Assembly (NCBI GenBank): GCA_937995755.1
Contig: CALKJD010000064.1
Coordinates: forward strand, 1-64,000
DNA: 64,000 nt
From: an uncultured Saprospiraceae bacterium
GTDB taxonomy: Bacteria > Bacteroidota > Bacteroidia > Chitinophagales > Saprospiraceae
Direction: 5' to 3'
Shown: piece by piece, positions 1 to 64,000 of the stretch
How the letters are laid out: every line of letters starts with the position of its first letter
Numbering within the stretch: position 1 is the stretch's first letter
Position numbers and translations under genes: made by a program
Notes under the pieces: model-generated
The model's input: only the letters and a program-made list of their open reading frames with translations
Told to the model about the DNA's origin: nothing
Database searches by the model: none

Positions 1-602
1 ACAATCCTTCTCACTAGCTGCGAGAGTTAGTTATAATTGATGCTAAAGTAAGGATTTGAAATGGGTTTGGAGCTTAAAGGACATCACCTTTAATTTTCAA
101 TATTGGATTTTTTGGAATGATTAGAAATGACGTTGGACCATTATTATATGTCTATTTGTAGATAAAATCGCAATGTGTAAAAGATTATTCACCTGATCTT
201 CTTTTATATGCTGAAGTGATTTAAAAATAAGTGTTAAAGTAAGTTGTAAGTGCTTGTTTTTCAAGATGAAGCAGTTTTTGAAATTCATAGCCATAGCTAT
301 GGGTTGATAAAATGCTGAAATATTGAGAATCAATGACTTGCTAATCAATTAACAATACGTTCTTAAATCACTTCGCTAGTACTTGAGCTAGAGATACAAT
401 TGATATTTTGTTATTAACGGATCCAATCTAGACTTTCTTTTGGTTTGCGTAATATGCCCTATGCTAATTTATCGTACGCAACATTTTCATTGCGACATTA
501 AATAATCTAATCTGTATTTGACTGAGAGTAAGCGAGTATACGTGCAGAGATACCGATACATATACTTACATTTGCGGTCATTATAAATAACATAATAATC
601 TA

Positions 603-1271
603 ATGCCTACACATAAAATAGCACCCTCAATATTAGCAGCAGATTTTGGAAATCTAGAGCGCGATATCAAGATGATCAATCAAAGTGAATCAGATTGGTT
701 ACATATTGATATAATGGATGGAGTATTTGTTCCGAATATCTCCTACGGTCAAGCCATAACTAAGCGTATGGGTGAGTTATCTAATAAACCACTTGATGTA
801 CACCTTATGATAATGCAACCTGAGCGTTACGTTGAGCAATTTAGAGACGCTGGAGCAGAAGTGATTACAGTGCATTATGAAGCATGTACTCATTTACATC
901 GTAACCTACAACAGATAAAAGCAACAGGAGCTAAAGCAGGAGTAGCGCTCAATCCACATACCAATGTAGAGCTGCTTGCCGATGTGCTAGAAGACCTAGA
1001 TATGGTATGTCTTATGTCTGTCAATCCAGGTTTTGGTGGACAGAAATTTATATATCGTACGATCAATAAGATACAGAAGCTTAGAGCGATGATCGATGAA
1101 CGTAACCTCAATGTCGATATAGAGATTGATGGTGGAGTTGGACTACAAAATGCTGAGGCGATTTTAAAGGCAGGGGCTAATGTACTAGTTGCTGGGAGTA
1201 GTGTATTCAAAGCAGCAGACCCAATTGATGCAGTTAAGCGACTTAAAGCAATTGGTTCTGATAATTTCTAA
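603..1271 (+). CDS. rpe: Ribulose-phosphate 3-epimerase
   Basis: Full-length 222 aa; motifs APSILAADFGNLERDI, HIDIMDGVFVPNIS, MSVNPGFGGQKFI, EIDGGV, AGSSVF. Confidence 0.97.
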   Translation: MPTHKIAPSILAADFGNLERDIKMINQSESDWLHIDIMDGVFVPNISYGQAITKRMGELSNKPLDVHLMIMQPERYVEQFRDAGAEVITVHYEACTHLHRNLQQIKATGAKAGVALNPHTNVELLADVLEDLDMVCLMSVNPGFGGQKFIYRTINKIQKLRAMIDERNLNVDIEIDGGVGLQNAEAILKAGANVLVAGSSVFKAADPIDAVKRLKAIGSDNF

Positions 1272-1317
1272 TGCTGATTTAGCGTTATAGTTTTTTGAAA
1301 TATTTACATAGCATAGC

Positions 1318-3831
1318 ATGTCAAAAATTTATCTCTGTCTCAGCTTTTTGCTGATATCTATAGTTTCTTTCGCTCAGAAAGCTACCGTCTTCGGTACGGT
1401 GACTGATTACGATACCCGCGAATCTATAGAGTTAGCGACCATATACACTAGCAATAGCAATGTAACAGAGTCTGATCTTAACGGATTATATCGGATAGAA
1501 GTGCCATCTGAGGAAGAAGTGACCATTACGATCAGTAGAGTAGGCTATCAAGATGCAACTCTTACTATACAGCCAATGCCTTCAGGTGTAAAGCGAAATA
1601 TCAATTTTAAGATGGTATCTACTACGAGTAGTGTAGAAATCGTAATTACCGAAAGTAAAATAGAGGATGTAGGTATGGTGCGTGAAGAGGTAGTAGAGCT
1701 GAAACAGCTCCCTACCACTACAGGTAATTTTGAAAGTGTATTACCGCATATAGCACTTGGCGCTAGCTCAGGTCAAGGTGGCGAGCTGAGTTCTCAATAC
1801 AATGTTCGTGGGGGAAATTATGATGAGAATTTAGTTTATGTCAATGATTTTGAAATATTCAGACCACAACTGATCCGAAGTGGACAGCAAGAAGGCTTAA
1901 CTTTTCCTAATATTGATTTGATACGTGATTTGAGCTTTTCTTCTGGTGGCTTTGAAGCCAAATATGGTGATAAGATGTCTTCTGTATTAGATATTAGATA
2001 TAAACGCCCTGAAGAGACGAAATCTAGTATAGGCCTTAGTTTCTTAGGTGGTTCGGCTCACTTAGAAGGTAGTAAGAGAATTGGCCCAAATGCATATAAT
2101 AAACTGCGCTATCTAGTCGGAGCGAGATATAAAACTAATAGATACTTACTAGGAACCTTGGATAATGAAGGTGAGTATACGCCTAACTTTACTGATGTAC
2201 AGGCGTACGTCACTTACGATATTACTAAAGATCTTCAGATTGGTTTCATAGGAAATTACAACTATAGCCAATATGATTTTATTCCTGTTTCTAGATCTAC
2301 GGCTTTAGGTCTCATTGACTTTGCATTGAGATTAACTACTGTTTACGAAGGTCAAGAGCAAGATCAGTTTGTCAATGGAATGGGTGGAATTTCGCTTACT
2401 TATGTACCCGAAAAAGATAAAAATCCCATCTATTGGAAATTGCTTGCTTCAAGATATAGTAGTAATGAGATAGAGAAGTTTGATATACTGGGATTCTATA
2501 GATTAGCACAGGTCAATACAGATATTGGAAGTGATAATGTAGGAGAAGAAGTGGCTGTATTAGGAGTAGGTACTCAGCATAATTTTGCACGAAATTACCT
2601 ATATAATACTATTAGTAATATACATCTTAAAGGTGGCATAGAACTGCAAAATGACGATAATGATAATAATCATTTTGTACAGTGGGGTGTGAAATATCAG
2701 AATGAAACTATCGACGATGAACTCAACGAATGGGAACGTATAGATTCAGCAGGATATTCATTGCCATATGATCCCAATCAATTGGTACTCAATAATGTGT
2801 TGAAGTCTACAAATCTTATTGAAAATAATAAGCTAGAAGTGTATGCTCAAGATAGTTATACATATACGAAGCCTGAGTCTATGGAGCTACGTGTTACCGG
2901 AGGTGTAAGAGGATCTTATCGAGGGCTTAGTAAAGAATTTTTAGTAAGTCCTAGAGCGGAGATACTGTTTAAGCCTCTAGGTCGCAAAAGAGAAATAGCA
3001 TTCAAGTTAGGAGGAGGAGTATATTATCAGCCGCCATTCTATAGAGAGATGCGTAGATTAGATGGCACAGTGAATACGGACCTTAAATCTCAGAAGTCTA
3101 TACATGTAGTAGGTGGATTATCATATGATTTTTACTGGGAGACTATTAGTAAAAAGCCTTTTAAGCTCATCACTGAAATTTACTATAAGAAACTAGAGAA
3201 CCTCGTTTCGTATGAAGTAGATAATGTAAGAATTAGGTATAGTGGTGAGAATGATGCTACAGGAACCGCGATGGGTATAGATGTTCGTATCAATGGGGAG
3301 TTTGTTCCTGGCGCGGAATCTTGGGTAAATCTATCCTTACTAAGTGTTCGTGAAAGTCTCAATGATGTGCAACACCTAAAAAGAGATATAGGTGCTACTG
3401 AATCTGAAGAGGTGGATCAGGTACCAAGACCAACAGATCGTCTGATGAACTTAAGTATGTTCTTCCAAGATTATTTGCCATCGAACAAAAACTTTAAAAT
3501 GCATGTCAATTTCTCAGTGGGGACTGGACTGCCTTTTGGTTTGAAAGATAATAACGAAGTCTATCGAAATACATATAGATTCAAGGCTTATCATAGGGTA
3601 GACCTTGGTTTTGCTTACCAGCTTTGGGATCGCGCATGGAAGGATAAGAAGCCGAGACATCCAATGAGATTTGCAGAGAAAGCATGGCTAAGTCTAGAAG
3701 TATTTAACCTAATGGATGTACAAAATCAAGCCTCCAATACTTGGGTGAAGACAATAACGAATCAGCAATTTGCTATTCCTAATTATTTGAGTTCAAGAAG
3801 AGTTAATCTAAGAGTGAAATTTGACTTTTAA
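1318..3831 (+). CDS. TonB-dependent receptor with N-terminal carboxypeptidase-regulatory-like domain
   Basis: Signal peptide, CarboxypepD_reg-like N-terminus (ATVFGTVTDYDTRESIELATIYTSNS), plug-like segment (QYNVRGGNYDENLVYVNDFEIF), C-terminal beta-strand ending in F. Confidence 0.88.
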   Translation: MSKIYLCLSFLLISIVSFAQKATVFGTVTDYDTRESIELATIYTSNSNVTESDLNGLYRIEVPSEEEVTITISRVGYQDATLTIQPMPSGVKRNINFKMVSTTSSVEIVITESKIEDVGMVREEVVELKQLPTTTGNFESVLPHIALGASSGQGGELSSQYNVRGGNYDENLVYVNDFEIFRPQLIRSGQQEGLTFPNIDLIRDLSFSSGGFEAKYGDKMSSVLDIRYKRPEETKSSIGLSFLGGSAHLEGSKRIGPNAYNKLRYLVGARYKTNRYLLGTLDNEGEYTPNFTDVQAYVTYDITKDLQIGFIGNYNYSQYDFIPVSRSTALGLIDFALRLTTVYEGQEQDQFVNGMGGISLTYVPEKDKNPIYWKLLASRYSSNEIEKFDILGFYRLAQVNTDIGSDNVGEEVAVLGVGTQHNFARNYLYNTISNIHLKGGIELQNDDNDNNHFVQWGVKYQNETIDDELNEWERIDSAGYSLPYDPNQLVLNNVLKSTNLIENNKLEVYAQDSYTYTKPESMELRVTGGVRGSYRGLSKEFLVSPRAEILFKPLGRKREIAFKLGGGVYYQPPFYREMRRLDGTVNTDLKSQKSIHVVGGLSYDFYWETISKKPFKLITEIYYKKLENLVSYEVDNVRIRYSGENDATGTAMGIDVRINGEFVPGAESWVNLSLLSVRESLNDVQHLKRDIGATESEEVDQVPRPTDRLMNLSMFFQDYLPSNKNFKMHVNFSVGTGLPFGLKDNNEVYRNTYRFKAYHRVDLGFAYQLWDRAWKDKKPRHPMRFAEKAWLSLEVFNLMDVQNQASNTWVKTITNQQFAIPNYLSSRRVNLRVKFDF

Positions 3832-3851
3832 GGATTATATCAATTGGGTAA

Positions 3852-4250
3852 TCAATTGCATAGTTTTAGTTTGTCCTTAATGTCTTCAAGATTTAATTGT
3901 ACTTGTTGATTACCCCAAGAGTGGTTGACATAATTACAGATGTTCAAAATTTCTATTTCGCTGAGTTTAGGATGTGCTGGCATCGACAATTGTACTTCTG
4001 CACTAGAGTCGGCAACAGTACTTTTTATTCCATTTCTGATGATGCATGGTAGTTCATCTTGTTGATGGATTAAGTATTGCGATTTCTCGAGCGAAGGGAT
4101 GAGTTTGCTTAATCCCTTTCCATCTCCCATATGACAGTTGCCGCAATAGGCATCATAATATCGCTTTCCTGAAGGATACTCAGTGCTATTGCATTGCGTG
4201 AGGGTAGCTGTGCTAATGACAGCGAGGGCTATATAGAAAAATCGAATCAT
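3852..4250 (-). CDS. c-type cytochrome lipoprotein (class I-like)
   Basis: Lipobox-like TLTQC; heme motif CGNCH in YYDAYCGNCHMGDGKGL; distal Met region (QLSMPAHPKLS). Confidence 0.85.
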   Translation of the reverse strand: MIRFFYIALAVISTATLTQCNSTEYPSGKRYYDAYCGNCHMGDGKGLSKLIPSLEKSQYLIHQQDELPCIIRNGIKSTVADSSAEVQLSMPAHPKLSEIEILNICNYVNHSWGNQQVQLNLEDIKDKLKLCN

Positions 4251-4867
4251 TTACTCTGAGCTAAAAGGGCATCTATAGTATCAAAAAATGCGATAACATC
4301 TTCATCTTCTGTACCTTCTGCGAATCCACGGAGATGTCCATTTCCGTCAATTAATAACAGCTTGCCACTATGGTCAAACCCTCCAGGTGCATCAGGATCT
4401 TCAAATGCTGGCACATAATAATCCTCATTGGCTATAGTCATAATTGAATCTTTCGGTCCATGTACAAAATGCCACATAGATAAATCTGCTCCAATATTCT
4501 CGGCATATTTTTTCATTCTTGCTGGGGTATCTCTTTTAGGATCTAAACTAAATGATACTAATTTGAAATTAGGAGTCCCTTTATATTTTTCTTGTACTCT
4601 CAGCATGTTTTTCATCACTCTAGGGCATATACTAGGGCATGAAGTAAAGAAAAAGTCAGCTAGGTAAACTTGACCTTTAAGGACCTCAGCATTGAAGGGG
4701 ATACTGTCCTGATCAATAAAGTTGAAAGATCTAATTTGGTGTCTCACCTCTTGACCATCAACTATTTTATTGCGCCCAAGATATGGTAGATCTTGGACTG
4801 CTGGCTTACACGAATACAATAATGCTATTGTACTAATTGTTAGGAGTAAACGTAGTTGTAAGGTCAT
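4247..4867 (-). CDS. SCO1/SenC family protein (copper chaperone/thioredoxin-like), lipoprotein
   Basis: CxxxC motif FFFTSCPSICPRVMKNM, SFSLDPKRDTPARMKKYAENIG, conserved His in FDHSGKLLLID. Confidence 0.92.
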   Translation of the reverse strand: MTLQLRLLLTISTIALLYSCKPAVQDLPYLGRNKIVDGQEVRHQIRSFNFIDQDSIPFNAEVLKGQVYLADFFFTSCPSICPRVMKNMLRVQEKYKGTPNFKLVSFSLDPKRDTPARMKKYAENIGADLSMWHFVHGPKDSIMTIANEDYYVPAFEDPDAPGGFDHSGKLLLIDGNGHLRGFAEGTEDEDVIAFFDTIDALLAQSK

Positions 4868-5306
4868 CTCTGAGTTTGTTTTTCTTAATGTATTTGTCTG
4901 ATTTTCTAATTACTTCTTTTCCTGTATGGAGCGTACTAAGCATTAGATCTCTAACTTTTGTAATAGATATTTTTTCATTAGCGAGGTATTCCATTTTTGC
5001 TTGATGGTCACCTTCTGGAATTTTAAAATTGGCCATCCATTCCATCATCGCTTCGTCTGCTTTTTCAGATGTCAATTGTACGTCCATTAGCTTTTTAACA
5101 AATACACTTGTATCAGGCAGAGTAGCAATATTCTCTTGAGCATATTTTTTGAGTTTGTACAGATTGTTTGTTTCCGGCATGACATCATCATGCAATACCA
5201 TTACTTCTGCAAATAAGGCGTCAAATTCAGCCTTCTCTTTTTCTTGTTGATTGCCACAGGAGCTTAAGATTACGATAGATAAAGCAAATGTCAAAAATTT
5301 AAGCAT
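4833..5306 (-). CDS. Hypothetical lipoprotein, same operon as the SCO protein
   Basis: Signal peptide with lipobox VILSSC; 157 aa; 35-nt overlap with the SCO ORF. Confidence 0.65.
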   Translation of the reverse strand: MLKFLTFALSIVILSSCGNQQEKEKAEFDALFAEVMVLHDDVMPETNNLYKLKKYAQENIATLPDTSVFVKKLMDVQLTSEKADEAMMEWMANFKIPEGDHQAKMEYLANEKISITKVRDLMLSTLHTGKEVIRKSDKYIKKNKLRDDLTTTFTPNN

Positions 5307-5480
5307 GTTTGGTTATTATGTGTTTGATTAATGGTAACACGCACGTAAGCGTTAATAATTTAGCTCTTTCATAATTCTATGTGGATTAGAGTAAATTTAC
5401 TAACAAAGTTACTCATGGAGTATGCAACTACAACCTATTGAGGCGATATTTGTTTTTAGTATGAACTATGTTACAATTTT

Positions 5481-6899
5481 ATGATAAATAAAGCGATTGT
5501 CTGGTTTAGAAATGACCTCAGACTACATGATAACGAAGCACTTACCGAAGCCCTAAGAGTAGCCGATGAGGTGATCCCTGTATTTGTTTTTGATCAAAGA
5601 ATATTTGAAGGCCAAACATCTTATGGATTTGATAAAACAGGGGTTTATCGTAAAAACTTTATTATTGAATGTATAGAGGACCTAAGAAAATCTATAGATA
5701 ATATTGGTGGATCATTAATTGTTCGTGAAGGTATCACTGAGGATTTGTTATTCGAATTGGCAGCTGAAGTTAAAGCTTCTTGGGTGTTCTGTAACAGAGA
5801 GCGAACTCGAGAAGAGGTAAGTGTTCAAGATGCGTTAGAAAAGAAGTTGTGGACCAAAGGCGTTGAAATTCGATATAGTCGTGGTAAGATGTTATATTAT
5901 ACATCGGATTTACCTTTTCCTATTACTCATACTCCAGACACATTCACTTCATTTAGAAAAGAGGTAGAGAAATATGTGCCAGTAAGAAAACCATTGCCTA
6001 CTCCAAGTGTACTACCTGCAGTTGATGCTAGTATTAATCGTGGTGATATACCTCATTTAAAACCATTAGATGATAGTATACATAATGCTACACAAGTATT
6101 CAAAGGGGGAGAAAGTCAAGCGATAGCTCAGTTGGATTATTATCTATGGGAATCGGATAATATCAAAACCTATAAGAAGACAAGGAATGAGATGTTAGGT
6201 TGGGATTATAGCTCTAAGATTTCGCCATATCTAGCTCAAGGATGTATATCTCCTAAGAGGGTGTACGACGAAGTTAAAAAGTATGAAAGTCAACGAACAA
6301 AAAACGAAAGTACGTATTGGCTTATTTTTGAATTGTTATGGAGAGATTACTTTAGACTAGTAGGAAAGAAATTCGGTGACAAAATATTTATTCCTAATGG
6401 GATAAGTGAAGAAGATACACCTCAGTGGTCTACAGATAGAACCTTGTTTAATATATGGGCACAAGCTAGGACTGGAGTTCCTATGATAGATGCTAACATG
6501 AGAGAGCTTAATGCTACTGGATTTATGTCTAATAGGGGCAGACAGAATGTAGCTAGTTTTCTAGTCAATGATATGAATGTACATTGGCTCATGGGGGCAG
6601 AGTATTTTGAATCTCATCTAATAGATTACGACCCTTGTAGTAATTATGGTAATTGGAATTATATAGCTGGAGTTGGTGTAGATCCTCGTCCTGATAGATG
6701 GTTCAATGTGGTGCATCAAGGTAAAAGATATGATTCTAATGGAAGTCATGCTCATCATTGGATACCTGAGCTTAAGGATTTATCTGGTGGTAAGGTTCAT
6801 GATTTACCGATTATGTCTAAAGAGGAGTTGGTAGAATACAACATTGTATTAGGTAAGGACTATCCCAAAGCGGTAGTAACGGACAAGCGATGGGCGTAG
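5481..6899 (+). CDS. Cryptochrome/photolyase family protein, DASH-type
   Basis: N-terminal photolyase domain (AIVWFRNDLRLHDNEAL); FAD-domain motifs TGVPMIDANMRELNATGFMSNRGRQNVASFLVNDM and YDPCSNYGNWNYIAGVGVDPR. Confidence 0.93.
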   Translation: MINKAIVWFRNDLRLHDNEALTEALRVADEVIPVFVFDQRIFEGQTSYGFDKTGVYRKNFIIECIEDLRKSIDNIGGSLIVREGITEDLLFELAAEVKASWVFCNRERTREEVSVQDALEKKLWTKGVEIRYSRGKMLYYTSDLPFPITHTPDTFTSFRKEVEKYVPVRKPLPTPSVLPAVDASINRGDIPHLKPLDDSIHNATQVFKGGESQAIAQLDYYLWESDNIKTYKKTRNEMLGWDYSSKISPYLAQGCISPKRVYDEVKKYESQRTKNESTYWLIFELLWRDYFRLVGKKFGDKIFIPNGISEEDTPQWSTDRTLFNIWAQARTGVPMIDANMRELNATGFMSNRGRQNVASFLVNDMNVHWLMGAEYFESHLIDYDPCSNYGNWNYIAGVGVDPRPDRWFNVVHQGKRYDSNGSHAHHWIPELKDLSGGKVHDLPIMSKEELVEYNIVLGKDYPKAVVTDKRWA

Positions 6900-6980
6900 T
6901 ATAAATTATAAAGTAAGTAATTGGTTTCGTAAAGTGTTACCGATTGCACATTAAGAACTAACAGTCTTGCTTATGTTTAT

Positions 6981-7673
6981 TTATGCTACTAGCGTTTTGT
7001 TTTTGGATTTGATATGCTTTAAAGCTATCATCAGTTGCTCTGCTCTTGTTAGATAAGAGTTATCTATAAGGATATGACTAGGAGTTTGTGTTAAGGGACT
7101 TTCTTCTCTAGTAGAGTCTATATGGTCACGATGCTCAAGATTTTCTTTTACATCCTGCATAGTTACATTTCTTCCTTTTGTAGTAAGTTCGTTGTGACGT
7201 CTTTGAACTCTGACATCTACATCTGCTGTGATAAAAAATTTATGTTCAGCTTCTGGAAAAACTACAGAACCGATATCGCGACCATCCATTACGATTCTCT
7301 TTTGTGCCCCCATAGCGTGTTGTAGCTTGACCATCTGTTGGCGTACTACTTTGATAGTAGCTACTTCGCTCACTTGATTAGCGACTCTAAGAGATCTTAT
7401 TTCTGATGTTATATTTTTTCCATTTAGGATAGTGGCATTATGACCATCTATATTTTGAAACTCTATATGGATATTATCGAGTGCCTTTGTAACTGCAGCG
7501 ATATCATCAATATCTATATTGTTATCCAAGAAGTATAAGGTACACGCTCTATACATAGCACCAGAGTCAATGAATCTATACCCCAGCTCCCTAGCAAGCT
7601 CTTTGGCTAACGTTGACTTGCCACAAGAGGAGAATCCATCTATTGCTACTACACTATCTTCTATTTCGGTCAT
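6981..7673 (-). CDS. cmk: Cytidylate kinase
   Basis: P-loop IDGFSSCGKSTLAKELA, FIDSGAMYRACTLY, MDGRDIGSVVFPEAEHKFF. Confidence 0.96.
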   Translation of the reverse strand: MTEIEDSVVAIDGFSSCGKSTLAKELARELGYRFIDSGAMYRACTLYFLDNNIDIDDIAAVTKALDNIHIEFQNIDGHNATILNGKNITSEIRSLRVANQVSEVATIKVVRQQMVKLQHAMGAQKRIVMDGRDIGSVVFPEAEHKFFITADVDVRVQRRHNELTTKGRNVTMQDVKENLEHRDHIDSTREESPLTQTPSHILIDNSYLTRAEQLMIALKHIKSKNKTLVA

Positions 7674-7754
7674 TGATTATTGTTGATGCTGTTAGCAGCA
7701 GCTAATATCTGCAAAATATTTGAATTTGATTCGATGAGCCTTATGAAAAAAGAA

Positions 7755-7781
7755 AGCCCTGTCCACATAGTGAACAGAGCT
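7755..7781 (-). terminator. Rho-independent terminator-like hairpin
   Basis: Minus strand AGCTCTGTTCAC-tatg-GTGGACAGGGCT (with G.U pairs) followed by TTCTTTTTT; downstream of 7809..8030. Confidence 0.7.
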
Positions 7782-7808
7782 CTAAATAATTCTCTTAGAG
7801 ACTGACTC

Positions 7809-8030
7809 TTAATATTCGTCTTCATTGAAGAGGAAATCATCCTTTCGAGGATAGTCAGGCCATATATCTTCCATCGTTTCGTATATCTCACCTTCGTCTT
7901 CTAGGCCCTGTAGGTTTTCCATAACCTCTAGTGGAGCACCAGATCTGACTGCGTAATCTATAAGTTCATCTCTGGTTGCTGGCCAAGGCGCATCTTCTAA
8001 TTTATGCGCTAATTCTAAAGTCCAATACAT
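7809..8030 (-). CDS. DUF2795-family small acidic protein
   Basis: MYWTLELAHKLEDAPWPATRDELIDYAVRSGAPLEVMENLQGLEDEGEIYETMEDIWPDYP; followed by a terminator hairpin. Confidence 0.8.
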   Translation of the reverse strand: MYWTLELAHKLEDAPWPATRDELIDYAVRSGAPLEVMENLQGLEDEGEIYETMEDIWPDYPRKDDFLFNEDEY

Positions 8031-8383
8031 ACGTAAAAATTCAATTTGATTGTTTAAAAACTTGTAAGCAGCTAAATATTATGTTAGCCCTCAAATAGGC
8101 TACAAAAATATCAAAAAATAAATATCGTCAAAATCTAACTTCGATAATTTTAAAAATCATGAAGTCTCAAACTTATGATTCGATATTTCTTTAACTACTC
8201 TATACAGTTCTAATTACGTCTTTACTCAACGTTTTGTTCCAAAGTATTGAAATAAATGTTGATTTATTAAAAGATATATGAGACTGTCAAGGCAGCTGGT
8301 GGACATAATGGCCTAATAATCAGGGAGTACGGTGGATTGCAAAATATATTATGCTTTAAGCGGTCTAATGAGTTGAAATGAAA

Positions 8384-8414
8384 AAAGCCTGCTGAAATGA
8401 ATCTAGCAGGCTTT
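8384..8414 (-). terminator. Terminator-like hairpin downstream of queA
   Basis: AAAGCCTGCT(8384-8393)/AGCAGGCTTT(8405-8414), perfect 10-bp stem; T-rich tract on the minus strand. Confidence 0.75.
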
Positions 8415-8435
8415 GTATTTTATCGTTTTCTCTAA

Positions 8436-9500
8436 TTAAAGAATTAACATGGCATCTCCATAACTGAAGAATCTATATTCTTCTTTGATTGCTTCTGCAT
8501 ATGCTTCCATAGCTAGATCATGTCCTGCAAAAGCAGATATCATAATCACTAGACTTGTTTTTGGCAAGTGAAAGTTAGTAATCATGCAATTAGGAATGTT
8601 AAATTCATAAGGTGGGAAGATAAACTTGTTTGTCCAACCTTCCGAAGCTTTCAAGTGTCTAGTAGCTCCGACAGATGACTCGATAGTTCTCATAGACGTA
8701 GTTCCTACGGCACATACCTTTCTGTGTGCATCTTTGGCTTTATTTACAATGTCAGCCGCTTTCTGATCTATTTTATAGTATTCAGCATCCATCTTGTGCT
8801 TACTAAGATCTTCTACATCTATACTCCTAAATGTACCTAATCCGACATGAAGTGTTACTTCCGCGAAGTCAACTCCTTTGATTTCAAGCTTTTTCATGAG
8901 CTCTTTACTGAAGTGCAATCCAGCAGTTGGTGCAGCTACGGCGCCCACTTCTTTTGCATATACAGTTTGATATCTTTCATCATCGATAGCTTCGACTTCT
9001 CTGTCGATATACTTAGGTAATGGAGTACTTCCCAATTTCCTAAGAGTAGCTCTAAACTCTTCGTCTGTACCGTCAAAGAAGAATCGGATCGTTCTACCTC
9101 TAGATGTCGTGTTATCTACTACCTCGGCAACTAATATGTTATTTCCTTCATCATCGTTGAAGTATAACTTGTTACCAACTCTTATTTTTCTCGCAGGATC
9201 AACTAATACATCCCATAACATCGCTTCTTTGTTCAGCTCTCTTAATAGGAATACTTCGATCTTAGCCCCAGTTTTTTCCTTCATACCGTACATACGAGCA
9301 GGAAATACTTTCGTATTGTTAAATATCAACGCATCATCCTCTTCAAAATAGTCTATCAGATCCTTGAACAGTTTATGCTCGATCTTTCCAGTATCTCTAT
9401 GCACTACCATTAGACGAGATTCATCCCTTACATCCGCAGGATATTGAGCGATTAATTCTTCAGGAAGTTCAAATTTAAATTGCGAAAGCTTAGTCCTCAT
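8436..9500 (-). CDS. queA: S-adenosylmethionine:tRNA ribosyltransferase-isomerase
   Basis: [74 protein letters not shown]. Confidence 0.97.
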
Positions 9501-9772
9501 AAGTGTGTATTAAGTGTTTTTACAAGCCTGCAAAAGTAGGCTAATTATTAATTATATCAGTATGAATAGGAGTCTCATTTCTAGATATAGTAATATGGCT
9601 CTTTGAAATATGATACTATAGGCTAACCACCAATTTGCATTCCTAGTTCATCTTATTCACAGTTGCAGTCATTTTTTGATCATTTAGACGATCTTATTGT
9701 GCTATTTATCTAATGGTTACGCTCTTTCTGATGGATCGACTTATATTTAACTTATCAATTTGAATAACTTCT

Positions 9773-11029
9773 ATGATCACTACTTTAAAGATAATATACG
9801 AGAGCATTGTTCAAGCATTACAATCCCTTCGTGGGAATAAAATGAGAACATTTCTATCACTTTTGGGTATCGTCATAGGTATATTTTGCATAATTGCCGT
9901 TAAATCCGCTGTAGATTCACTTCAAGATAGTATCGTATCTGGGTTTAATGAATTGGGGTCTGATGTCTTGTACGTTGAAAAACAACCATGGAATGAAGAT
10001 CCAGGCCAAAATTGGTGGAAGTATGCAAGAAGACCTAATCCTAGCTATTCAGATTATGAAAGGATCAGAAATAGGTCAAATCTAGCGGATGAGGTGTCAT
10101 TTACAATCTTTACTGGAGGGAAAACGGCTAAATACAAGTCTAACAGCGTATCGAATAGTTTTATAATGGGCGCGTCGTACGAGCTTAATCAGATACAGAA
10201 TCTCGTAATCGAGAAAGGAAGGTACTTTACACCGAATGAATATAATAATGCAAGCAATAAGGTAATTCTGGGCTATTTAATGGCTCAAGAGTTATTCGGT
10301 AATATCGAACCTGTAGGAAAGTTTATAAAACTGTTTGGACAAAAGTTTCAGGTTATAGGTGTCCTTAAGTCCGAAGGAGAGAACCCTTTTAACTTCATGA
10401 ATTTCGATGAAGTCTGCTGGATAGGGTATAATACGGTAAGAAAGTTTGTCAATGTCAAAGAAGATAATCGCTATATCGGACGGATGCTTAATGTAAAAGC
10501 CAAAGAAGGAGTCGATTTAAATGATCTTCAAGATGAGTTAACTGGATTGTTACGAGCGAAAAGAAAGCTTAAACCTTCGGAGGAAAATAACTTTTCACTT
10601 AATCAGTTGTCGATGATTACCGATATGCTAGACAGTGTATTTGGTGTGTTAAGTTTGGCAGGTGGTATTATTGGTTTCTTTGCCTTGTTAGTTGGAATGT
10701 TTAGCGTTGCCAATATCATGTTTGTCTCGGTAAAAGAGCGTACTAATATTATAGGAATCAAAAAAGCTTTGGGGGCTAAAGGGAATGTAATCCTACTAGA
10801 ATTTTTGGTGGAATCAGTTATCCTTTGTGTAATCGGAGGGGTAATGGGTTTGGTAACGGTATTTGGCGTGTTGAAGGTGCTAAGTAGTGTCACTCCTTTT
10901 GCTATGGAATTATCTTTATCCAATGCTGCATTTGGAGTATTAACATCTATAGCAGTAGGTATCATTGCTGGTATTATTCCTGCATTTCAAGCGAGTAAGA
11001 TGAATCCTGTGGATGCGATTAGAGCTTAA
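9773..11029 (+). CDS. ABC transporter permease, MacB/FtsX type
   Basis: MacB_PCD-like N-terminus (LRGNKMRTFLSLLGIVIGIFCII) and C-terminal FtsX domain (VKERTNIIGIKKALGAKGNVILLEFLVESV, IPAFQASKMNPVDAIRA). Confidence 0.92.
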   Translation: MITTLKIIYESIVQALQSLRGNKMRTFLSLLGIVIGIFCIIAVKSAVDSLQDSIVSGFNELGSDVLYVEKQPWNEDPGQNWWKYARRPNPSYSDYERIRNRSNLADEVSFTIFTGGKTAKYKSNSVSNSFIMGASYELNQIQNLVIEKGRYFTPNEYNNASNKVILGYLMAQELFGNIEPVGKFIKLFGQKFQVIGVLKSEGENPFNFMNFDEVCWIGYNTVRKFVNVKEDNRYIGRMLNVKAKEGVDLNDLQDELTGLLRAKRKLKPSEENNFSLNQLSMITDMLDSVFGVLSLAGGIIGFFALLVGMFSVANIMFVSVKERTNIIGIKKALGAKGNVILLEFLVESVILCVIGGVMGLVTVFGVLKVLSSVTPFAMELSLSNAAFGVLTSIAVGIIAGIIPAFQASKMNPVDAIRA

Positions 11030-11088
11030 TTGAAAACTATCGAAAGTTTTATTCAGCAAATAATAGAATTAATATAGGTTTACGAGTC

Positions 11089-11781
11089 TTATCGTGGCGA
11101 TATTACGTTCTTGATGGCTCGAGTCATTTCTCTTTTGCCTGGAGGTCCAGGAAGTGGCTCTAGAACGAATCCTGCAGCTTTCAGCGCTCTTTTAAAAGAT
11201 CCCTTGGCACAATAGCTTACAAATACTGCTTGGTCTTCTAAAAGATCATAGATCCGTTTCATCATTGTTTCATCCCATAGTTCTGGTTGGGTAGTAGGTG
11301 CAAATGCATCATAATAGACCACATTATATTTACCTTCAGACTCAAAGTTTTCTATCTTAGTGATATGCTTGGTAAAGGAGAAATAATTGCTCAGCTGAAT
11401 CGTCTGATTAGATTCAGCTGTGTGCATGTTAATAAAAGCATTTTGGAATTTACTGCAGTTAAGTATCTCTATATAGTTTAAAGCATTTGCCTGATCTATA
11501 TGTATAGGGTAAGCTTCTAGAGTGCTATATTGGATAGGTTTACGATATTTTTCTGCCTCCAGAAGACTTAGTAGTGCATTGAGTCCAGTACCGAATCCCA
11601 TTTCTAATACTTTGATCTCTGAAATGAAGTTGTGTCTAGCATAATGTAGACCAGCAGCTAAGAATACAGTAATGCTTTCTTGGAGTGCACCATGTGTTGA
11701 ATGGTAGCTTACACCAAATTGATCAGAGATAAGTGTATGCGAGCCATCATCTGACGTGATCAGTTGATTATGCTTGTTCAC
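11089..11781 (-). CDS. mnmD: tRNA 5-methylaminomethyl-2-thiouridine methyltransferase MnmD-like
   Basis: SAM motif VLEMGFGTGLNALLSL; YYDAFAPTTQPELWDE; SYCAKGSFKRALKAAGF; PGPPGKREMTRA. Confidence 0.9.
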   Translation of the reverse strand: MNKHNQLITSDDGSHTLISDQFGVSYHSTHGALQESITVFLAAGLHYARHNFISEIKVLEMGFGTGLNALLSLLEAEKYRKPIQYSTLEAYPIHIDQANALNYIEILNCSKFQNAFINMHTAESNQTIQLSNYFSFTKHITKIENFESEGKYNVVYYDAFAPTTQPELWDETMMKRIYDLLEDQAVFVSYCAKGSFKRALKAAGFVLEPLPGPPGKREMTRAIKNVISPR

Positions 11782-12112
11782 TATACTTTATTGATTCTTT
11801 GATTTCGTCGACAGATATATCTAAGTGTGAAGAGTCGTAGATCACTTCACCATCTTTGAGAAGGATAAGTTGTGGTGATTCATGATGTACTTCAAGGGAG
11901 TCAGCTATGTAGCTCGATATTGATCTATAACTGAGCAAGTCAAGGAAATGCGCTTCTACATTATCTAAATCCCACTTACTTTCTAGACGCATCTTTGCCA
12001 TGCTAGAAATAGGACATGTAGTACTATGCTTAAATATTACTTGATATTTATCGTGAGAAGCTTTGACAGCTTCATCGATTTGCTTTTGAGATTGAATATT
12101 ATTCCAGTTCAT
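11768..12112 (-). CDS. ytxJ: YtxJ-like bacillithiol-system redox protein
   Basis: Thioredoxin-like fold with FKHSTTCPISSMAKMRLE; HESPQLILLKDGEVIYDSSHLDIS; 14-nt overlap with mnmD. Confidence 0.85.
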   Translation of the reverse strand: MNWNNIQSQKQIDEAVKASHDKYQVIFKHSTTCPISSMAKMRLESKWDLDNVEAHFLDLLSYRSISSYIADSLEVHHESPQLILLKDGEVIYDSSHLDISVDEIKESIKYSEQA

Positions 12113-12337
12113 ATACCTGATAAATCCTTATATGGATTATAAAGTTCATTAGAATTACCTAAAATCTTACTCAAAAGAACTTAAGTACTATAAGTTAACA
12201 TACAATGCTATTCGGCTTGATCACACAATAAAATAATCCAAATTAAAGTGGCTTATTAACGAGGAATAGTGAAAAGCATATAAAATAAAAGGGGTAGACT
12301 TCTTTCTAATCAGCAAAAAGCTAAAAGAAAGCGATAT

Positions 12338-12484
12338 TTAATTCATGATATGGAAAATCACATCAGCAGCTGCACTTAATTCGTAAGGACATCCTACACC
12401 ACCTCTATTACATGAGCTAAGGAAGGCAACTACTACTAATAGTGCTCCTACTCCTAGTATATTTTTCATTGATTTGGATTGCAT
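12338..12484 (-). CDS. Small (48 aa) predicted lipoprotein, absent from the supplied ORF track
   Basis: Reverse-strand ORF read by eye: MQSKSMKNILGVGALLVVVAFLSSCNRGGVGCPYELSAAADVIFHIMN*; signal-II-like n/h regions and lipobox LSSC. Confidence 0.65.
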   Translation of the reverse strand: MQSKSMKNILGVGALLVVVAFLSSCNRGGVGCPYELSAAADVIFHIMN

Positions 12485-12732
12485 AATTCTGTATTTATTC
12501 TGTTACTATTATAAATTATATTAAATCTTAATATCTACTAAAGAAAATATATCGACTTTTGTTCTCTTATGGTATAACTGATATCATGCCAAAGTAATGA
12601 AATCTAAACGACGGTTATTGTCATTTAGTATTATAAATTGTAGATACCTTGTATCAAGCGACAAAATTAACAATTGACTAACAATATTCATGATTTACTT
12701 CAAAATCATGACTTGAACATATAATCAACACA

Positions 12733-14097
12733 ATGACAGACACAAAGAATACATCTTTAAAACTTCACTTTATAGCTATTGGAGGCAAAGTAATGCATAA
12801 TCTAGCTTTAGCTATGAGTGATAAATGGCATAAAGTTACTGGTTCTGACGACGAAATCTATGAGCCGTCACTTTCTAGATTAGATGCAGCAGGAATACTG
12901 CCATCTAAAATGGGGTGGGATACTAATAACATTACCGAAGATCTAGATTACGTTATATTAGGTATGCATGCCAAAGCGGATAATCCAGAGATACTGAAGG
13001 CCCAAGAGCTAGGACTTAAGATAATGTCTTTTCCTGAATTTGTATACGAACAATCAAAGGGTAAAAAAAGGATAGTAATCGCAGGAAGTCATGGGAAGAC
13101 CACTACTTCTGCCATGATAGCCCATGCTTTGCAATCGTGTGATAAAGATTTTGATTATGTGGTAGGCGCTCAATTACCTGGCTTTGATAGGATGGTGAAG
13201 CTTACAGATGCACCGATAATCATTATAGAAGGAGACGAATACCTAAGTAGTGCAATAGATCGTAGACCTAAAATGCTACTGTACAAAGCAACTACAGCTG
13301 TAATTACAGGTATCGCTTGGGATCATATCAATGTATTTCCGACTTACGAAGGATATGTGGATCAATTTAGATTGTTTCTTAAAGATCTTCCAGCAGAAGG
13401 AAAGGTTTTCTATTATGAAGAGGACTCTAGCCTAAAGAAGCTTATCAATGAGAAGAATACTGAGGCAAAGTGTATTCCTTATACTGAAGTGGAATTAAAT
13501 GCTGAAAGGAGTGTCACCCTAGGAACTTCTACTTATGAGATGCAGCTAATAGGATCGCATAACTACCAAAATATGAAAGCTGCTCAACGAGTATGCAATG
13601 ACCTTGGTTTGTCAGGAAAACAGTTTTTTAGAGCTATGAGTACATTCGTAGGTGCAGAAAAACGACTTGAGTTTATTAAGAACAAAAAAGATAGAGCGGT
13701 AATTATAGATTATGCTCATGCTCCTTCGAAAGTAGAAGCAACTGTAAAGGCAGTGAAGATGCATTGGCCACATCGTACATTAATCGCTGCATTGGAATTG
13801 CATACATTTAGTAGCCTAAATAAAGAGTTTATTCCTCATTATAGACATGCTTTTGATCCTGCGGATATAGCGATTATTTATTATAGTCCTCATACTTTAA
13901 AAATGAAAGGGATGCCGGATCTTTCGTATGAATGGTTGTACTCACAAATTGTACATCCAAAACTCAAAATTTTCACTGAAAAGTCAGAATTGGTAAATTA
14001 TCTAAGCGGTATTAATTATAAAAATACAAACCTGTTGATGATGAGTTCAGGAACCTTTGACGGATTTAACCTCAGTAAGGATGGTGTGAAGATATAG
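12733..14097 (+). CDS. mpl: Mur ligase family peptidoglycan-recycling ligase (Mpl-like)
   Basis: LHFIAIGGKVMHNLALAM, VIAGSHGKTTTSAMIAHAL, IIEGDEYLSSAIDRRPK, DYAHAPSKVEATVKAV; lacks the longer MurC domain layout. Confidence 0.85.
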   Translation: MTDTKNTSLKLHFIAIGGKVMHNLALAMSDKWHKVTGSDDEIYEPSLSRLDAAGILPSKMGWDTNNITEDLDYVILGMHAKADNPEILKAQELGLKIMSFPEFVYEQSKGKKRIVIAGSHGKTTTSAMIAHALQSCDKDFDYVVGAQLPGFDRMVKLTDAPIIIIEGDEYLSSAIDRRPKMLLYKATTAVITGIAWDHINVFPTYEGYVDQFRLFLKDLPAEGKVFYYEEDSSLKKLINEKNTEAKCIPYTEVELNAERSVTLGTSTYEMQLIGSHNYQNMKAAQRVCNDLGLSGKQFFRAMSTFVGAEKRLEFIKNKKDRAVIIDYAHAPSKVEATVKAVKMHWPHRTLIAALELHTFSSLNKEFIPHYRHAFDPADIAIIYYSPHTLKMKGMPDLSYEWLYSQIVHPKLKIFTEKSELVNYLSGINYKNTNLLMMSSGTFDGFNLSKDGVKI

Positions 14098-14105
14098 TAT
14101 TATTA

Positions 14106-14154
14106 ATCTATCTGTCTTCCTAAGATTCACAACTCTACATGAAGACAGATAGAT
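14106..14154. terminator. Perfect 14-bp inverted repeat between convergent genes, possible bidirectional terminator
   Basis: ATCTATCTGTCTTC(14106-14119)/GAAGACAGATAGAT(14141-14154), 21-nt loop. Confidence 0.5.
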
Positions 14155-14210
14155 GTTTGCTTCCGTATTAATGGAACTCAAATGAAAAGCAAATTTAAGA
14201 TGTCACTAAT

Positions 14211-15557
14211 CTAATCGCAGCCTAGATCTAGTAAACTTGCTTCGTCTGCATTGGGGAAGCATTTTCCAGATAGAACACTAGTAGGCACATATCTTTTAAG
14301 GTCAGGATCTTGTAAAGCATTTTCAAGAAATGCAATTAGGTAATCTTTTTCTTCTTCCGAGAGTCCTATTGGATTAAATTTAGAAGAAATGAGATCTTGT
14401 GGTACCCTTGGATTTTCAGATAATGCGAGATTTTTATAATCTATAAGATCTCTAAGGCTTGTCTTACTCGCCCCATGAAAATAGAAATTTGTTCCTTGGA
14501 GATTGTAGATGCCTGGCACCTTAAACTTATAGTTATCCTCAGGCTGTAGCGTAAATCCACCACGACCTAAGTTTCTTCTGTCATCTGGAGAAGTATTATA
14601 TGATGGTATTTGGTCCATATCCGTCACACCTAGAGCATGAAATTCGGCTGATCCAAGATTCTGATTATAATGACATTGGAAACATTGCGCTTTATCGAAA
14701 AAGAGGATTGCACCTTTTTTCTCTTCATAGCCTAAAGCTTCTCTATTTCCCTTAAGCCACTCTTGGAATGGTGCCCTATTAGCCAAGATAGTACGGATGT
14801 ATGCAGAAAAAGCCAAAGATGCAGTTTCTACAGTATATCTTTCTTCTTCATCATAATCAGCAAAAACCTGATCAAATAAAAAAGTATATCCGTATTCATC
14901 CAGTATTTCTTTGTTTATAGTAATCCTATGAGTATGGAGACCTTCCATATTCTGAGTCTCTATTCCTGAGAATCCCAGATGATTCAATTTTGTATCTTCT
15001 AATAAATCCCAAACATCTTCAGTACCTACGTTAACTCCTCCGCCACCAAATTGGCCATTCCAAAAAGTATTACTCACATATGCCACATTCACCATAGATA
15101 ATGGACGAGCACTTTGTACATCTAGTTGATCGTCAGCGTAAGAAGTGTTTTTTACTCTATCTTCACCAGCGATACCATAGTTAGATCCTCCATCAGCTAT
15201 CCCTTGGAAATTACCTGGTCTAAAGCCTGCTTCTGATATATGGCAACTGGAGCAAGAGTATGTTTCCATACCAGCCTCTAAAACAGCACCGCGACCAAGT
15301 CCAGTATCATGAAATAATAGTTTTCCCAATTCAACTTTTTGAGGCGTAAGAGGGTTTTTAGGGTCTTGAGGTATAAGATCTAGATCGTTTTCATTAGGTA
15401 ATACATAGAAGTCTAAAGTTCCGTCAGGAGACTTCTCTTGAATGCTAGCTTCAAGTTGATTGTCTAGTTCTACAAGTGTAGGCATACGATCTTTAGTACA
15501 TGCATTTAGCACTACTAAAAGTCCTAAGATTGATGTGGCTACATAACCTATTTTCAT
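14211..15557 (-). CDS. Di-heme cytochrome c peroxidase / MauG-like lipoprotein
   Basis: LNAC lipobox; heme motifs CSSCH (ETYSCSSCHISEAGF) and CFQCH (KAQCFQCHYNQN); ELGKLLFHDTGLGRG, FKVPGIYNL, FHGASKTSLRDLIDYKN. Confidence 0.93.
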   Translation of the reverse strand: MKIGYVATSILGLLVVLNACTKDRMPTLVELDNQLEASIQEKSPDGTLDFYVLPNENDLDLIPQDPKNPLTPQKVELGKLLFHDTGLGRGAVLEAGMETYSCSSCHISEAGFRPGNFQGIADGGSNYGIAGEDRVKNTSYADDQLDVQSARPLSMVNVAYVSNTFWNGQFGGGGVNVGTEDVWDLLEDTKLNHLGFSGIETQNMEGLHTHRITINKEILDEYGYTFLFDQVFADYDEEERYTVETASLAFSAYIRTILANRAPFQEWLKGNREALGYEEKKGAILFFDKAQCFQCHYNQNLGSAEFHALGVTDMDQIPSYNTSPDDRRNLGRGGFTLQPEDNYKFKVPGIYNLQGTNFYFHGASKTSLRDLIDYKNLALSENPRVPQDLISSKFNPIGLSEEEKDYLIAFLENALQDPDLKRYVPTSVLSGKCFPNADEASLLDLGCD

Positions 15558-15842
15558 AATTTTTACATCTTAATGGTCAAAACATAGATTGCAAATATAC
15601 ACAATGGAGACAACATATTATAAAAAAATGTAATATGTTGCCAATTCATAATCAGCTGTGTTGTGCAGGTATTAACTGTTTATTGTATTATTGTAAATAT
15701 TTGAATGATCATAAATGTTTATTGATCATATCTTATATTTTTGCAAAAATAGTTATTTCGTATCAAGTAATATGTGACTTGAGTTACAATTAACATACTA
15801 TAAACACTAAGAATATTTAAATTAAAATATAAAAGATTAAGC

Positions 15843-16751
15843 ATGAAAGCAACATTATTAGTACTAGCAGCAGGAATGGGTTCGAGGTATGGCGGATTGA
15901 AACAAATGGACGCATTTGGACCTAATGGAGAGACGATTATAGACTATTCTATTTATGATGCGATTAATGCAGGGTTTACAAAAGTGGTTTTCATAATAAG
16001 AGAGTCTTTTAAAGAAGCATTTGAAGAAGCGTTTACTTCTAAGTTTGAAGGAAAGATTGAAGTGGCTTTTGTTTGCCAAGAGCTGGATAAGCTTCCAGAA
16101 GGTGTGAGCTGTCCTGCTACGAGAGAAAAGCCTTGGGGAACAGGTCATGCCGTATATGTTGCTAAAGATCAAATTGAGGGACCATTTGCTGTCATTAATG
16201 CGGATGACTATTATGGCCAAGATGCTTATAATGTTTTGATGGACTTTTTTAAAGCTAATATTGGTAATGAAAATCCTGATTATGCAGTAGTAGCATATTA
16301 TCTAAATAATACATTATCAGAGCATGGTACAGTTAATCGTGGGGTTTGTTATTCTGATGGAAGCGGTAATCTTGAAAAAGTAGTTGAGCGCGAGAAGATT
16401 CAGAGAGGGGAAGATGGTGTGATTAGATTTCCGCATAATGATCATGAACATGAATTGGCAGAAGAGACTTTAGTAAGTATGAATATGTGGGCTTTCTATC
16501 CTAGTTATTTCGACTATTGTGAAAAAGCATTGTACGACTTTATCAAAGCAAGAGGCGAGGAAGAAAAGTCTGAATTTTATATTCCAGCGTTGGTAGATGA
16601 ATTAATTCAAAACAAGGTACTTGATGTCAAATTGTTAGACACTACTAGCCAGTGGTTCGGTGTCACTTATCAAGAAGATAAACCAGTAGTAATCAGTAAG
16701 CTTAATAAATTATTAGCTGACGGTGCATATCCTAAAGATCTTTGGTCTTAA
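15843..16751 (+). CDS. Sugar-phosphate nucleotidyltransferase (NTP_transferase family)
   Basis: LLVLAAGMGSRYGGLKQMDAFGPNGETIIDYSIYDA; PWGTGHAVYVA; FAVINADDYYG. Confidence 0.92.
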   Translation: MKATLLVLAAGMGSRYGGLKQMDAFGPNGETIIDYSIYDAINAGFTKVVFIIRESFKEAFEEAFTSKFEGKIEVAFVCQELDKLPEGVSCPATREKPWGTGHAVYVAKDQIEGPFAVINADDYYGQDAYNVLMDFFKANIGNENPDYAVVAYYLNNTLSEHGTVNRGVCYSDGSGNLEKVVEREKIQRGEDGVIRFPHNDHEHELAEETLVSMNMWAFYPSYFDYCEKALYDFIKARGEEEKSEFYIPALVDELIQNKVLDVKLLDTTSQWFGVTYQEDKPVVISKLNKLLADGAYPKDLWS

Positions 16752-16799
16752 TCGGAATTAAAGCAATTTTTTAAGATTGAGGAGAGGCTAGAGTATTGC

Positions 16800-17744
16800 T
16801 TAGTAAATAAATACAGGACCTTGTTTAAATCCGCGACCTACGGTTAATTTTTTAGCATTGCGTTTTTCAAAGTCCATGATATATATGTTAGATGTAGTAC
16901 TATCAGCTCTGTAGTCAAGCTGACCATCAAAAGCTAGATATCTTCCTTCAGGCGAGATATCATGCCATACAGATTGCAGGTTTTTTTGTGTAAGGCTTTT
17001 GGGTGGAGTGCCAATTGGGTCAAGAGATTTTATTAGTGAATGACCATTATTACTGCTAGAGTAAGTAATCTTACCTAGAGCCTGATTCCATCTAGGTGGT
17101 CCTGCGTAGTATTGATACTGTGCAAAAGTTTTACCGTTGGAAGGGTAGCTGGTTATTTTGATCACTTCCTTGGTTTGAAGAGTCATACTATAAAGTTCCG
17201 CTTCATTATATTTACTTGGATCGCCATTGTATCCTCTAAATACAATCTTTTTGCCGTCAGGAGAAAAGCAGGGGTCATTGAAATAATCCATTTGTGGATC
17301 AACGGTAGCAATAAGATTTCCCTCGTGATCTATTATTTGAAATGGTTCATTAGGCGCACCTACTGGTTTGATAATAAGTTCGCTTCCTTTCTTTCTTAAG
17401 GATACCCAACTGTCTTGTATTTGTTGTTGATTTATTTTTTTCCAGTTCGAACCCTTTGAATCGGTTTCGTACAAAAAATAGCATTGACTACATGTATCTC
17501 TGTCAGATATCGCATAGAGTTTGTCGGCATATGCACTATAGACCCAATCCAGAGATTGATGGTTAGATATGTTAATAGGATTCTCTCCGTCTACGCCCAT
17601 TACGAATATTTCATAGTTATTAGTAGATGGATCTACTAATACATTGTATGCAATCTGTAAGGTTGTAGCGTCAGCCGTATTTTTGCATGCATAGAAAGCA
17701 TTGCATAGGCCAAGCATTAGAATGAAGTATATAATATTTTTCAC
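16800..17744 (-). CDS. TolB/PD40 beta-propeller-like lipoprotein, start re-proposed at GTG 17744
   Basis: PD40-like repeats (DPCFSPDGKKIVFRG, SPEGRYLAFDG); from GTG the N-terminus is (M)KNIIYFILMLGLCNAFYAC, a plausible lipoprotein signal. The listed ATG (17822) abuts a terminator hairpin. Confidence 0.8.
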   Translation of the reverse strand: MKNIIYFILMLGLCNAFYACKNTADATTLQIAYNVLVDPSTNNYEIFVMGVDGENPINISNHQSLDWVYSAYADKLYAISDRDTCSQCYFLYETDSKGSNWKKINQQQIQDSWVSLRKKGSELIIKPVGAPNEPFQIIDHEGNLIATVDPQMDYFNDPCFSPDGKKIVFRGYNGDPSKYNEAELYSMTLQTKEVIKITSYPSNGKTFAQYQYYAGPPRWNQALGKITYSSSNNGHSLIKSLDPIGTPPKSLTQKNLQSVWHDISPEGRYLAFDGQLDYRADSTTSNIYIMDFEKRNAKKLTVGRGFKQGPVFIY

Positions 17745-17830
17745 TTTGGTAAAGGTATCAAATCTAAATTCTTGAAAGCGAATAGAGGTATCAATAAATA
17801 GCATTAAAAATAGAATGGGCATAAAAAAGA

Positions 17831-17858
17831 AAAGAGGTTGATCTTTATCAACCTCTTT
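17831..17858. terminator. Bidirectional terminator-like hairpin
   Basis: AAAGAGGTTGAT-CTTT-ATCAACCTCTTT, perfect 12-bp stem with T-rich flank on both strands. Confidence 0.8.
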
Positions 17859-18060
17859 TTCTAAAAAGCATGAAAAAACTATTTACATCTTAACCTAATT
17901 AGTGGATTCTATACTAGGTATATTTTGTTTTTTATTGAGCGTGATTTATATCATTCGCGCTTGTACTATATAGATGATGATTTATGACTTTTTGTTATGT
18001 CGGTCACGTTAATATTTTGCTAAAAGGTGATAAGGAAATGTGAATGCTTGAAATATCAGT

Positions 18061-18092
18061 AAAAAAAAGGCTTCTGATAAAGATCAGAAGCC
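18061..18092 (-). terminator. Rho-independent terminator of the amidase gene
   Basis: GGCTTCTGAT-AAAG-ATCAGAAGCC perfect 10-bp stem (18069-18092), followed on the minus strand by T8. Confidence 0.9.
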
Positions 18093-18119
18093 TACGAAAT
18101 ATATTATTCTATTTAGATA

Positions 18120-19334
18120 TTATCCTTTCACACCAGTCATACCTTCGAACAACCAATTGGCAAGGGCTTGTCTATTTTCATCTAATAATAACCTACGATG
18201 ATCATTTTTGTTACGTATGTTGGCTAACTCTACAAATACCGCAGGAGGTGCAGTATTGCGAAGCATGTACAATCCTCTTTCACTTACATAGCCATGATAT
18301 CCTCTGTCTTTTTGATACTTATTGTATTTAGCTCGGAAAGTTGATTGTAAGTCGTACGCAAGTTTTTTACTTGTTTTACTCTTTCCCCAATGGTAGAAGA
18401 ATACATCTTGACTTTTGGTCTCACTACGAGAGTCTACGTGTATCATGATTGCCTTCTGTTTTTTGTATCCTTTTTTCTTGTATTTCTTATGCAAGCTATT
18501 GATGGCAGCTGCTCTTTGATAGAGCCTTTTCTTTTGATTGAGAGGGATCTTATGAGTTCCCATACATTTTTCATCTCTATCACAATCCAGATATTTTTCA
18601 TCTCTAATACCGTCATCATCCTGTATGATCATATGTACTGTAGCTCCATGTTGCATTAGGTTACGTACTAGTCTGAGAGATACATCATACGCATATTCAT
18701 CTTCACATAATGTAGATGATGTGCTTGTGCAGCAGGCCCCTGGATCAGGACCTCCATGACCGCTTACTACATAGTATACTTCTCCTTTGAGTTGATTGTC
18801 TATTATTTCGACATCTTCGTACTTTTCGCCGAAGAGCTTTTCAGTAACTACTCCTTTTTTCTTGCTTTTTTTAGCCTTCTTTTCTTTTTCTATCTTTTCA
18901 TCATTGATAAGTACTTTAGATGTAGTCGCTCTACATTCTAGAAGATGGTGTGGAACCCAGAGTATCTTACTATCTCGATAATGAGTTTTTCTAACACCTA
19001 GTTTGTAGATAGCTTCATTGTATTGTTGTATCTGTACTGCAGTCTCCCAGTCGTCTACATTGATGGTAGACCTAATACTCTGACCATTGTAATTGTAGAT
19101 TTTTACAGGAAGGTTATATTTTTTGCCTGTTAGGAGTGAAGCTTTCTTATCAAGTTTATTGATCTCATAGAAGTAGTCTATGTTACATGCGTAACTACTT
19201 AAATGATACCGTCGCAGTAGTGAATATACTCCGTCTCCATTCTTAGCTTCCACTGAATGAAAGTTTGATTCCGCGGCAGTCATCAATGTTATTTGAAGAC
19301 TGATTATTCCTATTGTTAAAATCGATTTGAGCAT
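18120..19334 (-). CDS. N-acetylmuramoyl-L-alanine amidase (Amidase_3) with N-terminal LysM-like region
   Basis: VVSGHGGPDPGACC, IHVDSRSE, TAPPAVFVELANIRNKNDHRRLL; N-terminal GDGVYSLLRRYHLSSYA. Confidence 0.88.
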   Translation of the reverse strand: MLKSILTIGIISLQITLMTAAESNFHSVEAKNGDGVYSLLRRYHLSSYACNIDYFYEINKLDKKASLLTGKKYNLPVKIYNYNGQSIRSTINVDDWETAVQIQQYNEAIYKLGVRKTHYRDSKILWVPHHLLECRATTSKVLINDEKIEKEKKAKKSKKKGVVTEKLFGEKYEDVEIIDNQLKGEVYYVVSGHGGPDPGACCTSTSSTLCEDEYAYDVSLRLVRNLMQHGATVHMIIQDDDGIRDEKYLDCDRDEKCMGTHKIPLNQKKRLYQRAAAINSLHKKYKKKGYKKQKAIMIHVDSRSETKSQDVFFYHWGKSKTSKKLAYDLQSTFRAKYNKYQKDRGYHGYVSERGLYMLRNTAPPAVFVELANIRNKNDHRRLLLDENRQALANWLFEGMTGVKG

Positions 19335-19527
19335 CTGTTAGTTTTATGACTTACTAGGGCAATGAGAAAAGTGATACAAGGCAAAAATACGAAATATTAT
19401 AAATAATTGTAATATGTAATTGTATTAAAACTATCACTTTGTGTAATAAATGCTTGTTTTTCGTATACCTAGAGGCCTATGTAACGGTGTAAAGTATTAT
19501 TTGCATTGTGCTATATTTGCGATTATT

Positions 19528-20184
19528 ATGAATATATCACACTTATATACATTGATTAAAAAGGAGTTTGACCTAGAGTTTAGGCAATCACACGCTCTTT
19601 TTGGGGTGTTGTTATTTGCGGCTTGTACGGTATTTATCATCTTCAAAGCCTTCAATACTTTAGGTGCTTTTCAATGGAATGTGATGCTCTGGATTATAGT
19701 TGTATTCTCAGGGATCAATGCTGTCGCCAAAAGTTTTGTACAGGAGAATAAAGAAACCTATCTACATTATTATACACTATTTGATCCTTTGGAGCTCATC
19801 TTAGCTAAGTTGATTTATAATTTCTTGTTTATAGTTGTGATCATTGCCTTAGTGATATTACTACTGACGATATTCACCATGAATCCTATAGTGAATTGGA
19901 GCTTATTTACTCAAGGGGCTTTATTAGGGGCACTTGGGCTGGCGTGTATATTTACATTTATCGCAGCATTGTCTGGTATTGATAGAGGTGGGACTACAAT
20001 AATGAGTGTAATGGCATTGCCATTGGTCTTACCAGTCATTCTTTTGTTGATAAAAATAACAGCAGTATCTATGGGCCTTATGGTTGATACAGAGATTGGT
20101 GGAGATCTGATGATATTAGGCGGAATAGATCTTATGATATGCGGATTGATGCTGTTGCTCTTTCCTATTATTTGGAGAAGTTAG
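19528..20184 (+). CDS. ccmB: Heme exporter protein CcmB-like, start re-proposed at 19528
   Basis: MNISHLYTLIKKEFDLEFRQSHALFGVLLF; six hydrophobic segments; a TATATTTG -7-like box at 19512-19519 lies inside the longer ORF, arguing against start 19450. Confidence 0.82.
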   Translation: MNISHLYTLIKKEFDLEFRQSHALFGVLLFAACTVFIIFKAFNTLGAFQWNVMLWIIVVFSGINAVAKSFVQENKETYLHYYTLFDPLELILAKLIYNFLFIVVIIALVILLLTIFTMNPIVNWSLFTQGALLGALGLACIFTFIAALSGIDRGGTTIMSVMALPLVLPVILLLIKITAVSMGLMVDTEIGGDLMILGGIDLMICGLMLLLFPIIWRS

Positions 20185-20272
20185 TGAGTGATGTAAACAA
20201 GCAAGGCTGCAATGAACTTATCATAGCTAATTTGCTTTATCTTTGCATAGATTTTAAAAAGACATCAGTAAA

Positions 20273-21367
20273 ATGAGTAAAAAAGGAAGAGTCCTTGTGG
20301 CTATGAGTGGTGGAATAGATAGTACAGTAGCTGCTATGATGCTTCATGAAGAAGGCTATGAAGTGGTGGGGATCACTATGAAAACATGGGACTACGCATC
20401 TAGTGGGTCTTCTAAGAAAGAGACTGGTTGCTGTAGTTTAGATTCTATCAATGATGCTAGAGAGGTAGCTGTCAAGATGGGCTTTCATCACTTTATTGTA
20501 GACATTCGTGAAGAGTTTGGTGATTATGTAATCGACAACTTCGTAGATGAATATATAGCAGGACGAACGCCTAATCCTTGTGTGTTATGTAATACACACA
20601 TCAAATGGAATGCTTTGATAAAAAGGGCTGACGCAATGGATTGTGAATTTATTGCCACAGGTCATTATGCAGATATCAAAGAAAAAAACAATAGACTCTT
20701 CATCACGAAAGGTAAAGATGATCGCAAAGATCAATCCTATGTGTTATGGGGCTTGGATCAAGAGTGTCTGTCTAGATCAAATTTTCCATTAGGTGGATAT
20801 ACTAAGACCGAGATTCGTCAGATGGCCAAAGATTGGGGACATGAAGCATTGTCTAAGAAAGCAGAAAGCTACGAAATATGCTTTGTGCCAGACAATGATT
20901 ATCGTGGGTTTCTTAAGCGCAGAGTTGATGGTTTGGAAGAGCGAGTTGCAGGTGGATTATTTGTAAATACGCAAGGGGAAGTTATCGGAAAGCATGAAGG
21001 GTATCCATTCTTTACCATTGGTCAAAGGAAAGGGCTCGGAAAGGGATTCGGAAAGCCTGTGTATGTTACTGAGATAAGACCTGAAACAAATACAGTTGTA
21101 TTAGGTGATGTAGAAGATCTTATGCGAAATGGAATGTATGTCGATCAACTCAACATGCAAAAGTATGCTGAAATCAAGGATCCAACGGAATTCGTAACTC
21201 AAGTTAGATACAACAGTTCTGGGTCATTAAGTAAGATTATCCAACAAGGAGATCAGATGGAAGTTGAGTTCTATTCCAATGTAAAAGGAATAGCTCCTGG
21301 GCAATCAGCTGTGTTCTATGAAGGAGATGATGTTGTAGGTGGAGGAATAATCAGTAGAAGTTTATAA
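20273..21367 (+). CDS. mnmA: tRNA-specific 2-thiouridylase MnmA
   Basis: VAMSGGIDSTVAAMMLHEEGYEVVGITMK, GRTPNPCVLCNTHIKW, ATGHYAD, DQSYVLWGL, ESYEICFVPDNDYRGF, FFTIGQRKGLG. Confidence 0.97.
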   Translation: MSKKGRVLVAMSGGIDSTVAAMMLHEEGYEVVGITMKTWDYASSGSSKKETGCCSLDSINDAREVAVKMGFHHFIVDIREEFGDYVIDNFVDEYIAGRTPNPCVLCNTHIKWNALIKRADAMDCEFIATGHYADIKEKNNRLFITKGKDDRKDQSYVLWGLDQECLSRSNFPLGGYTKTEIRQMAKDWGHEALSKKAESYEICFVPDNDYRGFLKRRVDGLEERVAGGLFVNTQGEVIGKHEGYPFFTIGQRKGLGKGFGKPVYVTEIRPETNTVVLGDVEDLMRNGMYVDQLNMQKYAEIKDPTEFVTQVRYNSSGSLSKIIQQGDQMEVEFYSNVKGIAPGQSAVFYEGDDVVGGGIISRSL

Positions 21368-21433
21368 TAATAAATGATATAGAGCGTTAAATTTTGAAAT
21401 CGCGTAAATCATATAAAATTAAAGTGCAATCAA

Positions 21434-22171
21434 ATGAAACATTATCTATTAATATTTTTCAGTGCAATACTCGTTGGCTTTTCTTCATGTAGTGAGGAGT
21501 CAATAGCACCAACAAGTCTAGAGGGAGAAAAGGATTTTTATCCATTAGAAGTTGGTCGTACTTGGATATACCAAACAGATAGTGTAGTCTTTAATAAACA
21601 ATTGAATTCAATAGATACTCTAAGAGGGTTTGTCAAAGAAGAGATCGTAAGTGAGTTTTTAACGGCAGGTGATAATACTACCTACGCAATCGAAAGATCA
21701 TTTAGAAGATCATTGACAGATCAATGGAATATAACAGATACGTATTCTTCAAGTTTTATAGATAATAAGGCAACTAGAAGCGAAGAGAATCTACGTTTTG
21801 TAAAGATGGTGTTTCCAACGTCTTTAGGTCAAAAGTGGGATGGAAACCAATTTTTTGATGAATCGGTAATAGTAAATGTTGGAGGCGAGTTTATAGAAGT
21901 CTATAAGAATTGGGCCTCTGAGGTGGTTGGTGTAGATAGTACAGTAGTCTTAGGTAACTCACAATATGAGAATTGTACTATAATTGTTTTGGCTGATAAT
22001 GAGAACTTCTTTGAAAAGAGATATGCCAAAGAGATATATGCTAAAGGCGTAGGGCTCATCAGTAAAGAGATGAGTATCATCTGTACACAAGATGGAGATG
22101 GAAATATCGACATTATAGATAGAGCAGAAGAAGGTTTTGTACTTTCACAATCATTAATAGAATACTTTTAA
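21434..22171 (+). CDS. Hypothetical lipoprotein
   Basis: Signal peptide with lipobox GFSSC; DFYPLEVGRTWIYQTDSVVF-type N-terminus. Confidence 0.75.
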   Translation: MKHYLLIFFSAILVGFSSCSEESIAPTSLEGEKDFYPLEVGRTWIYQTDSVVFNKQLNSIDTLRGFVKEEIVSEFLTAGDNTTYAIERSFRRSLTDQWNITDTYSSSFIDNKATRSEENLRFVKMVFPTSLGQKWDGNQFFDESVIVNVGGEFIEVYKNWASEVVGVDSTVVLGNSQYENCTIIVLADNENFFEKRYAKEIYAKGVGLISKEMSIICTQDGDGNIDIIDRAEEGFVLSQSLIEYF

Positions 22172-22179
22172 AACTAACT

Positions 22180-22704
22180 ATGCTTAAAGATTTTGTAGAG
22201 ATAGGTAAACTGGGTAAGCCTTTTGGAATAAGTGGTAAGCTTAAGTTGAGTTGTGAAGATGAGATTTTGCATGTTCTCAAAAAAGATAAAGTATTTTTTC
22301 TCAAAAGGGGAGCCCATTACATTCCTTATTTCGTTCAGTATATAGAGGAGACTCATGATACTTTATTAAAGATAGAAGGCTTGGATGATCCACAAGATGC
22401 CAAATCTTGTAGTGGGGACACCTTATATCTTCCAATTAAAGATCTACCAGAAATTAAAGAAAAACCAGGTTTGTATTTCTCAGTACTCAAAGGCTTTTCT
22501 ATGCACAATCAAGACGATGAACTCGTGGGTAAGATTGTGGATATAGTATCCATGCCACAACAAGAATTAGCTAGTGTGGAATTATCAAATGGCAATGAAA
22601 TATTGATTCCTCTCCATGAATCTTTGATTATCGGAATTGACCCAGATCAATTGATTGTACAGCTCGAAGTGGCAGAAGGTTTGCTTGATATCTATGATAA
22701 TTAG
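22180..22704 (+). CDS. rimM: Ribosome maturation factor RimM
   Basis: VEIGKLGKPFGISGKLKLS; central RimM and PRC-barrel-like C-terminal region; 8 nt after the preceding stop. Confidence 0.88.
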   Translation: MLKDFVEIGKLGKPFGISGKLKLSCEDEILHVLKKDKVFFLKRGAHYIPYFVQYIEETHDTLLKIEGLDDPQDAKSCSGDTLYLPIKDLPEIKEKPGLYFSVLKGFSMHNQDDELVGKIVDIVSMPQQELASVELSNGNEILIPLHESLIIGIDPDQLIVQLEVAEGLLDIYDN

Positions 22705-22864
22705 AGGGTTTTACCCATGATACGGAGCTTTTGCAAGCTTCTTTACATATTCAATAATAATTTTAATAGCCTTAGTAGGGGCGATAGTCGTACACTTGTG
22801 TCAGTATTGTTAGGTATTGAAGTGTCGGTTAGGGTTTACTATGCTTAAGATGAAATTTATATTT

Positions 22865-23773
22865 ATGAAAAACCGGAAGTTAAACATACTTAGGTTTATT
22901 GTCATCTTAACCTTTGTAAGTCTTGGAGCGCTTCAATCAAGTGCTCAGCAGTATAGCGTAAGAGGTTATGCTGGAGGATATTACTATTTGGGTGATTTAG
23001 CTCCTCTGTCTTCTGCATTTAGCCTGTCACAGTATAATCCTGGTCTAGGGATTTCGGTAGGCAAAGAGATCAATAAAACTTTTGATATCCATTTGAAATA
23101 TACATATGGAAGGATATCTGCGAGTGATAGCGAAGCTCGAGATCAGGGCAGACGAATAAGAAATCTATCATTTGTATCTAGCATATACGATTTAGGATTG
23201 ATAACAGAAATCCATCTCAATACTTGGTTGAAAGGCTTAGATAAATATGGTTTAAGACTTTATTATAGTACAGGGGTGAGTTTGTTTCATTTTAATCCGA
23301 AAACCATTTACAAAGGTAAATTGGTGCCTTTGCAGCCACTAGGCACAGAAGGGCAGGGAAGTAATCTTCCTAACACTAACGATAAGTATAGTTTAACTCA
23401 AGTTTCCATCCCCTTTGGCTTTGGATTACAGTTTGATTTAAACGAAGAATTTGAATTAGGATTTGAAGTGATTCCAAGATGGACATTTACAGATTACCTA
23501 GATGACGTTAGTGGAGCTTATGTGCCATTAGCAGACTTGGAGGCTGTAAATGGTGAATTGTCAGCAGCACTCTCTAATCGGAAAGGAGAGTACCTAGGTA
23601 TACCAGCAATGGATGTTCAGGAAGGTTCATTAAGAGGTGATCCTGATGATGCAGATTGGTATATGTTTATGGGAGTATATATATCCTATAGATGGGGAGC
23701 TACTGATAACGAACTAATAGAAGAACCAAAAGAATTGATGAAAAGCGATGATTCACCAAGAATTAACTTTTAA
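22865..23773 (+). CDS. DUF6089/PorG-like outer-membrane beta-barrel protein (copy 1)
   Basis: Signal peptide from M 22865 (MKNRKLNILRFIVILTFVSLGALQSSAQ); GGYYYLGDLAP; PLQPLGTEGQGSN; PRWTFTDYLDDVSG. Confidence 0.82.
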   Translation: MKNRKLNILRFIVILTFVSLGALQSSAQQYSVRGYAGGYYYLGDLAPLSSAFSLSQYNPGLGISVGKEINKTFDIHLKYTYGRISASDSEARDQGRRIRNLSFVSSIYDLGLITEIHLNTWLKGLDKYGLRLYYSTGVSLFHFNPKTIYKGKLVPLQPLGTEGQGSNLPNTNDKYSLTQVSIPFGFGLQFDLNEEFELGFEVIPRWTFTDYLDDVSGAYVPLADLEAVNGELSAALSNRKGEYLGIPAMDVQEGSLRGDPDDADWYMFMGVYISYRWGATDNELIEEPKELMKSDDSPRINF

Positions 23774-23822
23774 TCAAGTCAGAATTGTAAAAATGATTTA
23801 ATACTATAACCACGTAGAATAA

Positions 23823-24701
23823 ATGAGATTTAACCCTTTACTCATCTTTTTTAGTGTATTGCTTAGTCTAGTATTTAGTGCTAGTGTCAATGCTCAAAAG
23901 GCCGAAATAGGCTTTAGCATAGGCGCATCTACATATCAAGGTGATATATCTCCATTGGGATGGAGATTAAGTTTTGAAGGCGCTCATGTTGCTCGAGGTA
24001 TGTTTTTGAGCCTTGGACTCAATGAATTCATTTCTGTAAAAGCAAGATATTATACGGCGCAAATATCTGCTTCGGACGAAAATGCAATCAGTACATTCAG
24101 AACAGAAAGGAATTTACATTTCAAATCAGGAATAAGAGAGTTTTCTGTCGTAGGTGAACTTAATTTATTTGGTGTGATTCCATCATGGAGGAAGTTTAAG
24201 TTTCAGCCCTTTGTAAATGTAGGGATAGGGGTTTTTAAATTTAATCCACAAGCCAAATATAGAGGCGTATGGTATGATCTACAACCATTAGGGACGGAAG
24301 GTCAGGGCCTTTCTGATACGGACAATGAGTTGTATAATTTGACTCAGTTGAGTATTCCGATGGGTTTTGGACTTAAGTATACATTTAACGATGAATTAGT
24401 AATAGCCTTCGAAATAAGTCCGAGGTGGACATTTACAGATTATTTAGATGATGTTTCAACTCAATATCCAGATCTCGAACTACTACAGCAAGAACGTGGT
24501 GACTTGGCTGTTAATTTAAGCTACAGAAGTGAAAAGCCGATAGATGCTGGCACAGGAGCAAGTAAGTCGGGTAGGGGTAATGAAAGAGAGAACGATTGGT
24601 ATATCATCACAGCTCTCAGTGTAGCATATAGATTCGATCCTGGCGTTTATTTAGATCGTCGAAAGGGGTTTCAAGGAAACTGGAAATGTCCTTACTTTTA
24701 A
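23823..24701 (+). CDS. DUF6089/PorG-like outer-membrane beta-barrel protein (copy 2)
   Basis: Signal peptide; GASTYQGDISP; LQPLGTEGQGLSD; PRWTFTDYLDDVS; tandem paralog of the preceding gene. Confidence 0.82.
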   Translation: MRFNPLLIFFSVLLSLVFSASVNAQKAEIGFSIGASTYQGDISPLGWRLSFEGAHVARGMFLSLGLNEFISVKARYYTAQISASDENAISTFRTERNLHFKSGIREFSVVGELNLFGVIPSWRKFKFQPFVNVGIGVFKFNPQAKYRGVWYDLQPLGTEGQGLSDTDNELYNLTQLSIPMGFGLKYTFNDELVIAFEISPRWTFTDYLDDVSTQYPDLELLQQERGDLAVNLSYRSEKPIDAGTGASKSGRGNERENDWYIITALSVAYRFDPGVYLDRRKGFQGNWKCPYF

Positions 24702-24736
24702 GTTCGTTTAGAGACAAATTTTCAGACAATCCGTTA

Positions 24737-25036
24737 TTATCGCAATACAATTTCCTTTACTACTACAGTACCAATTTTTTCATTTAATAGCTTAATTAGT
24801 TTAGGTTTGGACATACTTAATTCAGCCCTTAATGGAGCAGAAGTTAGTGTAATCTCCAGCTTACCATGCTTTATGAAGAATCTACTAGTATAGCCATTTA
24901 TCATCTCGCCCATTTCAGACTTCCAAGCATCTTGAATGAGTTTGAGTTCATGGTGTATTTGTATTCTTTTGTTCTTTTGGATGTACTCTCCTAGTACTTC
25001 AGAGATCTTTCGATCATTATATTTTTTATTGAACAT
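24737..25036 (-). CDS. DUF721/DciA-like protein
   Basis: 99 aa; ISEVLGEYIQKNKRIQIHHELKLIQDAWKSEMGEMI...RFFIKHGKLEITLTSAPLRAELSMSKPKLIKLLNEKIG; adjacent to recF. Confidence 0.85.
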   Translation of the reverse strand: MFNKKYNDRKISEVLGEYIQKNKRIQIHHELKLIQDAWKSEMGEMINGYTSRFFIKHGKLEITLTSAPLRAELSMSKPKLIKLLNEKIGTVVVKEIVLR

Positions 25037-26152
25037 CTAGTGTTTTTCTAAAGAGATAGATTCTGTACTTTCAATCACAAATTTATGATAATTAGTTTCA
25101 AGGATCTGTAATATATTTTCAACGCGATAAAGATTGGTGTCAGAAATGAATATTTGACCGTAATTTTCTTTCAGCAGTATATCGATGATAAATTTCACTC
25201 TTTCTTGATCTAGTTTATCAAATATATCATCGAGGAGTAAGATGGGCGTGTTTTTATGTACGCTTTGGATAATTTTATATTGACTAAGCTTTAAGGCCAT
25301 TATAAAGGACTTCAGTTGACCTTGAGATGCGTAGACTTTTAATTGATCATCATTCATAATCAACTTAAGATCGTCTTTATGAATGCCTTTTGTAGTACGT
25401 TGTAGTATTCGATCTCGATCTTTGCTTTCCGCTAAAGACTGTAAGAAAGGCGTGTCGTCAAGACTACTCTTATATTCTATCCTAGCTTGTTCTTTATCCT
25501 CAGAAATATGGCTGTAGGTATCACTGAATTGAGATGAAATTCTCTCAACGAACGATTTCCTTGCTTCATATATTTTCTGAGCAGGGCCATCCATTTTTTC
25601 TGATATGGTATTGATTAGTAGCTCGTTATACGTTCTTCGCTCAGCAAATTGTTTAAGTAAAGCGTTTCGTTGTTTGAGAAGTTTATTGTACTCAAGTAAC
25701 TGACGCAAGTAATCTTTGTCATATTGAGTAATAGACTGATCAATAAATTTTCGACGTTCCTCACTGGCATCCAATAGTCCCTGTACATCAGTCGGTGATA
25801 TCATGACACAAGGGTAATTACCTACATGTTCAGAAATTCGCTTATAGTTTTTACCATCTGAGCTGATCGTCTTCTTTTTATCTTTTTCAACAGTTATTGC
25901 GATATTGTTCTTTTCCTGATCATTATTGTAGAAAACGCCTTCCAGCCTTAGGAAGTTTTCACCTTTACGAATATTATAGCGATCAGTCGTAGATAGATAG
26001 CTCTTACCTATACAGGTGTAATAAACTGCATCCAATAAGTTTGTCTTGCCTACGCCATTAAGTCCTACCACAAGATTTAGTTTATTATGTAGATCATACA
26101 CATGAGAAGTGTAGTTCTTGTAATTGGTTAGAGATAAGCTGGATATATACAC
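25037..26152 (-). CDS. recF: DNA replication/repair protein RecF
   Basis: LSLTNYKNYTSHVYDLHNKLNLVVGLNGVGKTNLLDAVYY; ERRKFIDQSI; ASQGQLKSFIMALKLSQ; PILLLDDIFDKLDQERV. Confidence 0.96.
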   Translation of the reverse strand: MYISSLSLTNYKNYTSHVYDLHNKLNLVVGLNGVGKTNLLDAVYYTCIGKSYLSTTDRYNIRKGENFLRLEGVFYNNDQEKNNIAITVEKDKKKTISSDGKNYKRISEHVGNYPCVMISPTDVQGLLDASEERRKFIDQSITQYDKDYLRQLLEYNKLLKQRNALLKQFAERRTYNELLINTISEKMDGPAQKIYEARKSFVERISSQFSDTYSHISEDKEQARIEYKSSLDDTPFLQSLAESKDRDRILQRTTKGIHKDDLKLIMNDDQLKVYASQGQLKSFIMALKLSQYKIIQSVHKNTPILLLDDIFDKLDQERVKFIIDILLKENYGQIFISDTNLYRVENILQILETNYHKFVIESTESISLEKH

Positions 26153-26405
26153 GATGTGATGAGATGGTGAGTAAGTGTCAAAGATAGTAAGCTAGCCTAT
26201 AATCATGTCTTTTGGGTCGGTATATATTATGATAAGTAAGAATGTATGTGCTACGACGCATATTTTCCTAATAGGAGGCCCAATATAAATGATCAAAGTT
26301 GTATTTTCGTGCGCTAATGAATAGGTATACCAATATATACCTAATTTTGTTTGAGCATAATATTAGATAATGCTTTTACAACAGAAAAATAAAAAATAAA
26401 AATAG

Positions 26406-27440
26406 ATGGCAGTAGCTAGTAAAAAAGCAACAAGTGCTAAAAAGGCAACCAAGTCAAAATTTAGCAAGGAGACATACCTAGAATGGTATGAGAATATGTA
26501 TAGAATTAGAAAGTTTGAAGAAGCGACTCTAAAGGCGTACTCACTGCAGAAAATTAGAGGGTTTTGTCATGTATATATTGGTCAAGAAGCTATCTCCGCT
26601 GGTTTAGAGACTGCTCTGCAAGATGGCGATAAGATAGTAACTGCTTACAGACAGCACGGTATCGCTTTAGGGCGTGGAATGGATTCTAAATCATGTATGG
26701 CTGAGCTATTTGGTAAAGGAACCGGATGTGTAGGTGGAAAAGGTGGAAGTATGCACTTCTTCTCAAAAGAACACAACTATTTTGGAGGTAACGGTATCGT
26801 AGGAGCTCAGATTCCAATCGGTACAGGTATAGCTATGGCAGAGTCATACAGAGGAACTAGTAATCTGTGTGTTACTATGTTTGGCGATGGTGCTGCTAGA
26901 CAAGGCGCATTATACGAGTCATTCAATATGGCTATGACATGGAAAATTCCAGTACTCTATATAGTAGAGAACAACCAATATGCCATGGGTACTTCAGTAG
27001 AGCGTACAAGTAATGTAACCGATCTATTTAAGATTGGATCTGCATTCGATATGCCTAGTGAGCCTGTAGACGGTATGGATCCAGAAGCAGTACACTTGGC
27101 TGTAGAGAAAGCAGCGAAGCATATCAGATCAGGAAAGGGACCTTACTTCTTAGAGATAAAAACTTATAGATATAGAGGTCACTCTGTATCTGATCCAGCA
27201 AAGTATCGTACTAAGGATGAGTTGAACAAGTACAAGGCATTAGATCCAATTGAAATTATCAAGGATAAAGTACTAAAGGGTAAAATCGCTTCGGCTAAAG
27301 AAATCGAAGAGATAGAAAAGGCTATCACGGTAGAGATTGAAGCGGCAGTTAAATTTGCTGATGAATCCGATCTCCCATTAGCTTCTGAACTGTATGATAA
27401 TAATTACGTACAAGAAGATTACCCATTCATTACAGACTAG
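26406..27440 (+). CDS. pdhA: Pyruvate dehydrogenase E1 component subunit alpha
   Basis: MYRIRKFEEATLKAYSLQKIRGFCHVYIGQEA; GKGGSMHFF; TMFGDGAARQGALYES; YRYRGHSVSDPAKYRTKDE. Confidence 0.96.
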   Translation: MAVASKKATSAKKATKSKFSKETYLEWYENMYRIRKFEEATLKAYSLQKIRGFCHVYIGQEAISAGLETALQDGDKIVTAYRQHGIALGRGMDSKSCMAELFGKGTGCVGGKGGSMHFFSKEHNYFGGNGIVGAQIPIGTGIAMAESYRGTSNLCVTMFGDGAARQGALYESFNMAMTWKIPVLYIVENNQYAMGTSVERTSNVTDLFKIGSAFDMPSEPVDGMDPEAVHLAVEKAAKHIRSGKGPYFLEIKTYRYRGHSVSDPAKYRTKDELNKYKALDPIEIIKDKVLKGKIASAKEIEEIEKAITVEIEAAVKFADESDLPLASELYDNNYVQEDYPFITD

Positions 27441-27462
27441 TAATTTAAGATTTATATCAAGT

Positions 27463-27498
27463 AAAAGAGCCTTTAGATGATTTTCTAAAGGCTCTTTT
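27463..27498 (+). terminator. Rho-independent terminator of pdhA
   Basis: AAAAGAGCCTTTAGA(27463-27477)/TCTAAAGGCTCTTTT(27484-27498), perfect 15-bp stem, T-rich 3' arm. Confidence 0.9.
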
Positions 27499-27547
27499 AT
27501 TATTTGAGTAGGGTATTGTCTCGGTATTTAGTTTTAAGTAGAATGAT

Positions 27548-28324
27548 CTAACCCATAGTACCTTTTACTAATCCGCCATCTACACTTATCGTTTGTCCTG
27601 TAATGAAAGAAGATTGAGGTGATAACAGCCAAATTGCCAAAGAAGCTAAATTTTCTGGTTTGCCTAGTTTGCTCATTTTGGTTTCTGATTCATATTGCTT
27701 ACGTGCTTCCTCTGGAGTAATACCGAGCAACATAGATTTGTGAGCAAATAATCTTTCCATCGCTGCGGTAGCATGATATCCTGGAGCTAATATATTCAAT
27801 GTGATTCCTTGATCTGCAACTTCATGAGAAAGTGTTTTTACAAATCCTACGACAGCTAATCGAAGTGAGTTACTAAGCACTAGATTCTCTACAGGTTGTT
27901 TGACACTCACACTTTCTATATATACAATACGACCGTACTGCTGATCCATAAATCTATCTAACAGAATCTTAGTGAATTTCACTTTCCATCTTAGTAGACT
28001 TTCGTATGAATTGTCCCAATCGTCCATCTCTGTAGCGACAAATGATTTGGCAGGCGGTCCACCAGCATTGATAAGCACACCATCTATTCTACGAAGGCCT
28101 AACGTTCTAGTTATTTCGGACATCGTAGCATCCGTGGTGATATCTCCAGGTACTATTTCTACTTGACTCGAATGAGCAGCTTTCATCTCTTCAAGCTTTT
28201 CTTTTCGTCTAGCGTTCAGTATTACATTGGCTCCCTCTTCTATGAGCGCCATCGCTATAGCTCTACCAAATCCGCTAGTAGCTCCTGTGACTACAAATAG
28301 TTTTCCTTTAAGTCCTAGATCCAT
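27548..28324 (-). CDS. SDR family oxidoreductase
   Basis: VTGATSGFGRAIAMALIEEGANVILNARR; NAGGPPAKSF; FITGQTISVDGGLVKGT. Confidence 0.93.
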   Translation of the reverse strand: MDLGLKGKLFVVTGATSGFGRAIAMALIEEGANVILNARRKEKLEEMKAAHSSQVEIVPGDITTDATMSEITRTLGLRRIDGVLINAGGPPAKSFVATEMDDWDNSYESLLRWKVKFTKILLDRFMDQQYGRIVYIESVSVKQPVENLVLSNSLRLAVVGFVKTLSHEVADQGITLNILAPGYHATAAMERLFAHKSMLLGITPEEARKQYESETKMSKLGKPENLASLAIWLLSPQSSFITGQTISVDGGLVKGTMG

Positions 28325-28647
28325 TATAGTAGATTTGTGAGGAAGCGATAGATTTCTTTTTCTACGACATCATAATCATTGTCGGCTTTAAAGATGGTTT
28401 CTATTTTATCTAGAACTTCTTGCTTTCTTGCTGGAGTTGGGAAATGGATGCCTTTGTGCGAGATAATAACTTCTAGTGCTTCAAAGTCACTCATCTCATC
28501 AAATATAGAATACATCTTATCGTAAGTATCATTGCCAACATTTTCTATGATAGCCGCTTTCTCTTCATCTGTAAACTCTTCGTTGACATTAGCTGCATAC
28601 AGTAAAGTGATACAAATAAATTCGTCATAGCTTAGATTCTCTTTCAT
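28324..28647 (-). CDS. Hypothetical 107-aa all-alpha protein, possibly TerB-like
   Basis: YDEFICITLLYAANVNEEFTDEEKAAI; stop overlaps the start of the SDR gene (TAATG). Confidence 0.6.
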   Translation of the reverse strand: MKENLSYDEFICITLLYAANVNEEFTDEEKAAIIENVGNDTYDKMYSIFDEMSDFEALEVIISHKGIHFPTPARKQEVLDKIETIFKADNDYDVVEKEIYRFLTNLL

Positions 28648-28700
28648 AATATAGTGATGTTACTTCCTAATAAATATAGTCTCTTTTTATCTCAATTGTA

Positions 28701-29894
28701 TTAAATGACGCCGAGCTCCTTACCTACTTTGGTAAATGCTTCGACACACTTATCTATCTGTTCAAACGAGTGACCTGCACTAATTTGTGTTCTGATTCTG
28801 GCTTTATCTTTTGGCACTACAGGATAGAAAAATCCAATTACGTAAATACCTTCGTCCAAAAGCATATTGGCAAATTTTTGTGATAATGGTGCATCATATA
28901 ACATTACAGGCACGATAGCATGTGTACCTTCGACAATATCAAAACCAGCAGCAACCATCTTAGATCTAAATCTAGCCGTGTTTTCCGATAGTTTATCCCT
29001 AAGAGCAGTAGACTCAGTTAATATATCTAGTACCTTTAATGAAGCGCCAACGATTGCCGGTGCTAATGTATTTGAAAATAAGTAAGGTCTGGATCTTTGA
29101 CGTAGCATAGCCACTATTTCCTTACTTGCTGCAGTAAATCCTCCTGATGCTCCGCCCAATGCTTTACCGAATGTACCTGTGATAATATCTACTCTGCCAA
29201 ACGCATCGCAATGCTCGGCACTTCCTCTTCCTGTCTTACCCGTAAATCCAGTAGCATGACAGTCATCCACCATAGTCAATGCATCATACTTTTCTGCTAG
29301 ATCACAGATCTTATCAATTTGTGCTATCACACCATCCATACTAAACACACCATCGGTAGCAATCATGATCCGCCTCGCTCCAGCTTCCTTAGCTTCTTTT
29401 AGCTTAGTCTCCAGATCAGCCATGTCATTACTTATATAACGGTACCTTTTGGCCTTACATAATCTGATACCATCTATAATAGAGGCATGATTAAGTGTGT
29501 CAGATATAATTGCATCTTCAGCGGTGAGTAAGGGCTCAAAGAGTCCACCATTAGCATCAAATGCTGCGGCATATAATATAGCATCTTCAGTCCCTACAAA
29601 TTTTGCAATCTTATGCTCAAGTTCCTTGTGGATATCTTGCGTGCCACATATAAATCTAACTGATGACATACCAAATCCATGAGAATCAATAGCGGCTTTC
29701 GCAGCTTCAATAATGTCTGGCTGGGAAGATAGGCCTAAGTAGTTATTTGCACAAAAGTTAAGTACCTCTTGTCCTTTATCTGTACCGATCTCAGCACTCT
29801 GTGGAGTTACGATTATTCTTTCTTCTTTAAAAAGACCATCTTTTCTGATCTGATCTAATTCTGCTTGTATTGCTTGATTTATGCTATTTGACAT
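28701..29894 (-). CDS. kbl: Glycine C-acetyltransferase (2-amino-3-ketobutyrate CoA ligase)
   Basis: [72 protein letters not shown]. Confidence 0.96.
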
Positions 29895-29986
29895 TTACTG
29901 CTTGCTTTATTTTATAAGTCAATAATACTTTATAGATTAAAGTAATTCTGACTTTTTAATCATTTAGGATTCTTATGTTTTCTACT

Positions 29987-30937
29987 TTATTTCGTCTCTT
30001 GCTGTAGTCTTAGGTTTTTAATCATATCAACAGTCATCGCATCAAGATTATACTCCTCTTGCCATTTCCAATCTCTGCGTGCCATGCTATCATCTATCGA
30101 CTCGGTCCAACTCGCTGCAATGTCTTGACGGTGATCCGGCTTATATCTAATTTTGAAATCGGGTATAATTTTACGAATACTTTCCGCAATCTCAGCTGGA
30201 GTAAAGCTCATAGCTGATAAGTTATAACTCGTACGAATATTCAAATCATTTTTGTCCGCTTGCATCAGCTCTATAGTGGCTCTTATGGCATCAGGCATAT
30301 ACATCATCGGTAATCTTGTGTCTTCGGCAAGAAAGCATTCGTACTCTTCTCCTTTGATGGCTGCATGATATATCTCTACCGCATAGTCAGTAGTGCCACC
30401 GCTAGGTAGCGATTGGTAGCCTATGATGCCTGGATACCTTACTGATCTGATATCTGTACCGTATCTGTCATGATAGTAATTAGACCAAAGCTCTCCAGTA
30501 GATTTACTAATACCATATACCGTACTTGGCATCAAGGGTACATGCTGTGATGTATTCTCCCTAGGAGTAGTGGTTCCGAATACTGCAATAGTACTTGGAA
30601 AAAAGACCTTATCTATTTGAAATTTTTCGGCTAAGTCTAGTATAGATAAGTAACCATCCAAGTTAACTTTCCATGTTTTCAACGGATTCCATTCTCCACT
30701 AGCGGAAAGAATAGCTGCCATATGGTAGACTTGTGTAATTTCATAAGATTCCACGATCTCATGTAACCTAGTTACATTCATGATGTCCAAAAATTCATAT
30801 GGATTATCATCAGGAATATCTGTTGAAATATCAGTCGCTAAAACATTGTCTTGACCATGTACTTTACGAAGTGCAGTTGCCAATACACGACCGAGTTGGC
30901 CATTAGCTCCAGTAATTAGGATTTTGTCTTTGCTCAT
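29987..30937 (-). CDS. NAD-dependent epimerase/dehydratase, SDR-type L-threonine 3-dehydrogenase
   Basis: ILITGANGQLGRVLATALR; FPSTIAVFGTTTPRENTSQ; YGISKSTGELWSNYY; RYPGIIGY; directly next to kbl. Confidence 0.87.
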   Translation of the reverse strand: MSKDKILITGANGQLGRVLATALRKVHGQDNVLATDISTDIPDDNPYEFLDIMNVTRLHEIVESYEITQVYHMAAILSASGEWNPLKTWKVNLDGYLSILDLAEKFQIDKVFFPSTIAVFGTTTPRENTSQHVPLMPSTVYGISKSTGELWSNYYHDRYGTDIRSVRYPGIIGYQSLPSGGTTDYAVEIYHAAIKGEEYECFLAEDTRLPMMYMPDAIRATIELMQADKNDLNIRTSYNLSAMSFTPAEIAESIRKIIPDFKIRYKPDHRQDIAASWTESIDDSMARRDWKWQEEYNLDAMTVDMIKNLRLQQETK

Positions 30938-31136
30938 TAATTTTTTATTGTGAAAACTATAATGATCTTATTCTTGATTAGCGCTTACTATATCCAATAC
31001 AATAAGAACAGTTAACAATACACTTGGTCTGCATTAACAGCGACGGTGATGTACTATTATAATGCAAGATAGGTCTTCAAGGTAGAATATTTAAGAACTT
31101 TGAATATTTACTTTACTATAATGTCTTCGCCATCAA

Positions 31137-31589
31137 TTAGTCCATATAGTTAGGGATGGTATCTAAGAAGGTAACACTCTTTGTTGATTTATCTATAGCA
31201 CAACAGTAGGTTTGTACACCGTTGGTAACCAGAAGGTAAGGAGCATTGAGTGTGATGTTATATCTAGCTGCTTGATCTAATACGGATTGATTGATTGGTT
31301 CTTTATGAGATTTACATTCAATCAGTAAATATGGTTCTATAGATTGATCATATACTATGATGTCGTATCGTTTATATTGACCTAATACCAAGAGCGATTT
31401 TTCCACTTGTATTCTAGATATAGGGTAGTCTAGTTTTTGGGTGAGATATAATATGAGCAGCTGCCTTACGAGTTCTTCAGGTTGAGGTACGAGGTACTTT
31501 TTCCTGATTGGATCCCATATTAGTGTAGTATCTGCTTCTGACTTTAGTATTAGTTGGGATCTAAATTCATGAAGATTGATATCTATCAT
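31137..31589 (-). CDS. HSDR_N-type PD-(D/E)xK nuclease-like protein
   Basis: RQLLILYLTQKLDYPISRIQVEKSLLVLGQYKRYDIIVYDQSIEPYLLIECKSHKEPINQSVLDQAARYN (D...ECK core intact). Confidence 0.82.
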   Translation of the reverse strand: MIDINLHEFRSQLILKSEADTTLIWDPIRKKYLVPQPEELVRQLLILYLTQKLDYPISRIQVEKSLLVLGQYKRYDIIVYDQSIEPYLLIECKSHKEPINQSVLDQAARYNITLNAPYLLVTNGVQTYCCAIDKSTKSVTFLDTIPNYMD

Positions 31590-33454
31590 AAGGCAAAGTT
31601 TGCATTAGCCGTAGTATCACTAGAGAGATAGGTGGAAAGGTGCATAGATAAGTCAATATGATTCAGTGTATCTTCTATGTTGATAGTGATTACTTTGTAT
31701 CCTGCGGAAGACAAGCTTTGGATGACTAATCTTTGCCAGATATAATGTTCTGTTTTTCGCACATTTAATAGGTCATCATATATAAGTATGATTTTTTCCT
31801 TATCCTCAGCAAGAATACTTCCTTTGAGGAGGTCAGCAACAGATTCTCCTTTTAGCTCGTTGATTTTTGCACTAGCGAATAATCGAAGTAATTCTTCAGT
31901 ATCTATTGCGTCAAGACATGATATAATATTAAGTGCCTTAGTTTGATATACCTTGATCTCTGAAGTAGAAGCCAATATCGCTTCAGTCAGTTGATTAGCT
32001 TGTTTGCTTTGGCTGAAGTAGTCTAATGTAATTATGGGTTTAATATTGTCCAGTGCTTTATCGACCAATGTTATAGATGCTCTCTCTTTTGTAGCGATTT
32101 GATTACTTAAGATATAATGTACGCCATCATACAGAACTTGATAATTTGCAGTACTTACTATATTGGACTTGAGGTGGATATTACTCCAGTCTATACTAGC
32201 ATTTAGATCTTTATATGCTTCAAATAAAGCTAAAGAATCATCTGCAGTAGGTATTCCTCCCTGCCAAGCTAGATTTTTCCACTTTTGTATTTCTAGATAT
32301 TTCACCTGATTCTGCAGCTCAGACTGGTCTAGAGTTCTGAGTATATCTATTATAGTCTTGTCAGTAGGATTTAAGGTAGCATAAAATCGTCTCCAACGAA
32401 TGTAGTCTGACTCGTCGCTGAGCCAATATTTGCAAAAGTGCAATTGATTTAGCAAGCCTTTTACTTGAATGATCTGTGTTTCATAGCTAAGTGGATTATT
32501 TGATATATCGACTTTAAGTAATCCATTGATGTTAATTTCACTTAATACTGCTCTAAGTTCATGCATGGCCTCATATATAAGGACCGATTGATGATTGCGA
32601 CTATTGAATCTTCTACTATGTCTGGCGAGATACTTAGTTGTCACACTTTCCCAATTGGAAACAGCATACATGACCAGTTTAGGGAATTCACCAATAGCAT
32701 CTTTTGGTAAATCAGCCAACAAGAAACCCATCTTTTTTCGCATTTGGTTCAGCTCAGTTTCAGCTTGGCTATGTTGGTAATTGACGAGATGCTGAGATAG
32801 TTGTTTTTTAATAGATAGTATGCGAAGTTTTTCTTCCTCAACGATTTCGTTAAGTCCATTTCGCATGTCTGTGTATATAGATGCGACAGTCTCTATCCAT
32901 AGGTTGAGATCTAGAAGTAATGAATCATCGATTGTATCTGTGTAATACTTGCTGTGTAAAGGGTCTATATCAATATATCTTTCCCATGTTCGTTTATAAC
33001 TTGATAGTAAAGGCGATAGTTCTTTAGTATGATAAGAAAGAATGTCAGCTGAATCTTCTAATCTATGGTCAAGTTGTAATTTGTCAGATAGCGAAAGATC
33101 GTATGATTGTAGTAGGTCTATATATTTATGTCTAAGTGTAGATCCATCTCTATTGTAACAATAGTCAAACTTCCTCTTGAGATTTGCGACAACATTATTA
33201 TATGTATCAGCTAATGTCTCTACTTCTTGGTTAATCTCAGGTTGCGAATGACGTTCTTTATAGTTTTGTAAATGTCTATAAGTATGTGGATTACAGCATA
33301 TAGCAATCTGTTCGTCTTTGATGAGAAGATTGATAATTTCTATTATTCCATTGATACTTGTAGAGTATACATCTATAGGATCGCCGGACTCTAAGCTCCT
33401 TAAAGCTTGGAGTTGAGTAGGAGAGAGGTGCTCTGTTGGCAAAGTGTAGATCAT
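31586..33454 (-). CDS. Hypothetical 622-aa protein, possible degenerate SF1 helicase-like protein
   Basis: Long ORF with coding-like composition; ATGA overlap with the downstream HSDR_N gene; helicase relation inferred by eye only. Confidence 0.6.
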   Translation of the reverse strand: MIYTLPTEHLSPTQLQALRSLESGDPIDVYSTSINGIIEIINLLIKDEQIAICCNPHTYRHLQNYKERHSQPEINQEVETLADTYNNVVANLKRKFDYCYNRDGSTLRHKYIDLLQSYDLSLSDKLQLDHRLEDSADILSYHTKELSPLLSSYKRTWERYIDIDPLHSKYYTDTIDDSLLLDLNLWIETVASIYTDMRNGLNEIVEEEKLRILSIKKQLSQHLVNYQHSQAETELNQMRKKMGFLLADLPKDAIGEFPKLVMYAVSNWESVTTKYLARHSRRFNSRNHQSVLIYEAMHELRAVLSEININGLLKVDISNNPLSYETQIIQVKGLLNQLHFCKYWLSDESDYIRWRRFYATLNPTDKTIIDILRTLDQSELQNQVKYLEIQKWKNLAWQGGIPTADDSLALFEAYKDLNASIDWSNIHLKSNIVSTANYQVLYDGVHYILSNQIATKERASITLVDKALDNIKPIITLDYFSQSKQANQLTEAILASTSEIKVYQTKALNIISCLDAIDTEELLRLFASAKINELKGESVADLLKGSILAEDKEKIILIYDDLLNVRKTEHYIWQRLVIQSLSSAGYKVITINIEDTLNHIDLSMHLSTYLSSDTTANANFAL

Positions 33455-33844
33455 AAGTCGGTTATATAAGGCAAATATATATTATTAATAAAACATATGT
33501 ATTTTTCTTGAATATAAGTATCGTGAATTTTATGCGGCTTCCAATACGCTTGAAAATGTGTAAATGTCCAAATGGTAGGCGATTGAGTGAGAATCGAAAA
33601 TCAACTTATTGGCTTAGTATTTGAATCTTTAATTAGATATAGCAGTTGTCTTTTAAATTAGCATGTTATTCATTCTATTGATTAAGAACAACATCGTATG
33701 TTTGTACGAATAGCGCAACCTAGAACCTAAAAGTACTTTTTTGGATCAATATTGATCATAAGCGAAGGAGTTGCTAAGATGCGTTAGTGAGTAAGAATCT
33801 CACATATTACCTAACCAATCTAACTCGGATGGATCCAGCTGAAC

Positions 33845-34795
33845 ATGATACGTTACTACCAAAAGCAGAACAACGAACTAATCCAGTTAGACCGAATACA
33901 GGACGAAAGCTGGATTGATATTAGAGCACCATTTGATCATGGTGAATTAGAGCAATTGGCTAATTCCTTAGCGGTGCCACTAGATTACTTCACGGATTCA
34001 CTCGATGTTGATGAGAGATCTCGTTACGAGCGAGAAGATGATGTAGAACTAATCATAATCAATACGCCGGTTGCTAATCAAGATAATCGTGAAAGTGATC
34101 CTATTTATATTACCGTACCTATTGGTATTGTATTAGCCAAAGGACATATTATTACCCTCACATCCAAAGAAGATACGGTATTAGAGAAGTTTACTTCTAA
34201 TAAGGTCAAGAACTTCAATCCTTCTGATCGCAAGAAATTTATCCTTCAGATATTTGAGCAAAACGTATTAGACTATCTCTATAGACTTAAGCAGCTTAAC
34301 TTAAAGAGAAATCTCATTGAACAAAGTCTTTATGATAGTAGTCGTAACAAAGAGTTGCGCCAATTACTTAGAATTGAGAAAAGTTTGGTCTATTTCGTGA
34401 ATAGTCTAAATGCGAATGAATTGCTGAATCTTAAGATGAAGAGAACTAATTTTCTCCAAATTAGAGATTTAGAATATCATACAGACCTTTTTGAAGATAT
34501 AATTATTGATAATGGTCAGGCATTGGAAGTGGCCAACGTGCACACTAATATTTTGAGTAGTACAATGGAAGCATACGCATCTATTGTATCTAATAATATG
34601 AATGTCTTCATACATCGACTAACTATCATTACGATCATACTTATGGTACCTACCTTAGTAGCATCTTTCTATGGTATGAATCTCAAGTATCTGCCTATGC
34701 AGGACGCTAAATATGCTTTCGTAATTATTATACTTGTTAGTATAATATTAGGAATAGGTTTGATTTGGTTTTTCAAAAGGCGTAATCACTTCTGA
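33845..34795 (+). CDS. corA: CorA family divalent cation transporter
   Basis: C-terminal two-TM region with YGMN (VASFYGMNLKYLPMQDAKYAFVIIILVSIILGIGLIWFFKRR). Confidence 0.93.
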   Translation: MIRYYQKQNNELIQLDRIQDESWIDIRAPFDHGELEQLANSLAVPLDYFTDSLDVDERSRYEREDDVELIIINTPVANQDNRESDPIYITVPIGIVLAKGHIITLTSKEDTVLEKFTSNKVKNFNPSDRKKFILQIFEQNVLDYLYRLKQLNLKRNLIEQSLYDSSRNKELRQLLRIEKSLVYFVNSLNANELLNLKMKRTNFLQIRDLEYHTDLFEDIIIDNGQALEVANVHTNILSSTMEAYASIVSNNMNVFIHRLTIITIILMVPTLVASFYGMNLKYLPMQDAKYAFVIIILVSIILGIGLIWFFKRRNHF

Positions 34796-35301
34796 TAAAA
34801 TAATACCATACGTTTCGCACTCATTTTTAGGCAGTTAGTAATAAGTGGTCAATAGTTATCAACATTTAGACATATTACGAAAAAATATATTATGTTGATT
34901 ACAAGGTAGTTACACTCCTTACCAACAATGTGTTAATAACTTTTGACTTTTGACATTCTTTTCTCTAGCAGTTTTTACTCATATTTGTATTCGATTACGA
35001 GAGGAACCAACCTTACTAAATCGATCCTATTTTCAACACTATATTTACTGAAACGGCCTACCTGTTATATAATAGTCGCTTCAAATAAAGTATTAGCACT
35101 GAGTTTGAGCGCTTTGTCGTCCTACCTCAGTCATATTACATAAAATTTATATTAGTGTTGATTATATATGAACGAGGAGATAATGATCAAGCGATCAGTG
35201 GATATAAGCACAATCGCAGAAATCAGTAGATAAGAAGATGACGCACCACTTCGGAGTGGATAAAGTGAAAAATAATTGACAACATTATATAAACTTAACC
35301 A

Positions 35302-36279
35302 ATGAGTACATCCATCGAGCCTATCCTACAGGATAACCCCAACAGATTTGTTCTGTTTCCTATACAACATGATGATATTTGGAATTTCTATAAAAAATCG
35401 GAAGCGTCATTTTGGACAGCGGAAGAAATAGATTTACACCAAGACTTATCTGACTGGGAAAATAAACTTAGTGATGATGAGAAACACTTTATCAAGCATG
35501 TATTAGCATTTTTCGCAGCGAGTGATGGAATCGTAAACGAAAATCTAGCTGATAATATGGTGACTGATGTCCAGTATACAGAAGCTAAGTTCTTCTACGG
35601 ATTTCAGATCATGATGGAGAATATCCACTCTGAAACTTACTCACTACTCATTGATACTTACATTAAAGACAATGCTGATAAGGATTACCTCTTCAATGCT
35701 ATAGAACACATGCCGTGTGTTGCTAAGAAAGCAGAATGGGCTCTTAGATGGATCGATAATGGATCTTTCGCAGAGAGACTAATTGCATTCGCTGCAGTTG
35801 AAGGAATCTTTTTTTCAGGATCATTCTGTTCTATCTTCTGGTTAAAGAAGAGAGGACTGATGCCAGGACTAACTTTCTCTAATGAGCTAATCAGTAGAGA
35901 TGAAGGTATGCATTGCGATTTTGCTTGTTTGCTGTATAACGAGCATATCGTTAACAAATTGGATAAGTCAGTGATACAAGGTATGATTACAGACTCTGTA
36001 GAGATCGAAAAGGAATTTGTATCTGATGCTCTTCCTGTAGGTCTTATCGGTATGAACTCGGATTTGATGTGCCAGTACATCGAGTTTGTTGCGGATAGAT
36101 TACTTGAGTCATTAGGTAATGATAAAGTATATAACGTTGAGAATCCATTCCCATGGATGGAGCTTATTTCTCTTCAAGGAAAGACAAACTTCTTTGAGAA
36201 GAGAGTAGGTGATTATCAGAAATCAGGAGTGATGGCTGATAAGGATAAGCAAGTGTTTAGCTTGGATGAAGACTTCTAA
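35302..36279 (+). CDS. nrdB: Ribonucleoside-diphosphate reductase subunit beta
   Basis: [77 protein letters not shown]. Confidence 0.97.
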
Positions 36280-36357
36280 ATCTTCCTCGAAGATTTAGAA
36301 GAACGGAAACAAGGCTTTTTCTTGTTTTCGCACCACAAATCCTCGAAGATTTAGAAG
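36273..36357. repeat. Inverted/direct repeat cluster at the nrdB 3' end
   Basis: CTTCTAAATCTTC(36273-36285)-ctc-GAAGATTTAGAAG(36289-36301), perfect 13-bp stem spanning the nrdB stop; TCCTCGAAGATTTAGAAG at 36284-36301 repeated exactly at 36340-36357. Confidence 0.85.
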
Positions 36358-36606
36358 GTAGTGTCAAACGAGACATTTCCTCGTATACTACCTCTTCAAA
36401 CTCCTTCACAATTAATTTGAGAAGGAAGCAAAGAAGCCAGAGCCTTCGACAGTTCAAAGCTTCTAACCCACTAAACCAAAATTGTCCCTCGACAGGACTC
36501 AATACAAGTGATTCACTGACCCGGATCACGGACTTCAATCAGAGGTAAGAAAACTGATTGATTTTATGAAAACTACATTATTTAATCTCCTAAACTCAAC
36601 CCAACA

Positions 36607-39006
36607 ATGCAAGTATTAAAAAGAACTGGCAAGAAAGAAGCAGTAAGTTTTGACAAGATAACAGCAAGAGTAAAGAAACTTTGTTATGGATTAGATAGTA
36701 ACTTTATAGATCCTATCGGTATTGCAATGAAAGTAGTACAAGGACTCTATGATGGAGTAACTACCACTGAACTAGATAACCTAGCAGCAGAGACAGCGGC
36801 ATCAATGGCGACTAATCACCCAGATTATGCACAATTAGCAGCTCGTATCTCTACTTCTAATCTTCATAAAAATACAGATAAGTCTTTCTCTAAAACGATA
36901 CAAAGATTATACGATTATATAGATCCTAAGACTGGTGATAAAGCTGGACTTATCGGAGATGATACTTATAAAGTAATCATGGATAATAAAGCAAAGTTAA
37001 ACTCTGCTATTATTTACGATAGAGATTACAACTTTGACTTCTTTGGATTCAAGACATTAGAAAGATCATACCTACTAAGATGTGATGGTCAAGTAGTAGA
37101 GCGTCCACAACATATGTTGATGAGAGCAGCTGTAGGTATTCATGGTACAGATATCGATTCTGCCATTGAGACGTATAACTATATGTCTGAGAAATGGTTT
37201 ATCCACGCAACACCTACATTATTTAATGCAGGTACGCCTAAGCCTCAGTTATCTTCTTGTTTCTTATTAACGGCTACAGATGATAGTATCAGTGGTATAT
37301 TCGAAACATTAACAAGATGTGCTAAGATATCTCAGTCAGCTGGTGGTATCGGATTAAGCATACACAATATAAGAGCTAAAGGATCATACATCAAAGGTAC
37401 TGGTGGTACTTCTAATGGTATCGTACCAATGCTAAAAGTATTTAACGATACGGCTAGATATGTAGATCAAGGTGGAGGAAAGCGTAAAGGAGCATTTGCT
37501 ATCTATCTTGAACCATGGCATGCAGATATTCATGACTTCTTAGATCTTAAGAAGAACCATGGTAAAGAAGAGATGAGAGCAAGAGATTTATTCTATGCTA
37601 TGTGGATCTCTGATTTATTTATGAAGAGAGTGCAAGAAGGTGCGGATTGGTCATTATTCTGTCCTAATGAAGCTCCAGGTCTTCAAGATTGCTACGGTGC
37701 AGAATTCGAAGCATTATATACTAAGTACGAAAACGAAGGTAGAGCTCGTAAGACAATTAAAGCTCAAGAACTATGGTTCGCAATACTAGAATCTCAAATA
37801 GAGACAGGAACGCCATATATCTTATACAAAGATGCGGCAAACGAAAAGTCTAATCAAAAGAACTTAGGAACGATCAAATCATCTAACCTATGTACTGAGA
37901 TTATGGAGTACACGAGTAAGGATGAAGTAGCGGTATGTAACCTAGCATCTATCTCATTACCGAAGTTTGTCAATGAGGAAACTCAGACATTTGATTTCGA
38001 GAAATTACATGAAGTAACAAGAGTGATCACAAAGAATCTTAATAAGATTATTGATGTGAATTACTATCCAGTAATAGAAGCACAAAACTCTAATTTCCGT
38101 CACCGTCCTATCGGAATCGGAGTACAAGGTTTAGCGGATGCTTACATGATGCTACGTATGCCATTTGATGGTGCAGAAGCGAAGCAACTAAACAAAGATA
38201 TATTTGAGACTATCTATCATGGATCAGTAACTGAATCTAATGCTCTAGCAGCAAAAGAGGGTTCTTATGAGACATTCGAAGGATCACCAGCAAGCCAAGG
38301 GATACTTCAGTTTGATATGTGGAACGTAACACCATCAGGAAGATACGATTGGGCTAAGACTAAAGCAGATATTAAGAAAGACGGTATGCGTAACAGTCTA
38401 TTATTAGCTCCAATGCCGACAGCATCTACATCTCAGATATTGGGTAACAATGAATGTTTTGAGCCATACACTTCCAATATTTACTCTAGACGAACATTGT
38501 CAGGAGAATATGTAATCATCAATCGTCACTTACTCAAAGATCTAATAAAATTAGGTGTTTGGAATGATGAGATGAAGCAAAACTTAATTGCAGCGAATGG
38601 ATCTATCCAAGAGTTAGATTTACCGCAAGACATCAAAGATCTCTACAAAACAGTTTGGGAGATTAGCCAGAAAAATATAATCGATCAATCAGCAGATAGA
38701 GGAGCATACATCTGCCAGAGTCAGAGTCTCAATCTATTCGTAGAGAATCCTAACTTTGGTAAATTGAGTTCTATGCACTTTTACGCATGGAAAGCAGGTC
38801 TAAAGACAGGAATGTATTACCTAAGATCAAAAGCCGCTGTAGATCCTATTAAATTTACATTAGATAAGCAGCACCAAAGAGTACAAGCGAAAGCTACTGC
38901 CGGTGTAACAGATCTGCCAGAAGGTTCTGATCCTATCCCAGAAGAAGTGTATGCGGAAGGTGAAGTGTGTACTATGGAAGACGGATGTCTAAGCTGTGGA
39001 GCATAG
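36607..39006 (+). CDS. nrdA: Ribonucleoside-diphosphate reductase subunit alpha
   Basis: N-terminal ATP-cone-like segment ([24 protein letters not shown]); [71 protein letters not shown]-terminal CLSCGA. Confidence 0.97.
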
Positions 39007-39032
39007 ACTTTCACTGATCTATAAATAATAAC

Positions 39033-39064
39033 AAAAGCCATCTAGTTTTTACTGGATGGCTTTT
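39033..39064 (+). terminator. Rho-independent terminator of nrdA
   Basis: AAAAGCCATCTAG...CTGGATGGCTTTTTAG hairpin with T tract. Confidence 0.85.
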
Positions 39065-39585
39065 TAGTTTATAAGTTGATTTATTACCTGTAGATGAAAT
39101 TACTCAGATGTATTAAAACGTTTGATTACTAATTCGTTAATTTCTGGCAGTAAATTTTTAGTATTTAAAATCTAAATGATTAAAATAAGTGGTCGCTATT
39201 AAAGGTGGGGAACACAGATGAAAAGTGTGCCAACCAAAATTTAAATAATAGTTGGCACTAAAATAAATATTGCACATATTTAGGACTTATGTAATAAGTA
39301 TTAACAAAGGGCTTATTACTTTTTTTTTAAGTATTAGTTATACCATTAAAGGAATAGGTGTTATTCTACTAATAGGTAATTACTTATTTTTTGATATTTT
39401 GATCTCTTATTACTTACGCGATTAGGTAAGTCAACCAACCAGTATGGTTGCCACAATATTTATAGGAGTATATTGTTTATTTAATCAGTAATCTATTTTT
39501 ATATTTCAATTGAAGTGTTGTTCTTTCAATCTCTATTACAATTATAAGTCATAATATCGCTCATAATAATGAGGTGCGTCAATTT

Positions 39586-39600
39586 TGAGAATGATTCTCA
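39586..39600. promoter_or_regulatory. Fur-box-like 7-1-7 palindrome
   Basis: TGAGAATGATTCTCA, perfect 7-1-7 inverted repeat, as in Fur-family operators. Confidence 0.5.
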
Positions 39601-39673
39601 TCACTTTCATAGAAGCTAATATTCTTCTTAAAACGTAAATTACGATAAGATGTAAAGTGGAGTTTTTACATTT

Positions 39674-42600
39674 TTAAAAGGGATAAAGAGCACCACCATC
39701 CTCACCACTGCCAGGCCCCAACGTAATTACTCGATCTGCCGCTCCAATCAAAGTTTCATTATGCTCAATAAACATTACCGTATCTCCTAGATCTACTAAA
39801 GATTGGAAGACATCAATCAACTGTAGTATATCAAAGTAATGTAATCCTGTACTAGGCTCATCGAAAAGATATAACGTAGCACCTGTCCGACTTCCTATCA
39901 TACTCGATGCCAATTTGAGACGCTGAGCTTCTCCTCCAGATAAGGTGTTAGCTGCTTGTCCAAGGAGTAGATGTCCTACGCCTACTTGTTGTAAGGTACT
40001 TAGCTTTTTTGTTATTGTTTCATCCTCGAAAAAATCGACGGACTCTAACACAGTCATTTGTAATATATCGCCTATAGATCGATCCTTTAGCTTACAATCT
40101 AGAATGGAATTATTATATCTCATACCCTTACAGCGGTCACAAGTGAGCCAGATGTCACTCATGAAGTCCATACTTGTTTTTAGTTTGCCATGACCATTGC
40201 AAGTTGGGCATTTCCCTTTTTTGCTTAGATATGAAAAATCCGCTTTTTTAAATCCTAAATCTTTGGCTTTATCTGTTTTTGAATATATGGATTTGATGTG
40301 ATCCATGATGCCAGTAAGGGTTAGGGGAGTGCTCAATCTACTTTGTGCGCTGGCTTCTTGATCTATGAGTAAGACTTTTGTAAATTGACCCATTCCGAAT
40401 ATGGAGGCACAATTCGTCGGTCTACCTTTACTCCATGAGCGATACAATACATCTCTTATCAGACTAGACTTTCCACTACCAGATACACCTTTGATGGCTG
40501 TGATCTGTTCAGTGTAAAAAGTTACATCTATTGATTTTAGGTTGTTGGCAGTGGCAGCTTTGACACCAAAGGATTGACCGTCTTTATTTTCTATTCTTGT
40601 TTTTGGGTGAGTAAGTAATTGCTCTTCTTGGAACATTTTATAAGTCACAGATTCTTGGGCTTGATGGATATTAGCTACGGTACCTTGATAGATGACTTCG
40701 CCACCCAACTTTCCAGCGCCAGGTCCCATCTCTATCAGATAATCTGCATTACGGATGAAAGACGAATCGTGCTCTACAACTATTACTGTATTGCCATTCT
40801 TTACAATTTGTTGAAGTAGTTTTGTTAAGACTTTGATTTGCTCAGAATCTAATCCTATTGTAGGTTCGTCTAATACATAGCTAACTCCAAATAATTTTGA
40901 GGAGAGTTGACCAGCTAATGTAACTCTCTGTCGTTCTCCGCCTGACAATGTACTTGCAGATCGAGTTATGTTTAAGTATCCCAAGCCTAGATCCACGATG
41001 GTCTGTAGCGAATTGATTACAGATGGTAACACTACTTTGCTGATAGCTAATATTACTGGATCTATTTTAGGGGTTTTGTTTTCACTATCTGTTAGTGTAG
41101 ATTGTATCAATGCTAGACAAGAAGAAATACTCAATTGTGAAAGCTCATGAATATTGCGCCCCAAGAAATTAATATTTAGTAACTCTAACTTTAAACGACT
41201 GCCATTACAACTCGGACACTTAACGTTATGGAGTAATTCTTCTACCGATTTGATGTTTTTATTATTTCTTTTTCTCTCATATTCATCATTGATGTAGTGG
41301 CATAGTCCAACCCATTTTGCTTTTAGATTTTGTGAGCCACTTCTTGATTTTGTGATGTATTTCCAAGTGACATCATATATGGTGTCTCCAGTTCCATATA
41401 GGACTACATCACGTATTTCATCATCTAACTCATTCCATGGTTTATCTATATCATAGTCTTTCTGTTTAGCGACTTCTTTGAGTGTTGCTATGAATTGACC
41501 ATTGATATCGGCATAGTATCCGATGGCTTTATTACTTGACACAGCACCTTCGAATATGGAATGATCATGTGATACGATTATAGCAGAGGGATCGCATTTT
41601 TTTAATGTTCCTATCCCAGCACACACTGTACATGCACCTAAGTGATGGTTGTATGAGAAATGCTGTGCGGTATAGATATGGCTTTCATGTTGAGCGATAC
41701 GAGAATACAATAGACGAAAAGCATCATACACTCCAGATAATGTTCCTACCGTAGATCTCGCTGAAGGACTTCCGCCTTTTCGATTGATACCAATGGCTGG
41801 CCCTAGACCAGAAAACGAAGTAATTCGCGCTTCACTATTTTGCTGTAGAAAACTTCTGTTGTAAGTAGAAAGTGATTCTGTAAATCGCGCATTAGATTCT
41901 GCAAATATAGTATCATAAACTAATGACGATTTTCCACTCCCAGAAACACCAGTCACTACAGTCAATTGGTTTTTCGGTATTCGTACATCAATGTTCTTAA
42001 GGCCATGAGTAGTAACACCGTTCAATATTATCTCATTAGTGTTATCGGAACATTTAGTATTAATGTTAGGTTGAGTAAGATCATAAGGCTTAGTTGGGTC
42101 TCCTAACTCAATATGCCAATCACTCATTTCGATGATGGATTCATCTTGCTCAATGCAGACGATCGTATTTCCTTTTTGCTTTATCCGATCAAATAACATT
42201 AACAACGTTTGTATATCATCATAATGCAAACCTATACTAGGTTCTATGATAATGTATATTGTATCTCCAGAATCGCGTTTCTGTAATTGATTCGCAATTT
42301 TTATTCGCTGAGCTTCTCCTCCAGAAAGAGTAGTAGAGGATTGTCCAAGTCTCAGGTAGCCGAGTCCAATATCTTGTAGGATCTGGAGACCTACAAGTAT
42401 TTTATTTTGATCTGAAAAAAAGGTAATCGCTTCATCAATGGATAATTGATAGACATCTGCGATTGACTTTTCTAAATACTTTATCTTAATTGTCTCTTCA
42501 TTGAATCGATCTCCATTGCAGGTGCCACACACCAATTCAACATTGCCTAAGAAATGCATTCCGATCTGAGTTTTTCCTGCACCTTGACAAGTTTCACATC

Positions 42601-44458
42601 TACCACCTTTATTATTAAATGAAAATCTTGATTTTGTAAATCCTTGTACTTTAGAATCAGGAATAGACGCATAAAGATCTCTTATATGGTCAGATATTCC
42701 GAGGTAGGTTGCAGGATTACTTCTTGGCGTTTTGCCAATAGGTGAATGATCAATAAATATAAGTTGATTAATTGCATCTAGATGAGTGTGGCTTTTGACT
42801 TTTATAGTACCTTCTATTTCTTGACCCAAATGCTGCTGTACTGCTTTGAGTAAAGTGCCTTTCACCAAACTAGTTTTTCCTACTCCTGACTTTCCGCTGA
42901 CTACGTTTAATTTTCCGATTTGAAACTCTACGTCTAGGTGATTGAGGTTGCGCTCGTGGCAACCTATGAGTTGAATAGTCTTAATCGGTTCATTATTCTT
43001 TTCGGAATCTAGGCTAGATTTAGTTTTATCATGTCTTGGATTTGCAGTTGACTTTTGGATCGCTCTATATGTTGGACTTAATTTGTTCAGTTCTTCTTTC
43101 TGAGAAAATTCTGAATATGAACCATTGAAAACTACTTCACCACCATCAACACCAGCTCCTGGTCCGATCTCTATAATATGCTCTGCACTAGTGATCGTAT
43201 CTAGGTCATGCTCTACGACGATTACAGTATTACCTTTTTGGACAAGTCGTTTGAAGTGATGAATTAATACTTTGTTTTCTTGTGGATGTAAGCCTATACT
43301 TGGCTCATCAAAAACGTATAGTACATCACTCAGCGGCACCAAAATCTGATTAGCTAATCGAATCCTTTGTATCTCACTTGCACGAAGCGTTTTTGCAGAT
43401 CGACCCAAAGTTAAGTGACCTAATCCTAGCTCTTCTAGTAAGTCTACTTGCGCTTCTATTTTATTAATGATTTCATTAGCTACTGTCTTCCAAGCATACG
43501 TTTGTATCCAAGACTTAAGTTCTCTTAGTTTCCAAGTCACCACCTCCGTTAGAGATTTATCATATACCTTCACGGAGCGTGCGAGATCATTAAGTCTTGT
43601 ACCTTTACAATCTGGACAAGTCACAGCATGCACATACTTCAGAATATTTGCATTGCGATCTCTGCGAAGTATATCTGACATAATGGGTATCATACCTTTA
43701 TAATGTCCTTCTTCACGTGGTTTCGCTTTGATGCCTGTCCACTTTAGCCGTGATTCCAAGCTGTGCTTTCCAAATGGTACTTTGATCTTGTCACTTCCAT
43801 GAAGGATTATTTTCTGTTGTGCTGATGTCAGTTCATTCCAAGGTATATCTACATTGAATCCTTCGGCCTCGCATACTTGATTGAGTACATCGATAGTTAC
43901 CTGTGAGTACATGATATATCTATTGGGTAATGTTGGTGCTAGTGCACCTTCTCGTATCGTTTTTTCTGGATGAGTGATTAGTCGATTGAGATCTATCTGC
44001 TCTTCTTTACCGATACCATTACATCTAATACATTTACCTACTACAGAGTTGAAAGAAAACAATGCTCTTGATAGCTCAATATCTTGGTTGGTCTTACCTG
44101 TCCGCGCATATAGTAGCCGCAATAGATCATAGAGATCTGACATAGTCCCCACCGTAGATCTTGCATGCATACCTGTGGTGCGTTGTCCAATGGCAATGAC
44201 TGGACTTAGCCCTTCGAGTACATCGACATCAGGGCGATTGAGCTTGCCCATAAACTGACGTGCAAATGAGGGGAGTGTTTCAAAATATCTACGTTGTCCT
44301 TCTTTTGATATAATTTCTGAAACAAGGCTAGATTTACCTGAGCCGGAGACGCCTGTAACCACTATAAATTTATGATGAGGAATACACAACGAGATATTTT
44401 TCAGGTTGTTGGTTCTCGCACCTCGTATAACTATCTCTGGGCTCTTCTTAGATGACAT
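39674..44458 (-). CDS. Fused double UvrA-like excinuclease ABC subunit A (four ABC modules, no UvrB-binding insert)
   Basis: Four Walker A motifs (GVSGSGKSSLV, GKSGVGKTSLV, GVSGSGKSSLV, GVSGSGKSSLI); three LSGGE signatures plus one LRASE; UvrA-type Zn CxxC modules (CPDCKGTRL, CETCQGAGK...CGTCNGDRF, CPSCNGSRL, CPTCNGHGK...CDRCKGMRY). Confidence 0.93.
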   Translation of the reverse strand: MSSKKSPEIVIRGARTNNLKNISLCIPHHKFIVVTGVSGSGKSSLVSEIISKEGQRRYFETLPSFARQFMGKLNRPDVDVLEGLSPVIAIGQRTTGMHARSTVGTMSDLYDLLRLLYARTGKTNQDIELSRALFSFNSVVGKCIRCNGIGKEEQIDLNRLITHPEKTIREGALAPTLPNRYIMYSQVTIDVLNQVCEAEGFNVDIPWNELTSAQQKIILHGSDKIKVPFGKHSLESRLKWTGIKAKPREEGHYKGMIPIMSDILRRDRNANILKYVHAVTCPDCKGTRLNDLARSVKVYDKSLTEVVTWKLRELKSWIQTYAWKTVANEIINKIEAQVDLLEELGLGHLTLGRSAKTLRASEIQRIRLANQILVPLSDVLYVFDEPSIGLHPQENKVLIHHFKRLVQKGNTVIVVEHDLDTITSAEHIIEIGPGAGVDGGEVVFNGSYSEFSQKEELNKLSPTYRAIQKSTANPRHDKTKSSLDSEKNNEPIKTIQLIGCHERNLNHLDVEFQIGKLNVVSGKSGVGKTSLVKGTLLKAVQQHLGQEIEGTIKVKSHTHLDAINQLIFIDHSPIGKTPRSNPATYLGISDHIRDLYASIPDSKVQGFTKSRFSFNNKGGRCETCQGAGKTQIGMHFLGNVELVCGTCNGDRFNEETIKIKYLEKSIADVYQLSIDEAITFFSDQNKILVGLQILQDIGLGYLRLGQSSTTLSGGEAQRIKIANQLQKRDSGDTIYIIIEPSIGLHYDDIQTLLMLFDRIKQKGNTIVCIEQDESIIEMSDWHIELGDPTKPYDLTQPNINTKCSDNTNEIILNGVTTHGLKNIDVRIPKNQLTVVTGVSGSGKSSLVYDTIFAESNARFTESLSTYNRSFLQQNSEARITSFSGLGPAIGINRKGGSPSARSTVGTLSGVYDAFRLLYSRIAQHESHIYTAQHFSYNHHLGACTVCAGIGTLKKCDPSAIIVSHDHSIFEGAVSSNKAIGYYADINGQFIATLKEVAKQKDYDIDKPWNELDDEIRDVVLYGTGDTIYDVTWKYITKSRSGSQNLKAKWVGLCHYINDEYERKRNNKNIKSVEELLHNVKCPSCNGSRLKLELLNINFLGRNIHELSQLSISSCLALIQSTLTDSENKTPKIDPVILAISKVVLPSVINSLQTIVDLGLGYLNITRSASTLSGGERQRVTLAGQLSSKLFGVSYVLDEPTIGLDSEQIKVLTKLLQQIVKNGNTVIVVEHDSSFIRNADYLIEMGPGAGKLGGEVIYQGTVANIHQAQESVTYKMFQEEQLLTHPKTRIENKDGQSFGVKAATANNLKSIDVTFYTEQITAIKGVSGSGKSSLIRDVLYRSWSKGRPTNCASIFGMGQFTKVLLIDQEASAQSRLSTPLTLTGIMDHIKSIYSKTDKAKDLGFKKADFSYLSKKGKCPTCNGHGKLKTSMDFMSDIWLTCDRCKGMRYNNSILDCKLKDRSIGDILQMTVLESVDFFEDETITKKLSTLQQVGVGHLLLGQAANTLSGGEAQRLKLASSMIGSRTGATLYLFDEPSTGLHYFDILQLIDVFQSLVDLGDTVMFIEHNETLIGAADRVITLGPGSGEDGGALYPF

Positions 44459-44634
44459 TCGGCGAAATTAAGGAAATAAGATTTGTTGAAATTGCTCTAG
44501 GTCTGATATATACGCTTTTTCATTAAATGCAAGCGTATTTGTAGTTTACTGCTGTCTTAGTGATAAAATGAACTCAATAATAGCGTAATTCGCAAATCTG
44601 AATTATTAAATGACCTTATAAAAGGTAGACAACA

Positions 44635-45111
44635 ATGGAACAACTCACTAACAGGGCTTTGATTAGTCGACTATATAGCTCCGCAATTGAGCAGCTGGAG
44701 GATGCACATTATGATGCTCAAAATTGGTCAGAATGGTATCATGCGGTACAAGCCTTATCAGGCGCTGAAAAGATGGTTTTTGTGATTGTAAAAATGAATC
44801 AAACCGTAACCAATGGTGGTTTTGCAGAGTTTTATGAGAAATCATTTGGGATATTTGCACCTGAAGTTATATACGTGTTGAACGAGATCAAGGCTACGGC
44901 TAGCGCAGAAATCGTATCTAGCTCACTACCAGTAGTTAATCCTAACGGTCTTTTGGATGATGAGTATAAAGAGTTTGTCTTCAATATTCAACTCTCTGAT
45001 GCACAGAAGACGCAGCTACAATCTCAGGATATACTCTACGACTCATTACAAGACGTTGAGAACCTAGAAGATCTCTTAGGCGATTACTTACAAGTAATGA
45101 TCAAAGGATAG
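44635..45111 (+). CDS. DUF4375 (DMP19-like) domain protein
   Basis: LSGAEKMVFVIVKMNQTVTNGGFAEFYEKSFG resembles the DUF4375 'NGGFxQFF' core. Confidence 0.7.
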   Translation: MEQLTNRALISRLYSSAIEQLEDAHYDAQNWSEWYHAVQALSGAEKMVFVIVKMNQTVTNGGFAEFYEKSFGIFAPEVIYVLNEIKATASAEIVSSSLPVVNPNGLLDDEYKEFVFNIQLSDAQKTQLQSQDILYDSLQDVENLEDLLGDYLQVMIKG

Positions 45112-45196
45112 GCATTAGATTGTCTGTTTAGCCATTTACAGTAGGTAATGTCAAAACAAAGAATGGCTAAGCTTTCACTTTAGATCGCTTTATTCA

Positions 45197-45224
45197 TTGG
45201 TTGTCGGAATACACATTACCTTTG
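45197..45224 (+). promoter_or_regulatory. Bacteroidota-type promoter (TTG ... TACCTTTG)
   Basis: TACCTTTG at 45217-45224 matches the TAnnTTTG -7 box; TTG at 45197-45199 about 17 nt upstream; start codon at 45243. Confidence 0.5.
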
Positions 45225-45242
45225 TGTCAGAATATAAGGACT

Positions 45243-46364
45243 ATGACAACATTTTCAGATTTAGGACTCAGTGAAGGATATATTAAAGGGCTGAAAGAGC
45301 TTAATATTATACATCCTACTGAGATTCAAGTAGCAGTAATACCTACACTATTAGAGACAAGGACAGATTTAATTGGTTTGGCTCAAACAGGCACTGGTAA
45401 AACAGCAGCTTTTGGATTACCTATTTTGAATATTATAGATCCAAGTAAAGTAGAGATACAAGGACTAATCATAGCGCCCACAAGAGAGCTGGTTCAGCAG
45501 ATCAAAAAGCAGCTTTTTAAATTTACAAAATACATTGACGAGAGGATATTTGTCGAAGGGGTTTACGGAGGAGAGAAAATCGAAAAGCAAATCAAGGCTT
45601 TGACAAGACCTACGCATATAGTGGTGGCCACGCCAGGTCGATTGATCGATTTGCTCGAGCGTAAAGCACTAGATATAAGTAATGTTAAGACTTTGGTTCT
45701 TGATGAAGCGGATGAGATGTTGAGCATGGGCTTTGAGGAGGATATTAGCAAGATCCTAGAATACAATACTTTTAAACGTAAGACATGGTTGTTTTCTGCT
45801 ACTATGCCTAATGAGGTAAAGCAGATCATTAAGAGCTATATGTCTGCAGATGCAATCAGAGTCGCAGTGAACAAAGATGCACAAGTCAATAAGAATATCT
45901 CTCATCATTATATAAATACAACTATAGAGGATAAGCTCTACTTAATCGAAAAAATCCTAAAGAGAAGACAAAAGGAGAGAGGTGTTATATTTTGTAAAAC
46001 TAAAGCAGGCACTAGGACTTTGACAAGCCAATTGCAAGCTAAAGGGTTTTCGGTAGGAGCATTAGAGGGAGACATGCAACAAAAGGAACGAGATAAGGTA
46101 ATGCGTGCATTTAAGAATGAGAAACTTCAGTTTTTGGTTTCTACAGATGTGTCCGCTAGAGGGATTGATGTCAATAATCTCACGTTTGTATTACACCATC
46201 AGTTACCAGATTTTTTAAACTATTATACACATAGAAGTGGAAGGACAGCAAGAGCAGGTAAAACAGGTGAATCCATTGCTTTGATCATTCCAGGAGAAAA
46301 GCAAAAAGTGATAGATGCAGAAAAAGCGTTAGGAATCACATTTAAAGAAATGAAAATGCATTAA
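45243..46364 (+). CDS. DEAD/DEAH-box RNA helicase, start re-proposed at 45243
   Basis: MTTFSDLGLSEGYIKGLKELNI; AQTGTGKTAAFGLPI, PTRELVQQI, TPGRLIDLL, VLDEADEML, FSATMP, VSTDVSARGIDV, HRSGRTARAG. Confidence 0.96.
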   Translation: MTTFSDLGLSEGYIKGLKELNIIHPTEIQVAVIPTLLETRTDLIGLAQTGTGKTAAFGLPILNIIDPSKVEIQGLIIAPTRELVQQIKKQLFKFTKYIDERIFVEGVYGGEKIEKQIKALTRPTHIVVATPGRLIDLLERKALDISNVKTLVLDEADEMLSMGFEEDISKILEYNTFKRKTWLFSATMPNEVKQIIKSYMSADAIRVAVNKDAQVNKNISHHYINTTIEDKLYLIEKILKRRQKERGVIFCKTKAGTRTLTSQLQAKGFSVGALEGDMQQKERDKVMRAFKNEKLQFLVSTDVSARGIDVNNLTFVLHHQLPDFLNYYTHRSGRTARAGKTGESIALIIPGEKQKVIDAEKALGITFKEMKMH

Positions 46365-46452
46365 TGGCTCAGAAGAGTCTAAAAAGTAAATTTAATACAC
46401 AGAAGTGCAATAGCAGAAATCCTCTATCACTTCATCATAACAGAGTAACAAT

Positions 46453-46890
46453 ATGAATAGGTCAGTAGCAACCATACCAGAATCAGTAATAAAAGGAATT
46501 GTCAGCGAGATAGCTATGGGCAATACATGTTATATGGATCGATATACGGCGAAAGTTACGACTATCGATAATTCTATAGAAGATGTCGAGTTAAAAGAAG
46601 CTCAAGAAAAGACAAAAGCAGAAATTGAGCAAAAAATTGAAAAGTATGTCAAAATAGAAAAACTTACAGAGCATAATCAATTGGTTATTATGAGAGATTT
46701 TCTAGAGGTGGTGACAGATAAGTCGGTAAGAAGGGAATTGACAAATGCCTTGAAAAGAAAGAATCCAGTTCGAAACTTTTTGAGCGAAGTAGAAAGCGAT
46801 ATGGGAATGAATCAGCATTGGTCTAATTTTAATGCTACAGAAAGTCAACGATGGGTTACTAATTATCTAGTAGACGAGTATAATTACTAG
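46453..46890 (+). CDS. Hypothetical protein, UPF0158-like
   Basis: ALKRKNPVRNFLSEVESDMGMNQHWSNFNATESQRWVTNYL resembles the UPF0158 core (gkg.frrFk..l ... W..f). Confidence 0.55.
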   Translation: MNRSVATIPESVIKGIVSEIAMGNTCYMDRYTAKVTTIDNSIEDVELKEAQEKTKAEIEQKIEKYVKIEKLTEHNQLVIMRDFLEVVTDKSVRRELTNALKRKNPVRNFLSEVESDMGMNQHWSNFNATESQRWVTNYLVDEYNY

Positions 46891-46964
46891 AATAGCAACA
46901 CACACACACCTTGTTTCATTATACGTAGATCACTCTATGTGCTTAGTATACTTATAGATATATC

Positions 46965-47000
<36 letters not shown>

Positions 47001-47293
47001 TTGATGTTATCTAGATGGCTAGTTATCTGCATGATCTTTTATGTCATTATGTATCCCTATTTATACTTATTATATTGTATTAGTGTATTTTACACTTTAT
47101 AATAATATTGCATATGATTGAGTCATTATTGACTTTAGTTTCCATTTTTAACATAATATTGAGAGACTCAATTGATGATAGTAAGTCTTAAGAGTATATG
47201 ATTCCAACCAACCAGTGATATTAAATATTTACCCATTTTGGAAGTTTCAAGATATCACGCTTCCTGTTTTAGTTAAAAAAAATAAATAATATA

Positions 47294-48208
47294 ATGAGAA
47301 AAATGATTTTGTGTGCCCTGGCGGTGATTGGTTTTATGAATTTGAGTTTTGGACAGTTCAACGGAAATTCCGAGAGAATATCTGTAAAGACATATGATTC
47401 TAAAGGTCTATTAGATAACTATTATCTAAAGGGTAATGAAGCGCTATCATTTGATGTGTCAGCTTTCATCAAGGAGAATGAAGATTTAGAACGTGTAGTG
47501 ATAAATGGAACAATAAAAACGGCATTATTAACGACGAATATTAAATTTGATTCTGATCAAGAGATGAATCTAGAAGGTGATTATGTATGTGAGAAAGTCA
47601 CTACAAAGCTTACCCCATTCTTAGGACTATGGGGGACTAATGCAGCTGGCAAGATGAATGGTGTGGATATAAAGCAGATTATACCTGAGACTTCAGCTGA
47701 TCGTGCTGGGATAGATGAAAGTGAAAATATTGTAGCGTTTGATGGTGAATTGATTGGAAACTTTCTTGAATTGAAGAAAACGGTTCTGTCTAGAGAAATA
47801 GGCGATCGAGTAGAAGTAACATTGTTACGTGATTCTGTGGAATATTCTAAATCTGTGATTCTAGGTAGTAGAGGAGTGAAAACTATCCAATATAAGTACT
47901 GCGTACAAGAGCCATTAGAAGTAGAAGAAAGGAACCTTAATGTAAGTACTGGAGATGCAACTTTTACTACTTTTCCTAACCCAACTATGTCATTGTCTTA
48001 TGTGTCATATGTATCCGCATCTATGGACGATGTGATATTTAGTGTGACAGATATCAAAGGTGCTCTATTACACAAGGAATCATTTTCTAACTTTAACGGT
48101 AATCTAAAATTTGATTATGATCTAGGTAATCAGATTGCAGGTACGTATATATTTTCGATACAGCAAGGTAAAGAGATGTATAATCGTCAAGTGCAGCTTG
48201 TGAAATAG
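47294..48208 (+). CDS. PDZ-domain protein with type-A T9SS sorting domain
   Basis: Signal peptide; PDZ-like LGLWGTNAAGKMNGVDIKQIIPETSADRAGIDESENIVAFDGELIGNFLELKKTVLSREIGDRVEVTLLRD; C-terminal FPNPTMSLSYVSYV...TDIKGALLHKE...AGTYIFSIQQGKEMYNRQVQLVK. Confidence 0.87.
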   Translation: MRKMILCALAVIGFMNLSFGQFNGNSERISVKTYDSKGLLDNYYLKGNEALSFDVSAFIKENEDLERVVINGTIKTALLTTNIKFDSDQEMNLEGDYVCEKVTTKLTPFLGLWGTNAAGKMNGVDIKQIIPETSADRAGIDESENIVAFDGELIGNFLELKKTVLSREIGDRVEVTLLRDSVEYSKSVILGSRGVKTIQYKYCVQEPLEVEERNLNVSTGDATFTTFPNPTMSLSYVSYVSASMDDVIFSVTDIKGALLHKESFSNFNGNLKFDYDLGNQIAGTYIFSIQQGKEMYNRQVQLVK

Positions 48209-48230
48209 TAAGTCGATAAAAAATATATTT

Positions 48231-48268
48231 AAAGCGAGAGTCTACATAAGGCTTTCGCTTTTTTTTTG
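48231..48268 (+). terminator. Rho-independent terminator
   Basis: AAAGCGAGAGT/GCTTTCGCTTT stem (with G.U pairs) and T tract. Confidence 0.85.
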
Positions 48269-48394
48269 AATGAAAATAACAATCTGAGTAAAGTCAATAA
48301 TATCTTGGACGCTTTAGTATAATATGCTACCTTTCATTAGCCGCATTTGGCTTAAGTAAAATATAGATAAGCATACATCGCATAATTAATATCA

Positions 48395-50896
48395 ATGGCT
48401 ACGAATAATTTCGATATACAAGGATTAACAGATCAAGAAGTAATAGTCCAACGAGAAAAGTATGGTAAAAATTCACTAGACTACAAGAAAGAAAATGATG
48501 TATTAGATGCACTAAAGGCAATGGTGAAAGAGCCTATGGTGGTTCTATTATTTGTAGCAGCGATCATTTATTTCATTAGTGGCGATATAGGAGATGCTAT
48601 CTTTCTTGCATCTGCTATAGTACTAGTTTCAATCATATCATTGTATCAAGATTCCAGAAGTCGAAATGCACTGGAAAAACTAAAGAAGCTCTCCCAGCCT
48701 CATTGTAAGGTGATTAGAAATGGTGAAGTCATTGAGATTAATAGTGAGGATCTAGTAGTTGGTGATAGTTTGATAGTAGAAGAAGGTACATCCATCACCG
48801 CTGATGGTGTCATCATACATTCTAATGACTTTTCGGTGAATGAATCTATATTGACTGGTGAAGCACTTTCAGTATTTAAACACAAAGATCAAGAAGACAA
48901 TAATATATATAAGGGCACTACGGTAGCAAGTGGTTTAGCCATAGCTACCATTACCCATATAGGCAACGAAACTCAATTGGGTAAGATAGGGAAGAGCCTT
49001 GATAGTATAGATGAAGAAAAGACGCCGCTAGAGTTGCAGATTTTTAGTTTTGTAAAGACGATGGTGATTGCTGGTATTGTTGTTTTTCTCACTGTATGGG
49101 CCATCAATTATTTTCATACATACGATTTATTAGATAGTTTACTGAAGGCGCTTACATTGGCTATGAGTATTTTGCCAGAAGAAATCCCAGTTGCATTTAC
49201 CACATTTATGGCACTTGGAGCTTGGCGTCTTATGAAAATGGGTATCGTAGTGAAGCAAATGAAAACTGTAGAAACATTAGGAAGCGCCACTATAATCTGT
49301 ACCGATAAGACAGGAACGATCACAGAAAATAAAATGAGTTTGGCAAAGGTCTTTACACTGAAGTCGAATAGGATATCTACTCCCAAAGAAGCTAACGCAG
49401 ACGAACAGTTATTGATAACTACTGCCATGTGGGCGAGTGAACCGATTCCCTTTGACGCGATGGAGGTATCACTGCATGAAGCATATGAAGATGTCATAGA
49501 TTATGATGACCGTCTCAACTATAAATTGATTCATGAATATCCATTAGGAGGCAAACCTCCTATGATGACTCATATCTTTGAAAATAAAATGGGTGAAAGA
49601 ATCATAGCTGCCAAAGGTGCCCCAGAAGCGATTATTGCAGTGAGCAATTTGACAGACATACAGAAGGACAAAATAAATAAAGCTATTCAGTCTATTACTA
49701 GTGAAGGATATAGAGTATTGGCTGTGGGCCGATCTTATTTTATTGGAAATGATTTTCCCAAAACTCAGCAAGATTTTAAGTTTGATTTTCAAGGAATTAT
49801 AGCGTTTTATGATCCTCCCAAAAAGAACATCAATAAAGTATTTGAAGATTTTTATAAAGCTGGAATTGCAGTAAAAATTATTACTGGAGATAATGCAGCG
49901 ACTACGACAGCTATTGCAGAGCAAGTAGCATTCAGAGGATTCGAAAAAAGTATTACTGGAGATGAATTGATGAGGCTTTCTGATAAAGAACTGAAAGAAA
50001 ATGTAATGGAGACAAATATATTTACACGGATGTTTCCTGAAGCAAAGTTGAGAATTATCAATGCATTAAAGGCAAATAATCAAATCGTAGCTATGACTGG
50101 AGATGGTGTGAATGATGGTCCTGCGTTGAAAGCTGCGCACATAGGAATAGCTATGGGGAAGAAGGGAACAGAAATAGCAAAGCAAGCCGCTTCACTTATA
50201 TTAGTCGAAGATGATTTATCGAAGATGGTTGATGCCATTGCCATGGGTAGAAAGATTTATACCAACTTAAAGAAAGCGATTCAATACATCATTTCTATTC
50301 ACATTCCTATTATACTAACTGTATTTATTCCACTCGCTTTAGGATGGATTTATCCAAATATTCTTTCTCCAGTTCATGTAATATTCTTAGAGTTAGTTAT
50401 GGGACCTACATGTTCTATTATTTTTGAGAACGAACCCATGGAAAAAAATACCATGTCTGAAAAGCCAAGACCATTTACTAATACATTTTTCAATAGGAAA
50501 GAATTAACTACAAGTATTATTCAAGGTTTGGTCATTACACTTGGCACATTAGTTACTTACCAATACTCAGTTCTCATGTTTGGTGATGAGGCATTGACTA
50601 GAACGATGGTGTTCGCAGTATTGATTACCGCAAATATATTTTTGACTTTAGTAAATCGATCTTTCTACTATTCTATATTTACTACGCTACGATATAAAAA
50701 TAATCTTGTTGGTTTAATGATTTTTATCACAATAGTGATTACGGCATTATTGATATTTGTTCCTACACTCGCTAACTTTTTTGAATTCAAAGCACTTGAT
50801 TTTTATCAACTCTCGTTCTGTATAGGTATAGGATTTATATCAGTAATATGGTATGAATTAGTAAAGCTGAACACCAGAAGAAGTAATGCTTCTTGA
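48395..50896 (+). CDS. Cation-translocating P-type ATPase (Ca2+/Mg2+-like)
   Basis: CTDKTGTITENKM phosphorylation motif, ILTGEAL, MTGDGVNDGPALKAAHIGIAMG, TM4 LPEEIPV. Confidence 0.93.
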   Translation: MATNNFDIQGLTDQEVIVQREKYGKNSLDYKKENDVLDALKAMVKEPMVVLLFVAAIIYFISGDIGDAIFLASAIVLVSIISLYQDSRSRNALEKLKKLSQPHCKVIRNGEVIEINSEDLVVGDSLIVEEGTSITADGVIIHSNDFSVNESILTGEALSVFKHKDQEDNNIYKGTTVASGLAIATITHIGNETQLGKIGKSLDSIDEEKTPLELQIFSFVKTMVIAGIVVFLTVWAINYFHTYDLLDSLLKALTLAMSILPEEIPVAFTTFMALGAWRLMKMGIVVKQMKTVETLGSATIICTDKTGTITENKMSLAKVFTLKSNRISTPKEANADEQLLITTAMWASEPIPFDAMEVSLHEAYEDVIDYDDRLNYKLIHEYPLGGKPPMMTHIFENKMGERIIAAKGAPEAIIAVSNLTDIQKDKINKAIQSITSEGYRVLAVGRSYFIGNDFPKTQQDFKFDFQGIIAFYDPPKKNINKVFEDFYKAGIAVKIITGDNAATTTAIAEQVAFRGFEKSITGDELMRLSDKELKENVMETNIFTRMFPEAKLRIINALKANNQIVAMTGDGVNDGPALKAAHIGIAMGKKGTEIAKQAASLILVEDDLSKMVDAIAMGRKIYTNLKKAIQYIISIHIPIILTVFIPLALGWIYPNILSPVHVIFLELVMGPTCSIIFENEPMEKNTMSEKPRPFTNTFFNRKELTTSIIQGLVITLGTLVTYQYSVLMFGDEALTRTMVFAVLITANIFLTLVNRSFYYSIFTTLRYKNNLVGLMIFITIVITALLIFVPTLANFFEFKALDFYQLSFCIGIGFISVIWYELVKLNTRRSNAS

Positions 50897-50945
50897 TCAT
50901 GTTAAAAGAAAGAAGATTGTTAATCGATTGATTTGTTTACAGGTT

Positions 50946-51632
50946 TTAACCCATTAGCCTAGCGACTAGATCAACCACACCAGTACTAGCGACCTCTTCG
51001 ATTATTTTTAGATTTTCACGTTGTTTAAGTTCATAAGATATGTGTGGCTTAGGATCGATATAGTAAATTTCACATTCATCTGGCACGAAATCAATCAAGC
51101 TTGCTGCAGGATATACTTGCATGCTAGTACCTATAATGATGGCTATATCTGCATCTCGCATTTCATCTACTGCCATATCGAGCATAGGCACCGCTTCACC
51201 AAACCATACGATATGTGGTCTTAACTGATAGCCTGCATCAGATAAGTCACCAGTATGAAGGTCCTTTGTCCATAACTTGACATCATTAGGGTATTGAGTG
51301 CAACGTACCTTATTAAGCTCTCCGTGTAAGTGAATGACTTGGGTAGATTGAGCTCTTTCATGTAGGTTGTCTACATTTTGAGTAACTATGACTACATCAT
51401 GTTTTTTCTCTAGCTTTTTGATGGCAAGGTGCGCAGCATTAGGAGTCACCTCTTTGAGTTGTCTGCGACGATCATTATAGAATTTAAGCACAAGATCTTG
51501 ATTTTTGCTCCAGCCTTGTGGCGTAGCGACCGCCATGACATCATGTCCTTCCCAGAGACCATCTGCATCGCGAAATGTCGATATCCCACTTTCTGCGGAG
51601 ACTCCTGCTCCTGTTAAAACTACTATTTTCAT
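50946..51632 (-). CDS. cobB: NAD-dependent protein deacylase, sirtuin class III-like
   Basis: VLTGAGVSAESGISTFRDADGLWEG, TQNVDNLHERA, HLHGEL, RPHIVWFGEAVP, GTSMQVYPAASL; FYNDRRRQL (YxxR). Confidence 0.93.
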   Translation of the reverse strand: MKIVVLTGAGVSAESGISTFRDADGLWEGHDVMAVATPQGWSKNQDLVLKFYNDRRRQLKEVTPNAAHLAIKKLEKKHDVVIVTQNVDNLHERAQSTQVIHLHGELNKVRCTQYPNDVKLWTKDLHTGDLSDAGYQLRPHIVWFGEAVPMLDMAVDEMRDADIAIIIGTSMQVYPAASLIDFVPDECEIYYIDPKPHISYELKQRENLKIIEEVASTGVVDLVARLMG

Positions 51633-51778
51633 GAATTAACTATTTGGGTTTATAAATCGTTATATGAATATATGAAAGTGGTGTGAGATAGACTTACTTA
51701 GATCGCTATAAATCTCTGCTTCATTCGTTATATTAATCATTTGAAATTACGTATATTTAAAAAACCAATATATAATAG

Positions 51779-52864
51779 ATGACCAGTACAAGTAACATAT
51801 CCTACCTGTTTGAAGATTTGAATATTCTAGATTTGTCGAGTGTATTAGCTGGACCTCAGGTGGGATCATTTTTTGCTGAATTGGGGGCTAAAGTGATCAA
51901 AGTAGAAAATAAGAATTCTAAAGGTGATCCTACAAGACAATGGAAGTTAGAAGCGGAAAAGGGTAGTAACACTATCAGTAGTTATTACGCTTCTGCTAAT
52001 TATCATAAAGACTCTTTGTTATTGGATCTTAAGGATCAGTCGGATTATAAAGTATTAAAAGATCTTGCAGTCCAGGCGGACATTATCATATCTAATTATC
52101 AGCCAGTAGTATCAAGAAAACTAAAAGTAGATTACGCAACATTGTCTAAGGATAATGAAAAGGTTATCTATGCGCAATTGCATGCGTATGCAGCAGAGGA
52201 TCCACGTCCTGGATATGATCTAGTCATGCAAGCCGAAACAGGCTTCATGTCTATGAATGGTCAACCCAATGGTGCTCCAGTCAAGATGCCGGTAGCGATG
52301 ATAGACCTTATGGCAGCACATCAGCTTAAGGAAGCGGTACTCATTGCTCTGATTAAAAGAGAGCGTGATGCAGCAGGATCACTAGTAGAAGTGTCTTTAT
52401 ATCAGTCGGCAATAGCTTCGTTGGCAAATCAAGCTAGTAATTATCTGATGGCAGGGCATATACCTAAGAAGTTAGGCAGCTTGCATCCAAATATTGCTCC
52501 ATATGGCGATGCATTCGCCAGTAAGGACAACATTCAATTTATATTGGCAGTAGGAAGTGATGACCAATTTCATAAACTAGGGGAAACCCTGAGTAGTGAG
52601 CGGTTATTATCATCTACTTTCGATTCTAATAGTGATCGTCTCTCTAATAGAGCTCAGATGAATGAGATACTTCAATTTGAGTTCGTGCGTAGAACCTTTG
52701 ATGAGACAGAAGAACTACTTAATTCCCAAAAAATCCCTTACTGTCGGGTGTATACGCTAGACAGAGTATTTACCGAAAAACTAGCAAAAGACATGATTTT
52801 AGATCATGCAATAGAGGGAGATGCTGTAAAAAGTGTCTCTCAAGTAGCATTTACCATTAACTGA
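51779..52864 (+). CDS. CaiB/BaiF family (class III) CoA-transferase
   Basis: LNILDLSSVLAGPQVGSFFAELGAKVIKVENKNSKGDPTRQW; conserved Asp region PGYDLVMQAETGFMSMNG. Confidence 0.9.
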   Translation: MTSTSNISYLFEDLNILDLSSVLAGPQVGSFFAELGAKVIKVENKNSKGDPTRQWKLEAEKGSNTISSYYASANYHKDSLLLDLKDQSDYKVLKDLAVQADIIISNYQPVVSRKLKVDYATLSKDNEKVIYAQLHAYAAEDPRPGYDLVMQAETGFMSMNGQPNGAPVKMPVAMIDLMAAHQLKEAVLIALIKRERDAAGSLVEVSLYQSAIASLANQASNYLMAGHIPKKLGSLHPNIAPYGDAFASKDNIQFILAVGSDDQFHKLGETLSSERLLSSTFDSNSDRLSNRAQMNEILQFEFVRRTFDETEELLNSQKIPYCRVYTLDRVFTEKLAKDMILDHAIEGDAVKSVSQVAFTIN

Positions 52865-53023
52865 TATAATAAGTGGTGACTACAGTAGTCGCTATTAATT
52901 ATTAGTACAGTTTTTGCTTAGATAATAGTGATAATCAACATGTTATGGGCTTTGTTCGTAAATTGTTGTAAACCATATTTATACGTATTATTGATTTATT
53001 TAATACATTAAAACCAATCTGTT

Positions 53024-54046
53024 TTGAGAAGAAATATACTCTACAGTCTGTTGTGTATTGGGATTTTTTTTGGAATTAATATTTCCGCGAAAGCTCAAGA
53101 TCTACACTACTCTCAATTCTACAATTCACCGTTGAATGTCAATCCTGCTTTGACAGGAGTTTTCAATGGAGATCATCGCTTCGTTGGAAGTCTGAGAGAT
53201 CAATGGAGATTTGTACCCGTACCATGGTTTACATTCAGCGGTGCTTACGATCAGAAATTGCATATCGGTGTCACCGAGAAGAGCTTCTGGAGTGCAGGCG
53301 CTAACTTCAACTACGATAGTCAAGGGGATAGCCGAATCAATTTGGCGACACTCAATGTCACAGGTAGTTATAATCGTATTCTCAATCCTAGTAATGTAAT
53401 TACCGGTGGTTTGCTACTTGGTTACTCCACGAGAGGATTCTCAGAGACTGACCTTACATGGGATAAGCAGTGGAATGGAGATACATTCGATGCTACAGAT
53501 CCTTCAGGTGAGGCATTTGACGCCACGAGAGTGAGTTTCTTAGAGACTGCTGCAGGTGTTAATTATAGATGGCAAAAGTCCAATAGAACAAAAGTGGACG
53601 TAGGCCTAGGCGTATTTCACTTGATAGAACCATCTGTATCTTATTATGATGGAGATACAGAAAAACTACCTAGAAGATATAATGTGATGGGACTGGGTAA
53701 CATTCAGTTATTAGATGCTATAGATCTGCAGATGCACGGTCTCTACCAAAAACAAGAAGAGTACAGCGAATTGGTGATTGGAGCATTAGGTAAGTTCTAC
53801 CTCAATCAGAAGAGAGGAAAAGAAACACAAATACATTTAGGGTTTGGATATCGAACATCAGGTAGTCTTATACCTACGTTTGCTATTGATTATAGAGGCG
53901 TATACGTATCCTTTAGTTACGATGCGGATGTTACCAATTTCAACGATTTAGCAGAGAGTAGTAGAGGTGGACCGGAGTTTCACGTTAGATATATCATCAA
54001 GCACGTAAAGCAGATGAAGAAATTTAAAGTTTGTCCAATTTACTAA
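53024..54046 (+). CDS. PorP/SprF family type IX secretion membrane protein, TTG start
   Basis: Signal peptide, AQDLHYSQFYNSPLNVNPALTGVFNGDHRFVGSLRDQWRFVPVPWFTFSGAYD; TTG at 53024-53026. Confidence 0.93.
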   Translation: MRRNILYSLLCIGIFFGINISAKAQDLHYSQFYNSPLNVNPALTGVFNGDHRFVGSLRDQWRFVPVPWFTFSGAYDQKLHIGVTEKSFWSAGANFNYDSQGDSRINLATLNVTGSYNRILNPSNVITGGLLLGYSTRGFSETDLTWDKQWNGDTFDATDPSGEAFDATRVSFLETAAGVNYRWQKSNRTKVDVGLGVFHLIEPSVSYYDGDTEKLPRRYNVMGLGNIQLLDAIDLQMHGLYQKQEEYSELVIGALGKFYLNQKRGKETQIHLGFGYRTSGSLIPTFAIDYRGVYVSFSYDADVTNFNDLAESSRGGPEFHVRYIIKHVKQMKKFKVCPIY

Positions 54047-54067
54047 TCCACTAGAACCGATAAAGAC

Positions 54068-56491
54068 ATGAGAAAGATATATATATTCTTATTCCTTAGT
54101 ATCAGCTTGACCGCTTTCGGACAGTCTAAGAAGGCTTTTCTAGAGGCAGCGACTAAAGCTGAGCTAAATGATAATTACTTCGCAGCCTTGTCATACTATG
54201 ATGAAGCGCTGGAGTTTGACGATGCAGACGAAGAGGTGCTCTATAAGTCAGCTACGGCAGCTAGACAATGGGAGGCGCTTACTATGGCGGAAAAGAAGTA
54301 TTCTAAACTGATAGATACTTTAAACTCACAGACATACTCAGATGCAAGGTTTTACCTAGCCCAAGTAAGACAAAAGCTTGGTAAATATGATGAAGCCAAA
54401 ATGGATTACGAGTTGTACTTATCTGAGTACAAAGATGATGATGAGAAACTGACTGCTATTGCCAATATGGAGTTGAAAGCGCTAGAGTGGGCATCAAATC
54501 AAGAAGCCAATGCCGATGAAGGATTTCAAATAGAAATACTTGGCGGTGATGTGAATAGTCCATATTCTGATTTTGGAGCGATCAAGGTAGATGAGGATCT
54601 GTATTACTCATCACTTAGGTATGAAGAGACAGACCCTGAAGAGAAGCCATCTAAACTAATATCCAAGATTCTAAAATCTGAAGATGGTGCGAGTGGAGAA
54701 ATGATTGACGATGACATTAATTTAGATCAGAAGCCTGTGGCACATACAGCCTTTAATCTAGATCATTCTAGGATGTACTACACATTATGTGAGTACAAGA
54801 CAGATGCTGCATTACGATGTGATATCTACTTCAGAGAGCTGAATCCAGATGGCACGATGAGTAAAGCCATGTCGATTGGGACTGAGATTAATGATACGAG
54901 TCATACATCGACACAACCCAATATTGCTACTGATCCAAAAACAGGAGAAGAAACTATATACTTCACTTCTGATAGAGAAGGAGGAAAAGGAAACTTAGAT
55001 ATATGGTATGCTAAGGTGAATAGCGATGGTACGGTTGGCACACCTACTAATGCAGGAAGTATCAATACTACACAAAACGATATAACACCATTCTATCATA
55101 ATAATTCTGGAATATTATACTTCTCATCTAGAGGGTATATGACTTTAGGAGGCTATGATATATTCAGTACTCAGATGAGTCCAACTGGATTTGCTACAGC
55201 TGAGAACGTAGGTATGCCTGCTAACAGTAGTTATGATGATGTATACTTTACACTTAATGGTGATGAAGATGAAGCGTACTTCTCATCTAATAGACTAGGC
55301 TCGCAATATGTCGACACAGAAAAAGAGGCATGTTGTTTTGATATATATCGAGCGGATATTATGAATGTGGATCTATTTCTTAATGGGTTGACATTTGATA
55401 AGTTAACTTCGAGAGAATTGGCAGGAGCCACAGTAACGGTCATCGATGCTATAACTGGTGAAGAAGTCGGTGTTATAGTTAATGAGGAAGGAAACGATCA
55501 CATCATTGCCCTTAGAAAGAATAAGGAGTATATAGTAATAGCAAATAAGGATAAATACTATCCGGATACGATTCAGTTAAGTACGAAAGGAATTACAGAA
55601 TCCGATACAATCATCAGAAAGCTATACTTGGATTCAGATTATTTTGCTTTAGACATCAATACGTTTGATACTAAAACTAGAGAAGCATTGAATGGTGCAA
55701 CAGTAACTCTTATGGATATAACAGATCCGAATAATCCTAATGTGATTCAAGTAAACCCATTGAATAACGATTTTCACTTTTTGTTAGATCCTAATAAGAA
55801 ATATAAAATCATCGCCTCTAGACCAGAATACATAGATGAGACATTATACATCAGTACAATGCCCGGAGCTAACGATGGTCGTATCATTAAGAAAGATGTA
55901 TTCTTACTCAAGCCAGAGTTAGATTCTTATCTGCCGCTGTCGTTATATTTTGATAATGATGAGCCAGACAAAAACAGTAGATCTAGTCTAACGGATAAGG
56001 TGTACTCTGATCTACATAGAAATTATATGGCAAGAAAGTCCGTGTTTACATCTGAATTTAGAAACGGATCTTCTGAAGGAGATAGAGGTAACGCAGAAGG
56101 TGATGTAGAATCATTCTTTGCTGGAGAAGTAGAGTCAGGATATAGTAAGTTGCAAACTATGCTGGGTGTATTAATCAAAGAATTACAACTTGGTCAACGC
56201 ATACAAATATCGATAAGAGGGTATGCTTCTCCAAGATTTGAAACTAAATACAATTTAGTACTAGGGCAAAGAAGGGTAGCAAGTGTCAAGAATGAAATGC
56301 TCAATTATCAAGGAGGAGTACTGAGACCATTTGTCAATAGTGGACAACTCAAGGTAATAGATGTTTCATTTGGTGAAGAATTAGCACCGAGTAATATCAA
56401 TGATAATTTAAGAAATGAAAAATTATCAATTTATAGTCCTGAAGCAAGCAAAGAGCGTAGGGTAGAAATAATCTCAGTGACTAAAAACTAA
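54068..56491 (+). CDS. OmpA-family protein with N-terminal TPR-like and PD40 regions (PorE-like architecture)
   Basis: TPR-like N-terminus; YFTSDREGGKGNLDIWYAKV and LYFSSRGYMTLGGYDIF PD40 motifs; C-terminal OmpA-like RIQISIRGYASPRFETKYNLVLGQRRVASVKN. Confidence 0.88.
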   Translation: MRKIYIFLFLSISLTAFGQSKKAFLEAATKAELNDNYFAALSYYDEALEFDDADEEVLYKSATAARQWEALTMAEKKYSKLIDTLNSQTYSDARFYLAQVRQKLGKYDEAKMDYELYLSEYKDDDEKLTAIANMELKALEWASNQEANADEGFQIEILGGDVNSPYSDFGAIKVDEDLYYSSLRYEETDPEEKPSKLISKILKSEDGASGEMIDDDINLDQKPVAHTAFNLDHSRMYYTLCEYKTDAALRCDIYFRELNPDGTMSKAMSIGTEINDTSHTSTQPNIATDPKTGEETIYFTSDREGGKGNLDIWYAKVNSDGTVGTPTNAGSINTTQNDITPFYHNNSGILYFSSRGYMTLGGYDIFSTQMSPTGFATAENVGMPANSSYDDVYFTLNGDEDEAYFSSNRLGSQYVDTEKEACCFDIYRADIMNVDLFLNGLTFDKLTSRELAGATVTVIDAITGEEVGVIVNEEGNDHIIALRKNKEYIVIANKDKYYPDTIQLSTKGITESDTIIRKLYLDSDYFALDINTFDTKTREALNGATVTLMDITDPNNPNVIQVNPLNNDFHFLLDPNKKYKIIASRPEYIDETLYISTMPGANDGRIIKKDVFLLKPELDSYLPLSLYFDNDEPDKNSRSSLTDKVYSDLHRNYMARKSVFTSEFRNGSSEGDRGNAEGDVESFFAGEVESGYSKLQTMLGVLIKELQLGQRIQISIRGYASPRFETKYNLVLGQRRVASVKNEMLNYQGGVLRPFVNSGQLKVIDVSFGEELAPSNINDNLRNEKLSIYSPEASKERRVEIISVTKN

Positions 56492-56499
56492 TAGGAGCT

Positions 56500-59400
56500 A
56501 TGAACAAGATAAATTCGAATATAATGAATAAGATAAATCATAGTAGCGTGCAAAAGAGTGTTATGAAATGGCTACTCATGGGAATAATGTTTTTATTCCT
56601 TAGCTACGATATGTCAGCCACTCACATAGTTGGGGGAGACTTTACCTATACAAGATTAGAAGATGGTAGATTTGAAATCAAGCTTACTGTTCGTCGAGAT
56701 TGTTTTAATGGTGAAGAAGAGTTCGATACCTTAGCCAATGTATTTTTATACAATGAATACGGAGATAAGTTTTCTTACACGACTCTAGACGGTTGGTCCG
56801 ATGGTCGATACTCTATTCCTTTTATGGGATCCGATACGATTAATGAAGTGTTGATCAGTGATTGTGGATTTGAAGGTGCACAAGTATGTGTGCATGAAGC
56901 TAATTATATTGATACCATTTCATTGCCAGACAATCAAGGCTTTGGTTTTATTTTGGCCTACGAAAGATGTTGTAGAAACACTTCTCTGAACAATATTGTA
57001 GACCCACTAGAAACGGGTACGACAGAGTATATCGAGATTCCATTACTAGCATTTACAGAAGGTAATAGTTCACCAAGATTTAACTCTTGGCCTGACCTAT
57101 ATATATGTGCAAACGAACAATTAATATTTGATCATGGTGCGACAGATCCAGATGGGGATGAACTAAGATATAAGCTATGTCTTCCTAGTACAGGAGCAAC
57201 GAAAGATGTTCCCCTGGCTTTACAACATATCGAAGGTTTTCCGCCAGCACCAGTGGACTATATTTTTCCTTATAGTCTAGGTGATATGATGGGTGGTGTC
57301 CCTCTAGAGATAGATGAAATGACTGGAGAACTCACCGCTATACCTAATCAAAATGGTCAATACTTAATAGGTGTATGTGTAGAAGAGTGGAGAGATGGTG
57401 TAAAGATTGGCGAAGTACGTAGAGATTTTGAATATAATGTACGTACATGTGCGGAGGCACCAATGGCTTCGTTTGATGCGCCTACTTCACAATGTGATGG
57501 CAACTTAGAAGTATCATTTACTAACGGGTCAAGTGATGCATTACTGTACCAATGGAACTTTAATTTTCCAAGTACAGATCCTGCATTTATTACTACTGAA
57601 GAGAACCCTACGTTCACTTTTCCTGCAGAAGGAACATATACTGTACAGCTGCAATCTTTTAGAGGAACGGATGAATGTGTAGATGAATTTTTTCAAGACA
57701 TCACTGTAATTACTGCGGAAATAGATGCTGACTTTAAAGTGGCTATTGGAGAATGTATGGATGATAATAATATTACATTATCATTGAGTAATACAAGCTC
57801 CGATAACTCCGCCGGATATGATATAGAAGGAGCTGAATGGACCGTCAACCAAGGAGGGGATATTCAAACGGCTTCAGGACTTAATTCTAGTGTAGATGTA
57901 GATCTATCTGGTGCTGATCCTATTATCACTTTGGTAGTTACTTCTACAAGTGGATGTACTGCTGAGATTACCAAGACGATAACTTTAAATAATTTAGTTG
58001 CGATTGGAGACTTTAGCTTTACTGCTAATGGTTGTCCTACTTCTGAGACATTACAGTTTACACTCACGGATCTATCCTCTGGGCTTAATCCAGATTATAC
58101 CCCTACATCTTGGGATTGGACAATCGTATCTAGTGAGGGGACTAATACGTTCACTGGACCCACAGTAACTAATGAACTAGATCCATTTCAAAATATAACG
58201 GTAACACTAGTAGTGGCTTTTGATAATAACTGTACAGCTACAATTACTAAGGATATCAATTTGGAAGATAGCCTTCCAGTTTCAGATTTTGAAGTGAATC
58301 TGATAGGATGTCTAGATAATGGTCTAGCATCATTTACAGTTTCAGATATTTCTAATATGATACCAGACAATCCATCTAATCCTACGAATTGGGATTGGAC
58401 GATTACTTTGGCGGATGGTACTATTATATCTTCTGATTTACAAGTAGTAGCTTTAGACGTAGTTCCTAATCAAGTGATCAGCGTTGATCTTATGGTGAAT
58501 TTTGAAAACGGTTGTGTAGCTGCAGTTTCTAAAGATGTAAACTTAGCTGACTTATTGCCAACAGCCAATTACAATCTTACACCAGAGACATGTCCTGATG
58601 ATGGTACAGTAGATGTTACGATTACAGATGCCTCAACTAATGCTAGTGGCGTATCGCCTGTAACTATAGACTGGGCTATAGGGCCTATATCCAATATTCA
58701 AAATTTTGTAGGTTCTCCTGTAGAGATTAATCTACCAAAAGATTCTGTAATATTTATTTCACAAATCGTATCATTTAGTAATGGATGTATCGACACGCTT
58801 ACTGAGCAAATCGTACCTGGACCATTTGCAGTTCTTAATTTTAATGGTGATCCGATACTAGCTTGTGGTGGTGACGAAGTAGCTATTTTAATTAATCCCA
58901 ATCCTGACTTTACGTATACTTTTGATCCAGAGACAGGACTTGATTTTACTAATGGTGCTCACGATCCTATTTTTGTAGGTACAGAGAATATGACATATAA
59001 TGTTACAGTCACTGATGGTCTTTGTACTGTAGAAGGGACAGTAGATGTCAATGTTGAAGAAGGTATAGAACTTACAGTTGAAGGAGAAGAATTCTCATGT
59101 GATGGCGAGGTAAATCTTACGGTTTCGGGTGGTGTAGGTGCAGGAGATTATGAGTGGTCATTAGCAAGTGATCCTAATACTGTCATATTTATAGGAGATA
59201 ATTTGGTAACCACATTTGATGGAAGCTCAGAGACATACATCGTGATTTTTACGGCAGAAGGATGTCCTGGTACTGCAGAACCATTTACAGTCAGCCAATT
59301 AGCAATTGATATAGAACTGATAGAGCCATTCCAGATATGTGCAGGAGATTCTATACAATTTGTAGTGTTGAATAATGATCCAAATCAAACGCTCGTTTTT

Positions 59401-60810
59401 GAATGGGAAGAAAATATCCATATCACAGGAGGTAACGATACTGACATGCCAATAATCGAAGTTGGAGAAAATGAAACTGATCCATTTGAACTGCCATTTA
59501 CAGTGACGAATCAATTGGGTTGTTCACTGATGGATACACTTAATGTAGTCATTGCAGATATGCCTATACTTACTTTTAATAGTACATTGACTGAGTGTGG
59601 TGCACTTGAGGTTTGTTTTGATATTCCAGTTCAATTCTTTGGATTTCCATTATGGGATTTTGGAGATTTGACTACCAATGATGATACATCACTTGATATG
59701 GCACCTTGTTATACTTACCCAGATTTTGGTACGTATACAGTCACATTGAGTAATATTTCTGGAATCTGTCAAGCAGAGCCAGTAACAATGGAAATAGTGA
59801 TTAATCCACAAATAGTAATAACTGAAATATCAGATGTAACAGTTTGTGCAGGAGATGAAGTGACATTGACAGCGGATACAAACTTAGAGGCAGATGCTTA
59901 TACTTCAGTTTGGTGTAATGCGGCTGGTGATACACTCTTTATAGGAAGCGAATATGTATTTGTACCTACAGAAGATATAGATGTGATGCTCAAAGTATCA
60001 GATGTCAATGATTGTAATGATTCGCAAACCATCTCTGTCGAAGTATTTGACTTTGATCTTGATGTATCTTTTCCAGATGTATTCTGTGGAGGTGCTGAAG
60101 TGCCAGTTACAGTAACTAATAATAGTGATGGAGATTTGACTTACTTATGGGGACCTGAAGATTGTGTGATTTCTGGTGGCGATACAGCTAATCCAGTATT
60201 GACTGCTTCTGGAGATAATAAGCAATTTACAGTAACAGTAACTAACAATGAGACTGGCTGTACGATGGACTTTAGTTACGATATTCCAGTGACGCAATTT
60301 GATATAGATATAGAAGCAACTCCAGATACGACTATCAATGAAGGAGAAGAAGTAGACATCAGTGTAATAGGAAGCGAAGAGGGAGATACATACGTATGGA
60401 GTAACGGCAATATGGATGAGACTCAGACTGTAATGCCATTAGATACTACGATTTATACGGTGACGGTGACAGACGAAAACGGATGTACAGATACAGCAGA
60501 GATTACGATCAATGTACGTAAGCCAGAATGTGACGAGACAGATGTATACTTACCTAATGCATTTTCACCTAATGCGGATGGAATCAACGATGTACTGTTC
60601 GTTAGATCTAACTTTATAGAAAGTATGGAGCTAATCATCTACGATAGGTGGGGAGAAGAAGTATTCCGTACTACGGATCAGTCTATCGGTTGGGATGGTA
60701 CTTATGGCGGAGAAAAACTAGCACCAGATGCATATGCTTATATACTTGATGTAATATGTATCAATGCTGTAGAATACACAAGAAAAGGTAACGTATCTAT
60801 CATTAGATAG
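56500..60810 (+). CDS. Large PKD-repeat cell-surface protein with type-B T9SS (gliding-motility-associated) C-terminal domain
   Basis: 1436 aa; repeated approx. 110-aa PKD-like units; C-terminal VYLPNAFSPNADGINDVLFVRSNFIESMELIIYDRWGEEVFRTTDQSIGWDGTYGGEKLAPDAYAYILDV. Confidence 0.93.
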   Translation: MNKINSNIMNKINHSSVQKSVMKWLLMGIMFLFLSYDMSATHIVGGDFTYTRLEDGRFEIKLTVRRDCFNGEEEFDTLANVFLYNEYGDKFSYTTLDGWSDGRYSIPFMGSDTINEVLISDCGFEGAQVCVHEANYIDTISLPDNQGFGFILAYERCCRNTSLNNIVDPLETGTTEYIEIPLLAFTEGNSSPRFNSWPDLYICANEQLIFDHGATDPDGDELRYKLCLPSTGATKDVPLALQHIEGFPPAPVDYIFPYSLGDMMGGVPLEIDEMTGELTAIPNQNGQYLIGVCVEEWRDGVKIGEVRRDFEYNVRTCAEAPMASFDAPTSQCDGNLEVSFTNGSSDALLYQWNFNFPSTDPAFITTEENPTFTFPAEGTYTVQLQSFRGTDECVDEFFQDITVITAEIDADFKVAIGECMDDNNITLSLSNTSSDNSAGYDIEGAEWTVNQGGDIQTASGLNSSVDVDLSGADPIITLVVTSTSGCTAEITKTITLNNLVAIGDFSFTANGCPTSETLQFTLTDLSSGLNPDYTPTSWDWTIVSSEGTNTFTGPTVTNELDPFQNITVTLVVAFDNNCTATITKDINLEDSLPVSDFEVNLIGCLDNGLASFTVSDISNMIPDNPSNPTNWDWTITLADGTIISSDLQVVALDVVPNQVISVDLMVNFENGCVAAVSKDVNLADLLPTANYNLTPETCPDDGTVDVTITDASTNASGVSPVTIDWAIGPISNIQNFVGSPVEINLPKDSVIFISQIVSFSNGCIDTLTEQIVPGPFAVLNFNGDPILACGGDEVAILINPNPDFTYTFDPETGLDFTNGAHDPIFVGTENMTYNVTVTDGLCTVEGTVDVNVEEGIELTVEGEEFSCDGEVNLTVSGGVGAGDYEWSLASDPNTVIFIGDNLVTTFDGSSETYIVIFTAEGCPGTAEPFTVSQLAIDIELIEPFQICAGDSIQFVVLNNDPNQTLVFEWEENIHITGGNDTDMPIIEVGENETDPFELPFTVTNQLGCSLMDTLNVVIADMPILTFNSTLTECGALEVCFDIPVQFFGFPLWDFGDLTTNDDTSLDMAPCYTYPDFGTYTVTLSNISGICQAEPVTMEIVINPQIVITEISDVTVCAGDEVTLTADTNLEADAYTSVWCNAAGDTLFIGSEYVFVPTEDIDVMLKVSDVNDCNDSQTISVEVFDFDLDVSFPDVFCGGAEVPVTVTNNSDGDLTYLWGPEDCVISGGDTANPVLTASGDNKQFTVTVTNNETGCTMDFSYDIPVTQFDIDIEATPDTTINEGEEVDISVIGSEEGDTYVWSNGNMDETQTVMPLDTTIYTVTVTDENGCTDTAEITINVRKPECDETDVYLPNAFSPNADGINDVLFVRSNFIESMELIIYDRWGEEVFRTTDQSIGWDGTYGGEKLAPDAYAYILDVICINAVEYTRKGNVSIIR

Positions 60811-60904
60811 ACTAAAGAAATACAAGATGTTATAGCACGAATAATTAGATGTCAGTTAGTGCTTTTTGTTAACTGATATAATGCCCTAGAATTGATTTTT
60901 AAAT

Positions 60905-60936
60905 AGGCACTGTCGTTAGATGGTGCCTGTTTTTTG
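60905..60936 (+). terminator. Terminator-like hairpin after the PKD-protein gene
   Basis: AGGCAC(60905-60910)...GTGCCT(60923-60928) followed by GTTTTTT. Confidence 0.65.
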
Positions 60937-61029
60937 AGTAAAGGAGCAATGTAATTTAGTTAAGTGTTGGACTCTCTGTTTTCGCAACTTAAGTCGCGCT
61001 TTAAGTCTTTGAAGTGAATTAGGAACTCT

Positions 61030-61414
61030 ATATGGAGATTGGAATTGTAACTATAATTTTTCATCATATGGAGATAATCAAAAAAATCAATTATATCGTC
61101 ATCTCTAATGAATTGATTACTTTTTTAAAAAATGGAAAGGCTGAAATATACAATGATAAAATACCAGAACATCTAAGCATTAGATAGTCTTGAAGTATTG
61201 AATCGACGAAAGCAGGGATACCTTCTTTGCTAGAAGATTTTTTCAATCTGGAGAATACTTGGAATTTGTTAATGCAAATTCACCTTTAAGAGAATAAGTA
61301 ATAGACAGTTTTTGGAATGATTTCTTTAGATTGTCTACAGCGTGGACTAGTTACATTGAAGAAGACGATAGAACCGTAATAGGTACACAAATAGAGGAGT
61401 ACAGTCGACTGTAA
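61030..61414 (+). pseudogene. Decayed ORF fragments in shifting frames
   Basis: Peptide-like segments read by eye: LYGDWNCNYNFSSYGDNQKNQLYRHL*, NELITFLKNGKAEIYNDKIPEHLSIR*, then DTFFARRFFQSGEYLEFVNANSPLRE*VIDSFWNDFFRLSTAWTSYIEEDDRTVIGTQIEEYSRL* in one frame with an internal TAA. Confidence 0.4.
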
Positions 61415-61438
61415 TTAAAGATTTAATTAGTCTTAGTC

Positions 61439-61753
61439 TTACGCCTCTTTCCCAGAATTCAAGTACTCACTCATTTCTTTATTCACGGTACTTGCGATTA
61501 CGTCGATATGAGTTTTTCCAGCTGTTTCGATTTGGATCGTTTTACCATCCATTTTCGTGATTTTACCCACGATACCACTTCCTGTAGCTACTAAGTCTCC
61601 TTTTTTAAGGTCCTCCATAAATGCTTTTTGCTCTTTTGCTTTCTTTTGTTGCGGTCTGATCATCAAGAAGTAGATTACAGCAGTGATGAATATAAGAGGC
61701 ACCCATTGGGCTAAAAAGTTAGAATTTACTTGAAGTATAGTAGCGTATAACAT
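61439..61753 (-). CDS. yajC: Preprotein translocase subunit YajC
   Basis: WVPLIFITAVIYFLMIRPQQKKAKEQKAFMEDLKKGDLVATGSGIVGKI. Confidence 0.96.
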   Translation of the reverse strand: MLYATILQVNSNFLAQWVPLIFITAVIYFLMIRPQQKKAKEQKAFMEDLKKGDLVATGSGIVGKITKMDGKTIQIETAGKTHIDVIASTVNKEMSEYLNSGKEA

Positions 61754-61810
61754 AATTGTTAGTCTTTATTTTCATTGATTGAAGACGCAAATATATAACT
61801 TGCAGACTAG

Positions 61811-62323
61811 ATGATGAACTCTAAAGCAAATAGAATATATCTAATCGGAATGATGGCTTCTGGAAAGTCCACTATTGGTAAGGTATTAGCCGAAGCATTA
61901 GGGTATACATTTGTAGATATGGATGCAGAAATAGAAGCGAAACGAGGGAAATCGATATCTCAGATATTTGCGACTGAAGGCGAATCATATTTCAGAGAGT
62001 TAGAAAGCCAATTGCTTCAAGAGCTTTCTTCTATAAAGAATGTAGTCATCTCGACCGGTGGAGGAGCTCCTGTACATCATCAAGGAATAGACATCATGTT
62101 GGATACAGGAAGGGTAGTATGGCTCAAAGTGTCAAGGGATGAGATCTATACGAGATTACAGAATGATAATACACGACCTTTAGCCAAGCAACTCAGTAAG
62201 TATCAACTCTCTAAGCTGATGAGTTCTCGTAAACTTATTTATAAACAGGCTGAGATTAGAGTCTGGAATAGAGGAAAGATGGAAGATGTAGTAAATAGAA
62301 TTCAATCGAAGGTAAGAGTATAG
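61811..62323 (+). CDS. aroK: Shikimate kinase
   Basis: IYLIGMMASGKSTIGKVLAEALGYTFVDMDAEIEAKRGKSISQIFATEGESYFRELES; VISTGGGAP. Confidence 0.95.
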   Translation: MMNSKANRIYLIGMMASGKSTIGKVLAEALGYTFVDMDAEIEAKRGKSISQIFATEGESYFRELESQLLQELSSIKNVVISTGGGAPVHHQGIDIMLDTGRVVWLKVSRDEIYTRLQNDNTRPLAKQLSKYQLSKLMSSRKLIYKQAEIRVWNRGKMEDVVNRIQSKVRV

Positions 62324-62410
62324 CTATACGTCTTCATTGTTTCATTACTTAAGTATTATACAGTGAAAAAACTATAGTTAAACAGCAATGCAAAAGACTT
62401 GTTATTTCAT

Positions 62411-63901
62411 CTATCGTTCTACGGCACGTCTCAACGCCTCCTTAGGATAAATCAACTTACCCGTCAATCTCGTGTCTCCAGTAGGCATTCCAGTGTCTCG
62501 TAATATGGTATAGGCTTGATCTACGGTCAGTCTAGGTTGTACACTTCTCAATACAGCTATCAATCCAGCTACGTGTGGTGTAGCCATGCTAGTCCCATTA
62601 TACGTTTCGTATCGATTACCAGGAAAAGCAGATAAAATATTTGTTCCTGGAGCGGCTACAGCTTTTTCTATATTCTGTACTGTATTGGAGAATGCAGCTC
62701 TATTAAGATTTTCGTCTATCGCCGATACCGTAATACTTCCACTACTGTTAGCTGGAGAGTATGAGTCTGCATCACTATTGCTATTGCCTGCCGCTACTAC
62801 TACGATGGCTCCATTGTCATTAGCATAGTCGACCGCTTGATCGTACAAACCTCTAGAGCCAAAAAGAGATAAACCACCTAGACTCATGGATATAACATCT
62901 GCACCTTGATCTACGGCAGTAATCATACCTTCGAGTATAGTCTTACGAGATCCAAATCCGTTATCTCCTAATACAGATATACTAGTCACAGTAGCCCATT
63001 GCGCAGAAGGTATGACCGAACTTATTCCTTTGCCATTGTTATTGCTTGCTGCAGCTACACCTGCGCAATGAGTACCATGCCCCTTGATATCACTATCATA
63101 TCTTGATGCTAAGCTACGGTATACACCATTCATTTCTTCGTGAGCGCTGTCTATACCGCTATCAAGGATGAATAGTCTTGCGGTCTTCCTTGGTTTTATA
63201 TTGTTGTGGGCGATATAGGTTAGCATCTCGTCATACTTGATCGCATCAAGATTCCATTGTCTATTACGCATTGGATCATTGGTTAGATAATTCCCTTTTC
63301 TTTGCGGCGCAGCCTCACCTATGGTAAGAGTAGATTTGTATATCGTATTCCAAATGAGTTCTCTTACACTGTGTTCTTGCTCTATAGCAGTATAGAGGCT
63401 TTTAATTTCTGACAATCTATCGTCGGCTATATCTATAGTATAATAGTCATCTAAATCAGTTGTGTTATAATGATCAGGTGTGAATGTAGGTACTAAGTGT
63501 ACATCGTATTTGCTTTCCAATAATGCAATCTCTCTTTCACTATTAGCGTCAAGCCTCAGAATAATCTCACCAGTTGGGTCAACATCTATTGTTTTCGAAT
63601 TGATCAATGTTTGATTGATCGCTTTATTTCCTAGTATAAGTCCAGCACCAAGTAAGGCAAGGCGCATTACAGGATTCTTAATCATAGAAAATAAAGCAGA
63701 GTAGCAACCTAATAATAGCATACTCACTGCCATGAGGCCGAGTTTATCTTCCATTGAACTTGTGCCAGCGTATACTTGGATTAAGAAAATCACCATCATA
63801 GCTGCAGTTCCAAATCCAAGAAGATTGCTGATGCCTCGTTTCTCTTGTAGACTGATCCACAATGCGAAGAGTACAAATATGCTTAGATATACAATCGTCA
63901 T
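62411..63901 (-). CDS. S8 family (subtilisin-like) serine peptidase with N-terminal multi-TM domain
   Basis: Catalytic Asp LFILDSGIDSAHEEM, His GHGTHCAGVAAA, Ser NGTSMATPHVAGL; about 4 hydrophobic segments in the first ~100 aa. Confidence 0.93.
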   Translation of the reverse strand: MTIVYLSIFVLFALWISLQEKRGISNLLGFGTAAMMVIFLIQVYAGTSSMEDKLGLMAVSMLLLGCYSALFSMIKNPVMRLALLGAGLILGNKAINQTLINSKTIDVDPTGEIILRLDANSEREIALLESKYDVHLVPTFTPDHYNTTDLDDYYTIDIADDRLSEIKSLYTAIEQEHSVRELIWNTIYKSTLTIGEAAPQRKGNYLTNDPMRNRQWNLDAIKYDEMLTYIAHNNIKPRKTARLFILDSGIDSAHEEMNGVYRSLASRYDSDIKGHGTHCAGVAAASNNNGKGISSVIPSAQWATVTSISVLGDNGFGSRKTILEGMITAVDQGADVISMSLGGLSLFGSRGLYDQAVDYANDNGAIVVVAAGNSNSDADSYSPANSSGSITVSAIDENLNRAAFSNTVQNIEKAVAAPGTNILSAFPGNRYETYNGTSMATPHVAGLIAVLRSVQPRLTVDQAYTILRDTGMPTGDTRLTGKLIYPKEALRRAVER

Positions 63902-64000
63902 AATGTCGTAATATTAAGAGCTTCACTAAAGTTATAACTCAAATTAAAAACATATTACAATATTCGTTCATTATACACAGAGTATCCGATTCTTTAGACT

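Follow-up and report, generated by a model that had tools for sequence, protein, structure and literature searches.

An uncultured Saprospiraceae bacterium (assembly GCA_937995755.1) carries a real, conserved and apparently undescribed two-gene module, in which the gene of a 150-aa HSDR_N_2 nuclease-like protein (HsdR_N) is preceded and overlapped by the gene of a 622-aa protein whose family is supported, by profile comparisons, as a descendant of an Upf1/DNA2-like SF1 helicase. The window, i.e., the whole stretch of DNA analyzed, comprises 64,000 nucleotides (positions 1 to 64,000 of contig CALKJD010000064.1). No paper on this gene pair was found in the literature searched. The features of the locus are as follows.

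31137..31589 (−): gene of the 150-aa HSDR_N_2 PD-(D/E)xK nuclease-like protein; PF13588 E 1e-33, core residues invariant
31586..33454 (−): gene of the 622-aa helicase-derived partner, a short form of its family; intact ORF
31586..31589 (−): ATGA stop/start overlap between the 622-aa gene and the 150-aa gene; TCAT on the + strand
33275..33454 (−): residues 1-60 of the 622-aa protein, remnant of RecA-like domain 1A, with a Q-motif-like LSPTQ followed by strand, dead P-loop and helix
33344..33367 (−): YSTSINGI (residues 30-37), lost Walker A position; columns match GASGTGKT of the long helicase L111 and GKKSSGKS of genus g93
32204..33232 (−): helical stalk, residues 75-417; AF2 pLDDT mostly 67-94, conservation
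31997..32038 (−): PIITLDYFSQSKQA (residues 473-486), start of the C-terminal domain (alignment, AF2 secondary structure)
31667..32020 (−): C-terminal alpha-beta-beta-alpha-alpha-beta-alpha-beta domain, residues 479-596; AF2 pLDDT 77-88, homology to the C-terminus of the long forms

Both genes are genuine and under purifying selection

Both open reading frames were found at the positions given in the initial annotation, together with the shared ATGA that it had described, and the same −4 ATGA overlap is also present in three further species of the window genus (L131-L133). The frame of the 622-aa gene is unbroken in four species of the genus, with a pN of 0.25-0.37, well below a pS of ~0.77 at which synonymous sites are saturated. 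This codon comparison identifies the frame as a real gene and rules out a chance ORF or a pseudogene. For the 150-aa gene, the frame is also unbroken and pN within the genus is 0.09-0.18, synonymous sites being saturated. Overall, the 622-aa gene and the HsdR_N gene are genuine genes under purifying selection, the partner evolving much faster (47-59% identity within the genus vs 78-85% for HsdR_N).

The 150-aa protein matches PF13588 (HSDR_N_2) over all 110 positions of the model with 116 bits, for a cut-off of 25. Across 27 diverse HsdR_N copies, residues E63, D76, E91, K93 and Q106 never vary, and the window copy reads E91-C-K93; the D...ECK PD-(D/E)xK core first noted in the small protein is fully intact. 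For the collection scan, a narrower HsdR_N alignment worked where a broad one proved too divergent. HsdR_N may be the live PD-(D/E)xK nuclease of the pair. With its standard core, it is one of the orphan HSDR_N_2 proteins (PF13588) of Bacteroidota; these are usually solitary or located beside holA, recQ, dnaG or other genes, whereas here the protein is coupled to a helicase-derived partner. Of 199 genomes sampled in the host family, 189 carry HsdR_N, and no paper on the role of orphan HsdR_N proteins turned up in the literature searched. A type I restriction system (HsdR) was considered and rejected, since the protein stops after the N-terminal domain, without a motor, and no hsdM or hsdS is present among the nearest neighbours.

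The pairing is conserved in 21 genera

We searched 398 genomes with the family profile and then checked the positions of the matches. In 53 of the 56 evaluable genomes, a family member of 620-800 aa directly precedes HsdR_N in the same orientation; the three exceptions all belong to genus g3, and one further genome was cut by a contig end. The pair was seen in 21 genera, two of them added later, and at the paired loci the genes as a rule overlap or lie very close together. A separate named collection yielded 16 paired loci, several from the same genomes, under the titles of Saprospiraceae, Saprospirales or other Bacteroidota MAGs. This gene-neighbourhood survey confirms that the coupling first proposed from a single locus is conserved in relatives: the pairing of HsdR_N with the ex-helicase is real and old.

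In genus g3 (G005), the HsdR_N gene shares 4 nt with the end of the primase gene dnaG (L070:5960-8436), and a 711-aa pseudo-helicase is encoded elsewhere in the genome, away from it. Three solitary proteins of 710-770 aa from genera g19 and g7 (L212, L213, L218), with no HsdR_N nearby, resemble long helicases that were shortened separately.

The 622-aa family is homologous to long SF1 helicases

Searched directly, the 622-aa protein matched nothing significantly in Pfam, NCBIfam, PADLOC or PDB sequences, and nothing usable came from the partner family profile against the PDB or from family members against Pfam. In comparisons of short with long forms, a profile of 13 partners aligned with a profile of 17 long homologues from the P-loop to motif II (hhalign, probability 100, E 2.6e-44) and with a single long protein, L111, at E 1.7e-24. 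The last 60 residues of the short and long families also aligned, profile against profile, at E 4.7e-6 (60 columns), and in the stalk region the window protein alone matches the long-helicase profile (E 1.4e-5). The long relatives measure ~1,250 aa and, in the 398-genome search, were matched by the family profile over its first three quarters only. They keep intact SF1 motifs (GxxGxGKT, DEA[HQ], GD..Q and TRATQ) in several genera, show Pfam AAA/DEAD matches and sub-threshold C-terminal MTES_1575 nuclease matches (E 8e-5 in L126), and match the PADLOC models PDC-S37 (5e-30) and Hhe (1e-17). The family is thus homologous to bona fide SF1 helicases and not to an unrelated family, and the initial description of the 622-aa protein as a pseudo-helicase holds for its SF1 homology and its lost motifs, but not for the place assigned to motif II.

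Short and long proteins are separated by one branch with an SH-aLRT support of 99, in an unrooted tree that contains several long branches. We observed no genus with both forms, for 6.8 expected (P 9e-5 assuming independent genera, which they are not), in a survey that scored two candidates per genome and counted as long forms the strong matches listed. Other families of the order have long forms too, whereas the complete short forms observed all come from the window's family.

The helicase motifs are lost and the stalk and C-terminal end are kept

Residues 1-60 of the window protein align, via the family profile, to residues 262-320 of an intact long helicase, and the family alignment places YSTSINGI on the GASGTGKT of intact relatives, as had been proposed for the replaced P-loop. 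No DEx is found at the motif II position of the window protein. A profile spanning motifs II to VI gave no match in the window genome or genus, and the region of motifs III-VI (domain 2A) is absent from the alignment. The sequence PIITLDYFSQSKQA, first thought to sit at the motif II ('vviDEASQ') position, instead opens the C-terminal nuclease-like domain according to the alignment and the secondary structure; the motif II strand would be expected around residues 430-450, where the model is poor. The stalk corresponds to a segment that the long helicases carry inserted between motifs Ia and II; its residues N284, N287 and W354 are conserved. The C-terminal domain, the best-conserved part of the short family (W573, Q574, G585), shares homology, through the 60 columns mentioned above, with the nuclease end of the long helicases, which is MTES_1575-like. 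Since the families align from the P-loop to motif II and again at the C-terminus, the short form has lost domain 2A, while its stalk and C-terminal end were retained.

Walker A is kept in 12 of 17 long forms vs 2 of 31 short forms, both of the latter from genus g93, and one short form among the 31 matches a motif II regular expression (CLEFDEA in L129). In g93, four species keep G[KN]KSSGKS; motif II was identifiable in three of them and has the sequence ENA there. With Walker A present and motif II eroded, g93 looks, from its motifs, like a fossil or living intermediate. The g93 short forms (L107/L108/L222-L224) are coupled to HsdR_N and yet carry Walker A, which suggests that, in this line, the coupling preceded the loss of ATP binding. 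Several long forms also carry eroded motifs, which indicates that the motor was lost more than once.

We built AF2 models of the window protein and of a 782-aa homologue from a 17-sequence alignment (pLDDT 73.5 and 76.4, pTM 0.56-0.57). The model of the 782-aa homologue has a RecA-like order of strands and helices, interrupted by the long helical stalk. The head of the window protein reached a pLDDT of 32-53 for residues 1-60 and of 30-40 near residues 420-470, and was better modelled in the 782-aa homologue; as it is mostly unmodelled, this head may have ceased to be a folded domain. Whole-model Foldseek searches of both models against the PDB gave coiled-coil-type matches only, none significant, and no helicase or nuclease. 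The window copy is among the most reduced members of the family; it has lost so much of the RecA-like domain that it amounts to the relic of a helicase more than to a dead one that still folds.

The neighbourhood favours chromosome maintenance

In the window, the pair is surrounded by genes for RecF, PDH E1, an SDR, Kbl, an epimerase-like protein, CorA and ribonucleotide reductase, and its position is fixed in the genus, sister species sharing the neighbour order. Other HsdR_N copies adjoin dnaG (−4 overlap), recQ (five loci) or holA. These housekeeping neighbours, along with the adjacency to recQ, dnaG and holA, favour chromosome maintenance over defence for the HsdR_N module.

Further observations were made around these loci. 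The recQ gene is directly upstream of an unpaired HsdR_N, on the same strand, at L046, L138, L140, L141 and L201. Many unpaired HsdR_N genes (L142, L162, L158, L175 and others) follow a gene of ~350 aa, several copies of which contain a WCPxCGxWGW thioredoxin-like motif; the one tested had no Pfam match. The window also encodes, at 39674..44458 (−), a 1,594-aa tandem UvrA of two UvrA-like units, which matches uvrA models and the tandem-length PRK00635.

Discussion

Known systems offer partial parallels to this pair. PriA belongs to SF2, a helicase superfamily other than SF1. The PriA pseudohelicase of Deinococcus radiodurans has lost ATPase and unwinding activities and kept DNA and partner binding (PMC4504706); it resembles the window protein as a motor-dead helicase and differs in that it is not described as coupled to a nuclease gene. 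Hhe (HheA), filed under SF1_Upf1 (PMC10925250), and the PADLOC candidate PDC-S37, for which no paper was found in the literature searched, are SF1 Upf1-like helicases whose models are both matched by our long homologues. By contrast, the window protein, the partner of HsdR_N, has a third to two fifths of the model length, retains none of the catalytic helicase motifs and matches neither model.

In AddB and RecC, inactive SF1 helicase domains contribute DNA binding to a nuclease complex (PMC4824097, PMC1185551), and the nuclease domain of RecC is also dead (PMC1185551, PMC4824097). These subunits of break-resection complexes share with the window protein an inactive SF1 helicase combined with a nuclease or nuclease-like C-terminal domain in a non-motor subunit. 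However, the window module has neither a live helicase subunit nor domain 2A, and its nuclease is a separate 150-aa HsdR_N. As for the hallmarks of AddAB/RecBCD, neither protein of the pair matches a UvrD-like helicase or the RecB-type nuclease PF12705. AddB/RecC is the closest working analogy for the module, without membership. The pair as a substitute for AddAB is weakened by an AddB-like PDDEXK_1 (PF12705) protein, the only one in the genome, on another contig.

The reading we prefer, to which we give about an even chance, is that the pair constitutes a nuclease module, inherited vertically, that serves chromosomal DNA maintenance and in which the ex-helicase is a DNA-binding or regulatory subunit. 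The ancestor would have been a ~1,250-aa SF1 helicase (Upf1/DNA2-like, related to Hhe and PDC-S37) with a nuclease-like C-terminus, which would have lost domain 2A (motifs III-VI) first and the ATP-binding and DExx motifs afterwards. The resulting 622-aa protein would work without ATP as a long helical subunit, either DNA-binding or regulatory, by which the HsdR_N nuclease is positioned or restrained, on the model of AddB and RecC with their inactive helicase parts. We infer that the two proteins form a physical complex, in which the stalk or the C-terminal domain would bind DNA; the 'scaffold' function first proposed for the 622-aa protein is likewise presumed, as is a part in replication or repair instead of defence. 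Several results weigh against this reading: the pairing is not universal, the partner diverges much faster than HsdR_N, and Foldseek returned no helicase or nuclease from the PDB for the AF2 models, whose pTM is only 0.56-0.57. A bolder and more tentative version is that a large helicase of the anti-phage type was domesticated in Saprospiraceae into a motorless, ATP-free subunit controlling the near-universal HsdR_N nuclease in chromosome maintenance, and that it replaced the ancestral long helicase wherever a genus carries it, g93 being the living intermediate.

An anti-phage defence module, in which a decayed helicase of the Hhe/PDC-S37 type would feed a restriction-type nuclease, is unlikely. 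It would account for the PADLOC matches of the long relatives, for the fast evolution of the partner and for HSDR_N being the nuclease domain of type I restriction subunits. Nevertheless, the partner itself has no PADLOC match, and PADLOC hits at E<=1e-15 among the nine window neighbours were limited to RecF and the UvrA-like ABC protein, both generic ATPase matches. The near-universal occurrence of HsdR_N in the family and the fixed position of the pair in the genus also argue against defence, as does the same epimerase-like gene following HsdR_N at 7 of 21 paired and 29 of 74 unpaired loci, followed in turn by kbl in 7 and 17.

It is quite unlikely that the two genes share an operon and a pathway while their products act separately, the partner being for example an RNA- or DNA-binding protein issued from the role of the long helicase, and HsdR_N a bystander. 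Solitary short forms without an adjacent HsdR_N in genera g3, g7, g19 and g57 indicate that the partner can work alone, but the 4-nt or similar overlap persists over 21 genera while other flanking genes change. Finally, we consider improbable that the 622-aa protein is a decaying, nearly functionless relic held by operon structure beside an HsdR_N that acts alone: most genomes have HsdR_N without such a partner, many of them with unrelated upstream genes, little of the helicase head is left in the AF2 model of the window copy and erosion recurs among the long forms, but frames are intact across the 21 genera, pN is far lower than the saturated pS, the stalk and C-terminal domain have conserved W, Q, G and N residues, and Walker A is selectively retained in g93.

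For the Saprospiraceae, the existence of a conserved partner with translational coupling offers a concrete way into the function of the nearly universal orphan HsdR_N. The graded series formed by the intact 1,250-aa helicase, the 790-aa coupled form with Walker A, the 780-aa form without it and the 620-aa relic provides an unusually complete record of the passage from an enzyme to a non-catalytic subunit, comparable to AddB/RecC and contained within one bacterial family.
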